Part shown: piece after piece, positions 1 to 64,000 of the stretch | How the letters are laid out: every line of letters starts with the position of its first letter | Numbering within the stretch: position 1 is the first letter of the stretch | From: Synechococcus sp. Nb3U1 | GTDB taxonomy: Bacteria; Cyanobacteriota; Cyanobacteriia; Thermostichales; Thermostichaceae | Reading direction: 5' to 3' | DNA: 64,000 bases | Assembly: GCF_021533835.1 (NCBI RefSeq) | Contig: NZ_JAKFYQ010000001.1 | Coordinates: 1,832,079 to 1,896,078 of the forward strand | Translations under genes and position numbers: made by a program | The notes under the pieces: generated by a model | Seen by the model: only the letters and a program-made list of their open reading frames with translations | What the model was told of the DNA's origin: nothing | The model's database searches: none

Positions 1-2340
1 TATCGCTGCTACTGGGCGGATCGGCAACTGCGCTGGAACCTCTCGGTGGGTATTGTCCTAGCGGATCGACAGGGCAAGCCTCAGCAAATTGTTGGTGTTA
101 CCCTCGATATTTCTGAACGCAAACAACTGGAAGCAGCCGTAGCCAAGCAGGAACGACACTATCGCCAAATCCTAGAGACGATCCCGGATATGCTGTTTCA
201 TCTGGATCGCCAAGGGAGGTGTCTAGAATTTAAGCCCCCCAGCTATTTCCCTACCCTACATCCACCGGATTTCTATCTGGGCAAAACGCCTCAGGAGCTA
301 TTTCCGGCTCCCTATGCCGAGGCGATCCTGCGGCATCTGGAACTGGCTTTTGTGACGAAACATGTTCAAGAGATGGAATACCCGTGGGCAGGGCCATCTC
401 CACATCCTCAATACCGACAGGCTCGTTTTGTCCCCTTTGGGGAAGATGAGATGCTGGTGATTGTGCGGGATATCACCTCTCGTAAGCAAACAGAGTTAAG
501 GCTACAGCAGCGAATTGAACGGGAAAAGCTGCTCAACCAACTGGTGCAGGCAATCAATACTGCTTTGGATTTACCTACTCTTTTCGAAGTGGTAGTCCGT
601 TCGGTGCGTCAGGTTTTAGGGGCGGCTCGGATCACCCTTTATCAACATTTGCCCGCTGAGGCGGTGTGGGTGGGCATTGCGAGCGCCAGGGATCCTGACC
701 ATTTGCCCAGCACTTTGAACTTGCGGGTGCCCGATACCAATGAGTTTGTGGTTATCGACCATTTGAAGCGGCTGCAAATTTTTTGTGTGCAAGACCCGGA
801 GCAGGTTTCGGATCCCTCCCCTACCTTTCAAAGAGTCCTGGAAGAAAAACAGAACCATCAGCTTGGCCCGTGGCTTGTAGTACCGGTTGCTCACCATGGT
901 CAACTGTGGGGGGGGCTATCTCTACGGCGGTTGACTCTAGATCCCGGTTGGCAACCGGATGAGATCGAGCTAGTATCAGCGATCAGCGATCATTTGGCGG
1001 TGGCGATTCAGCAGGCAGAACTTTATCAAAGGCTGCAACAAACCAATGCAGAATTGGATTATCAGGTACAGGTTCGCAATGTGGAAATCCAGCAAGCCTA
1101 CGACTACGAAGCCCTGCTGCAGGTGATCACTGAAGAAATTCGCGCCAGTTTGGATGAACAACAGATTTTGGAGACAGTAGCCCAAGAATTGGCCATGAGT
1201 CTGAACCTCTCCAATTGCGCAATTGCCCTGCACAATCCAGAACGACAAGTCAGTATTTTGGTAGTGGATTACTTGGCGGTCGAAGGGATCCGGCGCTTTC
1301 CTTTAGAGATCCCATTTGTGGATTTTGCCGAGGTGATCAACCAGCTCCAGCAGGGGCAAATTTGTCATTTCAGCAATTTCCACCATCCCTGCTGGCCCGA
1401 CCATGACCGCTATACCCTGCTGATTGTGCCCATTGACGATGACGGGGATCCAACCCGACCCAATAGGAGGGTGCTGGGGGATATTTGTGGATCCCGTCCG
1501 CCGGGCCAGGTGTTTACGGAGCAGGAACAACGTCTGATCCGCCGAGTTGCCAGCCAGTGTGCCATTGCTATTCGCCAAGCCCGCTTTTACCAAACCATTC
1601 AGCAGCAGGTGCAACAGCTGCAGGCTCTGAATCAGCTCAAGGACGAATTCCTACACATGGTCTCCCACGAGATGCGCACACCCCTCACTAACATGAAGCT
1701 GGCCATCGGGTTCCTTTCAAAGGCCAATTTGACCGAACGGGAAAGGCGCTATTTGCACATTTTGGAGATGGAGACCAACCGTGAAATTGATTTGATTAAC
1801 GATCTGTTGGAGTTGCAGGCCATCGAGTCGGGAAACAAAGCCCTGAAGCTCTCTTGTCTCTTTCCCCAAGAGTGGATCAAAGAGATCTCAGCTCCCTTTT
1901 TGCTGCGGGCCACCGAACAACGTCAACACTTTCACGTCCATCTAGATGCAAACCTTCTGCCCCTTTATACCGATGAAAATCTATTATCACGGGTGGTGAA
2001 TGAACTCTTGAACAATGCTTGTAAATACACTCCAACTGAGCAAGAAATTTATCTTCATCTGCAGATGAACCAGGACGTTCAAAATGGTACCCTCGGCTGG
2101 CTGATTACCGTTCGCAATACAGGGGTGGAAATTCCAGCAGAAGCGCTGCCCCATCTGTTTGAAAAGTTTTACCGCGTTGCCCACCTGGATCGGCGTAACG
2201 TGGGAGGCACAGGACTGGGGTTGCCCTTAGCCCAGAAAGCAGTGGAGTTGTTGCAGGGATCCCTGACGGTGGAAAGCCACTCTGAACAGGTCATCTTTCA
2301 TGTGTGGTGTCCCCATCAAGATGGGCTGCGAGAGGCCTAG
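1..2340 (+). CDS. PAS/GAF sensor histidine kinase (5' end outside window)
   Basis: The reading frame is open from base 1, so the start lies upstream; 779 codons are visible. Visible order: the end of a PAS/PAC domain (GVTLDISERKQ), a second PAS with its PAC tail (IVRDITSRKQ), two GAF-like domains (about residues 180-330 and 380-525), then a HisKA domain with the phospho-acceptor His near residue 556 (SHEMRTPLTNMK) and a HATPase_c domain with N box (ELLNNACKY) and G box (GGTGLGLPLA). By family knowledge it autophosphorylates and passes phosphate to a response regulator. No receiver domain and no adjacent regulator gene is visible, so the partner is unknown. No membrane segment is visible, so the visible part looks cytoplasmic. 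The kinase core resembles that of the gene at 8738-11527, including ELLNNACKY. Confidence 0.93.
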   Translation, partial: YRCYWADRQLRWNLSVGIVLADRQGKPQQIVGVTLDISERKQLEAAVAKQERHYRQILETIPDMLFHLDRQGRCLEFKPPSYFPTLHPPDFYLGKTPQELFPAPYAEAILRHLELAFVTKHVQEMEYPWAGPSPHPQYRQARFVPFGEDEMLVIVRDITSRKQTELRLQQRIEREKLLNQLVQAINTALDLPTLFEVVVRSVRQVLGAARITLYQHLPAEAVWVGIASARDPDHLPSTLNLRVPDTNEFVVIDHLKRLQIFCVQDPEQVSDPSPTFQRVLEEKQNHQLGPWLVVPVAHHGQLWGGLSLRRLTLDPGWQPDEIELVSAISDHLAVAIQQAELYQRLQQTNAELDYQVQVRNVEIQQAYDYEALLQVITEEIRASLDEQQILETVAQELAMSLNLSNCAIALHNPERQVSILVVDYLAVEGIRRFPLEIPFVDFAEVINQLQQGQICHFSNFHHPCWPDHDRYTLLIVPIDDDGDPTRPNRRVLGDICGSRPPGQVFTEQEQRLIRRVASQCAIAIRQARFYQTIQQQVQQLQALNQLKDEFLHMVSHEMRTPLTNMKLAIGFLSKANLTERERRYLHILEMETNREIDLINDLLELQAIESGNKALKLSCLFPQEWIKEISAPFLLRATEQRQHFHVHLDANLLPLYTDENLLSRVVNELLNNACKYTPTEQEIYLHLQMNQDVQNGTLGWLITVRNTGVEIPAEALPHLFEKFYRVAHLDRRNVGGTGLGLPLAQKAVELLQGSLTVESHSEQVIFHVWCPHQDGLREA

Positions 2341-2372
2341 AGATCGCCCAGCCAGAGGTAAACTGAACCAAA

Positions 2373-2445
2373 CGCCTTGCGCAGGACTCGAACCTGCAAC
2401 CATCGACTTAGAAGGTCGGTGCTCTATCCTTTGAGCTAGCAAGGC
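2373..2445 (-). tRNA. tRNA-Arg (anticodon UCU)
   Basis: The minus strand folds into a complete 73-nt cloverleaf. The 7-bp acceptor stem is GCCTTGC/GCAAGGC with discriminator G, the D arm is GCTC/GAGC, the anticodon loop is CTTCTAA with anticodon TCT, the variable loop has 5 nt, and the T arm is GCAGG-TTCGAGT-CCTGC. The first anticodon-stem pair (27-43) is a C-A mismatch. CCA is not encoded. The tRNA reads AGA codons. It sits just downstream of, and antiparallel to, the kinase gene. Confidence 0.95.
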
Positions 2446-2564
2446 CGAAGGGTTTTTTGTTGCAAGGTCATTATATCCCTGTCGGTTGAGGGCTCGGCTG
2501 AGACGAACCCCCGCCGAAGTTCTGCATTGCTGCGCAGACAAGTTACGCGGTTTGACGGAAAAAT

Positions 2565-2849
2565 TTGCAGGTGAATGCTCCCACCATAGAAACAGCAGCT
2601 ATTGAGCAGTTATTGAGTTTTCTAGCTCAGGTTATGAACGTTAAAGAAATTGCCCAACAGGCTTTTAAGACGGGGCGCTTGAGCCTGCTTCAGGAAACCT
2701 ATCTGTACGAACTGTTTGAGGCCCACCGTACGGATGAGGAGGATCTACGGGCGGCAGACTCTCTGATCAATGCCCTTTTGGATGGTGCTGTGCAGCGGGA
2801 GAGCCAAGGCTGGGATCCCTGCCCGACCATCCCGGACTTTGATCTTTAG
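2565..2849 (+). CDS. small conserved hypothetical protein
   Basis: A protein of about 94 aa opening with TTG at 2565 or GTG at 2571; neither has a strong Shine-Dalgarno. It is acidic and predicted mostly helical, with no signal peptide, membrane segment or cysteine cluster. It contains a segment (LQETYLYELFEAHRTDEEDLRAA when split at 20 reads as a helix rich in E, L and A). I recognise it only as resembling short cyanobacterial hypotheticals, and I assign no function. It lies alone between the tRNA (minus) and the convergent radC operon, so context gives little help. Codon use and the GGATCC motif near its end match the neighbours, so it looks native. Confidence 0.6.
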   Translation: MQVNAPTIETAAIEQLLSFLAQVMNVKEIAQQAFKTGRLSLLQETYLYELFEAHRTDEEDLRAADSLINALLDGAVQRESQGWDPCPTIPDFDL

Positions 2850-2886
2850 AGATGATCTTTGAGAGCCCTTGGCAAAAGCGCTCCAG

Positions 2887-3621
2887 TTATTCCGGCTGGG
2901 GAATTTCCTCCCAGAGAGTAGTCCGTTGGCGCAGGCTGAGGAAGTGTCCGCCCCCCAGAATTAGGTGATCCAACACAGGAATTTGCAGCAGTTGCCCTGC
3001 TTGTAACAGTTGTCGGGTGAGGGCGAGATCTTCCGGGCTGGGATCCAAGCTGCCGGAGGGGTGGTTGTGGGCAATGAGGATGCGGCTGGCTCCTTGCTTA
3101 ATGGCGCTGCGAAAGGTTTCGCGGGGGTGAGAAAGGGTTTCGGTGGCAGTGCCGCGGGTAACAATCTGCTGGCTGAGCAGCTTGTGTTTGATATCCAGGT
3201 GTAGCACGGCAAAGTGTTCCTGAGCCTCCCACATCAACTCGCCACTCAGAGCCATAGCTGCCTGTTCGGGAGAATCGATCACTGTACGCTCCGGTGGACG
3301 GGCCAAAAACACCCGCCGCCCCAATTCAATCGCCGCCAGGAGGGTGGCTGCCTTGGCCGGGCCGATGCCCTCGATCTGAATCAGTTCCCCCGCCTCCACC
3401 TGTCGTAGTTGGCCGAGGGGATCCCCTTGGTGGCGCTCCAATTCCTTGAGCAGCAACTGTCCTAGCCCCACGGCTGAGAGCTTGCCTGGTCCCTGTCCCG
3501 TGTTCAGCAAAATGGCCAGCAGCTCGGCATTAGAGAGAGTTTTGGCCCCGTAGGTGAGCAGACGTTCGCGGGGACGATCCTGAGCGGGGATATCGCTGAT
3601 GCGTAAAACGTACTGGCTCAT
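2887..3621 (-). CDS. radC: RadC/JAB-domain DNA repair-like protein
   Basis: A 244-aa RadC family protein. The N-terminal half has the RadC helix-hairpin-helix region ([15 protein letters not shown]). The C-terminal half has the JAB/MPN metalloprotease-like fold with the metal site [14 protein letters not shown] near residue 184. Although named for DNA repair, the biochemical role of the family is unsettled. The start is ATG at 3621, not the upstream ATG at 3660, because this ATG overlaps the stop of the upstream glycosyltransferase as ATGA, a sign of translational coupling. It is the last gene of a three-gene minus-strand operon (CIA30 protein, glycosyltransferase, radC). Confidence 0.93.
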
Positions 3622-5471
3622 GGCGGAGGAGAAAAGCTGGGGGATGTTTTTAGGAGCCAAAAGGGACCCTGTTGCTCAATCGCCTGTAAAGATCCCCGTT
3701 CAGCCAACTCTTCCACGAAGGGATCCCAAGTGACCAGATAATCCGGCATTTGCCCCGTCCTCTCCCAGGCAGATAGCTCCGCCGGAAAAGCTGCATAGGG
3801 AACCTGCAGCGGGCCATAGAAGTAGGGTACAAACGAGCGGAACCCGTACAGCCCCACTGTTCCGGGCAGGGCCGATTGGGAGTTCTCGGGTGCAGGTTCA
3901 GCTTCTAAATGGGCTTCAGTGCTAACAAACCGTTGAAAAAATTGGATGGATCCTCCTTGGGTATGCTGCAACAGACGCGGGAAAACCCAGCCCCAGGCCA
4001 ACTGGGCGCTCAACCCGGTGGCTAAGAGCAAACTCACCCACCCCCAAACCTTTTGCCGACCGAATATCCAGGCTAGCCCTCCCCAAAGCAACATCAAAGC
4101 CGGCCCATAGGTGTAGAGGGGCCAGTCCACCCCTGCTCTCAGGTACCCCAAGGTGAGCCCATCCGTCAGAAGGATTCCCCAATTTGCTAGCCCCTCCCCC
4201 TGGGATCCCCCCAGCCAGGGCAACACCAGCCACAGAACCACCCAAAACAAGCCGCTCAGCAGGATCCAAAGGGTTTCCCAAAGGGTGAGCTTGCTCTCTC
4301 TTGCCCACAGACGTTGCAGTCGCCCGGCGGCGAAATAGGCCCCTATCGGGTACAACAGCGAGGTGTAGTGCACCAGCTTGGTTTGCACCAGCAGAGAAAA
4401 CAGCGCCAGCACTACCCCAAAAGCCACCAAAAGTAGATGTTCCGCCCGCTGGCTGGGATCCGTAGCCGTTGCCGCCGAACCAAGTCGTAACCGCGTACTG
4501 CGGGTTCTCGCTCTCCAACGAGAGGAGGACTCTCCACCTCGAATCGTCTGCAGGATCCCGGCCAAAGCCACTGCCCCCCAAGGAAAGCACCCCAACCCAA
4601 AAGCAAGCACATGAAAATAAACCGGGCCAGGATGCCCATCCGATGTGGTGAGGATTCGCCACTGGTAACGGAGAAACTGCTCCACCCATTGCGGCCCCTG
4701 CTCCATCCACTCCACCACAAACCAACTGAGGGCAACGCCACCCGCCAACCCCAAAAAGGCCACTGCCTCACCCCAGTGTGGCCAGGGATCCGGATGCCAA
4801 AGCTTGTAGATAGCCCAAATGAGTAGGGGTAAGCCCAAGCCCAGTGGCCCTTTGGCCAACACTGCTAACCCCAGAGCCAATGCCCCCAGTCCCAACCAAG
4901 CCCGTCCCGACTGCCCAATCAGACGGGCCTGATCCGCCGCAAACAGGGATCCCATTCCCACTCCCATTCCCAGATTAAACAGCGGATCGATCAGGCCGGT
5001 TTTGGCAAAGAACAGGGGCAGATAGCCCGTCAATAGCAAGCTCCCCCACAGGCAGCCAAAGTCTACCCCCCGCAAATGGGATCCCCAGGCCACCAGCAGC
5101 GCCACCGTCATCCCTCCTACCCAAGCATTCGGCAGGCGGGCCGCCCATTCGTTCACCCCTAAAGCGCTCATGGCCAAAGCTTGCAGCCAAAAAAATAAGG
5201 GGGGCTTCTCGAAAAAGGGTTCGCCATTGATGACCAAAGAAAGGGGATCCCCACTTAGGAGCATCTGCCGGGCCAGACTGCCGTAGATCAGCTCATCCCA
5301 GTCGAACAAAAAAGGGATCCCTTGCCACCACAGCAGCCATCCTCCCGCTAGCAACCCCATGCCCAGAGCTGGCCAGACTGGCAAAGCAGCCCAAAGGGAT
5401 CCCCCAGAATGAAATCTGCTTCGAGGGGAGAGCAACGGGGATTTAAGCATGGAACTGTTCAACCCGTTCAA
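3618..5471 (-). CDS. ArnT/PMT-like membrane glycosyltransferase
   Basis: A polytopic membrane protein of about 617 aa with around ten or more hydrophobic segments. The first extracytoplasmic loop carries the GT-C signature: [14 protein letters not shown] followed by [16 protein letters not shown], as in ArnT and other GT39/GT83 enzymes, with the acidic Asp-Glu pair used for catalysis. These enzymes use a lipid-linked sugar donor at the membrane to glycosylate lipids or proteins; the acceptor here is unknown. A start at ATG 5450 is equally possible. Either start overlaps the end of the upstream CIA30 gene, and the stop overlaps the radC start, so all three genes are probably co-transcribed. 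Confidence 0.85.
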
Positions 5472-6507
5472 CTTGGCCCACAGCTTGTGGCGACCGCATC
5501 ACCCGCAGTAATTGTGCCACCAGGATGGGCTCTTCCACATCCACAGCAGCTTCCACCCCACACCAACGGGGAGAACACGCTTGTATGAGAGCCAGCAGTT
5601 GCTCGGAGATCCGGCCTCGCACCACCCCGATGATTTGCGGCAAGGGATCCCGGCGATAGGCCCCGATCCACCGCAAGCGCAGTTGAAAGGATCCCGGACG
5701 AAAACGGGGGTTCAGGCTACCATCCGCCTCAAACTTACTCAGCATCAACTGCAACGAGCAGATCCGACGGGTATTCAAGGGAGGAGCAGCGGGCACGATA
5801 CGGGCGCGAAAGGTGGGCACCATCTCGCCAAACGGGATCCGTAGGGTCTGCTCCGCCTCAGGCGAGGTCTCAAAGGCATAGCTATAAGCAGGACTATCCC
5901 ACCCGGTTTGGTCCCGCACAAAGAACTTGTAACGTTGTCCATCTCCTTGCAGGCGCAGCTCCAGGCCCGCAAACTCTGACAAATCCAAGGGCGGTTCTAG
6001 GTTGCGGGTGCGTGTGGAAACAAACCCGCCAGAGTTGGCCGTAGAAACCTGCCCTGTGAACAGAAGCTGCTGCTCCCCCCATCGCAACTGGCTTTGGCTC
6101 ACCCCCCCCATGACCACATCATCCAAGATGCCCCAAAACTCGTTGAACTCTGGGTTGGGTTGGCGAAAATCAAACAGCATCTGCTCCGTCTGGTGGCCCA
6201 TCTGCTCCAGATGGGTTTTGGCCAGTTCCACATCCTCTAGACCCAGGAACACGGTCGCCGTCGCCCAAACCGGGCTGGAGTCAAGTACCTCCACTCCCTG
6301 CTGCCTCAGGGCCTCTGCTAACCCGACTGGCAACCCTTGCCCCAGCAACAGAACTTGAGAAGGGATCGCCCCGGAAAGGAAAGGTGGCACAGGATTGACG
6401 CTCGACTTTGGCTGAAACCCATTTTGTACCCAGCGCCAAACCTCTGCAAAGGGCAGCGCATCGTAGTAGGTCAGAGTATTCAAGAATCGGCCCAGATCCC
6501 AGGACAT
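5443..6507 (-). CDS. CIA30 family protein
   Basis: A 354-aa protein whose central part matches the CIA30 family (NADH:ubiquinone oxidoreductase intermediate-associated protein 30): ILDDVVMGGVSQSQL, then FTGQVSTANSGGFVSTRTR, a beta-rich segment and FRARIVPAAPPLN. The N-terminal 110 residues are a separate region (DLGRFLNTLTYYDALPFAEV) with a possible nucleotide-binding-like beta strand. Cyanobacterial CIA30 proteins are often annotated as complex I-related, but the function is not settled. The start is set at ATG 6507 (MSWDLGRF); the upstream in-frame extension to 6549 looks non-native. The C-terminus overlaps the downstream glycosyltransferase start. Confidence 0.82.
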   Translation of the reverse strand: MSWDLGRFLNTLTYYDALPFAEVWRWVQNGFQPKSSVNPVPPFLSGAIPSQVLLLGQGLPVGLAEALRQQGVEVLDSSPVWATATVFLGLEDVELAKTHLEQMGHQTEQMLFDFRQPNPEFNEFWGILDDVVMGGVSQSQLRWGEQQLLFTGQVSTANSGGFVSTRTRNLEPPLDLSEFAGLELRLQGDGQRYKFFVRDQTGWDSPAYSYAFETSPEAEQTLRIPFGEMVPTFRARIVPAAPPLNTRRICSLQLMLSKFEADGSLNPRFRPGSFQLRLRWIGAYRRDPLPQIIGVVRGRISEQLLALIQACSPRWCGVEAAVDVEEPILVAQLLRVMRSPQAVGQVERVEQFHA

Positions 6508-6657
6508 CACTGAACCCTCAGAATGGCAACGGCCTTGCAAGCAGGGCAAATGCCTACAGAATAGCGTTGCTGGGGTTGTCCTTGAGCATCAAAGACCCCT
6601 GCCAAACCACCACGATTCCCCCACAATGAAAGGGATCCCGCTCTGGAGACTGCCTTT

Positions 6658-7563
6658 GTGTACAGCATCACCTCATTCCCCCAGCCCTACCTGACCTATC
6701 TCCTCAAAGATGAACAGAGCGGGGCAGAAGCAGAGATCGTGCCCGAGCGGGGCGGCATTCTCACCCGTTGGCGTATGGATGGCCCTCCGGGCCGTGCAGA
6801 GCACGATGGAGAAGAGATCCTCTACATGGATGAGGAACGGTTTCTGGATCCCAGCCTGACGGTACGGGGCGGTATCCCAATCCTATTCCCTATTTGTGGC
6901 AATCTGCCCGAGAACACCTACAGCCATGCAGGACAGAGATACACCCTCAAACAGCACGGTTTTGCCCGGAACCTACCCTGGCAGGTGGTGGATCAAGACA
7001 CCGAGGGTCAAGCCTCTCTAACGTTGATGTTGGAAAGCAATGCCGAAACCCTGTCAGTTTATCCCTTCGAGTTCACGCTTCTGTTCAGCTACCAACTTCG
7101 GGATCGCCAGCTTCTCTTCAAGCAACACATCACCAACCGCTCTGAAAAGCCCATGCCTTTTTCAGTCGGGTTTCACCCCTATTTTCATGTGGAGGAGGCC
7201 GTTAAACCGAAGTTACAGCTTGGGATCCCGGCCCATGAACTCTACGACCACCTCAGCAAAACCAGCGCCCCTTTTGCGGGTAGCTTGGATTGGACAGCTC
7301 CTGAAATCGATGTGGCCTTCAAGTCGTTGTCTGCTCAAGAGGCAGTGGTTACGGATCCGGTGGCGGGGAGAAGGCTAATCCTCACCTACGACGAGATCTT
7401 CAGCACCCTCGTTTTCTGGACGGTGCAGGGCAAACCCTTCTTTTGTCTGGAACCCTGGACAGGGCCACGCAATGCTCTGATCACAGGCGAAAAGCTGATC
7501 CAACTGCCACCAGGAGATAGCCTAGAAACTCAGTTTGCGCTGCGGGTAGAGGCTCTGGGCTAA
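6658..7563 (+). CDS. aldose 1-epimerase-like / hexose-6-phosphate mutarotase-like protein
   Basis: A 301-aa protein of the galactose mutarotase-like superfamily. Visible features are an N-terminal beta-sandwich with PERGGILTRWRMDG, the substrate-pocket stretch GGIPILFPICGNLPEN, a catalytic His region with GFHPYFHV, and LEPWTGPRNAL near the C-terminus. The family interconverts alpha and beta anomers of free or phosphorylated sugars; which sugar is used here cannot be read from sequence. The start is GTG 6658. It is divergent from the CIA30 operon, with about 150 bp between the two starts. It appears monocistronic. Confidence 0.85.
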   Translation: MYSITSFPQPYLTYLLKDEQSGAEAEIVPERGGILTRWRMDGPPGRAEHDGEEILYMDEERFLDPSLTVRGGIPILFPICGNLPENTYSHAGQRYTLKQHGFARNLPWQVVDQDTEGQASLTLMLESNAETLSVYPFEFTLLFSYQLRDRQLLFKQHITNRSEKPMPFSVGFHPYFHVEEAVKPKLQLGIPAHELYDHLSKTSAPFAGSLDWTAPEIDVAFKSLSAQEAVVTDPVAGRRLILTYDEIFSTLVFWTVQGKPFFCLEPWTGPRNALITGEKLIQLPPGDSLETQFALRVEALG

Positions 7564-7588
7564 GTAGCCTGTCAGAAGCTGGATCCCT

Positions 7589-8683
7589 CTAGGCAACCGG
7601 GCTCGGATCTTGACCTTGGCCCAAAACCTGAATGGCGACTTGCAGTTGTAGCGCCTCCTCTCCGCTACCCAGTCCCATCTGTAGGATTGGGCCAGAAAGT
7701 GTTTCTAAACAACGGCAAAGGCGACGCAAATGGGGGGTACTGGCACCAATGTGGCCATCCAACTTGTCGGTTAGGGATCCCAGGCGTTTCCAGGTGGTGA
7801 AAAGACGCGCCAAGATTTGCTCCAGTTGAGCCGCTTGATTCACCAAATCAGCCGTCAAGTTGAGCAATCCCAAGCGCAAGGCTTCTTCGAGTGCCTCCTC
7901 CAAATCCAACCCCTCCTGCTCCTGCAGAGCTTGCACCTGAGCGGCAGATTGTAAATATCGAGCCAAAAAACGGGCATCGGCGGTGGCTTGCTTGAGGGTA
8001 TCCACATCGGGGTTGAGGACGATCTCCTCCTGCAAGGCCTGTTGATGGGATGCGGGCAATTTTTCCAGTTCCCGCACCAGAGGGGTGAGGTAACGAGTGG
8101 GAATACTCTGTTCGGCAGCTTTGGCCCGTACGGGCGCTGGGATCAACTCAGAAGTGGCAGCAGTCCACTCATCGGCAAGGTCGCGCACCTGTCGGCGGGT
8201 AATACGTTGGCCTTGCTGGGCGGCTTCCACCACCATTTGCTGCACTTCTGCGGGAGCTTGGGCGGTTTCTATGAAGGCGCGTTTGCTGAACCGATCCACC
8301 GTTTCTGGGGCCAGTTCCTTGGCTCGCATGAGGCTATCGGCGCTGTCTGCCAGCTCCAGCAGCGCGTAGGCCCGACTCTTGCTGATCTCTCGATCCTTCA
8401 GCCAATGGAGAAAGCCACTGCCGCGTCCATCCCCCCGCTGCTTTTCCCGATCCCGTACCACCCGCAAAATGCGCCCCCGCCAAATCTCTGTTTGTATATC
8501 GAAGCGGTCACATACCTGCCAGGCCTGTTCCACCTGCCGATGAAACTCCAGTTCGGGCAAACCTTCGTCCATGGGATCCGGCAACACCAAGTCTTGCAGG
8601 GCTCCTGTGGGTAATTCAGGCCCAGATTCCAGGCGGATGGCCGATGCCTCTACTGATGTTGCAACTGTTTCAAGAGTCTCCAT
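7589..8683 (-). CDS. conserved hypothetical protein, possible DUF3102/ParB-like helical N-terminus
   Basis: A protein of about 364 aa that I do not recognise firmly. It is almost wholly helical. Near residue 85 it has HWLKDREISKSRAYALLELA, which resembles the helix-turn-helix-like segment of plasmid and phage DUF3102/KorB-type proteins. The middle (RITRRQVRDLADEW) could be a second helix-turn-helix. The C-terminal third is coiled-coil-like (ALQEQEGLDLEEALEEALRL). There is no membrane segment. The start is placed at the second Met (8683, METLETV). It is followed by the histidine kinase gene on the same strand upstream of 8738, but a spacer and separate promoters are possible. DNA binding is inference only. 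Confidence 0.6.
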   Translation of the reverse strand: METLETVATSVEASAIRLESGPELPTGALQDLVLPDPMDEGLPELEFHRQVEQAWQVCDRFDIQTEIWRGRILRVVRDREKQRGDGRGSGFLHWLKDREISKSRAYALLELADSADSLMRAKELAPETVDRFSKRAFIETAQAPAEVQQMVVEAAQQGQRITRRQVRDLADEWTAATSELIPAPVRAKAAEQSIPTRYLTPLVRELEKLPASHQQALQEEIVLNPDVDTLKQATADARFLARYLQSAAQVQALQEQEGLDLEEALEEALRLGLLNLTADLVNQAAQLEQILARLFTTWKRLGSLTDKLDGHIGASTPHLRRLCRCLETLSGPILQMGLGSGEEALQLQVAIQVLGQGQDPSPVA

Positions 8684-8737
8684 ACGCCCCCTCACACCCG
8701 AGCCGACCCATTATGGCAGAGCTCCCCATCAAGCGGG

Positions 8738-11527
8738 TTAAGCCTGAAGACTACCATCCACGGGGAGCTCAACACAAAAGCAGGTTTGGTTGTTGCCACT
8801 GCTGACCCGAATCGAGCCTTGTAGCTGCACCACCATTCGTTGAATCAGTGCCAATCCCAGTCCTGTGCCCCCTTGTTTCCAGGGATCCCCTGAAGGGATG
8901 CGATAAAACTTCTCGAAAATACGCTCCTGCTGTTCGGGTGGGATCTCAACTCCCGTATTGGTGATGGCAAAACCAATTCGCTCGGCGGGATCCACCCCAG
9001 ACACCGCGAAAAGAGAAGCAGAGGAGGGACGAATCACTTCAACCTGGATCTGAGCTGTGGGGGGAGAATACTTACAGGCATTGTTGAGCAATTCCGCCAA
9101 AATACGCCCCAAACTGCTGGGGTCAGTCCGAATCTGAACAAGGGTGGGGTGAAGGATCAGGGTCAGGGTTTGCTGCCGTTGTTGGGTGCGTGCCTCGAAG
9201 GGCTTTAGCAAAGAGGGTAACCACTGCCGGAGCGGGATCCATTCCCACTGCAAGTTCTGAACCCCACTTTCCAGCCTTTGGAGATCCAACAGATCGTTGA
9301 TGAGCTCCGTTTCTCTGAAACATTCCTGTTGCAGGATCCCCAAGTACCGTTGTGCTTTTGCCCAATGGGCAGGTGAGTTCTCTTGGAGATCTTCTAGGGC
9401 CAGACGCAACAGATGAATGCTCATTTTCATGTTTGCCATTGGCGTGCGCAGCTCATGGGAAACCGTGCTGAGGAAATCATCTTTAAGGCGGTTGAGGGCT
9501 TGCAACTCCTGCATCCGTTCTTCTAGCTCCCGTTCCACTTGCTTTTGTGGGGTAATATCGACACTGATGCCGATGCTGCCCTGTAACAGGCCCATCTCAT
9601 CCCGCAAGGGAGTGTGTTTGATCAGAACAGTGTGCGGGGATCCCGAACCTAGGTTCTCAGGGCTGGTGGAATCGACATCGACTAGGGCTTTCCAGTTGGT
9701 GAGTGAGGCTTCAGAAACGGCCCACCGAGCCAATTCCACTTCTCCTGACCATTTTTCTCCCGTTCGGATGGCTTGCAACAGGGTCAAGGCCTGTTCTGTC
9801 GAGACAGGGATCCCGTCTATAATCAGTTCTCCCAAAATGGCCCCACCCGCAAGGCCGTAGAGATTGCTGGCAAAGCGATTCCAATAGGTGATATGCCCCT
9901 CTCGATCCGTAACCACAACAGCAGTTTCCACCGCATCCAACAACTGTTCTTGCAACTTGAGGGTGTTGAGCTGTTTGTTCAACTGCGTGGTGCGGGTGCG
10001 CACTTTTCGCTCCAGTTGCTCATTCAGTTCACAAACTTGTTGATACAAGGAAGTCTGCTGCAGGGCAATTTCCATCTGAGTGGCTATTTGCTCCATCAGG
10101 CTAATCTCCTCCGGTTGCCACTGGCGGGGTTGCCCACATTGATGAGCCGCCAACATGCCCCATAGATCCTGATTCGGAAATAAAGGCACCACCAACTGGG
10201 CACGCACTTGACACTCCTGCAGGTATTGCTGCAACTGGGGTGTTGGGGTTGTCCAGTGCTGCAGGTCTTCGACGATACGCACTTTGCCCTGACGGTAGTG
10301 CGCCAACAGATCCCCGAACCAAGTGGGATGAATGACCCGACCCAATGCTTTTGGCCAGGCCGGATCCACCGATTCTTCGATAACCCAGGCTTCTCCGTTC
10401 GGCTGAAACTGGTAGAACAACACTCGATCCGCTTGCAAAAGCCGTCGCACATCTGCGGCGGCTGTGGAGAGAATTTGCCCCAATTCAAAGGAACGGTGGA
10501 TCCTGAGTGCAACATTGGCCAGTAGATGTTCTCGTTCTAGGCTTTGTCGCAAAGCCAGTTCTGTGTTTCGGTAGCGAGTAATGTCTCGGAAGATCACCAC
10601 TACCCCAGAAATGTTCCCGGCAAAGTCGGTAATGGGGGCGGCACTAGCGGATAGGAATCGCTCTGTTTGGGCTTTGTCGATGAGCACGGTGGCGGGAGAT
10701 AGCCCCAAAGCCCTCCCTTGATTCAGCACCGCTGACACCAAATCTGGATGAGGTTCCCGACTCTCTTGATGCAACAAACGGAGCACCTGACTGAGGGGGG
10801 ATCCGATGGCTTCGGCGGCGGCCCAACCGGTCAGTTGTTCGGCGGCGGGGTTGAACAGGGTAATCCGTCCAGCGCAATCGGTGCCAATGACCCCATCGCC
10901 AATGCTCGCCAGAGTGGAAATTAGCCGTTGTTGTTCTTCGGCTAGGGCAGCTTCTGCCAAACGCCGCTCCCGCAGCTCCCGTTGGGCCTCCTGAAAAAGC
11001 TGAGCATTATCCAGGGCTAAGGCCGCCAACTGGGCAAATTGTTCTAGCCCCTGCAGTTCTAGTAGGGAAAAACACCGCCCCAACTCCGTATGCGCTAGCC
11101 CTAACACCCCCACCACCTGTGTACGCAACCGCAGGGGCACTCCGATCATGGCGCGACTATCGGAGTCGATTCCCAGCCGTTCCGGCCAAGTCAGGTAATC
11201 TTCCACCTGCACCGGGGATCCCGTTTGCCACACAAGCCCAGCTAACCCTTCTCCAGGCCTGATTCGTTGGCCGACCAAGTCAGGAGAGGTATTCAACCCC
11301 ACCTCCAGCCGCATGACATTCGGATCCGTCCCACTGACTCGGAACAGGAATCCTTTGGGTGCCCCCAGCCAATCTGCTGCCTGCTGCACAATCACCTGTA
11401 GAAGTTCAGACAGCTCACGCCGGTCTAGCAGCGCCAACCCAATCTGGTGTAGGGCGTTGAGATAGCGATTTTGAGCCAAGAGGTCGGCTGGAGAGGTCAG
11501 GTGTGGGTCGGATGAGGCAGCGGTCAT
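8738..11527 (-). CDS. GAF/PAS multi-domain sensor histidine kinase
   Basis: A 929-aa soluble kinase. Order: GAF about residues 25-180 (VVGVLGLAHTELGR), PAS about 200-320 (STLASIGDGVIGTD, PAC tail VVIFRDITRYR), GAF about 335-495, a coiled linker, PAS about 525-645 with PAC tail SIGISVDITPQKQ, HisKA with phospho-acceptor His691 (SHELRTPMANMK), and HATPase_c with ELLNNACKYSPP and GGTGLGLALI. No conserved chromophore Cys of the phytochrome type is obvious to me, so the ligand or light response of the GAF domains is unknown. No receiver domain or neighbouring response regulator is present. It shares its arrangement and kinase core with the kinase at 1-2340, suggesting paralogy. Confidence 0.93.
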   Translation of the reverse strand: MTAASSDPHLTSPADLLAQNRYLNALHQIGLALLDRRELSELLQVIVQQAADWLGAPKGFLFRVSGTDPNVMRLEVGLNTSPDLVGQRIRPGEGLAGLVWQTGSPVQVEDYLTWPERLGIDSDSRAMIGVPLRLRTQVVGVLGLAHTELGRCFSLLELQGLEQFAQLAALALDNAQLFQEAQRELRERRLAEAALAEEQQRLISTLASIGDGVIGTDCAGRITLFNPAAEQLTGWAAAEAIGSPLSQVLRLLHQESREPHPDLVSAVLNQGRALGLSPATVLIDKAQTERFLSASAAPITDFAGNISGVVVIFRDITRYRNTELALRQSLEREHLLANVALRIHRSFELGQILSTAAADVRRLLQADRVLFYQFQPNGEAWVIEESVDPAWPKALGRVIHPTWFGDLLAHYRQGKVRIVEDLQHWTTPTPQLQQYLQECQVRAQLVVPLFPNQDLWGMLAAHQCGQPRQWQPEEISLMEQIATQMEIALQQTSLYQQVCELNEQLERKVRTRTTQLNKQLNTLKLQEQLLDAVETAVVVTDREGHITYWNRFASNLYGLAGGAILGELIIDGIPVSTEQALTLLQAIRTGEKWSGEVELARWAVSEASLTNWKALVDVDSTSPENLGSGSPHTVLIKHTPLRDEMGLLQGSIGISVDITPQKQVERELEERMQELQALNRLKDDFLSTVSHELRTPMANMKMSIHLLRLALEDLQENSPAHWAKAQRYLGILQQECFRETELINDLLDLQRLESGVQNLQWEWIPLRQWLPSLLKPFEARTQQRQQTLTLILHPTLVQIRTDPSSLGRILAELLNNACKYSPPTAQIQVEVIRPSSASLFAVSGVDPAERIGFAITNTGVEIPPEQQERIFEKFYRIPSGDPWKQGGTGLGLALIQRMVVQLQGSIRVSSGNNQTCFCVELPVDGSLQA

Positions 11528-11572
11528 CCTCGGCCTACTGAGGTCATGAAGAGGTAATCGATCAAGACTGCT

Positions 11573-12865
11573 TCACGGTAGATCCAACCGTGGCATTTGG
11601 GTAGCTTCCGTTTCGGGAGCTGTCCCTTGCCTTTCCTGACTAGCCCCCAGGACGGCTCCCAAGAGCAAAGTCGCCATCAGATGGATCCGACCATCCAAAA
11701 TCACCACATCCAACAATCCAGAGGCAAACAAAGCTCCCAGCGCCAAGAGAATTCCCAACAGCACCCCCTCTTGACTCTGGCGCCAAGCCCCGAGGCCCTG
11801 CAACAAAATCCACCCCCACAGCAACAGGTAACCCAGTAATAGTGGGATCCCGCCCTCAGCCGCCAAATGAAGATATAAATTGTGACAATGGCCCAGCAGC
11901 TCCGGTGGATTTTGGGCATTGTAGAGATCGGCAAAACTCTGCCAACCCCACCCGGTCAGGGGGCGTTCTCGCACCATTTCCAGCGCAAAACGCCAGGCAT
12001 CCACCCGATTGGCGGTGGAACTGAAGTAGGTGGCCTGCGGGTCGAAGGTATCGGCCAAGCGACTCCAGAGCAAGCGAGGCACAACGGCACGCCAACCGGG
12101 CCAATCCAAAGCCGCCACCAAACTGGCGCTCCCCAACCCGATGAGGATCCCCAGGCCCCACCAGCAGCGCCGTAGCCCCAACCCGAGCAGCAAGACCAAA
12201 GCCCCTGCTCCCCACCCATTGCGGGAGGCCGTCAAGATCAACAACAGGGATCCCAACCCCAGGGTTGCCCCCAGCCAGATTCGCCAGCCTGTTCTGGGTT
12301 GATCCAGCCACAGTCCTGCCGCCAAACAGAGGGTGATCACCAGATAAATGGCCAGGATATTCGGCGAGGTAAAGGCTGCCGCCGGTCGCTCCCCCCCTGC
12401 AACCCCTGTGATCCAGATCGGCCCCAAAAACAGATCCCCCTGCCAACCCCACAGAACCTCCCCCCAACCCAGCAGCAGCATCAGCCAACTGCCCAGCACC
12501 AGCACTTGTGCCAACCGTCTGCGCCCCACCACACCCACCAGCACTCTGGCAAAAACCGGCATCATCAATAAGAAAGGCCAGTAATTGAACATACCCGGCA
12601 AACTCAGCTGCCAATCCTGTCCCAGCAGTGCCACCGCCACCACCCCAAGGCTTAACCCCAAGGCCAACCGATGCAAGGGATCCCGAAACACTTCCCATCC
12701 CCAACGGAGATAGCTCCGACCGATGCCGAGCAGTACCAACAACAAACTGGGGGCCAAATTCACCGGGATCAGCGCCGCCGCCCCCAAGAGCCATCCCTGT
12801 CGCCAGAAGGGGGGTATTCTTTGAGTTCCTTCAGAAGATTCCACGGCTGCAGACGAGGCCATCAC
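11573..12865 (-). CDS. O-antigen ligase / Wzy-like membrane protein
   Basis: A 430-aa membrane protein with about ten hydrophobic segments and the large periplasmic loop near the C-terminus that defines the O-antigen ligase/polymerase family. The signature GWGWQSFADLYNAQNP followed by GHCHNLYLHLAAEGG is clear. Cyanobacterial members include IctB-like proteins once proposed as bicarbonate transporters, but WaaL/Wzy-type glycan transfer is the better-founded family role. The start is GTG 12865 or the adjacent ATG 12862; it overlaps the ferredoxin stop (GTGATG), so translation is likely coupled to that gene. A glycan role would agree with the glycosyltransferase genes elsewhere in the window. 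Confidence 0.82.
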   Translation of the reverse strand: MMASSAAVESSEGTQRIPPFWRQGWLLGAAALIPVNLAPSLLLVLLGIGRSYLRWGWEVFRDPLHRLALGLSLGVVAVALLGQDWQLSLPGMFNYWPFLLMMPVFARVLVGVVGRRRLAQVLVLGSWLMLLLGWGEVLWGWQGDLFLGPIWITGVAGGERPAAAFTSPNILAIYLVITLCLAAGLWLDQPRTGWRIWLGATLGLGSLLLILTASRNGWGAGALVLLLGLGLRRCWWGLGILIGLGSASLVAALDWPGWRAVVPRLLWSRLADTFDPQATYFSSTANRVDAWRFALEMVRERPLTGWGWQSFADLYNAQNPPELLGHCHNLYLHLAAEGGIPLLLGYLLLWGWILLQGLGAWRQSQEGVLLGILLALGALFASGLLDVVILDGRIHLMATLLLGAVLGASQERQGTAPETEATQMPRLDLP

Positions 12866-13245
12866 TCATCCTCAATCGGGATCCCCGGTCGTACCCGTCC
12901 CTTGCCAAAGTAGCGCCCAAATTGCAGCTCATACACTTCGTCTTCATCCTGGGTTTCCACCCATAGCTCCGAGCGTGCATAGCCTACGCACAACAGCCCA
13001 TAGCCCTGCTCCTTCAGTTCCCGCGAGATCCCCATCGCTTCCGGTTGGTAAAGGGATCCCTGTCGTACCCGCACCGCACAAGTGGTACAGGCCCCATTGC
13101 GACAGGCAAATGGCAGAGGGATCCCTTGGGCTTCTGCGCTGGCCAAAATGTATTGATCGGCGGGCACCTGGATCCAATAATGCCGATCCCGTTGGCGATC
13201 ATGGATGTGAACCGGATAAGAGGGAGCGGACTGGGGGGAAGGCAT
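12862..13245 (-). CDS. 2Fe-2S ferredoxin, FdC2-like with C-terminal extension
   Basis: A 127-aa plant-type ferredoxin. The cluster ligands are visible as CRNGACTTC (C-x4-C-x2-C) with the fourth Cys in YGLLCVGYA. After the ferredoxin fold there is a C-terminal extension (DEDEVYELQFGRYFGKGR) typical of the FdC2 group found in cyanobacteria and plastids, whose redox partner differs from that of PetF. The start is ATG 13245 (MPSPQSAP); the longer frame to 13368 is unlikely since it adds about 40 residues with no family match. Its stop overlaps the start of the O-antigen ligase-like gene. Confidence 0.88.
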   Translation of the reverse strand: MPSPQSAPSYPVHIHDRQRDRHYWIQVPADQYILASAEAQGIPLPFACRNGACTTCAVRVRQGSLYQPEAMGISRELKEQGYGLLCVGYARSELWVETQDEDEVYELQFGRYFGKGRVRPGIPIEDE

Positions 13246-13389
13246 GGAGGACAATAGCGTTATCCCGAAGCTAGATACCTTCTCATGATCCCACAGGATT
13301 TTATCCCGTTGATGTGACCCAACCATCCCATTGGGGATCCCGAGAGGGCTGGGATAATCTAAAAGCACACCCCTGAGGAGGGCAACTCC

Positions 13390-13842
13390 ATGCTGGAAAC
13401 CCCTAAGTCAGACCTAGCCCCACCGGAAAAACTCCCTGTTCCCCTCTCTGCAGAGACTTTAGCCCAGTTGATCGAGAGCAATACGGAAAGTCGTCCCTGG
13501 GGCACCTTTACCGTGCTCGAGGAGGGCCCCGGCTACAAAATCAAGCGGATCGTGGTGTTGCCCAAACATCGGCTCAGCCTGCAAATGCACTACCACCGCA
13601 GCGAACATTGGATCGTCGTCGCCGGCACCGCCAAGGTCACCTGTGGGAGCGAAGAAAAGATCATCACCTCCAACCAATCCACCTACGTGCCCCCCTGCAC
13701 CCAACATCGCCTAGAAAATCCGGGTGTCATTCCTCTGGTGATCATCGAAGTGCAAAACGGCCAGTACTTGGGCGAGGACGACATCATTCGGTTTAGCGAT
13801 GACTACGCACGAACGAATGGCAGCCAACCCCAGAAAGCCTAG
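13390..13842 (+). CDS. mannose-6-phosphate isomerase type II-like cupin
   Basis: A 150-aa single-domain cupin matching the C-terminal isomerase half of ManC/AlgA-type enzymes. Visible features are RPWGTFTVLEEGPGYKIKR, the metal-binding LQMHYHRSEHWIVVAGTAKV and the second cupin motif VPPCTQHRLENPG. These enzymes interconvert mannose-6-phosphate and fructose-6-phosphate on the way to GDP-mannose. The nucleotidyltransferase half is absent, as in many cyanobacterial stand-alone forms. The start ATG 13390 has GAGGAGG upstream. It is divergent from the ferredoxin. It plausibly supplies sugar nucleotides for the polysaccharide genes further along. Confidence 0.85.
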   Translation: MLETPKSDLAPPEKLPVPLSAETLAQLIESNTESRPWGTFTVLEEGPGYKIKRIVVLPKHRLSLQMHYHRSEHWIVVAGTAKVTCGSEEKIITSNQSTYVPPCTQHRLENPGVIPLVIIEVQNGQYLGEDDIIRFSDDYARTNGSQPQKA

Positions 13843-13913
13843 GCCTTCTGGCCATGACCCCCTGAACCCAACTCAGCAACTTGGTTCTATCCCCTCGCCT
13901 GAGGGATTGCAGA

Positions 13914-14876
13914 ATGAAAGCTCTAGAAGCCCAGCACCTGAAAAAATCCTATCGTGCTTCACACGGCCCGGGAGGACATCGACAGGGGGGCAAAGAGGTA
14001 CAGGCGGTGGTGGATGTCTCCTTGACGATTGCAGCCGGTGAGATCCTGGCCTTTTTGGGGCCCAATGGGGCGGGCAAAACCACCACGATTAAACTGATTG
14101 CTGGGTTGATTCGCCCAGATGCCGGTACGGTACGCATTGTCGGACGGGATCCCCATCAAGAGGAACAGGCTCGGGCGCAGGTGGGCGCGGTGCTGGAGGG
14201 CAATCGTAACCTATACTGGCGGCTCACCCCTCTACAAAACCTGGAATACTTCGGCGTACTGCGGGGTCTCAAGGCGAAAACCGCTCGGCAACGGGGATTG
14301 GAGCTGCTAGAAACCTTTGGGTTAACGGAAAAACAAGGGGTAGCGGTGCAAACCCTTTCGCGGGGGATGCAACAAAAACTGGCGATTGCCACTGCCTTAA
14401 TTCACCGTCCTGCTTTGCTGCTGTTGGATGAACCCACCTTGGGATTGGATGTGGAAGCAGCACAAACCGTCAAGTCCCTGATTCGTCAAATTGCCGCGGC
14501 GGGGCAGGCTATCCTGCTCACCACCCATCAATTGGATATTGCCGAAGTGCTCTCGGATCAAGTGGCCGTGATTCAAGGGGGGGTAATCATCGCCCAGGCG
14601 CCAACCCGGGAGTTGATCCGACACTTTGCTGGCACTGCCTCCACTTATCACATCGAGTTGGAACAAGCCATCGACAGTGAACGGGCTGCCCAACTGGGAT
14701 CCCTGGGGGGGGTGGTCGAGGAGCCACATCGGTTGCGGTTCACCGGCTCCTCCGAGCAGTTGTATCGGGTACTGGATAGAATAAACCCCATACCTTTGCT
14801 CAGCCTTAAGCGAGAAGAAGCGGATCTCACTCACATTTTTCTTAAGTTATTGAAGAAGGGAAATGGGGAGGGATGA
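13914..14876 (+). CDS. ABC transporter ATP-binding protein (ABC-2 exporter type)
   Basis: A 320-aa ATPase with Walker A GPNGAGKTTT, signature LSRGMQQKL, Walker B LLLDEPTLGLD and H-loop TTHQLDIAE, of the DrrA/CcmA-like exporter class. It energises export of an unknown substrate by the membrane partner encoded immediately downstream, whose ATG overlaps this stop (ATGA). The chosen start is ATG 13914 (MKALEAQHLKKSY), where the family homology begins. The C-terminal 90 residues form the usual DrrA-type extension. Confidence 0.92.
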   Translation: MKALEAQHLKKSYRASHGPGGHRQGGKEVQAVVDVSLTIAAGEILAFLGPNGAGKTTTIKLIAGLIRPDAGTVRIVGRDPHQEEQARAQVGAVLEGNRNLYWRLTPLQNLEYFGVLRGLKAKTARQRGLELLETFGLTEKQGVAVQTLSRGMQQKLAIATALIHRPALLLLDEPTLGLDVEAAQTVKSLIRQIAAAGQAILLTTHQLDIAEVLSDQVAVIQGGVIIAQAPTRELIRHFAGTASTYHIELEQAIDSERAAQLGSLGGVVEEPHRLRFTGSSEQLYRVLDRINPIPLLSLKREEADLTHIFLKLLKKGNGEG

Positions 14877-15646
14877 TTCAACTCTTTTTTGCCGAGTTAA
14901 AACGCTCCTGGATCCAATACATTCGCTATCCTGTTGAGGCACTGGGCGGGATCCTGATCACCACATTTTTCTTCTATGCTTTGTTTGTTGGTGCTCAATA
15001 TGTGGCGGGGCCAGCCTCCCAATTTGGGGAACGCCTGGATGCTGTGGTCATTGGCTATGTACTGTGGACACTGGTGATTTTTGTCGTCAATGATATTGCT
15101 TTGAATTTACAGGTAGAAGCCCAAACAGGAACCCTTGAGCAAGTCTTGCTCTCCCCCTTTTCAGCGGCATCTATTTTTCTTGCCCGGGCCTGTGCCAGTT
15201 TCTCGTTACGTTTCACATCAGTCACAGCCATTTTAATGGTGATTTTAGGGCTGACGGGCAGCCGATTACAGTTCCCTCCCAGCTTGATTTTGCCCCTGGT
15301 CAGTGTGGTGCTGGGAGCTTATGGCCTTGCTTTTTTGCTCGGCTCTGCTGCTTTGATCTTTAAGCGGATCCAGCAGCTTCTGGTGATGAGCCAGTTTGGC
15401 TTGTTGTTTCTTTTGGCCACTCCCACCGAAGAATGGCAGGGATCCCTGAAATGGGTGGGGCAAGGGTTGCCAATGACAGCAGGAGCTGGACTGTTGCGGG
15501 ATGTGATGGTGCGGGATGTGGGCTTGGATGGGCCGCGGCTGTTGATGGGTTTGGTCACTGGAGTTGTATATTTTGCTCTGGGGATGGCGGCCTTTCGCGG
15601 GTCAGTTCGGATTGCCAAAGATCGCGGTATCCTCGGCTCCCAGTAG
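14873..15646 (+). CDS. ABC-2 type permease
   Basis: A 257-aa integral membrane protein with about six hydrophobic segments, fitting ABC-2 permeases. It begins with ATG at 14873, overlapping the stop of the ATPase, so the two are an operon and probably one transporter. A central GTLEQVLLSPFSAASIF region is the usual permease motif around the coupling helix (QTGTLEQ). The substrate is unknown. No third gene follows; the next coding trace is the DUF2283 remnant. Confidence 0.9.
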   Translation: MIQLFFAELKRSWIQYIRYPVEALGGILITTFFFYALFVGAQYVAGPASQFGERLDAVVIGYVLWTLVIFVVNDIALNLQVEAQTGTLEQVLLSPFSAASIFLARACASFSLRFTSVTAILMVILGLTGSRLQFPPSLILPLVSVVLGAYGLAFLLGSAALIFKRIQQLLVMSQFGLLFLLATPTEEWQGSLKWVGQGLPMTAGAGLLRDVMVRDVGLDGPRLLMGLVTGVVYFALGMAAFRGSVRIAKDRGILGSQ

Positions 15647-15672
15647 GGCTGATTTTCAGGATTGGCATTTAG

Positions 15673-15888
15673 GGGATCCCTGCAATTGACAATAAAAATG
15701 ACCGCACAGGTAATACACTTGTCGTTTGGTTTGGCAATCCTCAAGATGAGGTTGAAGCTAAAGAAATGGGGGATGAGGTGATTTTGATGAAAGACCACCA
15801 AGGTCAGGTGATTGGCTTTGAAAAACTCAACTTTCTACCTCCTTCTGATAGTCCTGTACGCATTACCTTTGAAACCATAGCCCCCTAA
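15673..15888 (+). pseudogene. DUF2283-like remnant lacking a start
   Basis: An open frame of 71 codons with no ATG, GTG or TTG near its beginning; it follows an in-frame TAG. It translates to a DUF2283-like core: NTLVVWFGNPQDEVEA, then EVILMKDHQGQVIGFEKLNF. DUF2283 proteins are small, usually 60-75 aa, of unknown function, and often associated with toxin-antitoxin or mobile regions. The N-terminal strand expected before NTLVVWF is not recognisable, so I read this as a decayed copy. The alternative is initiation at a non-canonical ATT or ATC codon. Confidence 0.55.
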
Positions 15889-16041
15889 GTTCGTAGTGTT
15901 GACTTTAGGGCCAGAGGGAGCTATAGGTAGTAGATTCTAAAAACTGTGGGCAGAATATTTTCGATCTTAAAAAAAGCCCGTTTTATCAGGGTCTTGCTCT
16001 ATTCAATGTTTTCAATGTTTCGCTGCCCCACAGCATTCCAA

Positions 16042-17544
16042 TTACACCTCCGTCGGGATCCCGTGGATCTTACCGCCGATCATCTGCCCCAACCGCGAAA
16101 CGGTCAGCTCCGCCACCGGTATGGGCTGTGAAACTTGCCCACCACTAAACACCATCACCCGATCGCTATATTGCACGATCTCATCCAAATCGGCTGAAGC
16201 AAAGAAAATAGCTGTACCGGTTTGGGTGCGCTCTAATAGCTGACCCCAGATCCACAGCGCCGACTCAATATCCAGTCCCCGCGTCGGGTGTTCCATCAGC
16301 AACAGGGTGAGAGGGGTAGGCAGAAGGGCCAGTTGGCTGCGCTGTTGGTTCCCCCCAGAGAGTTGCTCCACCCGGCTATGAGTATGCCCACGAATGCTGA
16401 AGTGCTCGATGGCCGCTTGGGTGCGTTGACGCGCCAGGGGCCAGTTTATCCAGGGATCCCGTTGCTGTAGGGCAAAATGCTCTTGCAGCGTCAACCCAGG
16501 GATCAGCCCCTCCCGCAGCCGATCCGCCGGAGAGTAACCTACCCCTCGCCGCAGATACTCTGCATAGGGTCGGCCTGCCATCTCTTGTCCCTGTAGCAGA
16601 ATCTGTCCTTGAAGAGGAGGCAACAATCCCGCACAGGCGAGTAGCAACTGCCGTTGACCGCTGCCTTCCAGCCCCGCCAGACCGATCACCTCCCCCGCCT
16701 GCACCCTCAAATTTGGCAAACCTAGGGTGACATGATCCTGCCGCAACAGCAGCGATCGTAGCTCTAGTAAGGGATCCGCCGTTGTCGCCGGAGGATGGAT
16801 CCGTCCAGGAGCCGCCAACTCCCGGCCAAACATCAGCTCGATCAGCCGTTGTTCTAGGGGCACCGGGGAATCATCCTCTCCCCTGACGGGCAGAGTTCCC
16901 ACCACCTGACCCTGCCGCATCACCGTCACCCAATCGCAGAGCCGTTCTACGTCCTCCAGTTTGTGGGAGACAAAGATCACTGATTTACCCTGCTCCGCTA
17001 GCCGTCGCAAAGCCGCAAACAAAAGATCCTTTTGAGAGGCGGAAATGCCCGTAGTGGGCTCATCCAAGATTAGGGTGTTGATCCCCAGCGAGAGCAACCG
17101 CAAAATTTCCAGTTGTTGCCGCTCCCCCACTGTCAGCTCGCCAATTGCCCCATCCGGGTTGAGATCAAAGCCAAATTCCTCGCATAGCTTTCTCAGTCGC
17201 TGTAGACTTTCCCTTCGCCGCAAACCAAAGCGCCCCGGTTGCCCCGCGATAAAATTTTCCAGCACTGTCAGAGACGGAAAATCTAAGGGATCCTGGTGCA
17301 ACATGCCAATGCCCAGACAAATCGCGGCGGCAGGGCTGCCGATCTGAACCGGTTGCCCACCCACACGAATCTCCCCCTGATCACAGCGCAAGAATCCACT
17401 CAGAATCTTGACCAGAGTACTTTTGCCCGCCCCATTTTCTCCTAGCAGGCCGTGAATGGTGCCCGCCTCCACTAGCAAGGACACATCCCGGTTGGCCTGT
17501 ACCGTTCCAAAGCGCTTGTGGATATTGAGCAGTTGGATCTTCAT
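16042..17544 (-). CDS. tandem ABC ATPase, BMP/nucleoside (NupO/YufO-like) type
   Basis: A 500-aa protein with two ABC domains as in simple-sugar and nucleoside importers. The first half has Walker A GENGAGKSTL, a degenerate signature LTVGERQQLEI and Walker B LILDEPTTGI. The second half has the degenerate Walker A GLEGSGQRQLL, typical of this class, YSPADRLREGLIPGLTL, and signature LSGGNQQRSQLAL. By family the partners are two permeases and a BmpA lipoprotein; none is adjacent, so it is an orphan here and the complex must be encoded elsewhere. A MITE-like repeat lies directly upstream of the start. Confidence 0.9.
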   Translation of the reverse strand: MKIQLLNIHKRFGTVQANRDVSLLVEAGTIHGLLGENGAGKSTLVKILSGFLRCDQGEIRVGGQPVQIGSPAAAICLGIGMLHQDPLDFPSLTVLENFIAGQPGRFGLRRRESLQRLRKLCEEFGFDLNPDGAIGELTVGERQQLEILRLLSLGINTLILDEPTTGISASQKDLLFAALRRLAEQGKSVIFVSHKLEDVERLCDWVTVMRQGQVVGTLPVRGEDDSPVPLEQRLIELMFGRELAAPGRIHPPATTADPLLELRSLLLRQDHVTLGLPNLRVQAGEVIGLAGLEGSGQRQLLLACAGLLPPLQGQILLQGQEMAGRPYAEYLRRGVGYSPADRLREGLIPGLTLQEHFALQQRDPWINWPLARQRTQAAIEHFSIRGHTHSRVEQLSGGNQQRSQLALLPTPLTLLLMEHPTRGLDIESALWIWGQLLERTQTGTAIFFASADLDEIVQYSDRVMVFSGGQVSQPIPVAELTVSRLGQMIGGKIHGIPTEV

Positions 17545-17549
17545 GGTGC

Positions 17550-17659
17550 TTACAGCTTTTTCCAGCGTTATCTGGTATAGCAGACTCAGGCCAATCCTTT
17601 ACTTTTACAAGGTTTTTTGCCTAGCTCAAGGGCCTGCGTGAAGTCGGAAAAGGCTGTAA
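17550..17659. repeat. MITE-like element, complete copy (family M1)
   Basis: A 110-bp intergenic element bounded by imperfect inverted ends, TTACAGCTTTTTCC at the left and GGAAAAGGCTGTAA at the right. The interior (AGCGTTATCTGGTATAGCAG ... TTTTTTGCCTAGCTCAAGGG) recurs at 33888, 53964 and 61259. It has no coding capacity, so it resembles a non-autonomous miniature transposable element. It lies between the BMP-type ATPase start and the rplL terminator. Confidence 0.75.
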
Positions 17660-17678
17660 AACCCAAAAACATCGGTAG

Positions 17679-17702
17679 GAGAGAGAATGGGATCTCTCTC
17701 CC
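17679..17702 (-). terminator. hairpin downstream of rplL
   Basis: A perfect 9-bp stem GGAGAGAGA/TCTCTCTCC with a 6-nt loop follows rplL on the minus strand, about 22 nt after the stop. A T-rich run (GTTTTTGGGTTTT) comes about 10 nt later. It probably ends the rplJ-rplL transcript, although the T tract is displaced from the stem. Confidence 0.55.
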
Positions 17703-17723
17703 TAGTTGCTCGAGTTGCTCGAA

Positions 17724-18131
17724 CTACTTCACTTTGACAGTAGCGCCAGCTTCTTCCAGCTTCTTCTTGATGTCGTTGGCTTCCTCTTTGGCGGCTCCTT
17801 CCTTAACGGCTTTGGGAGCAGCTTCCACAAGGTCTTTGGCATCTTTCAGGCCCAAGCCAGTCAGCTCGCGCACCACTTTGAGAATGGCGATCTTCTTATC
17901 AGCCGGGACAGCCTCAAGAATAACATCGAAGGCAGTTTGCTCTTCTACAGGCTCAGCCGCTGCTGCTGGAGCTGCTGCTGCTGCCACAGGAGCCGCCATC
18001 ATCATGCCACCTGCGGGGGCCGCGGCACTGACGCCGAATGCTTCTTCGATGGCTTTTACCAATTCCGAAGCTTCCAGCAAGCTCAGGGCTTTCAGGTCTT
18101 CGAGGATTTTTTCAACGCGCTCAGAAGCCAT
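17724..18131 (-). CDS. rplL: 50S ribosomal protein L7/L12
   Basis: A 135-aa L7/L12. The N-terminal dimerisation domain ([20 protein letters not shown]) is followed by an Ala/Pro-rich hinge (about residues 35-60) and the C-terminal factor-binding domain ([20 protein letters not shown]). It forms the flexible stalk that recruits translation GTPases and binds L10. It starts at ATG 18131 with AAGGAG upstream. It is the last gene of the conserved secE-nusG-rplKAJL cluster. Confidence 0.98.
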
Positions 18132-18274
18132 GGTGTTGTTCTCCTTATGAGTAACTTAAGTTTGACTTGTGCTCTAGTGTGGAACCGGACAGGTGTCCGT
18201 TGTGGGTTGCCCATCCGTTTCAGCTGATGGACAATGTCGGGTCTGACAGCAGAACGTGGGGGAAATCCATTCCC

Positions 18275-18838
18275 CTAAGCGGCCTCTTTGTCGGCAATGG
18301 CCTGAATGGCTCGTCCCAGTGAAGCTGGAATCTCATTGATGCCACGCGCCACCTGAGTGGGCACAGCATTGAGTCCAACGGCCAACTTTGTTGCCACCGA
18401 GTTGAGGCTGCCTGCCACTTGGGCCATCAATACCTCTTTGGGGGGTAGATCGGCGATGGCTTTGGCCTGATCCAATGTCAGGGATAGCCCCTCGATGCCC
18501 GCACCGCGGAACTCGGTTTTCTTGGTTTGCTTGGCGAAATCTTGATAGGTCTTCAGGGCGGCTGTAATATCGCCCCGAATCAAGATAAAGGCCGATGGCC
18601 CCGCCAAGAAGGGTAGGATCCCTGCCCAAGGTTTTTGGTCGGCGATGGCCCGCCGCATTAGAGTGTTTTTGACCACCATGCAAACAGAATCCGACTTGCG
18701 TAACTCTGCCCGCAGCTGGCTCATTTCCGAAACGGTCAGCCCCTTGTAGTCGATCACCAGCACCATTTGGCTGGCTTGCAGCAGAGATCGCACTTCATCG
18801 ACGACCTCCGCTTTCTTCGCTACAGGTTGCTTGCCCAT
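18275..18838 (-). CDS. rplJ: 50S ribosomal protein L10
   Basis: A 187-aa L10. It opens MGKQPVAKKAEVVDEVRSLL, has the typical YKGLTVSEMSQLRAELR segment and ends in the helix that binds L12 dimers (INEIPASLGRAIQAIADKEAA). The start is ATG 18838, preceded by AGGAGGTGAGCGC, a strong ribosome-binding site. The frame continues upstream to 18943, but that stretch is the untranslated leader. Expression is likely controlled by the L10 leader RNA at about 18985-19098, by feedback from the L10-L12 complex. Confidence 0.97.
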   Translation of the reverse strand: MGKQPVAKKAEVVDEVRSLLQASQMVLVIDYKGLTVSEMSQLRAELRKSDSVCMVVKNTLMRRAIADQKPWAGILPFLAGPSAFILIRGDITAALKTYQDFAKQTKKTEFRGAGIEGLSLTLDQAKAIADLPPKEVLMAQVAGSLNSVATKLAVGLNAVPTQVARGINEIPASLGRAIQAIADKEAA

Positions 18839-18906
18839 GCGCTCACCTCCTGATTTGAATGGATGAACCTTTGTGTTGCTCAGCTTGGAGGTGGATCCCG
18901 GTCGCT

Positions 18907-18944
18907 CAAAACAGAATGCGTCCCAGCCGAAGCCAAGACGCATT
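18907..18944 (-). terminator. attenuator-like hairpin in the rplJ leader
   Basis: On the minus strand an 8-bp stem AATGCGTC/GACGCATT encloses a further TTGGC-TTCG-GCTGG hairpin and is followed by CTGTTTTG, about 70 nt before rplJ. Its position just after the L10 leader fits a premature terminator controlled by L10 binding. The T run is short, so it may act only as a pause or partial terminator. Confidence 0.55.
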
Positions 18945-18984
18945 GAGGCGAGAACAGACCAAAAAGAATCCGTAAAGGATCCCT

Positions 18985-19098
18985 CCGCACTCTACTCAAA
19001 CCTCGGCAGGAGATTAAGCCTGTGGGCACCTGCTGTCTTCGGCTCGATGATTCGACTGTAGGAAGCGTGTTCTGCCTCGTGTCTCCTAGAAATTCACC
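18985..19098 (-). ncRNA. ribosomal protein L10 leader (cis-regulatory RNA)
   Basis: The 319-bp rplA-rplJ gap holds the recognisable L10 leader on the minus strand. Its conserved blocks are GGAGACACGAGGCAGAAC, then GAGCCGAAGACAGCAGGTGC and TAATCTCCTGCCGAGG; the AGACAGCAGG/CCTGCCGAGG pair makes the kink-turn region bound by L10(L12)4. By family knowledge, excess L10 binds its own leader and lowers rplJL expression. Boundaries are approximate. Confidence 0.85.
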
Positions 19099-19157
19099 AA
19101 TCCAGACCCAAATGCAACCGTCTTTGACCCACCGCAACTCCGAAACTTGCTTAGCCC

Positions 19158-19868
19158 TTAGGCTGCCAATTTCAGATCTCGCAGGGCGTTGATATCAACT
19201 TCGATAGAGGGACCCATCGTAGCAGAAACATGCAGAGTTCGCCAATACTTGCCCTTTGCCCCGGAGGGACGGTTGCGGTCGATCGACTCCTGTACAGCCT
19301 TCAGGTTCTCCAGCAGGGCCTCTACCGTGAACTTGCACTTGCCGAACATCACGTGCACGATGCCGGTACGATCAGCCCGATACTCCAACTTACCAGCTTT
19401 AAATTCACCAATCGCCTGGGTCAGATCAGCGGTGACAGTACCTCCCTTGGGAGAAGGCATCAGGCCGCGGGGCCCCAACAACCGACCCAACTTGGCCACC
19501 TGCGGCATGACATCAGGAGTGGCGATCAACAGGTCAAAATCCATCATGCCTTTGCTGATTTCGTCGATCAGCTCCTCATAGCCCACCAGATCGGCACCAG
19601 CATTTTGGGCTTCGGTAACCTTCTCACCGCGAGCAATTACCGCCACCCGGATCTCTTGGCCGGTGCCCTTGGGCAGAACCACCGTGGTGCGCAGTTGTTG
19701 GTCAGCATACTTGGGGTCAATCCCCAGGCGGATGTGGACTTCTGCTGCTTCTTCAAATTTGGCAGTGGCCGTCTCCTTCATCAGGGCCAGAGCCGCCTCA
19801 GGGGCATAGGCAATTGGCTTCACTTTCTCTTGTAAAGCCTGCATTCGCTTGGATAACTTTCGAGCCAT
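19158..19868 (-). CDS. rplA: 50S ribosomal protein L1
   Basis: A 236-aa L1 with [16 protein letters not shown] at the start, the core [20 protein letters not shown], and the signature [20 protein letters not shown] with MPSPKGGTV. It forms the mobile L1 stalk at the ribosomal exit site and in many bacteria represses the L11-L1 operon. The start ATG 19868 has CGAGGAGAAACC upstream. It sits between rplK and the rplJ leader in the standard order. Confidence 0.98.
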
Positions 19869-19983
19869 GGTTTCTCCTCGGGGTGCTAGCGAGACTGTCT
19901 CTCCCCCACAATGGTTTGCTTAAACAATTAACAATTCAAAAATCAACAATCCCGAAGTCAACTGAGGGGTAAGGCGACCCACT

Positions 19984-20409
19984 TCAATCGGCCACCGTCA
20001 CACCCATGCTGCGGGCGGTACCGGCGATGATCTTCATGGCCGCCTCGACATCGTTGGCATTCAAATCCGGCAATTTTTGCTCAGCGATCTGACGCAACTG
20101 GGCCTGGGTCAGGGATCCCACCTTGGTTTTGTGGGGCTCACTGGAACCGGACTCGATGGAGAGGGCCTTTTTGATCAACACCGATGCGGGCGGAGTCTTG
20201 AGAATGAACGTAAAGCTGCGATCCTCAAAAATGGAGATCTCAACAGGTACGACCATCCCCGGCTGATCTGCCGTTTTGGCGTTATATTCTTTGCAGAAGG
20301 CCATGATGTTGACCCCATGCTGACCCAGTGCTGGGCCAATCGGGGGTGCGGGGGTGGCTTTGCCCGCTTGAATGGCCAGCTTAACCACTGCCACCAATTT
20401 CTTTGCCAT
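19984..20409 (-). CDS. rplK: 50S ribosomal protein L11
   Basis: A 141-aa L11 with the N-terminal proline-rich [18 protein letters not shown] and the C-terminal rRNA-binding domain ([20 protein letters not shown], ending TARSMGVTV). It forms the GTPase-associated centre base. The start is ATG 20409, 9 nt after the nusG stop at 20419, so it is co-transcribed with nusG. Confidence 0.98.
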
Positions 20410-20418
20410 GAAACGCTG

Positions 20419-21066
20419 TTACACCTCTTTTCGCACTTGACCAAACTCTAATTCTACCGGGGTATCGCGCCCGAAAATCGAGATCAGAGCCTTTAGCTTG
20501 CCCCGTTCTGGACTGACTTCCACCACCTCCCCGTAAAAACCCTGGAATGGGCCTGATAGCACCTCGATCCGATCCCCAGCGGCCATATCGATTTTGAGAG
20601 GTACCTCCTCGACTTCGACGCTGCTGAAGATGCGTTGAATCTCCCCATGGCTAAGGGGACGCGGGGTTACATGTCCGCGGCCTCGACCATAGGCGCGTTT
20701 TTCTTCGGTGCCGACAAAGTTGATCACATTGGGGGTACTCTTCACCACCAGCCAAGAATCATCGTTCATGTCCATGCGCACCAGCACATAGCCAGGGAAA
20801 ACTTTCTCTTCTTGCTCTTGGCGCTTACCAGCCCGATCCAGCTTGAACCCCAACCGCTTCGGGATCACCACATCCACAATTTGATCCGCCACATCCAGAG
20901 CGGCAGCCCGCTGCATTAGGGTGCTTTTCACCTTGTTTTCACAACCTGAAGCCACCTGTAGGGCATACCAACGTAAGGTGCGCCGACTTTGTCCTTCAGC
21001 ATCTGAGGGCTCGGCTGCACCATCATATCTTTCGTGTACTTCATGTTGCTCCGGCTCTAGGCTCAT
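20419..21066 (-). CDS. nusG: transcription termination/antitermination protein NusG
   Basis: A 215-aa NusG. After a 30-residue acidic N-terminal extension comes the NGN domain (RWYALQVASGCENKVKSTL; FPGYVLVRMDMNDDSWLVV) and a C-terminal KOW domain (GDRIEVLSGPFQGFYGEVVE). It binds RNA polymerase and links it to Rho or the ribosome. The start is ATG 21066; a GTG one codon upstream is also in frame. It is downstream of secE and upstream of rplK. Confidence 0.97.
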   Translation of the reverse strand: MSLEPEQHEVHERYDGAAEPSDAEGQSRRTLRWYALQVASGCENKVKSTLMQRAAALDVADQIVDVVIPKRLGFKLDRAGKRQEQEEKVFPGYVLVRMDMNDDSWLVVKSTPNVINFVGTEEKRAYGRGRGHVTPRPLSHGEIQRIFSSVEVEEVPLKIDMAAGDRIEVLSGPFQGFYGEVVEVSPERGKLKALISIFGRDTPVELEFGQVRKEV

Positions 21067-21162
21067 CACCTATCTTCCTCCGCCTGATTAATCTATACCC
21101 GTACCTGTCAATCCCGCACCTATGGCAATAGGGATCCACCTGAACTGACTGATTAGAACAGA

Positions 21163-21432
21163 TTAGAACAATTGAATCGCTACCCAACTAAACACTTGAT
21201 CGATCAAGTAGATAAAGGAGGCAAAGGCCAACACAATCAGCAAAACGCCTACCGATTCACTGATCAGTTGCTGACGACTAGGCCAAACAATTTTGCCCAA
21301 TTCCTCACGGGTATCTCTGACGAAGCCCGCGATTCCTTTCGACTCAACATCACCATCCTTGGAATTACCCCGATGAGAGGGATCCAGACGCTGCTGCGGA
21401 TCGACTTTGCTAGAAGGGGTGCTCTTGACCAC
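21163..21432 (-). CDS. secE: preprotein translocase subunit SecE
   Basis: An 89-aa SecE. The C-terminal half has the conserved GFVRDTREELGKIVWPSRQQ amphipathic helix followed by one membrane span (VGVLLIVLAFASFIYLIDQV). It clamps SecY in the translocon. I choose GTG 21432 because AGGAG precedes it at a proper distance and the length then fits cyanobacterial SecE; the frame continues to a TTG at 21486. It is first in the secE-nusG-ribosomal protein cluster. Confidence 0.93.
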   Translation of the reverse strand: MVKSTPSSKVDPQQRLDPSHRGNSKDGDVESKGIAGFVRDTREELGKIVWPSRQQLISESVGVLLIVLAFASFIYLIDQVFSWVAIQLF

Positions 21433-21533
21433 GGCGGTACTCTCCTGATGGATCCCGAACGATACACCGGATCTGAGCGCACTCAAGATCGGCTTTGCGA
21501 TCCTAACAAAATTTATTTGGGATGGGATCCAAT

Positions 21534-21896
21534 TTAAGGCGTAGCTGTAGGCTCAGGCTGCAACAAGCCGGGAGAGAGTTGCAGGGGGCGGCGACGGGAT
21601 TGATTGAATTGCTCCACAGCAGCATCGACGCCAGCCGTGCTATCCCAGCGGGAGGTGGCATTCTGGTTGGAGAGAAAGTCGGCAGCGCGAAACAGATCGT
21701 TCATGTCAATGCTGCTGCCATCGAACAAGTTGGTATTGCCATCACGGCGAATGGCATCGTTAACATTCTCGTTTTGGGCCAAGGCCGTTGCAGGGCTGAC
21801 CAAATTCTGGCCAGTGGTGATCCCTAGGAGAACCACCGCCAAAGGGATCCTATACAAGCCAACACAAGATGGGTTAGAGAGAGGGTTTTTGCGCAT
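21534..21896 (-). CDS. hypothetical secreted protein
   Basis: About 120 aa from ATG 21896, with a signal peptide (basic start, then IPLAVVLLGITTGQNLVSP and an Ala-x-Ala-like end near PATALAQ). The mature part of about 80 residues is polar and Asn/Asp-rich (NVNDAIRRDGNTNLFDGSS) with a proline-rich C-terminus. I do not recognise a family. Its 5' end overlaps the 3' end of trmD by about 23 bp, and secE follows about 100 bp later, so it may be co-transcribed. It could be periplasmic or exported. Confidence 0.6.
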   Translation of the reverse strand: MRKNPLSNPSCVGLYRIPLAVVLLGITTGQNLVSPATALAQNENVNDAIRRDGNTNLFDGSSIDMNDLFRAADFLSNQNATSRWDSTAGVDAAVEQFNQSRRRPLQLSPGLLQPEPTATP

Positions 21897-22647
21897 CGGT
21901 TGGTTCCTCCACATCTGTTTTTTCCTCAGCCAACCCCGTCTCCAGCAGGTGTTGTTCTTGAGCGGTGAGGGAGCGTTTGGCCAAAAGATCAGGTCGCCGC
22001 TGCCAAGTGCGAATCAACTGCTGCTGCTGACGCCAACGGGCAATAGCCTGGTGATCTCCTGAAAGAAGCACCTCCGGCACTTTATAGCCTCGGAACTCCG
22101 GCGGACGGGTGTATTGGGGATACTCCAACAACCCTGACTCGAAGCTTTCGCTCTTCAGTGAGTCTACCTTACCCACTGTGCCTGGCAAGAGCCGCACCAC
22201 ACCATTGATCAAGGCCAGAGCAGGAATCTCTCCTCCCGTCAGGACGAAATCTCCCAAGGAGATCTCACGGGTGGCCAAGTGTTGGCGAATCCGTTCATCA
22301 AAGCCTTCGTACTGGCCACAAATGAGGATCAACTGCGCCTTCTGAGCTAACTCCTGCAGCACCTCCTGGGTGAGGGTCTGCCCTTGTGGAGTCAGCAAAA
22401 TAATCTCACAGGGATCCCAGCGAGGTAGGGATTCGACCGCAGCAAAAAAGGGCTCTGGCTTGAGCACCATACCCACCCCACCCCCGTAGGGTTCATCATC
22501 AACGCGGCGGTGCTTATCGGTAGCAAAATCCCGTGGATTGATACAGTTGACCTGGGCGATACCCTGCTGCAAAGCTTTGCCCAGCAGACCCATTCGCAGA
22601 GGAGCCCCAAAGAAGTCTGGGAACAAGGTGAGGATATCGAGACGCAC
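21874..22647 (-). CDS. trmD: tRNA (guanine-37-N1) methyltransferase
   Basis: A 257-aa TrmD. Visible motifs are RLDILTLFPDFFGAP at the start, DDEPYGGGVGMVLKPEP, the SAM-binding knot LILICGQYEGFDERI and the SLGDFVLTGGEIPAL loop. It methylates G37 of tRNAs with G36 and prevents frameshifting. It lies 28 bp downstream of a hypothetical gene on the same strand, with a small secreted protein overlapping its 3' end. The last 20 or so residues are a charged extension. Confidence 0.96.
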   Translation of the reverse strand: MRLDILTLFPDFFGAPLRMGLLGKALQQGIAQVNCINPRDFATDKHRRVDDEPYGGGVGMVLKPEPFFAAVESLPRWDPCEIILLTPQGQTLTQEVLQELAQKAQLILICGQYEGFDERIRQHLATREISLGDFVLTGGEIPALALINGVVRLLPGTVGKVDSLKSESFESGLLEYPQYTRPPEFRGYKVPEVLLSGDHQAIARWRQQQQLIRTWQRRPDLLAKRSLTAQEQHLLETGLAEEKTDVEEPTDAQKPSL

Positions 22648-22675
22648 AAGTCCAGGCCGAAAATTCTTAAATTCT

Positions 22676-23128
22676 TCAGGATTCTGTATCCGTACCAGAA
22701 GTTGGAGAAGCGGGATCCGTGCGCAGCCGCTCCAGATCCAACCGCAACGACTCGATCTGATGGGTCAGCTCCATCAACTCGGCAATCTCTTCTTTTGAGA
22801 TCGGTGTTGAGCCGCCTGGACTAGAAGGAGGGGGGCTAGAGGCAGCTTCAGAAGGACTGGGGGTGCTGACGGGCGTCTCACTGTCTGGGGCTGTGGAGGG
22901 GGTATTGGCGGCAGCGTCCTTGAGGCCTTCTAGGTAACGAATCGCCTCTTGCTCAGTCAGCTCTCCTTTTTGCTCCAGCTCTTCTGCTAGTTGTCCCAAA
23001 TCCATCGACAGGCGGTTCAGATTTTCCGTGCGCTTCTCAGGATCCTGGAGGATCTCTACCAGAGCCGTGGCTGTGCCGTAGAAGATGTGGCGGGCCCGGG
23101 TAAACCAATCAGAGGAGTTAGAACTCAT
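22676..23128 (-). CDS. conserved hypothetical coiled-coil protein
   Basis: A 150-aa soluble protein. The N-terminal 70 residues are helical (DWFTRARHIFYGTATALVE, then DLGQLAEELEQKGELTEQEA), the middle is a Ser/Pro/Thr-rich linker, and the C-terminal helix (EEIAELMELTHQIESLRLDL) looks like a coiled coil. The arrangement resembles the phasin-like helical proteins seen in cyanobacteria, but the match is weak and no function is assigned. It precedes trmD by 28 bp on the same strand. Confidence 0.65.
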   Translation of the reverse strand: MSSNSSDWFTRARHIFYGTATALVEILQDPEKRTENLNRLSMDLGQLAEELEQKGELTEQEAIRYLEGLKDAAANTPSTAPDSETPVSTPSPSEAASSPPPSSPGGSTPISKEEIAELMELTHQIESLRLDLERLRTDPASPTSGTDTES

Positions 23129-23266
23129 GGCAGCAGAGGTACGCTTAATTCTGAACCGATTCTAGGCGATACCCCTCCTCGTTTCCCCCTGCGGAGAAAG
23201 TCAACCGCACCCATAGCCCATACCGCCATCACGTTGACCGGATTCAGCGAAACTAGAATAAAAATT

Positions 23267-23287
23267 AAGTAAATCTAAAGAAAGATG
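23267..23287 (+). promoter_or_regulatory. 21-bp element upstream of the polysaccharide cluster (copy 1)
   Basis: A 21-bp sequence containing AAATCTAAAGAAAGATG recurs with one mismatch at 26322-26342. Both copies are about 100 bp upstream of the first gene of a transcription unit in the polysaccharide cluster. It may be a binding site for a common regulator or part of a duplicated promoter. Confidence 0.45.
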
Positions 23288-23369
23288 ACTCTTTTAGGTC
23301 AAATCGTGCATTGTATATGAATGGAGTTCCAAATCTTTAGCGATCTGCGAAAGAGATCTGCGAGGCGGT

Positions 23370-24209
23370 ATGCAAAGCTATGCACAAACTAATTTGCAGC
23401 TCTTCAATCAAGTGATTCAACAGGACTATAGCCTGGAAGATTTGCAACAGTTGGCAAAAGCCTATCGAGTTACTATTGAGCTCTTTACAGGCATGTTTCG
23501 GCCTTCTGGCAAAACCTTTGTTGCTCACCTCGTTGGTACTGCCAGTATTCTTACTTCCCTCAATCAGTCCATTGATGTTGTCATAGCTGGCTTGCTTCAC
23601 GCCGCTTACGCCAATGGAGACTTTGGTGTTGGAGGTCGAAAAGGCATTACACCCGCTAAGCGTTCTTATCTTCAGTCTCGATTGGGGAATAGGGTTGAGG
23701 CTTACATTGGGCAGTACACAAAACTTAAATGGGATCCTGATACTCCTAAAAAACTTTTGAGTCGAATGGAACAATTTAATCAGACGGACAAAGATGTGCT
23801 TTTAATTCGATTGGCAAACGAGCTTGAGGAATATCTTGATTGCGGCATGGTCTACAATGGAATAGAGAAAGGTCAGCGATACTTAAAGCATGATACCAAT
23901 GCAATTAAAAACTTAGCTATTGAGTTAGGATTTCCGACATTGGCTCAGTCTCTAATTGAATCTATTGACTTCAACGAGCATGTGGCTATTCCGCTTGAAC
24001 TTTGCAACCTCGTCGAAAAATCATCTTCTACACTCCTTCTCCCAAAATCTTTGCAGATTAGTCTGCTTGATCGAGAGATTCGATTTATTAAGAATCAATC
24101 AAGAAGGCTTTTCAGATTGTTTCAAGGCCTGAAGAAAGTTTTTAGTGGCCCCTTGTCAAGAGGGAGTTCTCAACAACAGGACTGTAATTCAAGTTCTTCT
24201 CTTGGATGA
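23370..24209 (+). CDS. HD-like (DUF6817-like) protein
   Basis: A 279-aa protein. The segment FVAHLVGTASILTSLN followed by IDVVIAGLLHAAYANGDFG resembles a divergent HD phosphohydrolase core, as in DUF6817-type proteins; a later pair (RLANELEEYLD) could complete the metal site. The C-terminal 40 residues are basic then Ser/Gln-rich. The substrate is unknown. The gene is AT-richer than its neighbours and has a single GGATCC, suggesting recent acquisition. It heads the plus-strand polysaccharide cluster; homologues I recall also occur beside glycan-modification genes, but I cannot verify that here. Confidence 0.65.
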   Translation: MQSYAQTNLQLFNQVIQQDYSLEDLQQLAKAYRVTIELFTGMFRPSGKTFVAHLVGTASILTSLNQSIDVVIAGLLHAAYANGDFGVGGRKGITPAKRSYLQSRLGNRVEAYIGQYTKLKWDPDTPKKLLSRMEQFNQTDKDVLLIRLANELEEYLDCGMVYNGIEKGQRYLKHDTNAIKNLAIELGFPTLAQSLIESIDFNEHVAIPLELCNLVEKSSSTLLLPKSLQISLLDREIRFIKNQSRRLFRLFQGLKKVFSGPLSRGSSQQQDCNSSSSLG

Positions 24210-24383
24210 AGGTGTTTTTTGTGTTTTCTTATGTAGCTTGTGCCATGAACAGTCTTGTCTTTCTTGTTTTACCGAATAAATTAGTTAATGTTAGGATTAC
24301 TGGCTTTGTCCTCCACTGTTTATGCTAATGGAATCTCTGATCCTAAAGAAGATCAGAAAAGTTATACAGCTACAGCACGAGTG

Positions 24384-25208
24384 ATGTCTGAGAACCTTTC
24401 ATTGTATTTCTGGAATCCTAGACGCCGCTGGTGGAAGGGAAGGTTTGGTAAAAATCTCCCATTCTACAGTCGCCCTAACAATTTTGGAGATCTTCTTGGC
24501 CCACTCATTGTGAAAAGAGTATTGGCTCGAAAAGGGGTGACAAGAAAAATCCGAACCATCGGAGATCCAGATTTAGTTAATCAATCGCTCCTAACTGTAG
24601 GTTCTATCCTTCATTTTGCAAAAAATGGAGACATTATCTGGGGTAGCGGTCGCAATGGGAAAATCCCGAGTGAGGAGTATTGTTTCAACAGCATCGATGT
24701 CAGGATGCTGCGTGGGCCACTGACCCATAAATTTTTGGCGGAGCGTGGTATATCTGCTCCTCGGATCTTTGGGGATCCTGGACTGCTAGTCGGACATCTT
24801 TTTCCGGAATATCTGGCTCTCAGAAATACTAAAATACACAAGATCACAGTGATCAGCAACTTGAACGATGTAATTTCGGATATTCATCCCAGTATGCTTA
24901 AAAATCCCACAGATTCGCTATCCAGTGTTCTTGGCCGCATTGCCCAAAGCGAGCTAGTCATCAGCTCCTCGCTTCATGGTATTGTCGTAGCTGAAGCCTT
25001 CGGGGTGCCCGTCAGAGTGCTGAAGTCAAAGGCGGAACCCAGCTTCAAGTATGAAGATTACTTTCTGGGAACTGGAAGATCTCACTATCCATCTTACGAA
25101 ACTATCCAGGCTGCGATAGATGGCCAATGTCCTGATCCACCCAAGTATTCCGTATCGGAGATGCTTGCCGCTTTTCCCTACGAGTGTTTTGAGGAAACTT
25201 CAGCTTGA
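24384..25208 (+). CDS. polysaccharide pyruvyl transferase family protein
   Basis: About 274 aa from ATG 24384 (an upstream ATG at 24288 adds 32 residues that look unlike the family). Motifs are PFYSRPNNFGDLLGPLIVKR at the N-terminus, IIWGSGRNG, a central FGDPGLLVGHLFPEY, and near the end VISSSLHGIVVAEAFGVPVR, the substrate-binding loop of the pyruvyltransferase fold. Such enzymes add a ketal-linked pyruvate to a sugar in exopolysaccharide or cell-wall glycans, using phosphoenolpyruvate. The stop is overlapped by the start of the glycosyltransferase that follows (TTGA), so they are coupled. Confidence 0.82.
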   Translation: MSENLSLYFWNPRRRWWKGRFGKNLPFYSRPNNFGDLLGPLIVKRVLARKGVTRKIRTIGDPDLVNQSLLTVGSILHFAKNGDIIWGSGRNGKIPSEEYCFNSIDVRMLRGPLTHKFLAERGISAPRIFGDPGLLVGHLFPEYLALRNTKIHKITVISNLNDVISDIHPSMLKNPTDSLSSVLGRIAQSELVISSSLHGIVVAEAFGVPVRVLKSKAEPSFKYEDYFLGTGRSHYPSYETIQAAIDGQCPDPPKYSVSEMLAAFPYECFEETSA

Positions 25209-26296
25209 GCAACAGTCGGAAGCCTGTAGCCTTTTCTTGGCCCGCCGCACCCCACGAAAATACTTTTGTTGACACTGTCTGTGGGATGCTAGCCCATCTG
25301 GGCCTATCTGTGCGCCACGGCAATCCTACCTCTTGGAAGCCCCCACTCCAGAAAGTAGACCTCTTTGTCATCCACTGGCCTGACGCAATTTTTTGGTCGT
25401 CAAAGTCAGTGGCTCAGTTATGGCTTCTCATCTTACAAGTAATCACAAATTTTGTGTTTCTCAAGTTGCGGGGCACAAGGATACTTTGGTTTGTGCACAA
25501 CCTTCAGCCCCATGATCTCCAACTTGAGCGCCGCCAGGCTTGGGATGTTTACGTGAGTGCTCTTTCACAACTGATCGATGGGTGGATCACACTCTCTCCC
25601 TCCACGGCTGGAGTGGCGGTTGAGCGCTACCCAGAGCTGTCCAGAAAGCCTCAATCTTTTATTTGGCATCCGCCCTATTTCATTGGCTACAACGGCAACT
25701 GTGAGCAGGCTAGGCAAGAGCTGGGTTTGGCATCCTCTGCACTTGTTTACGGACATGCTGGTCAGCTCAGACCCTACAAGAAGCTCGTGCCTTTGGCGGA
25801 GAGGTTTGAGCAAATCGCGCCACCTGGCTCTAAGCTTTTGATTGCCGGTTTGGCGAAGGACGGGGTAGACTGTGCACTCGCTGAGCTCTCGAACACTGTA
25901 GCTGCATTAGACTTCCGATCGGGCAGCCTTACATCAGAGGACTTCGAACGTGTCTTGACGGCCTTGGATGTGTTCATAGCTCCTTACTGTAGCTTTCTCC
26001 ATTCCGGAGCACTCATCCATGCCCTCTCCTGTGGGTGTGTGGTTGTTGCTCCGAGGGTACCCTTTACCTCCGATTTGGCCGAAACAGTTGGGTCTGATTG
26101 GGTAATTGTCTATAACGGGGAGATTTCTGCGGTTACCTTGGCTAAGGCGGCTGCCAGCGCTCGTTCTTTGGCTGGAGAGAAGCCGGATTTATTTACATTA
26201 GAACCCAGCGCCAACCTAGAACGTCTTGCCGAGCTTCTGGCGAGTATGAAGTTAAGACTCTGTCATGCAGGGGGATCCCACTTGGGTAAAAAATAA
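25205..26296 (+). CDS. glycosyltransferase, GT-B fold (GT4-like)
   Basis: A 363-aa glycosyltransferase with the two-Rossmann GT-B layout. The N-terminal half has LFVIHWPDAIFW and ILWFVHNLQPHD, and the C-terminal half has YGHAGQLRPYKKLVPLAERF with the late ALSCGCVVVAPRVPF nucleotide-sugar region. It is not a close match to a well-known enzyme, though the look is that of GumH/AceA-type mannosyltransferases. The start TTG 25205 overlaps the stop of the pyruvyltransferase. The gene has no GGATCC until the very last codons (26275), in line with foreign origin. Confidence 0.75.
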   Translation: MSNSRKPVAFSWPAAPHENTFVDTVCGMLAHLGLSVRHGNPTSWKPPLQKVDLFVIHWPDAIFWSSKSVAQLWLLILQVITNFVFLKLRGTRILWFVHNLQPHDLQLERRQAWDVYVSALSQLIDGWITLSPSTAGVAVERYPELSRKPQSFIWHPPYFIGYNGNCEQARQELGLASSALVYGHAGQLRPYKKLVPLAERFEQIAPPGSKLLIAGLAKDGVDCALAELSNTVAALDFRSGSLTSEDFERVLTALDVFIAPYCSFLHSGALIHALSCGCVVVAPRVPFTSDLAETVGSDWVIVYNGEISAVTLAKAAASARSLAGEKPDLFTLEPSANLERLAELLASMKLRLCHAGGSHLGKK

Positions 26297-26321
26297 AGCC
26301 CCTTCCTAAAGGTAGATTTTA

Positions 26322-26342
26322 AAGTAAATCTTAAGAAAGATG
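26322..26342 (+). promoter_or_regulatory. 21-bp element upstream of the second polysaccharide transcription unit (copy 2)
   Basis: A near-identical copy (one mismatch) of the element at 23267, here AAATCTTAAGAAAGATG plus four bases upstream, 100 bp before the GTG of the next glycosyltransferase. The central CTTAAG is palindromic. Confidence 0.45.
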
Positions 26343-26441
26343 TGTCTCTTGAGATTGAGACGATAGAAGTGACTGAGTACTGAGCAATCCATCGCTAGCA
26401 GTCTGTGAGTCTAAAGGGGGGTTCCCCTGTGAGGAGAAGCT

Positions 26442-27710
26442 GTGAGAATTGCAATGATTGTGGGTCATTTTCCGCTCCTCTCAGAAACCTTTGTGATCAA
26501 CCAGATCGTTGGCCTGCTCAGACGTGGACATGAAGTTGATATTTATACCCGTAGACTGGGTGAGCAAAGCAAGTTACATCCGGAGGTTGTTGCCTATGAT
26601 TTGCTCAAATCCACTTATCTTTTGCCAGGTAAGCCTGCAACACTGTTAGGCTACCTAAAATGTACTGCCAAGACTTTGTTGCGTCAGAGCCTGGTTGATC
26701 CGTTGCGACTACCGCGTTTGATACGAGTCTTTTGGGGCTCGGAGGGATCCCTGGAGGATCGTTTGAGGGTTGCCCAGGCCACTGTTGGTAAGGCCCCTTA
26801 CGACATAGTTCATTGTCAGTTTGGCACCTTAGGGGAGCTGGGCATGACGTTTCGGGCGGTCAATCGTGGCAAATTGATTGTTTCCTTTCGAGGACATGAC
26901 ATCAGCCAATATGTGCAAGAGCGCGGGGAGTCGGTCTACAACAATCTCTTTTCTACGGTCGATCTGTGTTTGACCAACTGTGTTTTTTTTCAGCAGCGGC
27001 TCCTGGCGATGGGTTGCCCTGCAGGGCAGTTAAAGGTGCTTTATTCCGGGCTGAACCCGAAGCAGTTTCCCTTTCAGGCGCGGCATTTTCCGGAAGATGG
27101 ACGGGTGCGTATTGCCTTGACGGGGCGCTTGGTGGAAAAAAAAGGGATCCCGGATGCGATTTGGGCGGTAGCTCAGGTGGCCAAAACTTACCCGAACTTG
27201 GAGTTCAACATCATCGGAGAGGGAGAGCAGCGCCCCTTGCTAGAAGCCTTGATCCAACAATTGGGTATGCAGGAGCAGATTCATCTGCTGGGGCAAAAGA
27301 ATCAGATGGAGATTGTCGAGATTTTGTCTGGCTCTCATCTCTTTTTGGCTCCTAGTGTTACGGCAGCCGATGGCAACCAAGATGCGCCGGTGAATGTGCT
27401 GAAAGAAGCGATGGCGATGGGTTTACCGGTGATTAGCACCTGGCATGGGGGTATTCCAGAGTTGGTGCAAGAGGGCATCTCAGGTTTCCTCGTGCCTGAG
27501 CGGGATCTGGGTGCTTTGGCAGAGCGGTTGCATGACCTGATTCAACACCCCCAACGTTGGCCGGAGATGGGTCGAGCTGGGCGCAGCTTTGTTGAGCAGG
27601 TGTTTGATTTGGAGACTCTGAATGATGAACTGGTACGGCATTATCAAAAGCTCTTGTGGGAGGATGCTCTAGATGTGCTGACCGACCCCACCCCACAGCC
27701 CTCTGCTTGA
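26442..27710 (+). CDS. glycosyltransferase family 4 (WcaL-like)
   Basis: A 422-aa GT4 enzyme. MIVGHFPLLSETFVINQI at the N-terminus is typical of colanic acid/WcaL-type transferases. The donor-binding half shows RIALTGRLVEKKGIPDAIWA, then NVLKEAMAMGLPVISTWHGG and GFLVPERD, with the EX7E-like region. It transfers a sugar from a nucleotide donor to a growing polysaccharide; the exact sugar is unknown. The start is GTG 26442 with GAGGAG upstream. It is the first gene of a five-gene plus-strand unit ending with the Wzt-like ATPase. Confidence 0.9.
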   Translation: MRIAMIVGHFPLLSETFVINQIVGLLRRGHEVDIYTRRLGEQSKLHPEVVAYDLLKSTYLLPGKPATLLGYLKCTAKTLLRQSLVDPLRLPRLIRVFWGSEGSLEDRLRVAQATVGKAPYDIVHCQFGTLGELGMTFRAVNRGKLIVSFRGHDISQYVQERGESVYNNLFSTVDLCLTNCVFFQQRLLAMGCPAGQLKVLYSGLNPKQFPFQARHFPEDGRVRIALTGRLVEKKGIPDAIWAVAQVAKTYPNLEFNIIGEGEQRPLLEALIQQLGMQEQIHLLGQKNQMEIVEILSGSHLFLAPSVTAADGNQDAPVNVLKEAMAMGLPVISTWHGGIPELVQEGISGFLVPERDLGALAERLHDLIQHPQRWPEMGRAGRSFVEQVFDLETLNDELVRHYQKLLWEDALDVLTDPTPQPSA

Positions 27711-27768
27711 GCAATTTTATTTTGGGTTCCTAGCTTAATTCTTCTCAGTTTTCTGATTAGGAGTAGTT

Positions 27769-28836
27769 ATGTTGCAAGCCGATTTGAGTTCCAACCCGGA
27801 GCAACCGCAAGTTACCTTGGTGGTCGTGCCAAGGGAGCGCTTTAGCTGTACTCAGGCTTCTTTAGAAAGTCTCTATGCCTATACACGGATCCCATTTCAC
27901 CTGATCTATGTGGATGGTAATTCTCCTCCCCATATCGGGCGCTACTTGAAGGAACAATCTCAAGCACGAGGCTTTCAGTTGATTCGCACGGAGCACTATC
28001 TATCCCCCAATCAAGCTCGAAATATGGGCTGGGAAGCGGCACGCACCCCCTATATGGCCTTCGTGGATAACGATGTCATCGTTTCACCCGGCTGGCTAGA
28101 GTCGATGCTTCAGTGTGCCGAAGAGACTGGGGCTGCTATTGTGGGGCCCCTGATGTGTGAGCGCGAACCCATACATACGATCGTTCACTGTGCTGGTGGC
28201 GAAAATTATATTTGGCAAGATGGCAAGGGATCCCGACATTTACGGGAAAAAATGTACAAACAAGGCCAAAAGGTGGAGCAGGTTCGCGCTCAACTGCAAG
28301 CTCAGCCCACCGAGCTGGCGGAGTTTCACTGTATGTTCTTGCGCACCGATCTACGAGAAAAAGTTGGGTTTCTGGATGAGGGAATGCTCAATACCAAAGA
28401 ACATCTGGACTTTTGCATGACGGTAACTGCTGCGGGTGAATTGATCTATTTTGAGCCCAATAGCCTTGTGACCTACGTGCCTGGCCCGCCTGCGGACTGG
28501 AGTGATGTTGCTTTTTACATGCTGCGCTGGAGCAACCATTGGACACAAGCCAGCCTGGAGCACCTGCGGCAGAAATGGGACTTGGCGGAAGATAGCTACT
28601 TTAAAACCAAGCTGAAAAAGCTGGGCTGGCGGCGGCGCATGACCCTCTGGCAACCGCTGAACCGCATCCTCACTAGGGGTCGCACCAGCGATCGTCTGAA
28701 CCAATGGGTGTTGTATCCCTTGGATCGCTTCATCGAAGGTTGGCTGACCCGTGACTATCAGCGGCGGAACCCAGCTCAAAGGCCCCAGCTCCAGACCCAA
28801 GATTCTGTGCCCTCAAGCGGGAAGAGATCAGCATGA
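27769..28836 (+). CDS. glycosyltransferase family 2
   Basis: A 355-aa GT-A fold enzyme. The N-terminal domain has FHLIYVDGNSPPHIGR and the DxD-like metal site in YMAFVDNDVIVSPGWLESML; the acceptor half has HCMFLRTDLREKVGFLDEG. It lacks membrane segments, so it works at the cytoplasmic face. It lies 58 bp after the GT4 gene, and its stop overlaps the ABC permease start (ATGA). It is likely one of the chain-assembly enzymes for the exported glycan. Confidence 0.88.
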   Translation: MLQADLSSNPEQPQVTLVVVPRERFSCTQASLESLYAYTRIPFHLIYVDGNSPPHIGRYLKEQSQARGFQLIRTEHYLSPNQARNMGWEAARTPYMAFVDNDVIVSPGWLESMLQCAEETGAAIVGPLMCEREPIHTIVHCAGGENYIWQDGKGSRHLREKMYKQGQKVEQVRAQLQAQPTELAEFHCMFLRTDLREKVGFLDEGMLNTKEHLDFCMTVTAAGELIYFEPNSLVTYVPGPPADWSDVAFYMLRWSNHWTQASLEHLRQKWDLAEDSYFKTKLKKLGWRRRMTLWQPLNRILTRGRTSDRLNQWVLYPLDRFIEGWLTRDYQRRNPAQRPQLQTQDSVPSSGKRSA

Positions 28837-29678
28837 CCCAAGAAGTCATTCATACTCCCGCTAGCCCTTTGCGGGCTCCCCTGAAGCTGTTGCGGGCGAT
28901 GGGATCCGATCTGTTGGCCAGTCGAGAGTTGGCGTGGCGGTTGATGCTACGGGATATCAGTGCCCAGTACCGGGCCTCTTTGCTGGGCTTTATCTGGGCA
29001 TTTATTCCACCGATCGTGATGGCCTTGAGTTTCTCCTTGGCTAGCGAAGCAGAGGTGTTCACCCCCGGCCCCACAGAGCTGCCCTATGGTGCCTACGTCA
29101 TGTTCAGTACCTCCCTCTGGCAAACCTTTGTGGAATCGGTCAATGGTCCCATTCAGGCGGTGACTCAAGCCAAGCCAATGCTGACCCGGGTGAACTTCCC
29201 GCGCGAGGCGATCATCCTGGCTAAGTTGGGGGAGGTGGGGTTCAACTTTGCCATCAAGCTGATTTTGATCGTGGGGCTTTTTGGGGCGTATCGAATCCCG
29301 GTGGGGCCGTCGGCGCTCTTGGCTCCTGTGGCCCTGATTCATCTGATTCTGTTGGGCATTGTCGTGGGCACCCTGCTCTCACCGCTGGGAGCGCTTTATC
29401 AAGATGTCTCCAAAGGCATCACGCTGGTGACGGGATTCTGGCTTTTTCTCACGCCTGTTGTGTATCCCGTTCCCACCAGTGGGCGACTGGAGATGTTGGT
29501 CAACCTCAACCCAGTTACTCCTTTGTTGGTCACCACCCGTGAGCTGGCGACAACCGGGGCTCTAACGCAAATTCCCAGTTTCTGGTGGGCCAGTGGGTTG
29601 GTATGGGTGAGCCTACTATTCACTTGGGTCACCTTCCGGTTGGCTATGCCCTATGTGATCGAGCGGGTCAGTTCTTGA
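28833..29678 (+). CDS. ABC-type polysaccharide export permease (Wzm-like)
   Basis: A 281-aa ABC-2 permease with about six membrane segments (for example LLGFIWAFIPPIVMALSFSL and LIHLILLGIVVGTLLSPLG), of the KpsM/TagG/Wzm type that exports lipid-linked polysaccharide. An early cytoplasmic segment LAWRLMLRDISAQYRASLLG is the family's usual interface helix. It overlaps the GT2 stop and is followed 24 bp later by its ATPase partner. Confidence 0.92.
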   Translation: MTQEVIHTPASPLRAPLKLLRAMGSDLLASRELAWRLMLRDISAQYRASLLGFIWAFIPPIVMALSFSLASEAEVFTPGPTELPYGAYVMFSTSLWQTFVESVNGPIQAVTQAKPMLTRVNFPREAIILAKLGEVGFNFAIKLILIVGLFGAYRIPVGPSALLAPVALIHLILLGIVVGTLLSPLGALYQDVSKGITLVTGFWLFLTPVVYPVPTSGRLEMLVNLNPVTPLLVTTRELATTGALTQIPSFWWASGLVWVSLLFTWVTFRLAMPYVIERVSS

Positions 29679-29702
29679 AGACTGTGAGGAGAGAAGAACA
29701 GC

Positions 29703-31001
29703 ATGGTTGGATCCCTGATACGCCCCAGTCACTCTTGGGTTGAGACCTTTAGTCCAGAAGCCGTAATCCAAGCCGAAGGGGTGAGCAAAAAGTTTTGTCG
29801 GCAACTGCGGCGCTCCCTATGGTACGGGGTACAAGATATTGCCACGGATTTGGTGGGGGGATCCCGGCAGGGGGAGCGGCTGCGACCCAAGGAATTTTGG
29901 GCTTTGCAAGGGGTCAGTTTTCAGTTGCTGCCTGGACAGGCTTTGGGGCTGGTGGGATCCAATGGTGCCGGCAAAAGTACTCTGTTGCGCATCATCAGTG
30001 GCCTGATCAAACCGGACTTAGGCCAGGTACGGGTGCGAGGGCGGTTGGCTCCGTTAATTGCCTTGGGAGCGGGGTTTAACCCAATTTTGACGGGGCGAGA
30101 GAATATCTACGCCAACATGTCCATCTTGGGCCTTTCCACCCGACAGATCGAGGCTCGCTTCGATGCTGTAGTAGATTTTGCGGAACTTTGGGAGGCCATC
30201 GATGCGCCTGTACAAACCTACAGTTCAGGGATGACGGCTCGGTTGGGGTTTGCTTGTGCGGTACACATTGAGCCAGAGATTCTCCTCATCGACGAGGTGC
30301 TGGCGGTGGGGGATGTGCGCTTTCGCATGAAGTGTTACCAACGGCTAGCTCGTCTGCGGGAGCGGGGCACGGCATTTGTGTTGGTATCCCACAACCCGAA
30401 TGCCATTTTGAATGTTTGCGAGCAATCCGTCTATCTGAAAAAGGGTCAGTTGATAGCGGCTGGCCCCACCGAGCAGATTTTGCGGCAGTACGAAGCAGAT
30501 CTCAGCTTGGGAGATGGCCAATCCACGGCAGAGTTTTTGCGCTTGCCTGCCAAGGCTCCTGATGAAAGTTTGGGTGTCGATATTACTGCTCTGGGCTTTC
30601 AAGATGGGGAGGGGAACTGGCAACGCCATCCCACTACCGGGGATCCGATCACCTTATGTGTAGAAGTGGTCTGTCATCGACCAATCCAGCGAGCCAACGT
30701 GGGGGTGTTGATCTCAGCAGTGGCGGGGGACACCGAACGGGTATTGACTCTAACCTGTGCGGCTGAGGACGAATACCTGACCTTGCCTGCGGGGCGCTCC
30801 CGTGTTTTGATGCATCTGCCGAATATGGGGTTGCTGCCGGGGATCTACAACCTCAAGGTATATGTGAAGGAGGGGGTTTCTTCGCTGGATATTGTGGAGT
30901 ACTTTCGCTTTGCTGTTCATCCTGGTCGGCTGGTTAGCCAATGCTTGTTTTACCAGCCGCGCTCTTGGCAGGTGATCTCAGGTTCTAGTCCAGACATCTA
31001 G
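29703..31001 (+). CDS. polysaccharide export ABC ATPase with C-terminal binding domain (Wzt-like)
   Basis: A 432-aa protein. The ABC domain has Walker A GSNGAGKSTL, signature YSSGMTARLGFA and Walker B ILLIDEVLAVGD. Residues about 285-432 form an added beta-rich domain as in Wzt, where it binds the finished polysaccharide terminus and gives substrate specificity. With the preceding Wzm-like permease it makes an ABC-dependent glycan exporter, indicating an O-antigen or capsule-like product. It is the last gene of the unit; the next gene is on the other strand. Confidence 0.93.
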   Translation: MVGSLIRPSHSWVETFSPEAVIQAEGVSKKFCRQLRRSLWYGVQDIATDLVGGSRQGERLRPKEFWALQGVSFQLLPGQALGLVGSNGAGKSTLLRIISGLIKPDLGQVRVRGRLAPLIALGAGFNPILTGRENIYANMSILGLSTRQIEARFDAVVDFAELWEAIDAPVQTYSSGMTARLGFACAVHIEPEILLIDEVLAVGDVRFRMKCYQRLARLRERGTAFVLVSHNPNAILNVCEQSVYLKKGQLIAAGPTEQILRQYEADLSLGDGQSTAEFLRLPAKAPDESLGVDITALGFQDGEGNWQRHPTTGDPITLCVEVVCHRPIQRANVGVLISAVAGDTERVLTLTCAAEDEYLTLPAGRSRVLMHLPNMGLLPGIYNLKVYVKEGVSSLDIVEYFRFAVHPGRLVSQCLFYQPRSWQVISGSSPDI

Positions 31002-31057
31002 GGACTAAATCCGCTTCTTCTCAGGAGTTTTCAGATAGAAGTTTATTTTAAGGTCTT

Positions 31058-31423
31058 TTAAGAAGAAAACCCACGGGCAAAATCTGACGGTACCGGGATT
31101 GGTTTCCAGGTTTTCAGATCCAAGAAGGCCCCCACTTGCTCAGCGGAGATGTACCATTTCATGGGGGAGACCTTGGGAAGCCACATGCGCCCGATCACGG
31201 AATCAAACAGTCGCACAGGCCGCCGATAGTCAATTTCTGTTCGTCGCAGCACTGGGGTGTACCCTTGGGCCAACTGCCCTTGCAAAGGGAAATAGGCATC
31301 CAGCAGTGCCAGACACAAATCCTCTAACCAACGCAGGTAGACGAGGTTGCTCACTACTCCTGCGTAGTCGGTATCGTAGGTTTTAACTTGAATGGACAAA
31401 GCAATCTGAAAGGGATGTGTCAT
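31058..31423 (-). CDS. acyl-CoA thioesterase, 4HBT hotdog fold
   Basis: A 121-aa hotdog-fold protein. The active-site motif is YDTDYAGVVSNLVYLRWLED (Asp plus the Y-x-G-V-V-x-N loop), as in YbgC/FadM and DHNA-CoA thioesterases. Members hydrolyse acyl-CoA or DHNA-CoA. It is a little shorter than the usual 130-150 residues at the C-terminus but keeps the core. The substrate is unknown; a DHNA-CoA role in phylloquinone synthesis is one possibility in cyanobacteria. Convergent with the Wzt-like gene. Confidence 0.83.
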   Translation of the reverse strand: MTHPFQIALSIQVKTYDTDYAGVVSNLVYLRWLEDLCLALLDAYFPLQGQLAQGYTPVLRRTEIDYRRPVRLFDSVIGRMWLPKVSPMKWYISAEQVGAFLDLKTWKPIPVPSDFARGFSS

Positions 31424-31473
31424 GAAGGGTTGCTTATTCTTGTCTGTCCACCAAAACCTAGCAAAGGGGGAGA

Positions 31474-31659
31474 TTAATCTACAGCTCGGATCTCGCCACT
31501 GTTGAGGCGCTCCACAATCATCTCCAGCAACTCGTGTTCTTCCGGAGAGACCTCCTGATCGGCAGTGACAGCCTTGAGAATTTGTTGTTGTTCGGCACGG
31601 GTTAAGACTTTATCCGCCAGTGCCCGGTTAATCAGCGCTTTTAATTCGGTCAGTTCCAC
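31474..31659 (-). CDS. small acidic protein, possibly TerB-like
   Basis: A 61-aa protein from GTG 31659, chosen because AGGAG sits 7-8 nt upstream; the frame continues to 31791 but overlaps the purK start. The sequence is acidic and two-helix-like (ELKALINRALADKVLTRAEQ; SPEEHELLEMIVERLNSGEI). I recall similar short proteins in cyanobacteria, sometimes resembling a piece of TerB/tellurite-resistance or EF-hand-like helical domains, but the match is weak. It lies 50 bp upstream of the thioesterase gene on the same strand, so the two may be an operon. Confidence 0.6.
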   Translation of the reverse strand: MELTELKALINRALADKVLTRAEQQQILKAVTADQEVSPEEHELLEMIVERLNSGEIRAVD

Positions 31660-31702
31660 CGTTTTTCTCCTGGTGCTTGCAGAGCAGGGATCCCATAATA
31701 GG

Positions 31703-31728
31703 GTTCCAGAATATAGTTCCAGAATATA
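31703..31728. repeat. 13-bp perfect tandem direct repeat between divergent genes
   Basis: GTTCCAGAATATA occurs twice head to tail in the 123-bp gap between the small minus-strand gene and purK. TATAG units follow nearby. It may be operator-like or a replication slip. Confidence 0.6.
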
Positions 31729-31782
31729 GGTATAGCCAGATATAGCGGATAGCGGCTCGTTGCTCAGTATAGCGGTAGGCTT

Positions 31783-32991
31783 GTGGAACAACAGACATCA
31801 CAACCGGTTGGGGTGATTGGTGGCGGTCAGTTGGCGCAGATGATGGGTTTGGCCGCTCGCCAGTTGGGGATCCCCTGGGTAGTACAAACGGCTGCTCCAA
31901 TCGATCCGGCGGTGGGAGTGGCGCAAGAGGTGATTTGGGGATCGGTTACGGATGTGGCAGCAACAGCCCGATTGCTGGAGCGATGCCCTGTGGTCACCTT
32001 TGAAAATGAGTTCATTCCTCTTGCCGAACTTTTGCCCCTAGACCCAGAGGGATCCCGGTTTCGCCCTAGCCTCAACAGTCTCAAGCCGCTGCTGGATAAA
32101 GGGGAGCAACGAGAGTTTCTGGCCCATTTGGGGTTGCCTGTGCCTGCGTTTCAACTCCTGCCAGACTCTGCCCAGATGGCAGAGGGTGCAGATTTAGATC
32201 CACTTGTCGATCCCCTGAGCAGGCTCAGGGGCCTCAACCGTTTCCCGGTTGTGCTCAAACAACGGCGACATGGCTACGATGGCCAAGGCACCCAGATTCT
32301 CCGTGCCCCTCAGGCTTTGCAGCAGGCCCTTCAACAACAGCTAGGGATCCCTTTACTGTTGGAGGAATGGATCCCGTTTGAGCGGGAGTTGGCGGTGATC
32401 GTGGCGCGGGGAGTGTCAGGAGAGATCCGGATCTACCCAGTGGTGGAAACCCTGCAGGTGGAGCAAATCTGTCGGCGGGTGATTGTGCCTGCTCGCATTC
32501 CCCACCAGATTGCGACCCAGGTGCAAGAGATTGCCACAGATCTCATGGAAAAACTGGAGGCCGTCGGGGTTTTTGGTTTGGAGCTGTTTTGGGTACCCGA
32601 AGGACAACCTAAGGCTGGGATTTGGATCAATGAACTTTCGCCACGGGTTCACAACTCCGGCCACTACACGTTGGATGCCTGTTTGACCTCCCAATTTGAG
32701 CAGCACCTACGGGCGATCACGGGTTTACCGCTAGGGGATCCCTCCCTGAGTTATGCCGGGGCCGTGATGGTGAACCTTTTGGGCTACGAACATTCTGAAT
32801 CGGACTATGCCGAGAAGCGGGCAGCACTGGCGCGGATCCCGAATGCCACCGTCCATTGGTACGACAAAATCCCGGCCCGTCCCGGTCGAAAATTGGGCCA
32901 TGTTACCGTTTGCTTGCCCACAGCAGCCGATAGATCTCAGGCAGAAGCCCTAGCCACCCAGATTGAATCCCTTTGGTATGAGCAGCCATGA
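31783..32991 (+). CDS. purK: 5-(carboxyamino)imidazole ribonucleotide synthase
   Basis: A 402-aa ATP-grasp enzyme with the N-terminal GVIGGGQLAQMMGLAAR and the ATP-grasp core (FPVVLKQRRHGYDGQGTQIL, then LLEEWIPFERELAVI and WINELSPRVHNSGHYTLDA). It makes N5-CAIR from AIR, bicarbonate and ATP in purine synthesis. The start is GTG 31783. The stop is overlapped by the next gene (ATGA), so purK heads a three-gene operon (purK, hypothetical, rimI). Confidence 0.95.
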   Translation: MEQQTSQPVGVIGGGQLAQMMGLAARQLGIPWVVQTAAPIDPAVGVAQEVIWGSVTDVAATARLLERCPVVTFENEFIPLAELLPLDPEGSRFRPSLNSLKPLLDKGEQREFLAHLGLPVPAFQLLPDSAQMAEGADLDPLVDPLSRLRGLNRFPVVLKQRRHGYDGQGTQILRAPQALQQALQQQLGIPLLLEEWIPFERELAVIVARGVSGEIRIYPVVETLQVEQICRRVIVPARIPHQIATQVQEIATDLMEKLEAVGVFGLELFWVPEGQPKAGIWINELSPRVHNSGHYTLDACLTSQFEQHLRAITGLPLGDPSLSYAGAVMVNLLGYEHSESDYAEKRAALARIPNATVHWYDKIPARPGRKLGHVTVCLPTAADRSQAEALATQIESLWYEQP

Positions 32992-33395
32992 TGCAAGACC
33001 AGGATCCCTCTTTACCCACAGCAATCCAAGCTTTGATCGAGGCCATGCAACGACGGGATGTGCCTGCGGTGGCTCAGCAGGTGAATGGCTTATCCCCTCC
33101 AGAACGCTCCGCGGTGTTAACCCCTGCTCTGGAACATCTTTCGGAAGTGGATCCCGCCAGTGCTCAGTGGTTCGTCCGGTATTTGATGGATCCCCGAGCC
33201 AAAGGGCAACTTCAAGAAGGGATCCTCAAGGCTGCTCACGAGTATCTTCAGGAAGCAGGATTTGTGGCAGGAACTGACTATGAGATTAAGGGGGGTATTC
33301 TCAGCATCAGTCGCAAAGCCTTACCCTATGCCGCCCCTGATGATGACCCATTTGGGCAACTATTACTAGCCGAATTTTGTGAATTGCGAGATTGA
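32988..33395 (+). CDS. conserved hypothetical protein
   Basis: A 135-aa soluble protein opening with ATGATG at 32988, overlapping the purK stop. Mostly helical at the N-terminus (IQALIEAMQRRDVPAVAQQV) with a short beta-rich end (TDYEIKGGILSISRKA). I do not recognise a named family; it looks like a cyanobacterial conserved protein. It is translationally coupled both ways: its own stop overlaps the rimI start (TTGA). Any role in purine synthesis or ribosome modification would be guesswork. Confidence 0.65.
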   Translation: MMQDQDPSLPTAIQALIEAMQRRDVPAVAQQVNGLSPPERSAVLTPALEHLSEVDPASAQWFVRYLMDPRAKGQLQEGILKAAHEYLQEAGFVAGTDYEIKGGILSISRKALPYAAPDDDPFGQLLLAEFCELRD

Positions 33396-33886
33396 ACTTG
33401 AATAGCAGTGCTACCTACAGTTTGGAAGTGCTAGATAGTGCAGCTTTGCCACAATTGTTGCAGTTAGATCAGCTTTGTTTCGGCGGTCATTGGGGAGAAC
33501 AGGGTTATCGAACCGAATTAGAACGGCCCAATAGCACGGTGCTAGGAGCTTTCCTAGAAGAGGAGTTATCACCCAATTCTTCCGACAGAAACTCCGATAG
33601 AAACTTAGTAGGGTTCGGCATTCTTTGGCGCATTGAGGATGAAGCTCATATCATCTCTCTGGCAGTTCATCCTGCTCATCAAAGACAGGGCTTGGGCAGA
33701 AAAATTTTGCTAGAACTTCTGAATCAAGCTAGAGATTTGGGTTGTGCTTGGGCAACGCTGGAAGTGAAAAGCTTCAATCAAGCAGCCATTCATCTCTATG
33801 AGTCAGTAGGATTTCAAAAGTTGGGAGAACGCAAAGGCTACTACAACGGCGAAGATGCTTGGGTGTATTGGAAGAAGCCCATCTAG
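33392..33886 (+). CDS. rimI: ribosomal protein S18 alanine N-acetyltransferase-like GNAT
   Basis: A 164-aa GNAT acetyltransferase. The acetyl-CoA loop is RQGLGRKIL in the stretch SLAVHPAHQRQGLGRKILLE, followed by VKSFNQAAIHLYESVGF and the C-terminal RKGYYNGEDAWVYWK, matching RimI. It acetylates the N-terminal Ala of S18 and perhaps other proteins. The start is TTG 33392, overlapping the previous stop. It is AT-richer than its neighbours and carries no GGATCC. A MITE-like copy begins 1 bp after its stop. Confidence 0.88.
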   Translation: MNLNSSATYSLEVLDSAALPQLLQLDQLCFGGHWGEQGYRTELERPNSTVLGAFLEEELSPNSSDRNSDRNLVGFGILWRIEDEAHIISLAVHPAHQRQGLGRKILLELLNQARDLGCAWATLEVKSFNQAAIHLYESVGFQKLGERKGYYNGEDAWVYWKKPI

Positions 33887-33887
33887 A

Positions 33888-33972
33888 TTACAGCCTTTTC
33901 TAGCGTTATCTGATACAGCAGATTCAGGTCAATCCCTTGCTCCGTAAGGTTTTTTGCCTAGCTCAAGAGCCC
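33888..33972. repeat. MITE-like element, right end missing (family M1)
   Basis: The left terminus TTACAGCCTTTTC and the interior (AGCGTTATCTGATACAGCAG through TTTTTTGCCTAGCTCAAGAG) match the copies at 17550 and 61259. The right inverted end is replaced by unrelated sequence. It sits in the convergent gap between rimI and the FbpC-like gene. Confidence 0.75.
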
Positions 33973-33985
33973 TTCCGGATCACAC

Positions 33986-35284
33986 TCACCCATCTTTAGG
34001 GGAACTATCGAGAGGGAACCTGGCCTCATGCACAGGAAAAAGACGACCTTTCTCGACAGCAATCTGGACACGGGATCCGATGGGCAGCACCTCTCGTGTC
34101 AGGGCATGGAGTTCTTTGCCCGCATCGGAAATCAGGCAATAGCGATACTCCCGTCCCAAAAACTGCCGATCTCGAATGGTGATCTCCCCGGATGGATCGG
34201 GGAACAGCTGTAAGTCCTCCTGCCGCACCATCAACTCTCCTTGATGTAGCTCGGGATCCGGGGGAGCTTTCAAAACTTGCGTTGGGATCCGCAGCCAATT
34301 CTCAGCCTGCCAACCTTGCTCCTGGCGCTCACAGGTTAAAAAATTGGCCTGGGTGATAAACTCTGCGACGAAGCGGGTGGCCGGATCCTGATAGATTTCC
34401 TCCGGGGATCCCCATTGTTCGATGCGACCCCGACTCATCACTGCCACCCAATCGGAAAGGCACAGAGCCTCCTCTTGATCATGGGTAACGAAAATGGCAG
34501 AGGTCTGAGTTTCCTTGAGGATTTTTCGAATTTCTTCCCGGAGGTAGTGGCGCACCTGCACATCCAAGTTGCTCAGGGGCTCATCCAACAGAATCAGGCT
34601 GGGATTCGGGGCCAGAGCACGGGCCAAAGCTACCCGTTGTTGCTGCCCTCCCGAAAGCTCATGAGGATACCGATGAGCATAGGCTTCTAAGCCCACTAAC
34701 CTCAACACTTCATAGGCACGGTCGTTGGCTTCTTGGGAACTCTTGGATGGATCCCGTTTGTTAGAGAATTTAGGCCCATTCACGTTAGTGGGCCGGAGGC
34801 CATTCACGTTAGTGGGCCGGAGGCCATTCACGTTAGTGGGCCGGAGGCCATTCACGTTAGTGGGCCGGAGGCCATTCACGTTAGTGGGCCGGAGGCCATT
34901 CACGTTAGTGGGCCGGAGGCCAAACATCACATTCGCCAACACATCCAAGTGAGGAAAAAGAGCAAAATCCTGAAATACTAGCCCCACCCCCCGCTGTTCT
35001 GGCGGGATCCACTGCCCAGCCCCCGCCACAACCCGGTTCCCGAGAACAATCTGCCCGCGATCCGGCTGTTCAAAGCCCGCGATGGTACGCAACAAGGTTG
35101 TTTTCCCACAGCCGGAAGGGCCAACAATGCCGAGCAGGTCTCCTTGGGGCAGACGAAACTGGATCTCTTCCAGAACAGGATGCTGCTGTCCAGGAAACCG
35201 TTTGCAAATGCCATCGAGCTGGAGAATATAAGGGCAGGCGTGGGAGCCAGTAAACAGCGTTGGGGCAAGCAGGGACTCGGCCAT
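33986..35284 (-). CDS. FbpC/PotA-like ABC ATPase with a six-copy repeat insertion
   Basis: A 432-aa ATPase. Order: Walker A GPSGCGKTTLLR, Q-loop VFQDFALFPHLDVLANVMFG, then six identical GLRPTNVN octapeptides (about residues 122-170), a linker, signature LSGGQQQRVAL, Walker B LILLDEPLSNLD, H-loop FVTHDQEEA and a C-terminal TOBE-like domain. The style (PEQRGVGLVFQDFALFPHL) is that of Fe(III) importers such as FbpC/FutC. Compared with relatives the repeat adds about 48 residues in the helical subdomain that normally touches the permease. No permease or binding protein is adjacent. The frame is intact, so it is probably expressed. Confidence 0.9.
   Translation of the reverse strand: MAESLLAPTLFTGSHACPYILQLDGICKRFPGQQHPVLEEIQFRLPQGDLLGIVGPSGCGKTTLLRTIAGFEQPDRGQIVLGNRVVAGAGQWIPPEQRGVGLVFQDFALFPHLDVLANVMFGLRPTNVNGLRPTNVNGLRPTNVNGLRPTNVNGLRPTNVNGLRPTNVNGPKFSNKRDPSKSSQEANDRAYEVLRLVGLEAYAHRYPHELSGGQQQRVALARALAPNPSLILLDEPLSNLDVQVRHYLREEIRKILKETQTSAIFVTHDQEEALCLSDWVAVMSRGRIEQWGSPEEIYQDPATRFVAEFITQANFLTCERQEQGWQAENWLRIPTQVLKAPPDPELHQGELMVRQEDLQLFPDPSGEITIRDRQFLGREYRYCLISDAGKELHALTREVLPIGSRVQIAVEKGRLFPVHEARFPLDSSPKDG
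34777..34920. repeat. six perfect tandem 24-bp repeats within an ABC ATPase gene
   Basis: Six identical 24-bp units occupy exactly 144 bp. Because 24 is a multiple of 3, gain or loss of units keeps the frame. Each unit reads GLRPTNVN on the coding (minus) strand. Perfect identity implies recent expansion or ongoing homogenisation. Confidence 0.97.
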
Positions 35285-35316
35285 AGGAAAAGGAGAAGGC
35301 AGGACAATTGTTGCAA

Positions 35317-35332
35317 AAGATTATCACTATTT
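35317..35332. promoter_or_regulatory. weak Fur-box-like sequence upstream of the FbpC-like gene
   Basis: AAGATTATCACTATTT lies about 35 bp upstream of the ATPase start in the divergent gap with the SDR gene. It resembles half of the GATAATGATAATCATTATC Fur consensus. With only a partial match this is weak, but it would fit an iron importer. Confidence 0.2.
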
Positions 35333-35505
35333 GTGCACTCTAACATACCCCTCTGCCCCTTTCAGGCTTGGCGGCTCCGGTGAAGACCCTCCAGAATTGC
35401 TCCCGATTCAGCTGGACAACAAAAAAGTGTTACACTTGTTAACGAAGTCTCTCAGGTTTTGGTGGCGCTAGCACTGGTGGAGCGCATCCCAAGACTTTGT
35501 TATGG

Positions 35506-36237
35506 ATGAGTTTTGATGCACAGATTCCGCAGGGGGCGCTGATCACAGGTGCCAGCCGAGGGATTGGTAAGGCTGTCGCCTTGACCCTGGCTCAACAGGG
35601 GATCCCTGTTGCCTTAGTAGCCCGCTCTCACCCTGATCTGGTGGCGGTGCAGACGGAGATCAAGGCCTTGGGAGGTAGAGCGAAGGTTTATCCCATCGAC
35701 CTATCCGAGTTATCCGCATTGCCGCAGCGTTTGCAGTCTCTGCTTGCGGATTTTGGCTCTTGCGATGTCTTGGTCAATAATGCGGGTATGGCCTATGTTG
35801 GCCCTTTGGCAACTTTATCGTTATCGGACTGGCAACGGGTGATCGACCTGAACCTGACGGCAGCTTTTCTCTGTGCTCAAGCGGTACTTCCCGGCATGCG
35901 CCAACGACGCTTCGGCACCATTGTCAACGTTGTCTCTATCGCCGGCAAACGCGCCTTTCCCGATTGGGGAGTCTACTGTGCCAGCAAGTTTGGCCTGATG
36001 GGCTTTTCTCAAGCTTTGGCGGAAGAGGAACGGCAACACGGCATTCGGGTCACCAGCCTCTGTCCTGGTGCAGTCAACACTCCCATCTGGGATACGGACA
36101 CTGTCACTGTGAGTTTCGACCGTTCCAAAATGCTTTCGGCGGCATGGGTGGCTGATCTAATCGCTTATATCGTGCGCTTGCCTATGGGTGCGGTGGTGGA
36201 AGATCTCACCCTGATGCCGACGGGTGGAGCCTTTTAG
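35506..36237 (+). CDS. short-chain dehydrogenase/reductase (FabG-like)
   Basis: A 243-aa classical SDR. Visible features are the cofactor loop [27 protein letters not shown], the catalytic Ser in [20 protein letters not shown] with Tyr and Lys of the YxxxK motif, and a C-terminal substrate loop. It is an NAD(P)-dependent reductase of an unknown substrate; 3-oxoacyl-ACP reductase is a candidate but not proved. The start is ATG 35506; a TTG at 35497 is also in frame. It is divergent from the FbpC-like gene and precedes folE by 79 bp. Confidence 0.85.
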
Positions 36238-36316
36238 GTTTGCCCCGCCTGTTGGCCTGTTTCCCTCTTTTTGCTCCATTGCAGACAACGCTTCGTCCAA
36301 CAAGGAATACGCTCTT

Positions 36317-37006
36317 ATGGCCCTTGCACAATCCGGATCCGGTTCACAGTCTCGCCTAAATGACAAAAACAATCTCAAATCTCGGGTGATACGCGATCTG
36401 TCTAATCCTGTAGACGAAGAGCTCGATAGCGCGGATGTTCTGGATCCGACCATGGTGGCGGCAGTAGAAACCCTGCTGCGTGGTATTGGCGAGGATCCCA
36501 ATCGGGAAGGTCTGGAAAAAACCCCGAAACGGGTGGCTCTGGCCTTGAAGTTTTTGACCAGTGGGTATCAGCAGTCTCTGGAAGAGTTGATCAATGGGGC
36601 CATTTTCGATGTTGGCCACGATGAGATGGTGCTGGTGCGGGATATCTCCATGTTCAGCATGTGTGAGCACCATATGCTGCCCTTTATTGGCAAAGCTCAT
36701 GTGGCTTATATCCCCAAACAAAAGGTGGTTGGGCTGAGCAAAATTGTTCGCATTGTGGAGATGTATTCCCGCCGTCTACAGGTGCAGGAACGCCTAACCC
36801 GACAGGTGGCAGAGGCCTTAATGGAGGTTCTGGATCCCTACGGTGTGGGGGTGGTGATGGAAGCCAGCCACATGTGCATGGTGATGCGCGGTGTACAAAA
36901 ACCCGGCTCCTGGACCGTGACCAGCTCCATGGTGGGGGTGTTTCAGGAGGATCCCCGCACTCGCGAAGAATTTCTCAGCTTGATTCGCCATCCATCCAGT
37001 TTTTAG
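36317..37006 (+). CDS. folE: GTP cyclohydrolase I
   Basis: A 229-aa GTP cyclohydrolase I. The zinc and active-site motif is Cys116 in [20 protein letters not shown], with the second Cys in [16 protein letters not shown]. It converts GTP to 7,8-dihydroneopterin triphosphate for folate and, in cyanobacteria, pterin glycosides. The start is ATG 36317; the frame continues upstream to 36224 over the end of the SDR gene, which is unlikely to be translated. The first 45 residues are a polar N-terminal extension. Confidence 0.95.
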
Positions 37007-37119
37007 CGGGGCTTGAGGGGACTGTCTACAAATGTCGCATCAGCAAGGGTTAAGCTTGTCGCCGGACTGGGAATACTAGCGTAAGATCGACGCAAACTCT
37101 GCCGGAAGCGAGGCCCATT

Positions 37120-38553
37120 ATGAGTGAAGTCGGCCCCGAGAGCCAATTTCCTACTGACTTAGACTCCGACTGGAAACCCCCCACCCCCCCTGTGATGCAA
37201 CGCCCTCCGCGTCCGGCTGCCTACACGCCGAGAGTGGAGCCACCCACCCAACTGGATCCGGCGATGGGTTCGGGGGCAGCTTCTCCCCAAGATGCGATTC
37301 GCACAGGAGCAATCATGGGTCGTCCCATTCCTCCGGGTGTAGCTGCAGCACCCCCACAAATGCCGATGCCTGCCTCTGCACCCAGTGCTACCCCCGCAGG
37401 TATGCCTTTTGCTCCCCCGGCTCGTCCAACCGCTTCCGGGCGGATCCCGATGATGCCTGCGACTCCTCGCGGTGCTGGAGCTCCCTCCTCAGGACTGACA
37501 CTGCGCCAGTTGGTGCAAGAGGCCTACGACAACGGCTATTCCGACATTCACTTGGGGGTGGGGGAAGTACCTCGCTTTCGGGATCGGGGGCAAATGCTCC
37601 TGACCAACTACCCAGTCACCACCACCGAAATGTTCTATGGCTGGCTGCGGGAAAGCCTACCTGAGAGCCAAATTCGCCAGTTTGAAGAATGCCTAGAGCT
37701 GGATACGGCTATTCAATACGAGAGCATGGTGCGCTGCCGGGTCAACTGCTTCGTTTCCCTGCTTGGCCCCGCTCTGGTGATGCGTCTGATCCCACTGAAA
37801 ATTTTGACCCTAGAGCAGTTGCGGGCACCGGAGGTTTTGAAGCACATCTCCGAAGAACACAAAGGTTTGGTGCTGGTGACCGGCCCAACGGGATCCGGTA
37901 AGTCCACAACCCTAGCCGCTATGGTGGACTACATCAACTCCAGCTTTCCCAAACACATCATCTCCATCGAAGACCCGGTGGAATTTGTCCACCAAAGTAA
38001 GAAATCCATGATCCGGCAGCGAGAGGTCGGGATCCATACGCTGGAATTTGCGAATGCCCTTAAGGCCTCTCTACGGGAAGATCCGGATGTGATCCTAATC
38101 GGGGAGATGCGGGATCGAGAAACCGTGGATACCGCCCTGAAAGCCGGTCAAACCGGGCACTTGGTCTTTGGAACCCTACACACCAACAGTGCCGTCCGCA
38201 CGATCGAGCGTTTGCTGGGGATTTACAGCCCAGAAGAACAGGAGCCGATGCGTCTGCAACTATCGGAAACCTTGGTAGCGATCATCGCCCAAACCTTGGT
38301 GCGAACCACCGATGGCAAGCGGGCTGCTGCCCATGAAATTCTGCGCAACACCGATGCCATTCGTGACTACATCAAGCGGGGTGCGGTGGATGAAATTGAG
38401 GAGTTGATCTCCGAGGGATCCTATGAAGGAATGTGTACGATGAATCAGTCTTTGTTCAAACTTTACCAAGAGGGGCGCATTACCGAAGAGGTTTGTCTGG
38501 GTGCTGCTCCCCGGCGCAACGAGATGGCGCAATGGCTGCGAGGCCGGATTTAA
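37120..38553 (+). CDS. pilT: twitching motility ATPase PilT with Pro-rich N-terminal extension
   Basis: A 477-aa PilT. Residues 1-125 are a Pro/Ala/Met-rich, probably disordered extension (PPTPPVMQRPPRPAAYTP). The ATPase then has the N-terminal PAS-like domain (YDNGYSDIHLGVGEVPRFRD), Walker A GPTGSGKSTT near residue 255, the Asp box (SIEDPVEFVH), Walker B DVILIGEMRDRET near 323 and the His box GHLVFGTLHTNS, with AAAHEIL in place of the usual AIREIL-type motif. It powers retraction of type IV pili, used in phototaxis. The usual length is 350-370 aa, so the extension is the odd part. No other pil gene is adjacent. Confidence 0.93.
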   Translation: MSEVGPESQFPTDLDSDWKPPTPPVMQRPPRPAAYTPRVEPPTQLDPAMGSGAASPQDAIRTGAIMGRPIPPGVAAAPPQMPMPASAPSATPAGMPFAPPARPTASGRIPMMPATPRGAGAPSSGLTLRQLVQEAYDNGYSDIHLGVGEVPRFRDRGQMLLTNYPVTTTEMFYGWLRESLPESQIRQFEECLELDTAIQYESMVRCRVNCFVSLLGPALVMRLIPLKILTLEQLRAPEVLKHISEEHKGLVLVTGPTGSGKSTTLAAMVDYINSSFPKHIISIEDPVEFVHQSKKSMIRQREVGIHTLEFANALKASLREDPDVILIGEMRDRETVDTALKAGQTGHLVFGTLHTNSAVRTIERLLGIYSPEEQEPMRLQLSETLVAIIAQTLVRTTDGKRAAAHEILRNTDAIRDYIKRGAVDEIEELISEGSYEGMCTMNQSLFKLYQEGRITEEVCLGAAPRRNEMAQWLRGRI

Positions 38554-38744
38554 TCCCGGTTTTATTCCATGGGAAGGCAGCGCCAGATCAGAATCTAGAC
38601 AGGTTCAGATCAGGTAAAGATCGCTTGAGGGAATACCCGCCTTATCTTAAACTGAGAGCAGTTGGCAGTGCTGGCTTGGCTAGGCTGCGTTTTTATTCAT
38701 TCATTCGAATTTAGATAAAGCTAGAACACAGGAGAACCCCTACG

Positions 38745-39230
38745 GTGAGCGTGATCAACCAGATCATCGAGAGTGCGGATGACCAACTGCGTTATCTCTC
38801 GGTCAGCGAACTTCAAGCTGTCAAAGACTATATGACCACTGGCGAAAAGCGCTTGCAAATCGCTCAGGTGCTGACGGAGAACAAGAAGCGCATCATCGAT
38901 CAGGCGCAAAAGCAACTGTTCAGCAAGCGGCCCGAGTATAGACAGCCCGGCGGTAACGCCTACGGCGACAAGCGCTACAACCAATGTTTGCGGGATTATG
39001 ATTGGTATCTGCGTCTGGTGACCTACGGCATCATCGCCGGCAGCAAAGAGCCGATCGAGTCGATCGGGCTAGTGGGGGTACGGGAGATGTACAACGCCCT
39101 GAATGTGCCCATTCCCGGCATGATTGATGCGATTGTGTTCTTGAAAGACGCTGCCCTCAGTCTGTTGGAACCAGCCTCGGCTGCAGAAGCTGCCCCCTAC
39201 TTCGACTACATCATCAACGCGATGGGATAA
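38745..39230 (+). CDS. apcD: allophycocyanin-B alpha subunit
   Basis: A 161-aa phycobiliprotein. It matches ApcD rather than ApcA in stretches such as GNAYGDKRYNQCLRDYDWYL and NVPIPGMIDAIVFLKDAA. The phycocyanobilin-binding Cys is residue 81. ApcD replaces one ApcA in the phycobilisome core and acts as a terminal emitter passing energy to photosystems. The start GTG 38745 has AGGAG upstream. It is monocistronic with a terminator after it. A far-red ApcD paralogue is a less likely alternative. Confidence 0.92.
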   Translation: MSVINQIIESADDQLRYLSVSELQAVKDYMTTGEKRLQIAQVLTENKKRIIDQAQKQLFSKRPEYRQPGGNAYGDKRYNQCLRDYDWYLRLVTYGIIAGSKEPIESIGLVGVREMYNALNVPIPGMIDAIVFLKDAALSLLEPASAAEAAPYFDYIINAMG

Positions 39231-39236
39231 ATCCTT

Positions 39237-39258
39237 GGGGGCGGGATCTTGAGCCCCC
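39237..39258 (+). terminator. first hairpin after apcD
   Basis: A 6-bp GC stem GGGGGC/GCCCCC with a 10-nt loop directly follows the apcD stop. It lacks an immediate U run, so it may serve transcript stability, while the second hairpin at 39274 terminates. Confidence 0.45.
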
Positions 39259-39273
39259 TTGGAGAGCTTTGGC

Positions 39274-39301
39274 CTGCCTTCCTCAAAAGGGCAGTTTTTT
39301 T
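39274..39301 (+). terminator. Rho-independent terminator of apcD
   Basis: CTGCC/GGCAG stem followed at once by TTTTTTT. It lies between the convergent apcD and NblB-like genes. Confidence 0.75.
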
Positions 39302-39317
39302 GTTGAGAGACTCGACG

Positions 39318-40013
39318 CTACAGGGATCCGAACAGGGATCCGAGAGCATTGCGGGCATGAACAGCCACTTGTTCCTGCGGATCTTGGGCCAGACGAGTCA
39401 GACCAGGTCGGGCGGCTTCTGTGCCCAATCTGCCCAAGGCAATGCAGATGCGGTAGCGCAATTGCCAATCATCCGAATCGATGAAGGGATCCAGAAATGG
39501 AATGGCCCGTGGATCCCCCAAATCCCCCAGGGCTGCTGCTGCTGCGGTAGAGATCAGCTCACTGTCTCCCTGAAGAGCTTGCACCAAGGTATCGAAGGCG
39601 CCAGGGTTGCCCAGTTCCCCGAGTGCCGCCACAATGCTGAACTGCACCAACCATTCCTGTTCTCGCTGGTAGGCTGCCAACAAATCCGTCAGGGCTTGCG
39701 GTTGTTTCAGATCCCCCAAGGCTGCCGCCGCCGCTGCCCGCACATCGAACTCTGGATCCTTCTCAAGAGCTTGGCGTAGGATCGGCAAAATCGGGGCAGG
39801 ATCCACTCCAGAAACAGTGCCCATTTGGCTAATGGCGGCATAGCGGACACGGGCATTTTCGTCGGTGACCGCCTGGTGTAGCAGCGTCAGGGTTTCTTCC
39901 CCAGGCAATTGCCGGGCCAAATTGACCGCACGCAACCGATCCCCCAAATCTTGAGAGTTCAGCAGATCCAATAAATCCGACAGCATTGGGGGATCCCCAG
40001 CATTTGCTTCCAT
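39318..40013 (-). CDS. HEAT-repeat protein, NblB-like
   Basis: A 231-aa protein made of about five to six HEAT/PBS-lyase-type repeats, each with a DEN/DPE turn and an AAALG-type helix (AISQMGTVSGVDPAPILPIL; AAAAALGDLKQPQALTDLLA; AAAALGDLGDPRAIPFLDPF). This matches NblB-like proteins, which bind phycobilins and assist phycobilisome degradation; CpcE/CpcF-type lyase subunits are related. The start ATG 40013 is preceded at a good distance by GGAAGGAA, whereas the GTG 40019 is too close to it. It is convergent with apcD, another phycobilisome gene. Confidence 0.8.
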   Translation of the reverse strand: MEANAGDPPMLSDLLDLLNSQDLGDRLRAVNLARQLPGEETLTLLHQAVTDENARVRYAAISQMGTVSGVDPAPILPILRQALEKDPEFDVRAAAAAALGDLKQPQALTDLLAAYQREQEWLVQFSIVAALGELGNPGAFDTLVQALQGDSELISTAAAAALGDLGDPRAIPFLDPFIDSDDWQLRYRICIALGRLGTEAARPGLTRLAQDPQEQVAVHARNALGSLFGSL

Positions 40014-40105
40014 AGCCACTTCCTTCCAACGACATGCTGCGGCAATAGCAAAGGCCGAAAGGCCAGTGTTATCATCTGTAAGCAGTGCATAACTCTCTCG
40101 ATCTT

Positions 40106-40381
40106 ATGGCCTTATTGCAGCAAGAGAAGCAAGAGATCATCGACGGCTACCAGCTTCATGAAACCGACACCGGTTCCGCTGATGTTCAGGTGGCTTTGCT
40201 GACCAACCGCATTAACCAAATTTCTCAGCACCTCCAAAAGAACCCGAAAGATTTCAACTCCCGCCGCGGTTTGTTGATGATGATCGGTCGCCGCAAACGG
40301 TTGCTCAGCTACATCGCCAAGCACTCTCCCGATCGCTTCCGTGACTTGACCGAACGGCTCAACATTCGTGTGAGAAAGTAA
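40106..40381 (+). CDS. rpsO: 30S ribosomal protein S15
   Basis: A 91-aa S15 with the conserved HETDTGSADVQVALLTNRIN and SRRGLLMMIGRRKRLLSYIA helices. It is a primary 16S rRNA-binding protein. The start is ATG 40106 (MALLQQEK); the frame starts 7 codons earlier at 40085. It is followed by the PAM68 gene, an arrangement I know from other cyanobacteria. Confidence 0.97.
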   Translation: MALLQQEKQEIIDGYQLHETDTGSADVQVALLTNRINQISQHLQKNPKDFNSRRGLLMMIGRRKRLLSYIAKHSPDRFRDLTERLNIRVRK

Positions 40382-40418
40382 GGTGAGAAAGTAAGAGCGC
40401 TACCAGAGAGCTATTTTC

Positions 40419-40850
40419 GTGGGCAAATCCAGCCGCTATACCAAAGTCTCCCGTCGCCGCTCTGCCCCCAGTCCTGCTCCCACTCCGCTGGAGAAAGAGC
40501 CTTTAGTCCCGATTCCACCCGAGATCAGCCGCCGTATGGTGCGTCGGGTGCTGGTGTTTTGCGGGATCCCTTCCTTGATCGGGTTGAGCAGCTTCTTTGT
40601 CAACTACTACCTGCTGGTCAACCATGTGCTGGCTCTGCCCAGCTATTTCACCCTGGTCGAGTCGCTGGCTTTCTTCGGCTTGGGCTTTTTGGGCATTAGC
40701 TACGGTGTGCTTTCTGCTTCCTGGGATCCAGAGCCGGGATCCCTGCTGGGCATTGGGGAGTTTCGGCGTAATCTTGGCAACACCCTCAAACAGCGGCGAG
40801 CATCCGCCGTACCCCCCAAATCTTCCGACTCTGGAGACCCCCAATCGTGA
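40419..40850 (+). CDS. PAM68 family photosystem II assembly protein
   Basis: A 143-aa protein of the PAM68/DUF3464 family. The N-terminal 45 residues are basic and Pro-rich; then PPEISRRMVRRVLVFCGIPS leads into two membrane segments (SLIGLSSFFVNYYLLVN and ESLAFFGLGFLGISYGVLSA), followed by SWDPEPGSLLGIGEFRRNLG. PAM68 helps early photosystem II assembly, including CP47 insertion, in thylakoids. The start is GTG 40419. It is probably co-transcribed with rpsO, 37 bp upstream. Confidence 0.9.
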   Translation: MGKSSRYTKVSRRRSAPSPAPTPLEKEPLVPIPPEISRRMVRRVLVFCGIPSLIGLSSFFVNYYLLVNHVLALPSYFTLVESLAFFGLGFLGISYGVLSASWDPEPGSLLGIGEFRRNLGNTLKQRRASAVPPKSSDSGDPQS

Positions 40851-40910
40851 TTGGGATGACGACCTCTATCTGAATCAAGCAATTGGTTCAGACAAGTTGA
40901 CTCGCTGAAC

Positions 40911-40946
40911 CAAGAATCCCCTGCCTTTAGGCATGGGGAGTGTCAA
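40911..40946 (+). mobile_element. solo right end of an IS200/IS605-type element
   Basis: A hairpin with arms CCCCTGCC and GGCATGGGG around TTTA is flanked by CAAGAAT on the left and AGTGTCAA on the right. This is the right-end pattern of IS200/IS605 (TnpB-carrying) elements I know from cyanobacteria. No tnpA, tnpB or left end is present, so it is a relic or a palindrome-only minimal element. It lies 28 bp before the larC start. Confidence 0.6.
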
Positions 40947-40974
40947 AATGGGGTCGGCATTCTTGGCATCAACG

Positions 40975-42177
40975 ATGAAATTGGCCTACTTCGACTGTAC
41001 AGCAGGTATCGCAGGCGATATGTGCTTGGGGGCATTGCTGGATTGTGGGGTGCCGCTGGAGTACCTGAACCAGCAGCTACAGGCGTTGGAGCTAGAAGGG
41101 GAATTTCACCTGCAGGTGAACCGGGTGCAGCGGTGTGGTCAGCCCGCTCTGCATGCGGTGGTGGAGGTACTCGGATCCCACGGTGGGGGACACCCTGCCC
41201 GTCACTGGCCAGAAATTCAGGCTCTGATCGAGGGATCCCAATTGGCCCCGGCAATTAAGGCCCGCAGCCTAGAGGTGTTCTACAAGCTGGCCCAGGCGGA
41301 GGCAAAAGTGCACCAAATGCCTCTAGAAAAAGTGCATTTCCACGAAGTGGGGGCAGTGGATGCCCTGGTGGATATTGTCGGCACCTGCATCGGTCTGGAT
41401 TGGCTTGGGGTTGAGCAGGTGCTGTCTTCTCCTCATCCGATCGGGGGTGGGTGGGTGAATACGGAGCATGGCAAGCTGTCGGTGCCCGTGCCAGCGGTGA
41501 TCGAGCTGTGGGAAATGGCTCGTGTGCCGGTGTTTAGCAATGGGGTGGAAGCGGAGTTGGTCACCCCAACAGGGGCGGCCTTGGCGGTGGCGCTGGCCCA
41601 GGAATTTGTCCCCTGTCCGCCGATGCGGGTGGAGAAGGTGGGGCGCGGCGCAGGTACTCGTGAGCTGCCGATCCCGAATGTGTTGCGCCTCTGGATCGGC
41701 GAGACTGCCGGTGGGGAACTTACAGAAACGGTATCGGTGTTACAAACTCAAATCGACGATCTCAACCCTCAGGTGATCGCCTATACCTGTGAGCAGGTGT
41801 TGGCCCTCGGCGCTTGGGATGTCTTTACTCAGCCGATCACCATGAAGCAGGGGCGACCAGGGGTGCTGCTGACGGTGATCTGCCCACCGGATCGGGTGCC
41901 TGAGTGTCAGAACTTGATCTTTCGGGAAACCAGCACCCTTGGTATTCGCCATTCCCAAGAGCAGCGCACCCTGCTAGAACGGGTGATCGAGCGGGTGGAA
42001 ACCCCCTATGGCCTCGTGGATGTGAAGGTGGCTCGCCATCATGGTCGCATCGTCAATGCTCAGCCGGAGTTCCGCGATTGTGCTGCCCGCGCCCAGGAAT
42101 ATCGGGTGCCGGTACAGACGGTGTGGTTGGCAGCTCAGTCGGTTTGGCAAAGGCGCCGAGAAGAGGATCCCTTCTAA
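40975..42177 (+). CDS. larC: nickel pincer cofactor biosynthesis protein LarC
   Basis: A 400-aa LarC (DUF111). It opens MKLAYFDCTAGIAGDMCLGA, has PLEKVHFHEVGAVDALVDIV and a Gly/Pro-rich hinge, then LQTQIDDLNPQVIAYTCEQV and a C-terminal DVKVARHHGRIVNAQPEFRD. LarC inserts nickel into the pyridinium dithiocarboxylate cofactor using CTP. The start is ATG 40975. LarB, LarE and a cofactor-using enzyme are not in this window, so this copy is separated from its pathway. Confidence 0.92.
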   Translation: MKLAYFDCTAGIAGDMCLGALLDCGVPLEYLNQQLQALELEGEFHLQVNRVQRCGQPALHAVVEVLGSHGGGHPARHWPEIQALIEGSQLAPAIKARSLEVFYKLAQAEAKVHQMPLEKVHFHEVGAVDALVDIVGTCIGLDWLGVEQVLSSPHPIGGGWVNTEHGKLSVPVPAVIELWEMARVPVFSNGVEAELVTPTGAALAVALAQEFVPCPPMRVEKVGRGAGTRELPIPNVLRLWIGETAGGELTETVSVLQTQIDDLNPQVIAYTCEQVLALGAWDVFTQPITMKQGRPGVLLTVICPPDRVPECQNLIFRETSTLGIRHSQEQRTLLERVIERVETPYGLVDVKVARHHGRIVNAQPEFRDCAARAQEYRVPVQTVWLAAQSVWQRRREEDPF

Positions 42178-42219
42178 GATAAGAAAACATCTAAGAAAAT
42201 AGGGGCTTTAGCTCTTCTT

Positions 42220-42321
42220 AGACGGGTAGACCGCAAGTCGTTCCTAGCCCCGCGCTGTACCTGTAGCTTGCTGTCCGAAGGGGAAGGTCTTGGCGTAGCC
42301 TGCCGTAGGCGTAGCGTTGGG
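42220..42321 (+). repeat. palindromic dispersed repeat (family R2), copy 1
   Basis: About 100 bp (GGTAGACCGCAAGTCGTTCC ... GGCGTAGCCTGCCGTAGGCG) that recurs as an inverted copy at 57841-57950. It includes a GCCTGCCGTAGGC-type near-palindrome. Similar TAGGCNTAGC-rich repeats occur in other cyanobacteria. It lies between larC and the sigma factor. Confidence 0.75.
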
Positions 42322-42327
42322 AGTATT

Positions 42328-43284
42328 TCACGTCAAGGGGTTAAGCCGCTTGCTGGTTTTGGGGGTGGAGTATTCCTGCTGTAGTCGCCGCAATTTTCGT
42401 AGGGCCCGCCGTTCGATCTGCCGTACCCGCTCCCGAGAAAGACCGATGTGTTCGCCAATTTCCCGTAGCGTTAGGCCGCTAGACCCATCCAGCCCGTAAC
42501 GGGCCACGATCACCTGTTGTTCCCGGTCACTCAGTTGACCCACTAGAGTACGCACTTCCTCCCGATGGGCAACCCGGTTCAGATGTTCGACAGGGTCGTT
42601 ATCTTCGTCTTGGATGAAATGTTGCAATTCCGTGCCGTCCTCATCCCCCACCCCCATGTTGAGGGAGCGCATCTCGGCCATGTGTCGGGTGATCAAATCC
42701 CGGTAGTTATCGCCGATCTCCAGAGACTCAAACACCTCCTCGGCTTGAGGACGGGATCCCTTTTCGGAGGACAACTCCCGGTAGCGCCGTTTCACCTGCG
42801 AGACTTTCTCGTACATGTGGGCGGGCAAACGGATCATGCGGCCTTTGTTTTGGATGCCGCGATTGACGCTTTGGCGGATCCACCAAGTGGCATAGGTGGA
42901 AAATTTGTAGCCTCGGGTAGGGTCAAACTTTTCTACCGCTCGGGTGAGGCCGATGGTGCCCTCCTGAATCAGATCCAAAAAGGGCAAGCCGCGATTGCGA
43001 TAGCGCTTGGCGATGGACACCACCAACCGCAGGTTGCATTCCACCATCCGCTTTTTGGCCGCTTCCCCCTGCCGTAGGATTTGCTGCAGCTCTCCTAAAG
43101 GGATCCCCATCCGTCTGGCCCAGTCTTCTACAGACTCATAGCTCTGGCGTTGTTCCAGCAGCAACACCATCTGTTGAACCTGGTGAGCCAAGCGGAGTTC
43201 TTCTTCCGCCGTGAGCAACGAGTAACGCCCAATCGTCTTTAAGAAACGTCCCACCGCATCTTGCAGGTCAAGATTTTCCGACAT
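42328..43284 (-). CDS. group 2 sigma-70 factor
   Basis: A 318-aa sigma factor. Visible regions are 1.2 (DAVGRFLKTIGRYSLLTAEE), 2 (RLVVSIAKRYRNRGLPFLDL, ATWWIRQSVNRGIQN), 3 (IRLPAHMYEKVSQVKRRYRE) and 4 (LTLREIGEHIGLSRERVRQI). It lacks a long region 1.1, so it belongs with the non-essential group 2 factors (SigB-SigE type) that adjust transcription to stress or light. Which member it is cannot be fixed here. The start is ATG 43284; a Met at 43296 is also in frame. Its upstream region is unusually long and AT-rich. Confidence 0.92.
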   Translation of the reverse strand: MSENLDLQDAVGRFLKTIGRYSLLTAEEELRLAHQVQQMVLLLEQRQSYESVEDWARRMGIPLGELQQILRQGEAAKKRMVECNLRLVVSIAKRYRNRGLPFLDLIQEGTIGLTRAVEKFDPTRGYKFSTYATWWIRQSVNRGIQNKGRMIRLPAHMYEKVSQVKRRYRELSSEKGSRPQAEEVFESLEIGDNYRDLITRHMAEMRSLNMGVGDEDGTELQHFIQDEDNDPVEHLNRVAHREEVRTLVGQLSDREQQVIVARYGLDGSSGLTLREIGEHIGLSRERVRQIERRALRKLRRLQQEYSTPKTSKRLNPLT

Positions 43285-43296
43285 ATTAAACCCCAC

Positions 43297-43930
43297 ACCA
43301 TAAATTCACGCCCTGTCAGGACATCTACTCCCCCCGCTGCACCAGGCCCTCTTCCCTCTAGCGAAGTTGACCTTTCGGCAAACAGCATCTTATTCATACC
43401 AACAGATAAGGCTTTTCGTAAAGGTTTTGACCCTAAAAACTGGATTTGTATCCAGGATCTGGCTCACTAAATATATTGAATCAAAGATTCTTGCCTACTA
43501 CCCCTAGCGTCTGTAGTAAGTTTTTACAGCCTTGTTACACTAAAGAGAGAAGACTCAAGAATTAAAGCTATTACCAAAAGATTTAGTTTTTATCTTCTTA
43601 AGAACTGAAAAAATTAATCTTAAGTTAAGAATTTTTTCCGATGAAAATTTTGTATTTTTGTTTTTTGATGGGTATTCAAAATCCTGATTTATATAAAATC
43701 TTCTGTCGGAGATTAGTCATTGAAAAATTCAAAAGCCTTGCACCATAAGAGATACAGGGATCCCCGAGAGTGATTTTAGTCCAGCTGAGCTCGAGCTGTA
43801 GTTCCTGTCGGCACCCCAAAGCACAAAAATGGGATCCCTATAGAACCCATCATTCTGGATGCTCCTAAACCTAGCGCCAATATTTGATTGAGGCACTACC
43901 TGTAGTGTTAATCTTCGTGCCTAGCGGCTC
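43297..43930. other. 634-bp intergenic, AT-rich promoter region
   Basis: No coding frame I believe in. The centre (about 43560-43740) is much AT-richer than the surroundings, with many A and T runs. Two TTACA motifs 6 bp apart (43524-43539) loosely resemble an RpaB HLR1 site, but the usual spacing is 5. The stretch near 43757-43850 holds two GGATCC sites and a short palindrome (GAGCTCGAGCTG region). It most likely carries the sigma-factor promoter. Confidence 0.5.
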
Positions 43931-45304
43931 CTAGAGGTCATCTGCTGGGCTATGGAAGCCAGGGGGCAAGAGCCGCAATCCCTGCTGCTTAACGGGTCGC
44001 CGCGCTTCTAGGGGTACGGGAGTCACTCGCGGCAGCGGGGTCGCTGGGGCTTGAGAGGGCGTCGGAACAGGTGCGGGAGTTGGAGGTGGGGTGGGAGTAG
44101 GCTCGGGGGTAGCCACTACAGGTGGTGGGGGCGGGACGGGAGTGGATAGCTCCGTCGGGATCTGTTCCGGAGTAGGGCGGGGCCGACCCAGTTGGAACCG
44201 GGGCTGCTGACGCGGGGCTGGGGTTGGGGTAGGACTGGGTTCCGGGGTCGACTCCGGAGTGGGACTAGCGGTGGGTGTGGCAGTGGGTTCGGGTGTGGGG
44301 GTTGGGGTGGGACTGGGTTCCGGGGTCGACTCCGGGGTGGGACTGGGTTCCGGGGTCGACTCCGGAGTGGGACTAGCGGTGGGAGTGGCTGTGGGACTGG
44401 GAGCCGCCGTTGGGATGGGGGTAGGAGTGGCTGTGGGCTTGGGCTGCACTATTCCCAGAGCATCTTCGGCGCGCAATTCTCCCCGAATCAGCTGGGAGAG
44501 GGTGTCTTGACCACCGGGAGTGTAGGTAATCTCGCGGGCGGCGCTGTTGAACACGTTGCGGATGGGATCCCCTTTGCCGTCCACCAGTTCCACCACCATC
44601 ACATTGCGACCGGGCTTAAAGCCTTTCAAATAAAAAGACTCCCAGCGATCCAGCAAGCCTGATTGCCCATTCAAGGTGTAGCGCACCCGCCAATCCCGTG
44701 GCAGATCACTGAGTAAACTTTCCCGCACTGGGGCATTAGCCAGCCAAAAATCCACCAGGATTGGCTCGGCTCCGTAGTTTCCTTTGGGTCGGTTGTAGGT
44801 GAGCAGGGGCAGCTGCGGTTGAGGCACATATTCTGGGGTTGGGGCCAGCACATGAAAGCTAACCTGGGCGTAGGCTTCAGAATTCTTGAAGCTTTCGTGC
44901 CAGGGCTTGCCAGCAAATACTCGCAGAGTGTGGGATCCCGGCTCTAGATCCTTAAACATGAGAGGTGTGCCGAGATCGTAATAGGCCAGATAGGGCTGAT
45001 TATCTAATACCACGTGGAGATGGGGGCCGAGGCCTAACTGGGGATCTTTAAACAACGGGTAGCCCTGAACAGCAAAGCGCACCGTGACCTGACTTTCGGA
45101 CAGCACTTCTCCCGGCTTTGGGCTGAGGATCTGCACCTGCGGATGACAATATTCGAGGTAGGCTTCTAGCTTGGCAATCTCGGTCGGTACAGGGACACGT
45201 TCTAGCTGGGGTAGCCGTTCTTCCGGCTCAGGGGGAGAGCCCCCACAGGACACCAAAACGAGGGCGGCTAAGAGACACAACCACCACTTCAAACCCCTTC
45301 CCAT
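43931..45304 (-). CDS. lipoprotein with Pro/Thr/Glu-rich repeat tail
   Basis: A 457-aa protein from ATG 45304. It has a lipoprotein signal ([17 protein letters not shown], lipobox LVSC). The folded part (about residues 50-290) includes [17 protein letters not shown], then [19 protein letters not shown] and [19 protein letters not shown], a beta-sandwich-like pattern shared by cyanobacterial secreted hypotheticals. From about 300 on it is low-complexity, with repeated [13 protein letters not shown] units forming a stalk-like or cell-wall-spanning linker. The function is unknown; it is probably outer-surface or periplasmic. It is divergent from ccsA. Confidence 0.75.
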
Positions 45305-45517
45305 CAGCGAAACAGAGTTCTTTGTCCTGGCGTTTCCAGTGTGTTCTTGCATGAGCCTCACATCCCAAGGCAAGCCATCCCCACATTACCAGCATGTGTC
45401 CTTTGGGGAGGATCCCTTCTGCGCTTCTAGAATGGAATTAACTGGCTTGTCCGATGTGGGATGGGTAATTTTTTGAGGTTGTATATGGTTGTGTTGGCGC
45501 TCGCAGCCCCTTGGGGT

Positions 45518-46546
45518 ATGGATCTCACCCAGTTGCAAAGTCTGCTCAACAATGGGGCATTTGCCATCGGGTTGGGGGCGATGTTGCTTTACTGGGCCGG
45601 GGCAGCTTTTCCCCAGGTGAAGCTCTTGGGAGAACTGGGCTTGGCAGGGATGATCGGGATTAATCTGACCATCGCAGCTCTGCTGGTGGCTCGTTGGATC
45701 GATGCGGGCTACTTCCCCTTGAGTAACCTCTACGAATCTTTGTTTTTCCTGGCTTGGGGGATCACCACACTGCATCTGGTGGCGCTCTACTGGAGCCGTA
45801 GCCGCTGGGTCGGGGTGATGACGACTCCAGTCGTGACGGGGATTGTTGCTTTTGCTGCTTTGGTGTTGCCGGAGGATATGCAAGTGGCTCAACCGCTGGT
45901 ACCGGCTCTGCAATCCAACTGGTTGATGATGCATGTAACAGTGATGTTGCTCAGCTACGCTGCTCTTTTGGTGGGATCCCTGCTCTCGGTTAGCTTTTTA
46001 ATCGTTACCCGTGGGCAAGCGGTGCAACTGAAGGGCAATTCCCTCGGCCTACAATTTCGTGCTCCCCAGCGCTCAACCCATCCAGAATGGGCGGAGGATC
46101 CCACCCCAGCCCCTATCTCAGAGTTGGCTTATGCCACTGCCGGGATCCCCTCCTCTAGCTCCGCCACATCCTCTTTGGGCGAACCCACCCCACCCCTTGA
46201 ACCAGCGGGGATCCCGTTGCAGCGCCTGACCCTGGCAGAAATTTTGGACAACATCAGCTATCGGCTGATCGGCTTGGGGTTCCCGTTGCTCACCATCGGC
46301 ATCATCGCCGGGGCCGTTTGGGCCAACGAAGCCTGGGGCACCTACTGGAGCTGGGATCCGAAAGAAACCTGGGCCTTGATCACCTGGTTGGTGTTTGCCG
46401 CCTATCTACACGCCCGCATCACCAAGGGTTGGCAAGGCAGACGCCCCGCCCTGTTGGCCAGCTTTGGGTTTGTGGTGGTTTGGGTATGTTACCTGGGGGT
46501 GAACCTGTTGGGCAAAGGCTTACATAGCTACGGCTGGTTTTTCTGA
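45518..46546 (+). CDS. ccsA: cytochrome c biogenesis protein CcsA
   Basis: A 342-aa membrane protein of the CcsA/Ycf5 family, with about eight membrane segments and the tryptophan-rich heme-handling motif [20 protein letters not shown]. The early [18 protein letters not shown] is also typical. With CcsB (Ycf44) it delivers heme and matures c-type cytochromes (cytochrome f and c6) by system II. I choose ATG 45518 ([10 protein letters not shown]) by similarity to family N-termini; longer starts at 45461 and 45485 exist. CcsB is not in the window. A hydrophilic insert of about 50 residues is present ([17 protein letters not shown]). Confidence 0.9.
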
Positions 46547-46631
46547 GAAGATTTTTCCCGACAAACTGGCCTGAGTTTATGGGTATTCTGGTGCTGGCAA
46601 GCCGTAGTGGATCCCTCCGAGGAGAAAAGCG

Positions 46632-47015
46632 ATGCGACTGTTCAACTATTTGATCTTGTTTACGGCCCTCCTGGCCATTGCCCTCTTCGCCATGCAAAAT
46701 GCCACCCCCGTCACGGTCACTTTTGCCCCTGGCGTCAGCATCGAAAGCCCTCTGGTCATGGAACTGCTGGCTGCCTCTGGCATTGGGGCCGCCCTGGCTT
46801 GGCTCTACAGCCTCTGGATGCGGGTGCAATTTACCATTGAGGCCCGCGAGAAAAATCGGCAACTGCAGGAGAAAGAAGTCGCCATCACAGAACTGAAGGA
46901 AATGGTGGTGGAGCTGGAGGGAAAAGTGAAGCAACTGCCCCCTAGCAAACGGGCCGAGCCGCAGGAGGAGATCCAGGAAGTCGCGGAAGTAGCCAGCGAG
47001 GGATCCCCAGCTTGA
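46632..47015 (+). CDS. LapA-domain membrane protein (DUF1049)
   Basis: A 127-aa protein with two membrane segments (LFNYLILFTALLAIALFAMQ, then ELLAASGIGAALAWLYSLWM) separated by the NATPVTVTF strand typical of LapA/DUF1049 proteins, and a charged C-terminal coiled coil (EKEVAITELKEMVVELEGKV). In other bacteria the family takes part in lipopolysaccharide assembly; the role here is not known. The start ATG 46632 has GAGGAG upstream. It follows ccsA by 85 bp on the same strand. Confidence 0.82.
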   Translation: MRLFNYLILFTALLAIALFAMQNATPVTVTFAPGVSIESPLVMELLAASGIGAALAWLYSLWMRVQFTIEAREKNRQLQEKEVAITELKEMVVELEGKVKQLPPSKRAEPQEEIQEVAEVASEGSPA

Positions 47016-47121
47016 TGGGATATCCCCAAGAAAGGCATGGGTGTGGGTTAGGATGGCCTACGGACTATTGAGGTATTATTGAACCTCCGTCCGCACATCT
47101 TACTCAGTGAATAACGTCCCT

Positions 47122-48870
47122 ATGCAGGTCACACAAGAAAAACGCCCTGGCAGCCGGGTTGGCCTCAAGATTGTGGTAGAAGCCGACCAGGTAAAGCGCT
47201 CCTACGAAAAAACCCTGCGTCAACTGGTGCAGAACATCCAAATTCAAGGGTTTCGTAAGGGCAAAGCCCCCCGCAACATCGTCATGCGCCAAGTGGGCCG
47301 CGAGCGCGTCATGGCTAGTGCCGTTGATGACCTGATCAACGATGCTATTAAGCAGGCCTTCAAAGAGACTAAACTCAACCCTCTCAGCCAATTTGAGCTG
47401 GATGATGGGGTCGGGGATCTCTTGGCCCAGTTCAACCCCGAAGCAGAGTTCAGCTTCTCGGGATATGTCGAGGTGTATCCCGAAGCCAGCGTTGGCCAAT
47501 ACAAAGGTCTGACGGTCACTGTCACCCGTGCAGAGGCCAAACCGGAGCAAATTGATGAAGCCATCGATCGTTGGCGAGATCAACGGGCCACTCTCTTGCC
47601 GGTAGAAGATCGGCCCGCCCAGTTGGGAGATGTGGTGATGATTGACTTTAAGGCCCGCGATACAGAAGGCAATCCCCTAGACGAGATCGCCACCCAAGAT
47701 TTCCAGTTGGAGCTCAAAGAAGACAACTTTATTCCCGGTTTTGTGGCGGGCATAGTTGGCATGGAGCTAGACGAAACCAAGGAAATTGAGGCCACCTTCC
47801 CCGAGGACTACTTCAAAGAAGAGTTAGCCGGGAAAACGGCGATTTTTACCGTCAGCCTCAACGAGCTCAAAACCAAAGAGCTGCCCGAGCTAGACGATGC
47901 CTTTGTGCAGGAGATCAGCAGCTTCCAAACCGTGGCCGAACTGCGGGAACATCTGCAAAAGCGCCTAGAACAGGATGCCCTCACCCAATCAGAGAACAAC
48001 TTAGAAACCGCCATCCTCAACGCCATTCTGGCAACCACCGAGGTGGAATTGCCCGATACCCTGGTGCAACAGGAAACCACACAACTGTTGGCCCAAAGCC
48101 TCAATACCCTGCAGCAGCAAGGGATGCAGGTGGGAGACATTCGCAAGTTTTTGTCGCAGTTGCCCCCCGAAACCTTGAACAGTTTGATGGATCGCTACCG
48201 TCCAGAAGCTATCGATCGGCTGCGGCGCACCCTGGCCCTGGGCAGTATTATCCGGCAGGAGCAAATTGCCGTCGGCTCGACTGAATTGGCGGTAGAAGCG
48301 CAAGAGGTGATGTCCGCCTATGCCAAGCAGGGCACCCGCCTGGATCCGGAACGGGTACGGCGGGCGGTTCATGAGGAATTGCTCACCAACAAAACCATTG
48401 CCTGGTTAAAATCCCAAACCACTGTCAACTGGGTAGATAGTGAGGGTAACCCTACCGAAGCTCCTCTCTTCTCCACATCTGTTGAAGACAGTGTTGCATC
48501 AGGCACCTCGTCAGACACCCCACAATCAGACACCCCACCAGTGCCCGAAGCAGAGTTTGGGGCCGATGAACCAGAAATAGCACCAGAAACCACAGAGGAA
48601 ACCACGGCAGTAGATGGGACAGAGGTAGAGGAGGCAGTCTCTCCAGAAGCCACTGCCCTTGATGCCGATCAAGCAGAGGACTCCTCAGCGCCGGTTGAGG
48701 ATAGCCCAGAGGCACCAGAGGAAGTCAACTCAGCATCTGATCCAGCATCCTCTTCGGACGCGGAGCCAGAACCTCTCTCAGAACTCTCAGAAGAAGAGGG
48801 TGCAGCTCCAGAGCCGGAGGCTATCCCCAGCGAAACCAAACCCAATAAAAAGGGCAAAAAAGGGAAATAA
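47122..48870 (+). CDS. tig: trigger factor with long acidic C-terminal extension
   Basis: A 582-aa trigger factor from ATG 47122 (MQVTQEKRPGSR); the frame starts at GTG 47107. The ribosome-binding domain has IQGFRKGKAPRNIVMRQVGR, the FKBP-like PPIase domain follows (about residues 165-255, LGDVVMIDFKARDTEGNPLD), then the C-terminal chaperone arms to about residue 440. After that come about 140 residues that are strongly acidic and rich in E, P, S, T and D, ending abruptly in a basic KPNKKGKKGK tail. Typical trigger factors are 430-480 aa. It chaperones nascent chains at the exit tunnel. The tail is native in composition and probably disordered. Confidence 0.93.
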   Translation: MQVTQEKRPGSRVGLKIVVEADQVKRSYEKTLRQLVQNIQIQGFRKGKAPRNIVMRQVGRERVMASAVDDLINDAIKQAFKETKLNPLSQFELDDGVGDLLAQFNPEAEFSFSGYVEVYPEASVGQYKGLTVTVTRAEAKPEQIDEAIDRWRDQRATLLPVEDRPAQLGDVVMIDFKARDTEGNPLDEIATQDFQLELKEDNFIPGFVAGIVGMELDETKEIEATFPEDYFKEELAGKTAIFTVSLNELKTKELPELDDAFVQEISSFQTVAELREHLQKRLEQDALTQSENNLETAILNAILATTEVELPDTLVQQETTQLLAQSLNTLQQQGMQVGDIRKFLSQLPPETLNSLMDRYRPEAIDRLRRTLALGSIIRQEQIAVGSTELAVEAQEVMSAYAKQGTRLDPERVRRAVHEELLTNKTIAWLKSQTTVNWVDSEGNPTEAPLFSTSVEDSVASGTSSDTPQSDTPPVPEAEFGADEPEIAPETTEETTAVDGTEVEEAVSPEATALDADQAEDSSAPVEDSPEAPEEVNSASDPASSSDAEPEPLSELSEEEGAAPEPEAIPSETKPNKKGKKGK

Positions 48871-48949
48871 CTCTCTCCCATCCTGGACAAGCTGGGGCTA
48901 CCCTAGCCAGCACCTAGATCTCGGTTAGGTACTGGCTGAAATCTCGACT

Positions 48950-51064
48950 TTAGAGGGGCAGTAGGTCGGTATGCACTTCTTCGGATTGCTTGGAGAGGAG
49001 CCGTTGCAGACTTCCCTTGGCCTCGGGGAAGTTGGGATAAATTTCCAGAGCTAGGCGAAATTGTTCGATTGCTTGCTCAAGCTTGCCTTTGCGGGCAAAA
49101 ACCGAGCCAAGCCGATAGTGGGCCAGGCCATAGCTACCATTGCCGCGAATGGCCTGTTGATAACTAGCCTCTGCCGAATCCAGGTCGCTCTTGATGCGCA
49201 GCACCTCCCCCATGCCAAAGTGGGCCTCTGAGAGATTGGGATCCTGCTTAAGAGCCTGCTCAAACTGTTGCATCGCCTCCAACACCTGCTGGGGCCGGAC
49301 AAACTTGCGCCCAGAGACATCCCGTTGCTTGTGCCCCAAATAGGCCAAACCGATTGCCGCAGTCGCTTCATGCAGGGTGGGGTCTAGCTCCAGCGCCCGG
49401 CGATAGTTTTTTACGGCTTCGGTGTACTGTTCTTGTGCGGCCAAAACCAGGCCTAGTCCGTAGTAGGCGCGCCCCTGCTGACTGTCCGCCAAGATCACTT
49501 GGCTAAACTCTTGACTGGCTTGGGCCAGATGTCCAGCTAGGACCAATGCCAATCCCAGATCTACCTGCACCTGGGCGGCCATCGCAGGGGTGAGATCCAG
49601 GTTGAGAGCGGTGCGGAACGCGGCTATTGCCGCCTTGAGCTGACCTTTGCGTAGGAGGGCTTGCCCCATAACATAGTGAGCTTCCCCCAATCGATCATTC
49701 AGTTCCAAAGCTGCCCAGCAGGAATCGATGGCTTCATCCCATTGTCCTAGCCCGATGCGAACCTGGGCGATGCGGATGTGGGCCTCGCTAGAGTGGGGAT
49801 CCAACCCGAGAGCGGTTTGTTGTTGGGCCAGAGCTTGTGCCCAATCCCGTTTGTTAGCCCAGGCCTGACCGATGAGGCTGAAAATTTCCGCTTGGGCGGA
49901 TCCCTTGGTGAGGGCCAGGGCTTCCGGTAGATGAGCCAATACTTCATCAGGCTGATGTTGGGACAACCACCGCTTGGCCAGTGCTTTCATCGTCTCCACA
50001 AGATGGGTATCAATGTCCTTGAGTTTGGGATTGAGTCGTTTTGCCCGTTGAAAGTGTTTCAATCCTTCCTGCAACTGTTGGGTGTTTACCAACAATTTGG
50101 CTAGCTCAAGGTGAGCCGGGGCATGGTCTGGCTGCCGCTTAACCGCTTCCTGAAACTGTGCAATCGCCTCAGGAATTTGTTGGGCTTGCAGAAACGACAG
50201 CCCTTCCGCAAAAAAATCTTGTCCTCCCGTTTCTGATGAAGCCCTGGAGGTATGGGTGTCGGAGCGCAGGTTTTTCCAGCCCAGCCAGCCCCCACCCGCG
50301 GCCAGGAGCAACAACGGGATCCCTAGCCCCAGGGATCCGGCGCGAGACCGTGCATCTGGTGCTCCAAGGGAGCGAACCACTAAGCCGCCCCCTACTAGCA
50401 GCAAAAGTGCCAGCACTCCTCCCAAAATCGGGCGCATGTTGGGTTTCTGGAGGAGTTGTCGGAGAGCAGACAGGTCAACATCGGAAGTAGGGGGTTTTGG
50501 AGTAGGTGCTGCCGGACGCGGGGTAGGCTGGGGGGTGGGGATCTGAGCTGGAGAGGGGGTCACCGCAACGGCAACTGGAGGGTTAGGGGTTGGGCTAGGG
50601 ATAGGGGCGGCCTCGCTCCGTCGTTCTTTATGGGTTTTGGGAACCGGTGCCTCTAGGGTTTTGACACGGCGAAAATCGGGGTTGCTGTCGGGATCCACCG
50701 CCGGCTTCTGGGCTTCTAGGATTTTGATCTCCGAGATCTTGGTGCCCGGCAACACAATCTGGGTGGCATCGGCACTGCTCTCACCCGAAGCCAGATAAAA
50801 GACTTTCTTCCATTTCGGCTGTGCTTCCCCCTTCAGTCGGCCATAGACCACCAACTGGCTCACCCCCTGGATAGGCAGGCCTCCCAACTGGCTGGCTACC
50901 CGGTGTAACACCATGGAGCGGTTAAACAGCGCCTCTTCTGGGAACTCCACCATGAAGTAGAGGACATCCTGTTTGAGCACCGAACGGCTCGGTAACGGCG
51001 CCAATGCTTTTTGCAAAGACTTCGTAAGAGCTTCAACGCTACGAGTGCCAGGTTGGGTTGCCAT
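48950..51064 (-). CDS. TPR-repeat membrane protein
   Basis: A 704-aa protein from ATG 51064. Residues 1-105 form a small folded domain (SVLKQDVLYFMVEFPEEALF, then QLGGLPIQGVSQLVVYGRLK) seen in other cyanobacterial proteins. A Pro-rich linker leads to two hydrophobic segments (LGGVLALLLLVGGGLVV and LGIPLLLLAAGGGWLGW, about residues 215-270). From about 280 on there are eleven or so tetratricopeptide repeats (AQFQEAVKRQPDHAPAHLEL; NYRRALELDPTLHEATAAIG), giving a large protein-protein interaction surface. The partners are unknown. It is upstream of cobM on the same strand, but with a 178-bp gap. Confidence 0.82.
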   Translation of the reverse strand: MATQPGTRSVEALTKSLQKALAPLPSRSVLKQDVLYFMVEFPEEALFNRSMVLHRVASQLGGLPIQGVSQLVVYGRLKGEAQPKWKKVFYLASGESSADATQIVLPGTKISEIKILEAQKPAVDPDSNPDFRRVKTLEAPVPKTHKERRSEAAPIPSPTPNPPVAVAVTPSPAQIPTPQPTPRPAAPTPKPPTSDVDLSALRQLLQKPNMRPILGGVLALLLLVGGGLVVRSLGAPDARSRAGSLGLGIPLLLLAAGGGWLGWKNLRSDTHTSRASSETGGQDFFAEGLSFLQAQQIPEAIAQFQEAVKRQPDHAPAHLELAKLLVNTQQLQEGLKHFQRAKRLNPKLKDIDTHLVETMKALAKRWLSQHQPDEVLAHLPEALALTKGSAQAEIFSLIGQAWANKRDWAQALAQQQTALGLDPHSSEAHIRIAQVRIGLGQWDEAIDSCWAALELNDRLGEAHYVMGQALLRKGQLKAAIAAFRTALNLDLTPAMAAQVQVDLGLALVLAGHLAQASQEFSQVILADSQQGRAYYGLGLVLAAQEQYTEAVKNYRRALELDPTLHEATAAIGLAYLGHKQRDVSGRKFVRPQQVLEAMQQFEQALKQDPNLSEAHFGMGEVLRIKSDLDSAEASYQQAIRGNGSYGLAHYRLGSVFARKGKLEQAIEQFRLALEIYPNFPEAKGSLQRLLSKQSEEVHTDLLPL

Positions 51065-51108
51065 AATCAAGAAACTTTAATAAGAATTTCAACAAGCCAT
51101 TAGCATCC

Positions 51109-51178
51109 AGGCATCCGGAGAATTTCTACAACATCAGAGACCCAGCCCAAGGGCCAATTGTCCTAGAGTCGGATGCCT
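51109..51178 (-). other. 9-bp inverted repeat in the upstream region of the TPR gene
   Basis: AGGCATCCG and CGGATGCCT are perfectly complementary, 52 bp apart, in the leader region upstream of the TPR gene (starts at 51064). A small MITE-like end (GAAAAAGCCTGTAA, 51216-51229) lies beyond. It could form a leader hairpin. Confidence 0.4.
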
Positions 51179-51242
51179 CATTGTGCTCAGTCAGTCCAAC
51201 GTCCGTCAATATACTGAAAAAGCCTGTAACAGGAGCGGGCTG

Positions 51243-52028
51243 TCATCCTCGAGCTTTGGGCCGGAATAGATGGGCGTAGTCGGGACTGTACAGCCGCGAT
51301 CGGGCTGACAGGGATCCCTGTAAAGCTGGACTAATCAGATAAAGAACGGTGCGCTCCAGGCGGGCTTGCCGAGTGAGGCGGGCCATCTCTGTCAAAGATC
51401 CCAGCCAAATGCGTTCTTCTGGCCAACCGAGACGGTAACAGACGGCAACGGGAGTATCGGCAGGGTAGTGCATCAATAGGTCTGCTTGGGCTTGTTCCAC
51501 ATGGCGAGCACTGAGGTAGAGACACAATGAGGCGCGATGGGCCGCCAAACTGGCCAAGGCTTCTGGGGTAGGTACCTGGGTACGACCACTGGCGCGGGTG
51601 AGGATGATCGTCTGCACCAAGTCGGGGATGGTCAGTTCTACTTGCAAACGGGCGGCTGCCAACTGAAAAGCACTAACTCCAGGCACGATCTCAAACGGGA
51701 TCCCGGCCTCCCCCAGACCCAGCAGCAATTCGTGCAAGGCGCCATAAAGGGCGGGATCCCCATCCTGCAAGCGCACCACCCGCTGTCCTGCCTGTACGCG
51801 ACCCGTGATCTCGGGCAACAGAGTTTCCAAAGTCAGGGAGCGCGTATCGATAGCTTCCACCTCGGGGCGACAATGGCACAACAGACCCTCCGGCACCAGG
51901 GATCCCGCGTAGAAGACGACATCCGCCTCTGACAGCAGCCGTTGTCCCCGCAGAGTAATCAGCTCCGGATCCCCAGGGCCAGCCCCGATGATCTGCACCG
52001 GGAAATAGGTAGACTCCAGTTTGGTCAC
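51243..52028 (-). CDS. cobM: precorrin-4 C11-methyltransferase
   Basis: A 261-aa SAM-dependent uroporphyrinogen/precorrin methyltransferase. The N-terminal QIIGAGPGDPELITLRGQRL and VVFYAGSLVPEGLLCHC match CobM/CbiF, and VVRLQDGDPALYGALHELLL and FEIVPGVSAFQLAAARLQVE complete the fold. It methylates C11 of precorrin-4 in cobalamin (or pseudocobalamin) synthesis. The start is GTG 52028. No other cob gene is adjacent and no cobalamin riboswitch was found in its short upstream region. Confidence 0.93.
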   Translation of the reverse strand: MTKLESTYFPVQIIGAGPGDPELITLRGQRLLSEADVVFYAGSLVPEGLLCHCRPEVEAIDTRSLTLETLLPEITGRVQAGQRVVRLQDGDPALYGALHELLLGLGEAGIPFEIVPGVSAFQLAAARLQVELTIPDLVQTIILTRASGRTQVPTPEALASLAAHRASLCLYLSARHVEQAQADLLMHYPADTPVAVCYRLGWPEERIWLGSLTEMARLTRQARLERTVLYLISPALQGSLSARSRLYSPDYAHLFRPKARG

Positions 52029-52225
52029 TTAGCCGCATCCCTCAGCACAGCACTGTTCGCGTCAGCAGGGCAGAATTCTTGCATCCTAACAGTAGTCTTT
52101 GTGAACAGGCTAAACAGGGAAATTAACAAAGGAACGGGATCCCCAATCAGCTCTGATACAGCTCTTCTTTTGCGGGTTTGTGACAACAATGCTTGTATCC
52201 CCAACTGATTTTGGAGGCGCTCTAG

Positions 52226-52352
52226 TGAGGGTACTACGCACCTCGCGTAGCGAGACCACCCCGGTTCGAGGTGACTAGCGTTGCCCTATGAGCCGTTACA
52301 GGCGAACGCGCTAGCGTGCCCTTGGTGTAAAGGGCTCTAGCCCCTGGGAAGA
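52226..52352. repeat. GC-rich palindromic patch
   Basis: Several nested inverted repeats lie close together: CTCGC-GTA-GCGAG, an outer CACCTCG/CGAGGTG pair, and GGGCT-CT-AGCCC. It looks like a decayed palindromic element (possibly an IS605-type end or a multicopy cyanobacterial repeat), but no second copy is in the window. Confidence 0.5.
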
Positions 52353-52385
52353 AGTGCGGGAACCCTAAGTCTGTGGTCTTCATCC

Positions 52386-52415
52386 TTGACCAAGCTTGTA
52401 TTACATATGTAACAT
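52386..52415 (+). promoter_or_regulatory. MATE gene promoter with overlapping palindromic operator
   Basis: A TTGACC -35 box (52386) and TAACAT -10 box (52410) are separated by 18 bp. A perfect 12-bp palindrome, TTACATATGTAA (52401-52412), overlaps the spacer and -10, where a repressor would block RNA polymerase. It is 50 bp from the MATE start. Confidence 0.45.
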
Positions 52416-52462
52416 GCAGTCTGCCTGGGCAAGGTTAAAGTCGCGCAGGTGAGTAGGACAAC

Positions 52463-53881
52463 ATGGTTGTGGTTGCACAACGGCTGGATGAAAAAGGGAT
52501 CCCCCAGGTGGATCATCGGGCCGTGGTTGGGTTAGCGATCCCTCTAATTCTGAGTGCCAGTATTCAAGCCCTGATGGGGATAACGGATACCTGGTTTATC
52601 GGCCAGATCTCAAGCCAAGCCTTGGCGGGGATGAATGCGGCCTGGCTGCCCACTCTTGTTGCCCTTGGGCCTTTCATCAATCTGGGACGGGCGGTACAAA
52701 CCCTGGTGGCCCAAACCTATGCGGCTGGGGATCCAAAGGGGGCCTCTGGCCATGCTTGGTCGGGGGTGGGGGTAGGGTTGGCCTTATTCCCGTTGTGTGG
52801 GCTGCTTTCAATGTTAGGGAGCCTTCTCTACGCGGGGTTGCCTCTGCCGGAGGGTGTCTCTGAACAAGCCAGTGCCTATTGGCAGATCCGAGTTTGGGGG
52901 GGATCCGCCCTGTTGGGAACCTTTTCCCTGTCGGGATTTTTTAACGGTATTGGTCGCACCTGGGTCACCCTCTGTGTGAGCGGCTGTAGTGTGTTGTTGA
53001 ATGGGGTGCTGAATGCCCTGTTCATTTTTGGCTTTGGCTGGGGGATTGGTGGGGCCGCTTGGGGCACGATCCTCTCGGAGTATGTGGAGCTAAGCCTGTA
53101 CCTGCTAGTGTTTCTCTCCGGTTGGATTCATCGGGGCTATGCCAGCCGACACAGCTGGCACCTGGGTTGGGCCCCCTTGGCGGCGACGTGGCGCGTTCGT
53201 CCGTTGCTGAAATTGGGTCTGCCGATCTGGATCTACTCTTTGGCGGACATGAGTTCTTTCACCCTATTTCAGTTGATGATCGGACAGGTAGGAGCTGTGG
53301 AGGGGGCAACTGCCCATATTTGTCTGATGTTGTCTCGCTTTGCCTATTTGCCAGCCATTGGCTTAGAGCAATCTGCCACCGTGTTGGTGGGTCAAGCGAT
53401 CGGCTCAGGGCAACTTGCCTGGGCCAAGCGTCTAGGCAATGCGGTGATGGGATGGGCCTTAGGTTATATGGCGGTGATCGGCGGCACACTGGCTCTGCTG
53501 GGCCAACCCTTGATCGGCCTGTTTGTGAGTGAGGTTGATGCCAATGCCGCAAGCATTATCCGCTTGGGCGGACTGCTTTTGAAGATTATTGGCGTTTCTT
53601 TCTTGTTTGATGGCATCAACTTCGCAGCCCTAGGATCCCTGCGGGGGGCGGGGGATGTGCGGGTACCGATGATGATTATGCTCGGAATGAGCTGGCTGGT
53701 GTTCTTACCGCTGTCTCAGATGATGATTTTCCCATCCGGTCAAGGTTGGCTCCCCTTTTTACCAGGATTAGGGTGGGGGGCTGTGGGGGGATGGCTAGCA
53801 ACCCTGATTTATGTGGCTGGGTTGGGATCCCTGATGGTGAGCCGTTGGCGCAGTGGGATATGGCAGAAAACAAGCCTCTAA
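52463..53881 (+). CDS. MATE family efflux transporter
   Basis: A 472-aa membrane protein with about twelve hydrophobic segments and the two-fold MATE layout. It opens with DHRAVVGLAIPLILSASIQA and GITDTWFIGQISSQALAGMN, and the second half has TVLVGQAIGSGQLAWAKRLG. Members extrude cationic drugs or metabolites using sodium or proton gradients; DinF-like members also occur. The substrate is unknown. A palindromic operator in its promoter suggests a ligand-controlled repressor. Two MITE-like fragments lie just after the stop. Confidence 0.92.
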   Translation: MVVVAQRLDEKGIPQVDHRAVVGLAIPLILSASIQALMGITDTWFIGQISSQALAGMNAAWLPTLVALGPFINLGRAVQTLVAQTYAAGDPKGASGHAWSGVGVGLALFPLCGLLSMLGSLLYAGLPLPEGVSEQASAYWQIRVWGGSALLGTFSLSGFFNGIGRTWVTLCVSGCSVLLNGVLNALFIFGFGWGIGGAAWGTILSEYVELSLYLLVFLSGWIHRGYASRHSWHLGWAPLAATWRVRPLLKLGLPIWIYSLADMSSFTLFQLMIGQVGAVEGATAHICLMLSRFAYLPAIGLEQSATVLVGQAIGSGQLAWAKRLGNAVMGWALGYMAVIGGTLALLGQPLIGLFVSEVDANAASIIRLGGLLLKIIGVSFLFDGINFAALGSLRGAGDVRVPMMIMLGMSWLVFLPLSQMMIFPSGQGWLPFLPGLGWGAVGGWLATLIYVAGLGSLMVSRWRSGIWQKTSL

Positions 53882-53893
53882 AACCATAGTCAA

Positions 53894-53960
53894 CTACAGC
53901 TTTTTCCAGTGCTACGTACTACAGCTCATGGGGGCTAATTCCTTGTCTGAAAAAGATTTC
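53894..53960. repeat. MITE-like element, degenerate copy (family M1)
   Basis: CTACAGCTTTTTCCAGTG at its left matches the M1 terminus; the middle (GGGGCTAATTCCTTG) is a diverged version and the right end is lost. It abuts the next fragment. Confidence 0.45.
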
Positions 53961-53963
53961 AGA

Positions 53964-54000
53964 TTACAGCCTTTTCCAGCGTTATCTGATATAGCAGATG
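53964..54000. repeat. MITE-like element, left end only (family M1)
   Basis: TTACAGCCTTTTCCAGCG and TTATCTGATATAGCAGAT match the 61259 copy with one mismatch, then similarity stops. Confidence 0.7.
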
Positions 54001-54059
54001 TCAATTGAGGCAGAATATTGATTGAATCAGGGATCCACTCATCAACACTCGGGGGACTA

Positions 54060-54143
54060 CCCAAAAGTTGAGGGTATTCTTCAGCGCTGCTTCAGCAAAC
54101 TCTTCATCTCTCCACAGTTTTCACTCAACACTTTCTCAGTCTA
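54060..54143 (+). promoter_or_regulatory. upstream element U1 shared with the 56224 gene (copy 1)
   Basis: About 85 bp, beginning CCAAAAGTTGAGG and ending CTTTCTCAGTCT, is alignable with 56075-56158 (AAAAGTTGAGG, CACAG, CTCAA, CTCAG blocks in the same order). The similarity continues more weakly into AAGCAACCTC further downstream. Both copies precede small secreted-protein genes. Confidence 0.6.
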
Positions 54144-54278
54144 GGAGCTTTTACTCAAACCATGAGGAAAGAGAAGCAACCTCAAGCCCTCAAGGTTCCC
54201 TTGCTTCGTCTTGTCGCTGGACAAATCTAGACTGTTCAACATCAAGATGTGGCGTTCTATCCCTTCACAGAGGTTAAT

Positions 54279-54776
54279 GTGAAACGCTCCGTTCTTAATA
54301 TTGTGTCAACCTTTGTCCTGGCTGGCACATCTGTTCTCATTCTTGCGACACACGCTCAAGCTCAGTTTCTAAATCGCAATATCGATCCGCGAGGTCCTTT
54401 TGTGGCTCGTTCCTATGTTTCAGGCGGGTTAGCACGGGATCACATCATCGAGGTTGGCATTGCGGAAGTGGAAGTTACTGGACTAACCATTCAGTGCTTT
54501 AACTTACAGGAGGCTAGAGCTGTTGTTGTTCGGACAGCTATGGGTGAAGTTGTGCCCACAGATGTCACCATCGAGCCGACTAAAATCAGCATCTCGCTGA
54601 AAGAGCCTGCTAAACCGGGTGAACAGCTTGTGGTCAACATTGAAGGTATTAGTTTTGTCCAAGATGGTAATTCCACCTTCTATTTTATTTCTGCAATGAC
54701 TCCTGAAACCGGGGATTCAGCAGTGCCTGTCGGTGCAGCTCGGATTTTATCTCCCGCGAGAGGCCGTTCTACCTAA
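54279..54776 (+). CDS. hypothetical secreted protein
   Basis: A 165-aa protein from GTG 54279 (chosen for the AGAGG upstream; ATG 54249 is in frame). A signal peptide (VLNIVSTFVLAGTSVLILAT, cleavage near HAQAQF) precedes a beta-rich mature domain of about 140 residues with GLTIQCFNLQEARAVVVRTA and TDVTIEPTKISISLKEPAKP. It loosely resembles the DUF2808-type cyanobacterial secreted proteins, but I am not sure. It shares a related upstream region with the 56224 gene. Function unknown, probably periplasmic or surface. Confidence 0.68.
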   Translation: MKRSVLNIVSTFVLAGTSVLILATHAQAQFLNRNIDPRGPFVARSYVSGGLARDHIIEVGIAEVEVTGLTIQCFNLQEARAVVVRTAMGEVVPTDVTIEPTKISISLKEPAKPGEQLVVNIEGISFVQDGNSTFYFISAMTPETGDSAVPVGAARILSPARGRST

Positions 54777-54882
54777 AGCCTAGCCACGCATCCTTTTCTT
54801 TTTGTCAAGCTCTCTTGCCTCAGGTGTTTCTTGCATCTGAGGTTTATTTTGTTGGGTTGCAGGACACAGGTGGTCAGGGAAT

Positions 54883-55890
54883 ATGGATTCGATTAATTCA
54901 CAAATTGCAAGCAAAGCCAAAGCCATGAAAATGATCCTTCAAAAAGGTAAAGCCTGGAATCGGACTATTATCCAACTCTTTTCACGGTTGCTAAAGATGA
55001 GTTTGCCCAGTCTAACCCTTGGTTTGATCGTATTGGCTTTGGTTCAATATGATCAAGGAAAGCAGTCTTACGTTGAGCGTCAAGCTTGGCTACGATTTTC
55101 TCTTGTGCAACTGCGAGAAACTATACTGGAAGAAAAATCTAGCGATGATCAAGTTTTACTCATTCAGGCTTTAATCTTAACTGTTTTAATGGAAGTTCAG
55201 GGACAAGAAAGAGGGACACTCATGGCTTTCTTGTCACGGCTGGAGCTACTACCTCAACTCTCTCTATCTCAAGCAGAATTAGAGCAAGCTCATCTTTCTG
55301 AGTTGGATTTGCAGGGATCCAATTTGCAAGGGGCTAATTTAAGTTGGGCCAATCTCAGTCTTGCCCTCCTGAACCGATCTGACCTTTCTCAAGCCTTATT
55401 AATTGAAACCAATCTGACGGGTGCTGAGCTGCAAAATGCGATTCTCACCTTTGCCTATGCCCAAAAAGCCAACCTGTCGGGTGCATATGTTGGAGGATCT
55501 GATCTAGAAGGGATTGATTTGTCGTTGGCTAATCTATATGGATCTTACTTTCCTGGCTCCAACTTGCGCGGGGCCTATTTGGAATCTGCCAACTTGCAGA
55601 GGAGCATTTTTCAGGGGGCTAATCTGGAAAGAGCACGTTTAAAGGGAGCCGATCTGCGACAGACAGACTTACGGGGAGCCAATTTAATTGGAGCTGACTT
55701 ACGAGATATCCATATAGAAGAAACCTTTTGGAGTGGAGCTATTTATGATCAAACGACTCTCTTCCCAGCAGATTTTAATCCGGAGCAGCTGGGACTGGTG
55801 CTATCCCAGAAAAAGGCTTTGATATGGCAAGAGGGTGAACAGATTGTAGGTAGATTGGGAGGAGCTGTTTCGCTAAAACAAGAACCGTAA
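54883..55890 (+). CDS. pentapeptide-repeat membrane protein
   Basis: A 335-aa protein. A basic N-terminus and one membrane segment (SLPSLTLGLIVLALVQY, about residues 42-58) precede a helical region and then about 30 A(D/N)LxX pentapeptides (LDLQGSNLQGANLSWANLSL; GADLRQTDLRGANLIGADLR), which form a right-handed beta helix. These domains are common in cyanobacteria and usually of unknown role. It lies between the two small secreted-protein genes, 106 bp after the first. Confidence 0.88.
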   Translation: MDSINSQIASKAKAMKMILQKGKAWNRTIIQLFSRLLKMSLPSLTLGLIVLALVQYDQGKQSYVERQAWLRFSLVQLRETILEEKSSDDQVLLIQALILTVLMEVQGQERGTLMAFLSRLELLPQLSLSQAELEQAHLSELDLQGSNLQGANLSWANLSLALLNRSDLSQALLIETNLTGAELQNAILTFAYAQKANLSGAYVGGSDLEGIDLSLANLYGSYFPGSNLRGAYLESANLQRSIFQGANLERARLKGADLRQTDLRGANLIGADLRDIHIEETFWSGAIYDQTTLFPADFNPEQLGLVLSQKKALIWQEGEQIVGRLGGAVSLKQEP

Positions 55891-56223
55891 AGATATAAAC
55901 TCGATTGAAACAATGCTTCACTTTACGATAGTATGAGTATAGTATGAGTGATGAAACTAAGTAATGAAGCGATGAACCATAGCTACTGAAAAGATTCTCA
56001 CCAACAGTCAAGCCTTATTTTCGGCTGCGCATTAGACTTGCAAAATTCCTGGGTGAAATGAGGCTTAATCACTGCCTAAAAGTTGAGGTGTTTTTTCAGT
56101 ATTACCTCAGCTAAATCTTCGCCTGTTCACAGTGTGTTCTCAATTCTTGCTCAGATCTAAAAGTTTTAATGAATGCATCGTGAAAGCAACCTCTGTTCCC
56201 ATTCTTCTTTAGGAGATCCCAGT
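55891..56223. other. 333-bp intergenic with second U1 element
   Basis: The first part has short ATGA-rich direct repeats (AGTATGAGTATAGTATGAGTG near 55929 split in two units). The U1 element follows at 56075-56158, then a leader to the gene at 56224 with AGGAG before its ATG. No other coding frame is supported. Confidence 0.6.
56075..56158 (+). promoter_or_regulatory. upstream element U1 shared with the 54279 gene (copy 2)
   Basis: CCTAAAAGTTGAGG through TTGCTCAGATCT aligns with 54060-54143. Downstream AAGCAACCTCTGTTCCC matches the other leader as well. It may be a common promoter/5' UTR region. Confidence 0.6.
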
Positions 56224-56517
56224 ATGAAACCCCTTCGCCGCATTACACTGACGCTTCTCTCGGTAGCTGTGCTGATGGGTAGTTCTGCTACACTGACTAG
56301 CGCTGCCACTCCCACCGTGCGCGCGCTACAACGGCAAGCCAGTCAAACTCGTGACAATGGTGGCAGCCACTTTGAGCCCGGTGCCCCCTCCTCGCGGCGG
56401 GAATTGCGAGCCAGTTTGCTTGTGGATAGCCCAATTGTGGAAGCCAACTCCTCTATGAGGTCTCGCATTCAGGAGCTGGTGCAGCAAGCCCGTGAGCATG
56501 GCTCGGTGCGCAACTAA
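56224..56517 (+). CDS. small hypothetical secreted protein
   Basis: A 97-aa protein from ATG 56224 with AGGAG upstream. A signal peptide (PLRRITLTLLSVAVLMGSSA, Ala-rich cleavage near TSAAT) leaves about 70 polar residues (RQASQTRDNGGSHFEPGAPS) ending in a charged helix (SSMRSRIQELVQQAREHGSV). I recognise no family. Its upstream region is paralogous to that of the gene at 54279, although the proteins do not look alike. A short hairpin-like CCCCTGCAACAGCGGGGG with a T-rich tail follows 50 nt later and may terminate it. Confidence 0.68.
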   Translation: MKPLRRITLTLLSVAVLMGSSATLTSAATPTVRALQRQASQTRDNGGSHFEPGAPSSRRELRASLLVDSPIVEANSSMRSRIQELVQQAREHGSVRN

Positions 56518-56571
56518 ACTTCTTTGCCCCTGTTGGATGCAGCTTATCTCCTCGCCATGAGTCTCTCTTTC

Positions 56572-56598
56572 CCCTGCAACAGCGGGGGATTTTTCGTG
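56572..56598 (+). terminator. hairpin with T tract after the small secreted-protein gene
   Basis: CCCCTGC ... GCGGGGG with a short AACA loop is followed by ATTTTTCG. It is about 55 nt after the stop at 56517 and reads as a Rho-independent terminator. Confidence 0.65.
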
Positions 56599-56650
56599 CT
56601 TTGTTGAGACCTGTCAATGAATTAAGAAGGGATCCCCCATAATAGGTTCA

Positions 56651-57769
56651 TTGGCTACCCTCGCCGACATGATTGCCGAATCTGCCCTCACCTCTGATGC
56701 CAGCCTTAGTGAAACCCAAGCCGAGAGTCAAGAGGGATCCCCTGCGGCGATTCGCTTGGTGCAGGTCAGCCGTACTTTTTCCGGGATCCGGGCGGTCGAT
56801 GGGGTGGATCTGGCGGTGCGACAGGGGGAGTTTTTTACCCTCTTGGGGCCTTCTGGATCGGGCAAAACCACCTGTTTGCGGATGATCGCGGGCTTTGAGC
56901 GTCCGGATCAGGGCTGGATTGAGCTGAACGGCCAGGATGTCTCGGGTTTACCCCCCCACCAACGGCCCGTAAACACCGTATTTCAGGACTATGCCCTCTT
57001 CCCCCACATGACAGTGGCAGAGAATGTCGGCTATAGCCTGATGATTCGCGGCATCCCTGCTAAGGAACGGCAAAAACGCGTGCAAGAGGCATTGGAGCTG
57101 GTGCAACTGCCCCAGATGGGATCCCGCAAACCCAGTCAACTCTCAGGAGGGCAACGGCAGCGAGTGGCTTTGGCACGCGCTCTGGTCGGCCAACCGCAGG
57201 TGCTCTTGCTGGATGAACCTCTAGGGGCGTTGGATTTGAAGCTGCGCCAGCAAATGCAGTTTGAACTCAAGGCCCTGCAACATCGCCTTGGCCTCACCTT
57301 TTTGTATGTCACCCATGACCAAGAAGAAGCCCTGACCATGAGCGATCGCATCGCCGTCTTCAACCGGGGGCGCCTCGAACAACTGGGATCCCCGGCGGAA
57401 CTCTACGAACGACCGGCCACCCGCTTTGTGGCTAGCTTTATCGGCCAAACCAACCTAATCGAGGGATCCCTGGCAGAACGGTGTGTGGGAGAAGCGGCCT
57501 TGTTTGTTTTGCGACCGGAACATGTTCAAATTGGCCTGCCTGGGGACGGGATCCCGGATGGCCATTGCCACCTGACGGGGCAGATTTGCGATACCGCTTA
57601 TTTGGGGGTTTCCATTCGGTATCAGGTTTGTGTCTCTGGCACTGAGGCAAAACTTTTGTCTCTACAACCCAACCCTGGGATCAACTCGCGGCGGCTCCCG
57701 GAAGGAACAGAGGTGATCTTAAGTTGGCTGCCAGAGCGGATGCACCGCATTGAAGAGGCAGTGAATTGA
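56651..57769 (+). CDS. PotA-like spermidine/putrescine-type ABC ATPase
   Basis: A 372-aa ATPase: Walker A GPSGSGKTTCLRM, Q-loop VFQDYALFPHMTV, signature LSGGQRQRVALA, Walker B LLLDEPLGALDLKL, H-loop YVTHDQEEALTMSD, and a C-terminal TOBE domain (ALFVLRPEHVQIGLPG). It matches PotA, which with PotBCD imports polyamines. Normally it heads a potABCD operon, but no permease or binding-protein gene follows, so it is an orphan. The start may be TTG 56651 or ATG 56669; the Shine-Dalgarno is weak for both. Confidence 0.9.
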   Translation: MATLADMIAESALTSDASLSETQAESQEGSPAAIRLVQVSRTFSGIRAVDGVDLAVRQGEFFTLLGPSGSGKTTCLRMIAGFERPDQGWIELNGQDVSGLPPHQRPVNTVFQDYALFPHMTVAENVGYSLMIRGIPAKERQKRVQEALELVQLPQMGSRKPSQLSGGQRQRVALARALVGQPQVLLLDEPLGALDLKLRQQMQFELKALQHRLGLTFLYVTHDQEEALTMSDRIAVFNRGRLEQLGSPAELYERPATRFVASFIGQTNLIEGSLAERCVGEAALFVLRPEHVQIGLPGDGIPDGHCHLTGQICDTAYLGVSIRYQVCVSGTEAKLLSLQPNPGINSRRLPEGTEVILSWLPERMHRIEEAVN

Positions 57770-57840
57770 AATCAGCAGCCCTGAATTGCTCCGGGATCCC
57801 ACTCATCGGGAGCCAAGTTTTGACCTCAGTCACACGGCTC

Positions 57841-57950
57841 TCATCCCGACGCTATGCCTACGGTAGGCTACGCCAACACCTTCCCCTTCGGGCAGCAAGC
57901 TACAGGTACAGCGCGGGGCTAGGAACGACCTGCGGTCTACCTGTCTAGGA
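57841..57950 (-). repeat. palindromic dispersed repeat (family R2), inverted copy 2
   Basis: Inverse of the 42220-42321 repeat: GCTATGCCTACGGTAGGC, then CCTTCCCCTTCGGGCAGCAA and CGCGGGGCTAGGAACGACCT. The GCCTACGGTAGGC core is palindromic. It lies between the PotA-like gene and the 4Fe-4S ferredoxin. Confidence 0.75.
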
Positions 57951-58039
57951 GCTAAAATGACGGAGCTATCTGCAAGCCATACAGAATGGGCAAGCGATGA
58001 GCAAAGCAACCGGTTTGGAATGGCAAGAGGGAGGGATCC

Positions 58040-58267
58040 ATGCCACATACAATCGTCACCGATATCTGTGAAGGCATTGCCGATTGCGTGGAGGCTTGCC
58101 CAGTCGCGTGCATTCACCCCGGAGACACCAAAAATGCCAAAGGCACCGACTACTTTTGGATCGAGTTTGCCACCTGTATTGACTGCGGTATCTGTTTACA
58201 GGTTTGTCCTGTAGAGGGTGCTATTGTGCCGGAAGAACAACCCCACCTACAGCGGGTGCCCGGTTAG
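58040..58267 (+). CDS. 4Fe-4S ferredoxin
   Basis: A 75-aa ferredoxin from ATG 58040 with GGAGGGA upstream. It has two Cys motifs: ICEGIADCVEACPVACIHPG and CIDCGICLQVCPVEGAI. The second is a full CxxCxxCxxxCP; the first has spacing like the 7Fe/variant type (C-x5-C-x3-C). Small ferredoxins of this kind shuttle electrons in cyanobacteria, partner unknown. It is monocistronic and convergent with the membrane protein downstream. Confidence 0.85.
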   Translation: MPHTIVTDICEGIADCVEACPVACIHPGDTKNAKGTDYFWIEFATCIDCGICLQVCPVEGAIVPEEQPHLQRVPG

Positions 58268-58285
58268 AAGAATAAAAACCAACTC

Positions 58286-58810
58286 TTAGCCCAGAGAAGC
58301 CAGCGCCACAATGCTGCTGGTCAACCAGCTCAGAGCCAGGAGCCCACCCAGAAACGCGAGGGGGATGAGGCCGACCAAGCGCCACCATTCCAACTCAAGG
58401 GCTACCGCCGCCGCCCGCACCTGCCAAACCACAAACCACAGCAAAGCTACTAATCCCAACAGGGATCCCGCCACACCTCCCAAAGATTGAGCTGGCCCCA
58501 ACAAAAGCCAGGGCAAACCGGCAAACCCTGTCAGACAGAGTAGCGCCGCAAAAGAGGGAGCAGACCGCCCGAAACAAAAGGCTAGCAGCTGCAACAAAGC
58601 TGTCAAGCTAACCCAGCCCAAAGCCCCCATCAACACGGCCAGCATCATTCCCGGCAAATTCGCCCCGGTACGGCGAATGGCATCCAAACCGTTCACCAAC
58701 CCCACCACCACAAAGGCTTGCCAAAGAACGGGTTGTTCCCGCAGTGCCCGAAAAGTACGCTCCGGCAGGAACCAAGCGCCATAGATGTTGTCTAGCAAAG
58801 AGTCGAGCAT
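58286..58810 (-). CDS. YIP1-like membrane protein
   Basis: A 174-aa protein with about five hydrophobic segments (for example MLAVLMGALGWVSLTALLQL and LLGLVALLWFVVWQVRAAAV) and the early FLPERTFRALREQPVLWQAF, the YIP1 family's usual N-terminal pattern. The family's bacterial function is unknown. It starts at ATG 58810 and is convergent with the ferredoxin. Confidence 0.72.
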   Translation of the reverse strand: MLDSLLDNIYGAWFLPERTFRALREQPVLWQAFVVVGLVNGLDAIRRTGANLPGMMLAVLMGALGWVSLTALLQLLAFCFGRSAPSFAALLCLTGFAGLPWLLLGPAQSLGGVAGSLLGLVALLWFVVWQVRAAAVALELEWWRLVGLIPLAFLGGLLALSWLTSSIVALASLG

Positions 58811-58893
58811 CGTCAGGAAAGGATTACAACCCCACTCATCCTAGCCCGAATGGTCGATGGGCTCGTTGAATCCATTCCTCAGGGATCCCATCT

Positions 58894-58920
58894 TTGACAG
58901 CCGGAGGAATGAGGTATGAT
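58894..58920 (+). promoter_or_regulatory. sigma-70-type promoter for the 6S-like RNA
   Basis: TTGACA (58894-58899) and TATGAT (58915-58920) are strong boxes, though the 15-bp spacer is short. A start near 58926-58928 would fit the RNA below. No coding frame follows on this strand. Confidence 0.6.
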
Positions 58921-58926
58921 CAGTAA

Positions 58927-59115
58927 AAGGTTCTGCGGCGTTGGTGACTGCCGTTATGTTTTTCTGATCTATACCTTTCGACAATTAGGATGGGTTGTGG
59001 ATGTGAGAGCAGTAGGCCAAATTTAGTTTGGAAACTATCAAGACTCATCCCCGATATCCTAGACTGGATCCTCCAGGTCGAAAACCGCGGTAAAACGGCG
59101 CAATAGAATCTCCAA
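58927..59115 (+). ncRNA. structured small RNA, probable 6S RNA (SsaA-like)
   Basis: The 400-bp gap between the YIP1-like and kinase genes contains a rod-like fold. A closing stem pairs UUCU-GCG-CGUU (58931-58942) with AACG-CGC-AGAA (59094-59108); a large asymmetric internal bubble follows; then UUUCGAC (58976) pairs with GUCGAAA (59077), UAGGAU with AUCCUA, and GGAUG-AG with CUCAUCC, ending in a CCAAA/UUUGG apical hairpin. A small CUGGA/UCCAG hairpin sits on the 3' side. Length of about 190 nt and a central bubble are what 6S RNA shows; 6S mimics an open promoter and sequesters RNA polymerase. Promoter and terminator flank it. Ends are approximate. Confidence 0.55.
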
Positions 59116-59148
59116 GAAGGCTCTCGAATGAGGGTCTTTTTGCTTTTT
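59116..59148 (+). terminator. terminator of the 6S-like RNA
   Basis: AGGCTCTC and GAGGGTCT make an imperfect hairpin around GAAT, followed by TTTTTGCTTTTT. It comes directly after the structured RNA. Confidence 0.55.
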
Positions 59149-59195
59149 AAGGGTATCTCAAGTTTGTTTGTGTACAGCGTCAGGCAGCCAGGATT

Positions 59196-61211
59196 CTACC
59201 TGGGTCGGCGGTTGTTTTGAGTGGGATCCGAACCGGGCTTAGCAGCTGTATTTCGAGTTTTCTTGCGTTGAGCAGCAGGGATCCGTCGCAAATTGAGCAA
59301 CACAATCCCACTGAGAGGACGTGTGTTGGCCAGCAGCCCAATCCCGAACAGCACCCAACTGTCTAACCCAAGACGAGAAAGTAACCAACCCAGCAGTAGT
59401 GCCGACACCCCCCCTTCCGCAATCGTGGCTAAGATCCAGGCCCAGGTGCCCTTCCAGTGCTGAGACAGCAAGGCCCACTGCAATCCACCAACCGCAATCC
59501 CTACTAGCAAACCACGAGATACACTGCTCATCCCCAGCAAAGCACTTTGAGGCAAGGGATCCGCCACAATCCAGTCGAGGATAGCCATTCCCAGCAGCGG
59601 GGCCAAAAACTCGGCCCCCACCCAACCCAAAGCCGTCCCCAACCCAGTTGCGCCTATCCACCAGGGAGAGACCCGTCGTCGCAGCACCACCCACTGCAGC
59701 ACACCCATCACCAAGCCGAGCCCAGCGCCGGCCAAACCACCGGCCAGTGCTCCCAGGGATCCCAGCAGCGGAGCCAACGCCCCTATCCCCAGATAGCTGA
59801 TCCCAGCCGCCCCAAAATTGGCCAAGAGCCAACCCAGGGCCAACCCTTTGCTCAAGCGTGGCGTATTGAGAATCCGGGATCCGGACTTGCTGTTGAAATA
59901 TTCCTGCCCAACTTGCTGCTCGACCTCCTGCAGGCCCTGTTCTGCCGAGAGGTTATCCGGCTCCAAGCGCAGTACCCCCTGATAGTCCATCTGGGCAAGA
60001 CCCCAATACCCCTGCCGTTGGTGGGCCAGAGCTCGGTAAAGGTAGTAGCGAGCTTCATTGGGGGCTGAGTGAATCATCTCGTTGAGGAGATGTACCGCCA
60101 CTTTGTACTCCCCTTCTTCGATAAGGTGCACCGCCCGTTGAAGATCCTCTTCATCCACCACCGGTTTGGGGTCGACTCGACCCAGCGGCTGTTGGGTAGC
60201 CTGTTGACCAAAGCCCGTCGGGATCCGTTGGGGGCGAATACTTTGCGGTGGTGCCGAGCGGGCCGGAGACGTGGGCGGAGCGATCTTATCCCCATAAACG
60301 GCGCGGAGCTGCTGGCTAAGCACCTCCATATTGGGGGGCCGGAGGGCGGGATCTTTTTCCAGACAGCTAAAAATCACCTTTTCCAAGGCATCCGGGATGC
60401 GATGGAGCAGCTTGTGCTCCCGAAAAGGACGGGGCTTTTGAAAGTTGTGGACATGGTACCAGCCCTGTAAACTGTCGGTATCTGGCTCGAAGGGCAACAC
60501 ACCCGTCAGCAATTCGTACAACAACAACCCTAACGAATAAATATCGGAGCGGGCATCCAGTTTTTCTCCGCGCATTTGCTCCGGCGAAGCATAGACCATT
60601 GTGCCCAGAAAATAGCCGGTTTGGGTGAGGCCACGGGAGGTTTCTCCCATCAGTTTGGAGATGCCAAAGTCGAGGATCTTGATGCGCTCCTTCCCGTCTG
60701 GCCCCTTCTGCACAAAGATGTTGCTGGGCTTGATATCCCTATGAATCACCCCCTGAATCGAGTGCCTGCCCAAATCCATTCGAAAGTTGTGGGCATGGTG
60801 AAGGGCTGAACAAATTTGCAGAGCCAGACTCACCACTCGTTCCGGGTGTAGGGGGCCTTCTCGCGTTAAAACATAGTCCAAGCCCTGGCCATTGTAAGGT
60901 TTGGCGTTCAGATACTCCATCACCAAGTAAGGCTGGTTTTGATACATTCCGTAGGAGCGCACCTGTACAATATTGGGGTGTTCCCCCAACAGAGCACTCA
61001 CCCGGGCCTCATCCATAAAGCGTTGCTGGAGTTGCTGATAATACTCCGGCTCCATGTCGGGTGGAGGCGGGCGCAACAACTTCACCGCCACCAACTCATC
61101 ATCCAGTTGGGTATCCACAGCCTTGAACACATTGCCATAGCCCCCTTCGCTGACGTGGTAGGTCAGTCGGTAGCGGTTGCCAATCAGTTGTCCAATCAGG
61201 CGCTGGTTCAT
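59196..61211 (-). CDS. Ser/Thr protein kinase with TPR-like and membrane domains
   Basis: A 671-aa kinase from ATG 61211. The kinase domain (about residues 8-290) has the Gly loop YHVSEGGYGNVFKA, catalytic VAVKLLRPP Lys, GVIHRDIKPSNIFV with Asp159, and DFGISKLMG. A Pro-rich linker leads to a TPR-like region (about 360-450, YLYRALAHQRQGYWGLAQMD). The C-terminal third has about six membrane segments with Gly-rich stretches (LGSLGALAGGLAGAGLGLVM). It is a PknB/Hanks-type kinase anchored in a membrane; the target is unknown. A MITE-like copy lies just upstream of its start. Confidence 0.92.
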   Translation of the reverse strand: MNQRLIGQLIGNRYRLTYHVSEGGYGNVFKAVDTQLDDELVAVKLLRPPPPDMEPEYYQQLQQRFMDEARVSALLGEHPNIVQVRSYGMYQNQPYLVMEYLNAKPYNGQGLDYVLTREGPLHPERVVSLALQICSALHHAHNFRMDLGRHSIQGVIHRDIKPSNIFVQKGPDGKERIKILDFGISKLMGETSRGLTQTGYFLGTMVYASPEQMRGEKLDARSDIYSLGLLLYELLTGVLPFEPDTDSLQGWYHVHNFQKPRPFREHKLLHRIPDALEKVIFSCLEKDPALRPPNMEVLSQQLRAVYGDKIAPPTSPARSAPPQSIRPQRIPTGFGQQATQQPLGRVDPKPVVDEEDLQRAVHLIEEGEYKVAVHLLNEMIHSAPNEARYYLYRALAHQRQGYWGLAQMDYQGVLRLEPDNLSAEQGLQEVEQQVGQEYFNSKSGSRILNTPRLSKGLALGWLLANFGAAGISYLGIGALAPLLGSLGALAGGLAGAGLGLVMGVLQWVVLRRRVSPWWIGATGLGTALGWVGAEFLAPLLGMAILDWIVADPLPQSALLGMSSVSRGLLVGIAVGGLQWALLSQHWKGTWAWILATIAEGGVSALLLGWLLSRLGLDSWVLFGIGLLANTRPLSGIVLLNLRRIPAAQRKKTRNTAAKPGSDPTQNNRRPR

Positions 61212-61258
61212 GCGAGAAACCGCCAGCCGTCGATAGCTCAACTACGATTCTAGTCAGC

Positions 61259-61361
61259 TTACAGCCTTTTCCAGCGTTATCTGATATGGCAGATTCAGGT
61301 CAATCCCTTGCTCCATAAGTTTTTTGCCTAGCTCAAGGGCCTGTGTGTCGGAAAAGGCTGC
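61259..61361. repeat. MITE-like element, near-complete copy (family M1)
   Basis: TTACAGCCTTTTCC at the left and GGAAAAGGCTG at the right form the inverted ends; the interior matches the copies at 17550 and 33888 through TTTTTTGCCTAGCTCAAGGG. It lies in the divergent gap between the kinase and the IMPase gene, so it may affect both promoters. Confidence 0.75.
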
Positions 61362-61473
61362 CAGAGCTCGAGGCTTGTTTGTGGGAGGGGATCGTAATCA
61401 TCTATCTTGTTGTTGCTATCTCGGTCCAGGATTTTGCCCACCCAAGAGGACGGGATCCCGCTAGGATTGGGGC

Positions 61474-62337
61474 ATGAACTTTCCTTCTGCAACCGTCCCG
61501 CCAGCTTTATCTCTCTTCTGGCTTGAGGTAACCGAATTGGCCCTGCAGATCACCGCCACTGTGGGATCCCAGCTTTTAGCGGATTTCGGACGGGTTCAGT
61601 CCACCGAAAAAGCCGATGGCAGCTTGGTCACTCCCTCGGATGAATGGGCGGATCACACTTTTCAAGCAGCGATCGCCGCTGCTTTTCCCGATCATGGGTA
61701 CCTAAGCGAGGAATCGAACCACATCTTCCCAGGGACGGAATGGTGTTGGGTGGTGGATCCGCTGGATGGCACCACCAATTTCGCCCGTGGGATCCCGATT
61801 TGGGGGAGTTCTCTGGCCCTGTTGCATCACGGTTTGCCGGTGTTTGGCTGTGTGCATTTGCCTCCGATACGCCAAACCTTTCATGGCTACTACCCTCAGT
61901 CCGCCACCGATCCTGGGGCAGCCGCGTTTCTCACCCGACACGACCAAGATCCCGCCCATCCCCAACCGATTCGCCCCAGTAAGGCTCACCCCGGCCCCAA
62001 CCAGTTGTTTAATTTTTGCTCCCGCAGCAGCCATTGGATTAGCCCACAATTTCCCTGCAAAGCCCGCATGATGGGGGGAGCCGCCTACAATATGCTGTCG
62101 GTGGCCTGCGGTACCCTTTTGGGAGCAGTAGAACGATCCCCGAAGATTTGGGATATCGCGGCTGTGTGGGCAATTGTGCGGGGAGCCGGTGCCATCTGGG
62201 AACCTCTGGGTCTTGGCGATCCCGATCTGGGGCAGCCACTGATCCCAGGCAAAGACTATGGCCGCTTGGCTTATCCCACCTTGGTGGCGGCTCAGGCGGA
62301 GTGGATCCCGTTGTTTCGGTCTTTCATTTCCCTGTAG
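61474..62337 (+). CDS. inositol monophosphatase family protein
   Basis: A 287-aa Mg-dependent phosphatase. Metal and catalytic motifs are GYLSEESN, WVVDPLDGTTNFARGIPIW (the DPLDGT signature) and SPKIWDIAAVWAIVRGAGA near the C-terminus. The family hydrolyses inositol-1-phosphate or, in cyanobacteria, related sugar phosphates and histidinol phosphate; the substrate here is not resolved. The start is ATG 61474. Its last 46 bp overlap the end of the convergent GT2 gene. Confidence 0.9.
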   Translation: MNFPSATVPPALSLFWLEVTELALQITATVGSQLLADFGRVQSTEKADGSLVTPSDEWADHTFQAAIAAAFPDHGYLSEESNHIFPGTEWCWVVDPLDGTTNFARGIPIWGSSLALLHHGLPVFGCVHLPPIRQTFHGYYPQSATDPGAAAFLTRHDQDPAHPQPIRPSKAHPGPNQLFNFCSRSSHWISPQFPCKARMMGGAAYNMLSVACGTLLGAVERSPKIWDIAAVWAIVRGAGAIWEPLGLGDPDLGQPLIPGKDYGRLAYPTLVAAQAEWIPLFRSFISL

Positions 62338-63362
62338 CTTTCGTAAACCGCCTGTACGTTGTACCAATTCAAGAAAAACACCCGGCACAGTTCCAAAGCC
62401 AGTTGCGGGCGACCCTGGGCGATTAGCCAGCTTAGCAAAGGTTCCACCCGTTTTTCGTTCAGCCATCCCCCCAACGACAACAACCCCCAAAGGATTTGGT
62501 GCAAAGGGGTCATCTGGATCATCAGGCGCACCTCCCAAGTGGGATGTTTTTGGTAGAAGAGGATCCCCATGCGGCCCCGTTGCCGTTCCCGCTCGATTAA
62601 CCCGGGGATCTGCTTCAGCTCAAAAGGGGGGTGCCAGTGATAGCCCGCTGCCTGGGGACATTTCACCAATTTCAGGCCCAGGCGTTTCAACCGCACCCCT
62701 AATTCCAGGTCTTCCCAGCCGTAGAGTTGAAAGCGTTCGTCGAAAGGGCCAGCTGTGGTTTCTGAGGCCAACTGCAACCAATGGCGGGCGATGGCGACGT
62801 TGCCGGTGGCAAAAAAGGCTGCCGAAAAGTCTGTGGGTTTGAAGGGTTCGGATCGGGGATCCTGAAAATTGCTGGTGTTGATCACCCGCCCATAGGTAAA
62901 CACCCTGCCCTCATTGGTATGGTTGGCATCCCCTGTCACCCCCTGCTGCTGCAACATCTGGGCATGACTGGCCAGGAAGTGATCCACCACCACTAGGTCA
63001 CTGTCGATGAAGATGATCACGGATCCCTGGGCATGGCGAAATCCAAGATTGCGGGCGGCGGCGGGACCTTGGTGCTCCTGACGTAGCAGCTTTAGCTTGG
63101 GCAAACCCAAGGGGGCAGATTGCAGCCATTCCACCGTGCCATCGCTAGAACCATCATCCACCACCACCACTTCATAGCCCTGATAAGGGCCGGGCTGCTG
63201 CTGGGCTAGAGCCTGCAAACATGGCTCCAAGATGGGGCGGCGGTTGTAGGTGGGGATGATAACGCTGAAGTACACCGGGGATCCCTGAGGTGGTTGTGGA
63301 ACAGTTGAGTGATCATGTTGATCATACAGAGGGGATCCCTGGGGGGCTCTGCAGGCAGACAT
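62292..63362 (-). CDS. glycosyltransferase family 2
   Basis: A 356-aa GT2 enzyme: YFSVIIPTYNRRPILEPCLQ, YEVVVVDDGSSDGTVEWLQS, and the DxD metal site in SVIIFIDSDLVVVDHFLASH, then a FFATGNVAIARHWLQLASET acceptor loop with ERFQLYGWEDLELGVRLKRL (the ED-type catalytic pair). A C-terminal region (about 285-356) follows. It adds a sugar to an unknown acceptor. It starts at ATG 63362, divergent from gshA, and its stop lies inside the end of the IMPase gene. Confidence 0.9.
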   Translation of the reverse strand: MSACRAPQGSPLYDQHDHSTVPQPPQGSPVYFSVIIPTYNRRPILEPCLQALAQQQPGPYQGYEVVVVDDGSSDGTVEWLQSAPLGLPKLKLLRQEHQGPAAARNLGFRHAQGSVIIFIDSDLVVVDHFLASHAQMLQQQGVTGDANHTNEGRVFTYGRVINTSNFQDPRSEPFKPTDFSAAFFATGNVAIARHWLQLASETTAGPFDERFQLYGWEDLELGVRLKRLGLKLVKCPQAAGYHWHPPFELKQIPGLIERERQRGRMGILFYQKHPTWEVRLMIQMTPLHQILWGLLSLGGWLNEKRVEPLLSWLIAQGRPQLALELCRVFFLNWYNVQAVYESYREMKDRNNGIHSA

Positions 63363-63475
63363 TAACAGACCTCAATTACACAAACAGGGATCCCTCACAA
63401 AATCCAACAAAATCAAACAGAAATAGGGAAGAGGAGAAAGGTTAGACTGTTGAGGCTGCGGCTGGAGGCTGGCCT

Positions 63476-64000
63476 GTGCTACTGACCAAGGGCTTTGAGG
63501 TGGAAATGTACACCGGCACCGCCACCGGGGAAGTGGTGGGCTTGTCGGATCTAATTTGCCAGACCTTGCCGGGGTTTGTGCGGGAGCCGGATCGACGCAA
63601 TGTCGAGTATATTACCCCTCCCCTGCGCCGCTACGAAGATTTGATTTGTGCATTGTTACAGCCACGGGCTCGGTTGCGGCAGTATTTGCGCAGCCTTGGC
63701 CCCTACACCCTGTTGCCGGGAAGCACTCTCGCCTTGGGAGGTGCCGACCACTTTGAGCGTTCTGATCCGGGTAACCCCTACCACGATTACATTGAGCGTA
63801 CCTACGGCACCCAGGTGGTCACCGCCAGCATTCACATCAATGTCGGCTTGCCAGATATCGAGTCCATTTTCCGGGCCTGTCGTCTGTTGCGGGTGGAAGC
63901 TCCCCTTTATCTGGCCCTGAGCGCTTCTTCCCCGTTTCTGGATGGGCAGGTGACGGGATCCCATTCCAGTCGTTGGCAGGTATTTCCCAAGACCCCGGCC
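63476..64000 (+). CDS. gshA: cyanobacterial glutamate-cysteine ligase (3' end outside window)
   Basis: The first 175 codons are visible. LLTKGFEVEMYTGTATGEVV at the start, VREPDRRNVEYITPPLRRYE, LLPGSTLALGG and TASIHINVGLPDIES match the cyanobacterial GshA family (not the E. coli type). It joins glutamate and cysteine to gamma-glutamylcysteine, the first step of glutathione synthesis, using ATP. The start is GTG 63476, chosen by family N-termini, with a GGAGG-like site upstream. Divergent from the GT2 gene. Confidence 0.92.
   Translation, partial: MLLTKGFEVEMYTGTATGEVVGLSDLICQTLPGFVREPDRRNVEYITPPLRRYEDLICALLQPRARLRQYLRSLGPYTLLPGSTLALGGADHFERSDPGNPYHDYIERTYGTQVVTASIHINVGLPDIESIFRACRLLRVEAPLYLALSASSPFLDGQVTGSHSSRWQVFPKTPA

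Follow-up and report, generated by a model that had tools for sequence, protein, structure and literature searches.

What kind of DNA is shared by the upstream regions of two small genes with unrelated products, and how did both genes come to carry it? The question arises in the genome of Synechococcus sp. Nb3U1 (G000; 3.49 Mb, four contigs), within a stretch of 64,000 nucleotides (C1:1832079-1896078), hereafter the window. The original prediction held that two small secreted-protein genes, here called A and B, are preceded by a homologous element (U1), either as a co-regulated pair or through duplication of a promoter or 5' UTR onto different genes. The locus comprises the following features, of which gene A and the pentapeptide-repeat gene recur both in a genome of the same genus (G005) and in one of another genus (G007).

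54056-54163, plus strand: U1A, homology core and putative promoter element of gene A (homology, profile, conservation)
54279-54776, plus strand: gene A, 165 aa, GTG start, signal-peptide-like, distantly DUF2808-like (reading frame, profile comparison)
54817-54843, plus strand: terminator-like hairpin downstream of gene A (hairpin scan)
54883-55890, plus strand: pentapeptide-repeat protein gene, 335 aa, adjoining gene A also in G005 and G007 (Pfam, synteny)
56071-56177, plus strand: U1B, putative promoter element of gene B (homology, profile, conservation)
56224-56517, plus strand: gene B, 97 aa, ATG start, signal-peptide-like, orphan family with a paralogue (gene C) elsewhere (reading frame, family searches)
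56570-56589, plus strand: terminator-like hairpin downstream of gene B (hairpin scan)

The predicted homology holds. Over their 84 bp, 54060-54143 and 56075-56158 can be aligned colinearly with three 1-nt gaps, and their local alignment score of 49 (shuffle mean 15.9, maximum 29) is reached by none of 2000 dinucleotide shuffles, which sets chance resemblance aside. Homology extends a little beyond these stretches, to a core of 54056-54163 and 56071-56177 in which 71 of 107 positions are identical. When the wider intergenic regions are compared, the match, now scoring 59 against a shuffle maximum of 40, extends to a AAGCAACCTC block. This further similarity had also been predicted, and the block is indeed present in both leaders, but by itself it is within chance, 55 of 500 shuffled pairs scoring equally high. 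The genome-wide search that had been proposed, run with U1A, returns two further sites in G000, namely U1B and a minus-strand site at C1:822.6 kb. This third copy (U1C) lies ~1.06 Mb away, upstream of gene C, so that the set of genes sharing the upstream DNA numbers three and not two. Identities are 69/108 between U1A and U1C and 59/107 between U1B and U1C; the order of descent among the three copies is not clear from these pairwise values.

The proteins encoded by A and B are unrelated, as had been stated. BLASTP gives no match, and profile comparison yields a probability of 1.4 that involves signal-peptide-like residues only; a simple duplication of the two genes is thereby rejected. Gene C encodes 94 aa, 61% identical to B. 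The products of B and C display signal-peptide-like N-termini and a conserved C-terminus, SRI(R/Q)xLVQQAR, and gene B matches no known family. Gene A and its relatives, compared as a profile with two proteins that pass the DUF2808 (PF10989) cut-off, reach a probability of 96.8 (E 2.2e-10, 130 columns). Gene A would thus be a distant relative of DUF2808 proteins, although neither it nor its G007 relative has a direct Pfam hit, PF10989 included. Its structure model has a beta-rich core (mean pLDDT 60.8) but is uninformative, with no PDB entry matching it at E <= 0.001. Judging by their N-termini, the products of A, B and C would all be exported. Genes A and B are probably expressed as separate short transcripts, because terminator-like hairpins follow both. 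The pentapeptide-repeat gene does lie between them, as predicted; it adjoins gene A in G007 too, however, and here a terminator-like hairpin separates it from gene A.

Two small reading frames near the copies were set aside. A 69-aa upstream frame across U1A is open in both G000 and G005 with four residues differing, which fits chance more than coding. Directly upstream of gene C, an exported-looking frame of 64 aa, gene D, is found in both genomes (L004 5121-5312 and L027 2766-2957, both minus strand), and its C-terminus LHQLVQEAR recalls B and C. As a relative of that family it has a weak profile probability of 5.6, and no U1 lies upstream of it.

The U1 copies display a regular internal architecture. 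In the window, its elements are located as follows.

54080-54145, plus strand: U1A repeat array, six 11-bp units (TTCAG, TTCAG, CTTCA, CACAG, CTCAA, CTCAG, each followed by 6 nt), period-11 score 23
54150-54155, plus strand: predicted -10 hexamer of gene A, TTTACT, 10 nt after the last CTCAG
54162, plus strand: predicted transcription start of gene A, the A of an invariant CA (alignment columns 106-107)
56095-56160, plus strand: U1B repeat array, six 11-bp units (TTCAG, CTCAG, CTTCG, CACAG, CTCAA, CTCAG, each followed by 6 nt), period-11 score 25
56165-56170, plus strand: predicted -10 hexamer of gene B, TTTAAT
56177, plus strand: predicted transcription start of gene B

All six copies, three in G000 and three in G005, are composed of six in-phase 11-bp units, 4 nt and a TTTAAT-like hexamer, with no insertion in B or C. 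The word of the array is yTCAR (yTCAR-N6), directly repeated at an exact 11-bp step. The units of U1A read TTCAGCGCTGC, TTCAGCAAACT, CTTCATCTCTC, CACAGTTTTCA, CTCAACACTTT and CTCAGTCTAGG, followed by AGCT, TTTACT, CAAACC and A; the third unit of the array is a poor match to the word (CTTC). Period 11 gives the top repeat score among periods 6-19 in six of six copies (six units, 5-mers), and shuffles attain that score at any of these periods in 52 (A), 1 (B) and 32 (C) of 4000 trials. Over the 36 units, which belong to arrays related by descent and are therefore not independent samples, positions 1-5 carry 1.12-1.35 bits and the others 0.05-0.49. Unit positions 1-5 account for 25 of the array's 31 invariant columns; with runs shuffled, this clustering has p 0.006 at period 11, but 0.12 when the best among periods 5-19.5 is taken.

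The final CTCAG is separated by 10 nt from a downstream hexamer (TTTACT, TTTAAT or TTAAAT), which an invariant CA follows after another 6 nt; CTCAG-N10-TNNANT is present at all six copies. The hexamer would be the -10 box, imperfect as TTTACT and TTAAAT are, and the CA occupies the position expected of +1. A consensus scan for a sigma-70 pair (TTGACA-like and TATAAT-like, 16-18 nt apart) finds none inside 54056-54163 or 56071-56177. The exact pattern of three units, N10 and -10 occurs at the three U1 sites of G000 and the three of G005, and nowhere in G001 or G004. With up to two mismatches, hits rise to 14 in G000 and 18 in G005, where the reversed control gives 5 and 4; this excess may reflect further weak sites or an under-estimated background. 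A wider regulon was sought with a 3-unit pattern, which gives five hits in G000: the three known sites and two near the control level, treated as chance. One of these two lies between what appear, from their translations, to be oligopeptide-ABC-type genes, and the other inside a reading frame.

Conservation between G000 and G005 is selective. The U1A region (54056-54172) is 98% identical to its G005 orthologue, against 55% just upstream, and the U1B region (56071-56188) is 92% identical, against 69%. The third codon positions of the three window genes are 79-86% identical. Conservation does not stop at the predicted start of gene A.

54163-54278, plus strand: gene A leader, sharing 97% identity with G005 over its final 106 nt (54173-54278)

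This value exceeds that of the third codon positions of gene A. The leader is thus as conserved as the promoter, a fact that a promoter module leaves unexplained. In the leader of gene C, just past the predicted start (L018), G000 has ~21 nt more than G005.

As for distribution, U1 was sought in 13 genomes with a profile of the six copies, a sequence-only model built from G000 and G005, at most 150 candidates being scored per genome. Three full copies are recovered in each of these two genomes, and the other eleven yield eight weak matches of 12-16 bits (E 0.04-0.87). In G005, A, the pentapeptide gene and B all have orthologues, which keep this order, and C has one as well. Neither U1A nor A nor B has a match in the four remaining genomes of the genus that were searched (G001-G004). 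Among 39 genomes, true relatives of B exist in G000 and G005 only; a weak hit in G037 contains two stops, runs antisense within a 421-aa reading frame and is false. That reading frame resembles cinA. The B-family alignment matches G000 alone among 292 genomes of the phylum, a sample outside which G005 evidently falls. No relatives of B were found in a genome contig collection, and none of gene A among viral contigs. The contig collection holds one relative of gene A, from the MAG Synechococcaceae SM2_3_2 (Synechococcaceae cyanobacterium SM2_3_2), which is probably G007.

In G007, gene A and the pentapeptide gene are adjacent, and the DNA upstream of A holds no U1-like sequence (176-268 of 300 shuffles do as well). 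Because this gene A lacks U1 while the paralogues B and C both carry it, the simplest history is probably that gene A took over U1 from the B/C family. The absence of U1 from a gene A of another genus supports the proposed duplication of a promoter or 5' UTR onto different genes, and A, B and C would form a lineage-specific three-gene regulon in G000 and G005. In G017 (L023 1378-2843), a pentapeptide-repeat-like ORF lies 360 nt beyond a DUF2808-type relative of gene A, which suggests that the association of the two gene types is old.

We favour the reading that U1 is an activator-dependent promoter module, most likely served by an OmpR/PhoB-family regulator, that drives A, B and C and was copied onto A; we assign it a probability of about 0.6. 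The six yTCAR-N6 repeats, lying on one helix face, would be bound head to tail by a single transcription factor, most likely a response regulator of this family. The bound factor would recruit RNA polymerase to the -10-like hexamer, replacing a -35 box, and the module would drive separate short transcripts of three exported proteins. It would have arrived with the B/C family, and in the G000/G005 lineage a copy would have been placed before gene A, which is older and unrelated. The co-regulation put forward in the original prediction is supported by the promoter-like anatomy and the selective conservation, and the three genes are probably switched on together by one regulator.

An OmpR/PhoB-family activator is proposed because 11-bp head-to-tail repeats that end 10 bp before the -10 match the layout of PhoB sites. 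In the portion of PMC1906773 drawn on here, E. coli PhoB boxes consist of 8 bp plus a 3-bp linker and lie 10 bp upstream of the -10, and the cyanobacterial SphR Pho box has the consensus CTTAACCT, with 8 bp plus a 3-bp linker and at least three boxes. According to an excerpt of PMC4832192, known sites of the family take the form of direct repeats, and PhoP of mycobacteria binds arrays of three and four repeats more tightly than arrays of two. Compared with the sites described in these excerpts, U1 shares the head-to-tail direct repeats, a step of 11 bp (family spacing 10-11 bp), an array that ends ~10 bp before the putative -10, and the absence of a -35. It differs in its word, yTCAR and not CTGTCAT-like, and in having six units instead of the two to four described. 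With the Pho box of SphR, as given in the same text, it has in common the 11-bp step, several tandem boxes, the phylum and word positions 1, 2 and 4; in contrast, position 3 is mostly C and not T, and position 5 mostly G.

U1 is not a canonical SphR Pho box. With a matrix built from 18 of the 30 rows of the table in PMC1906773, the best CTTAACCT triplets score 4.7 (A), 7.0 (B) and 4.3 (C), against a window maximum of ~14. These scores are equalled at 56, 22 and 64 of 127942 window positions, respectively, and that of B is out of register. The yTCAR word matches no regulator that the analysis could name, and a literature search found no paper linking direct repeats of 11 bp to cyanobacterial response regulators. 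Were the favoured reading correct, two unannotated small exported proteins would belong to a defined regulon of three genes, for which the class of regulator, the operator word and the start sites are predicted. The locus would also offer a clean natural case in which the promoter of a young, lineage-restricted family was acquired by an unrelated gene. With six units, the array exceeds the sites of two to four repeats in the excerpted literature and could serve the study of cooperative binding.

U1 might still be a promoter module with another reader, the array being bound by a different protein (a repressor or a nucleoid-type protein) or the promoter being read by an ECF-sigma polymerase; we regard this as unlikely, though not negligibly so. 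The array itself displays only a geometry of head-to-tail binding, which leaves room for a protein outside the OmpR/PhoB family, yet its spacing to the -10 is that of PhoB sites as excerpted. A sigma factor of the ECF type is brought to mind by G007, in which a divergent ECF sigma gene stands beside the gene A/pentapeptide pair, and by G000, which encodes four relatives of it. At that very gene A, however, U1 is absent, and linkage to gene C is not conserved: the nearest relative lies ~5 kb from C in G000, whereas the best one in G005 is on a different contig from its gene C. In G007, the ECF sigma gene (L028 2381-3082) is followed by an 85-aa ORF (3066-3323) at the usual place of an anti-sigma gene, with no informative Pfam match.

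The conserved leader of gene A, 97% identical between G000 and G005, is what speaks for U1 acting as RNA, either as a 5' UTR that is structured or bound by a protein, or as an sRNA, common to the three mRNAs. We consider this improbable: the six copies give a consensus fold of -2.2 kcal/mol, several pairs of which are broken in two of them; the leaders fold no better than shuffles (z -1.15 for gene A), and that of gene A has no evident common motif. No Rfam family reaches its gathering score in 53880-56660, where three sub-threshold hits occur, and the leaders of A, B and C have little in common outside U1. More improbable still is that U1 has no present function and is the relic of a duplication that took in a B/C-like gene and the DNA upstream of it, gene A having later overwritten the duplicate. 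Since B and C are paralogues, their upstream similarity is accounted for by common descent, and the match between A and C includes a 12-nt identity in the leader, GAGGAAAGAGAA, equalled by 10 of 500 shuffles. Relics decay, yet the window copies are 92-98% conserved, against 55-69% in the upstream flank, and the positions at which A, B and C differ leave the repeat words untouched.

If the favoured activator-dependent module is read by an OmpR/PhoB-family protein, candidates can be sought among the Trans_reg_C matches, of which G000 has 11, G005 13, G001 8 and G004 8, none of them linked to U1. Three such frames in G000 are long (512, 526 and 668 aa) and combine the winged helix with receiver and Hpt domains; frames above 500 aa number three in G005 and none in G001 or G004. 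One of the three long G000/G005 pairs was aligned and is 85% identical. The co-occurrence of these long regulators with U1 is a correlation only. It is doubtful, though conceivable, that one of the hybrid regulators (receiver, winged helix, Hpt, receiver) present in G000 and G005 and absent from G001 and G004 reads the yTCAR arrays and fires the regulon of three exported proteins, two of them from an orphan B/C family that originated together with the promoter before the latter spread to A. One hybrid response regulator of G000 (C2:822.5-824.1 kb; L140 2055-3590) lies near a contig end, and its frame starts in the apparent end of the first receiver; its G005 relative (L098) is longer, at 636 aa.
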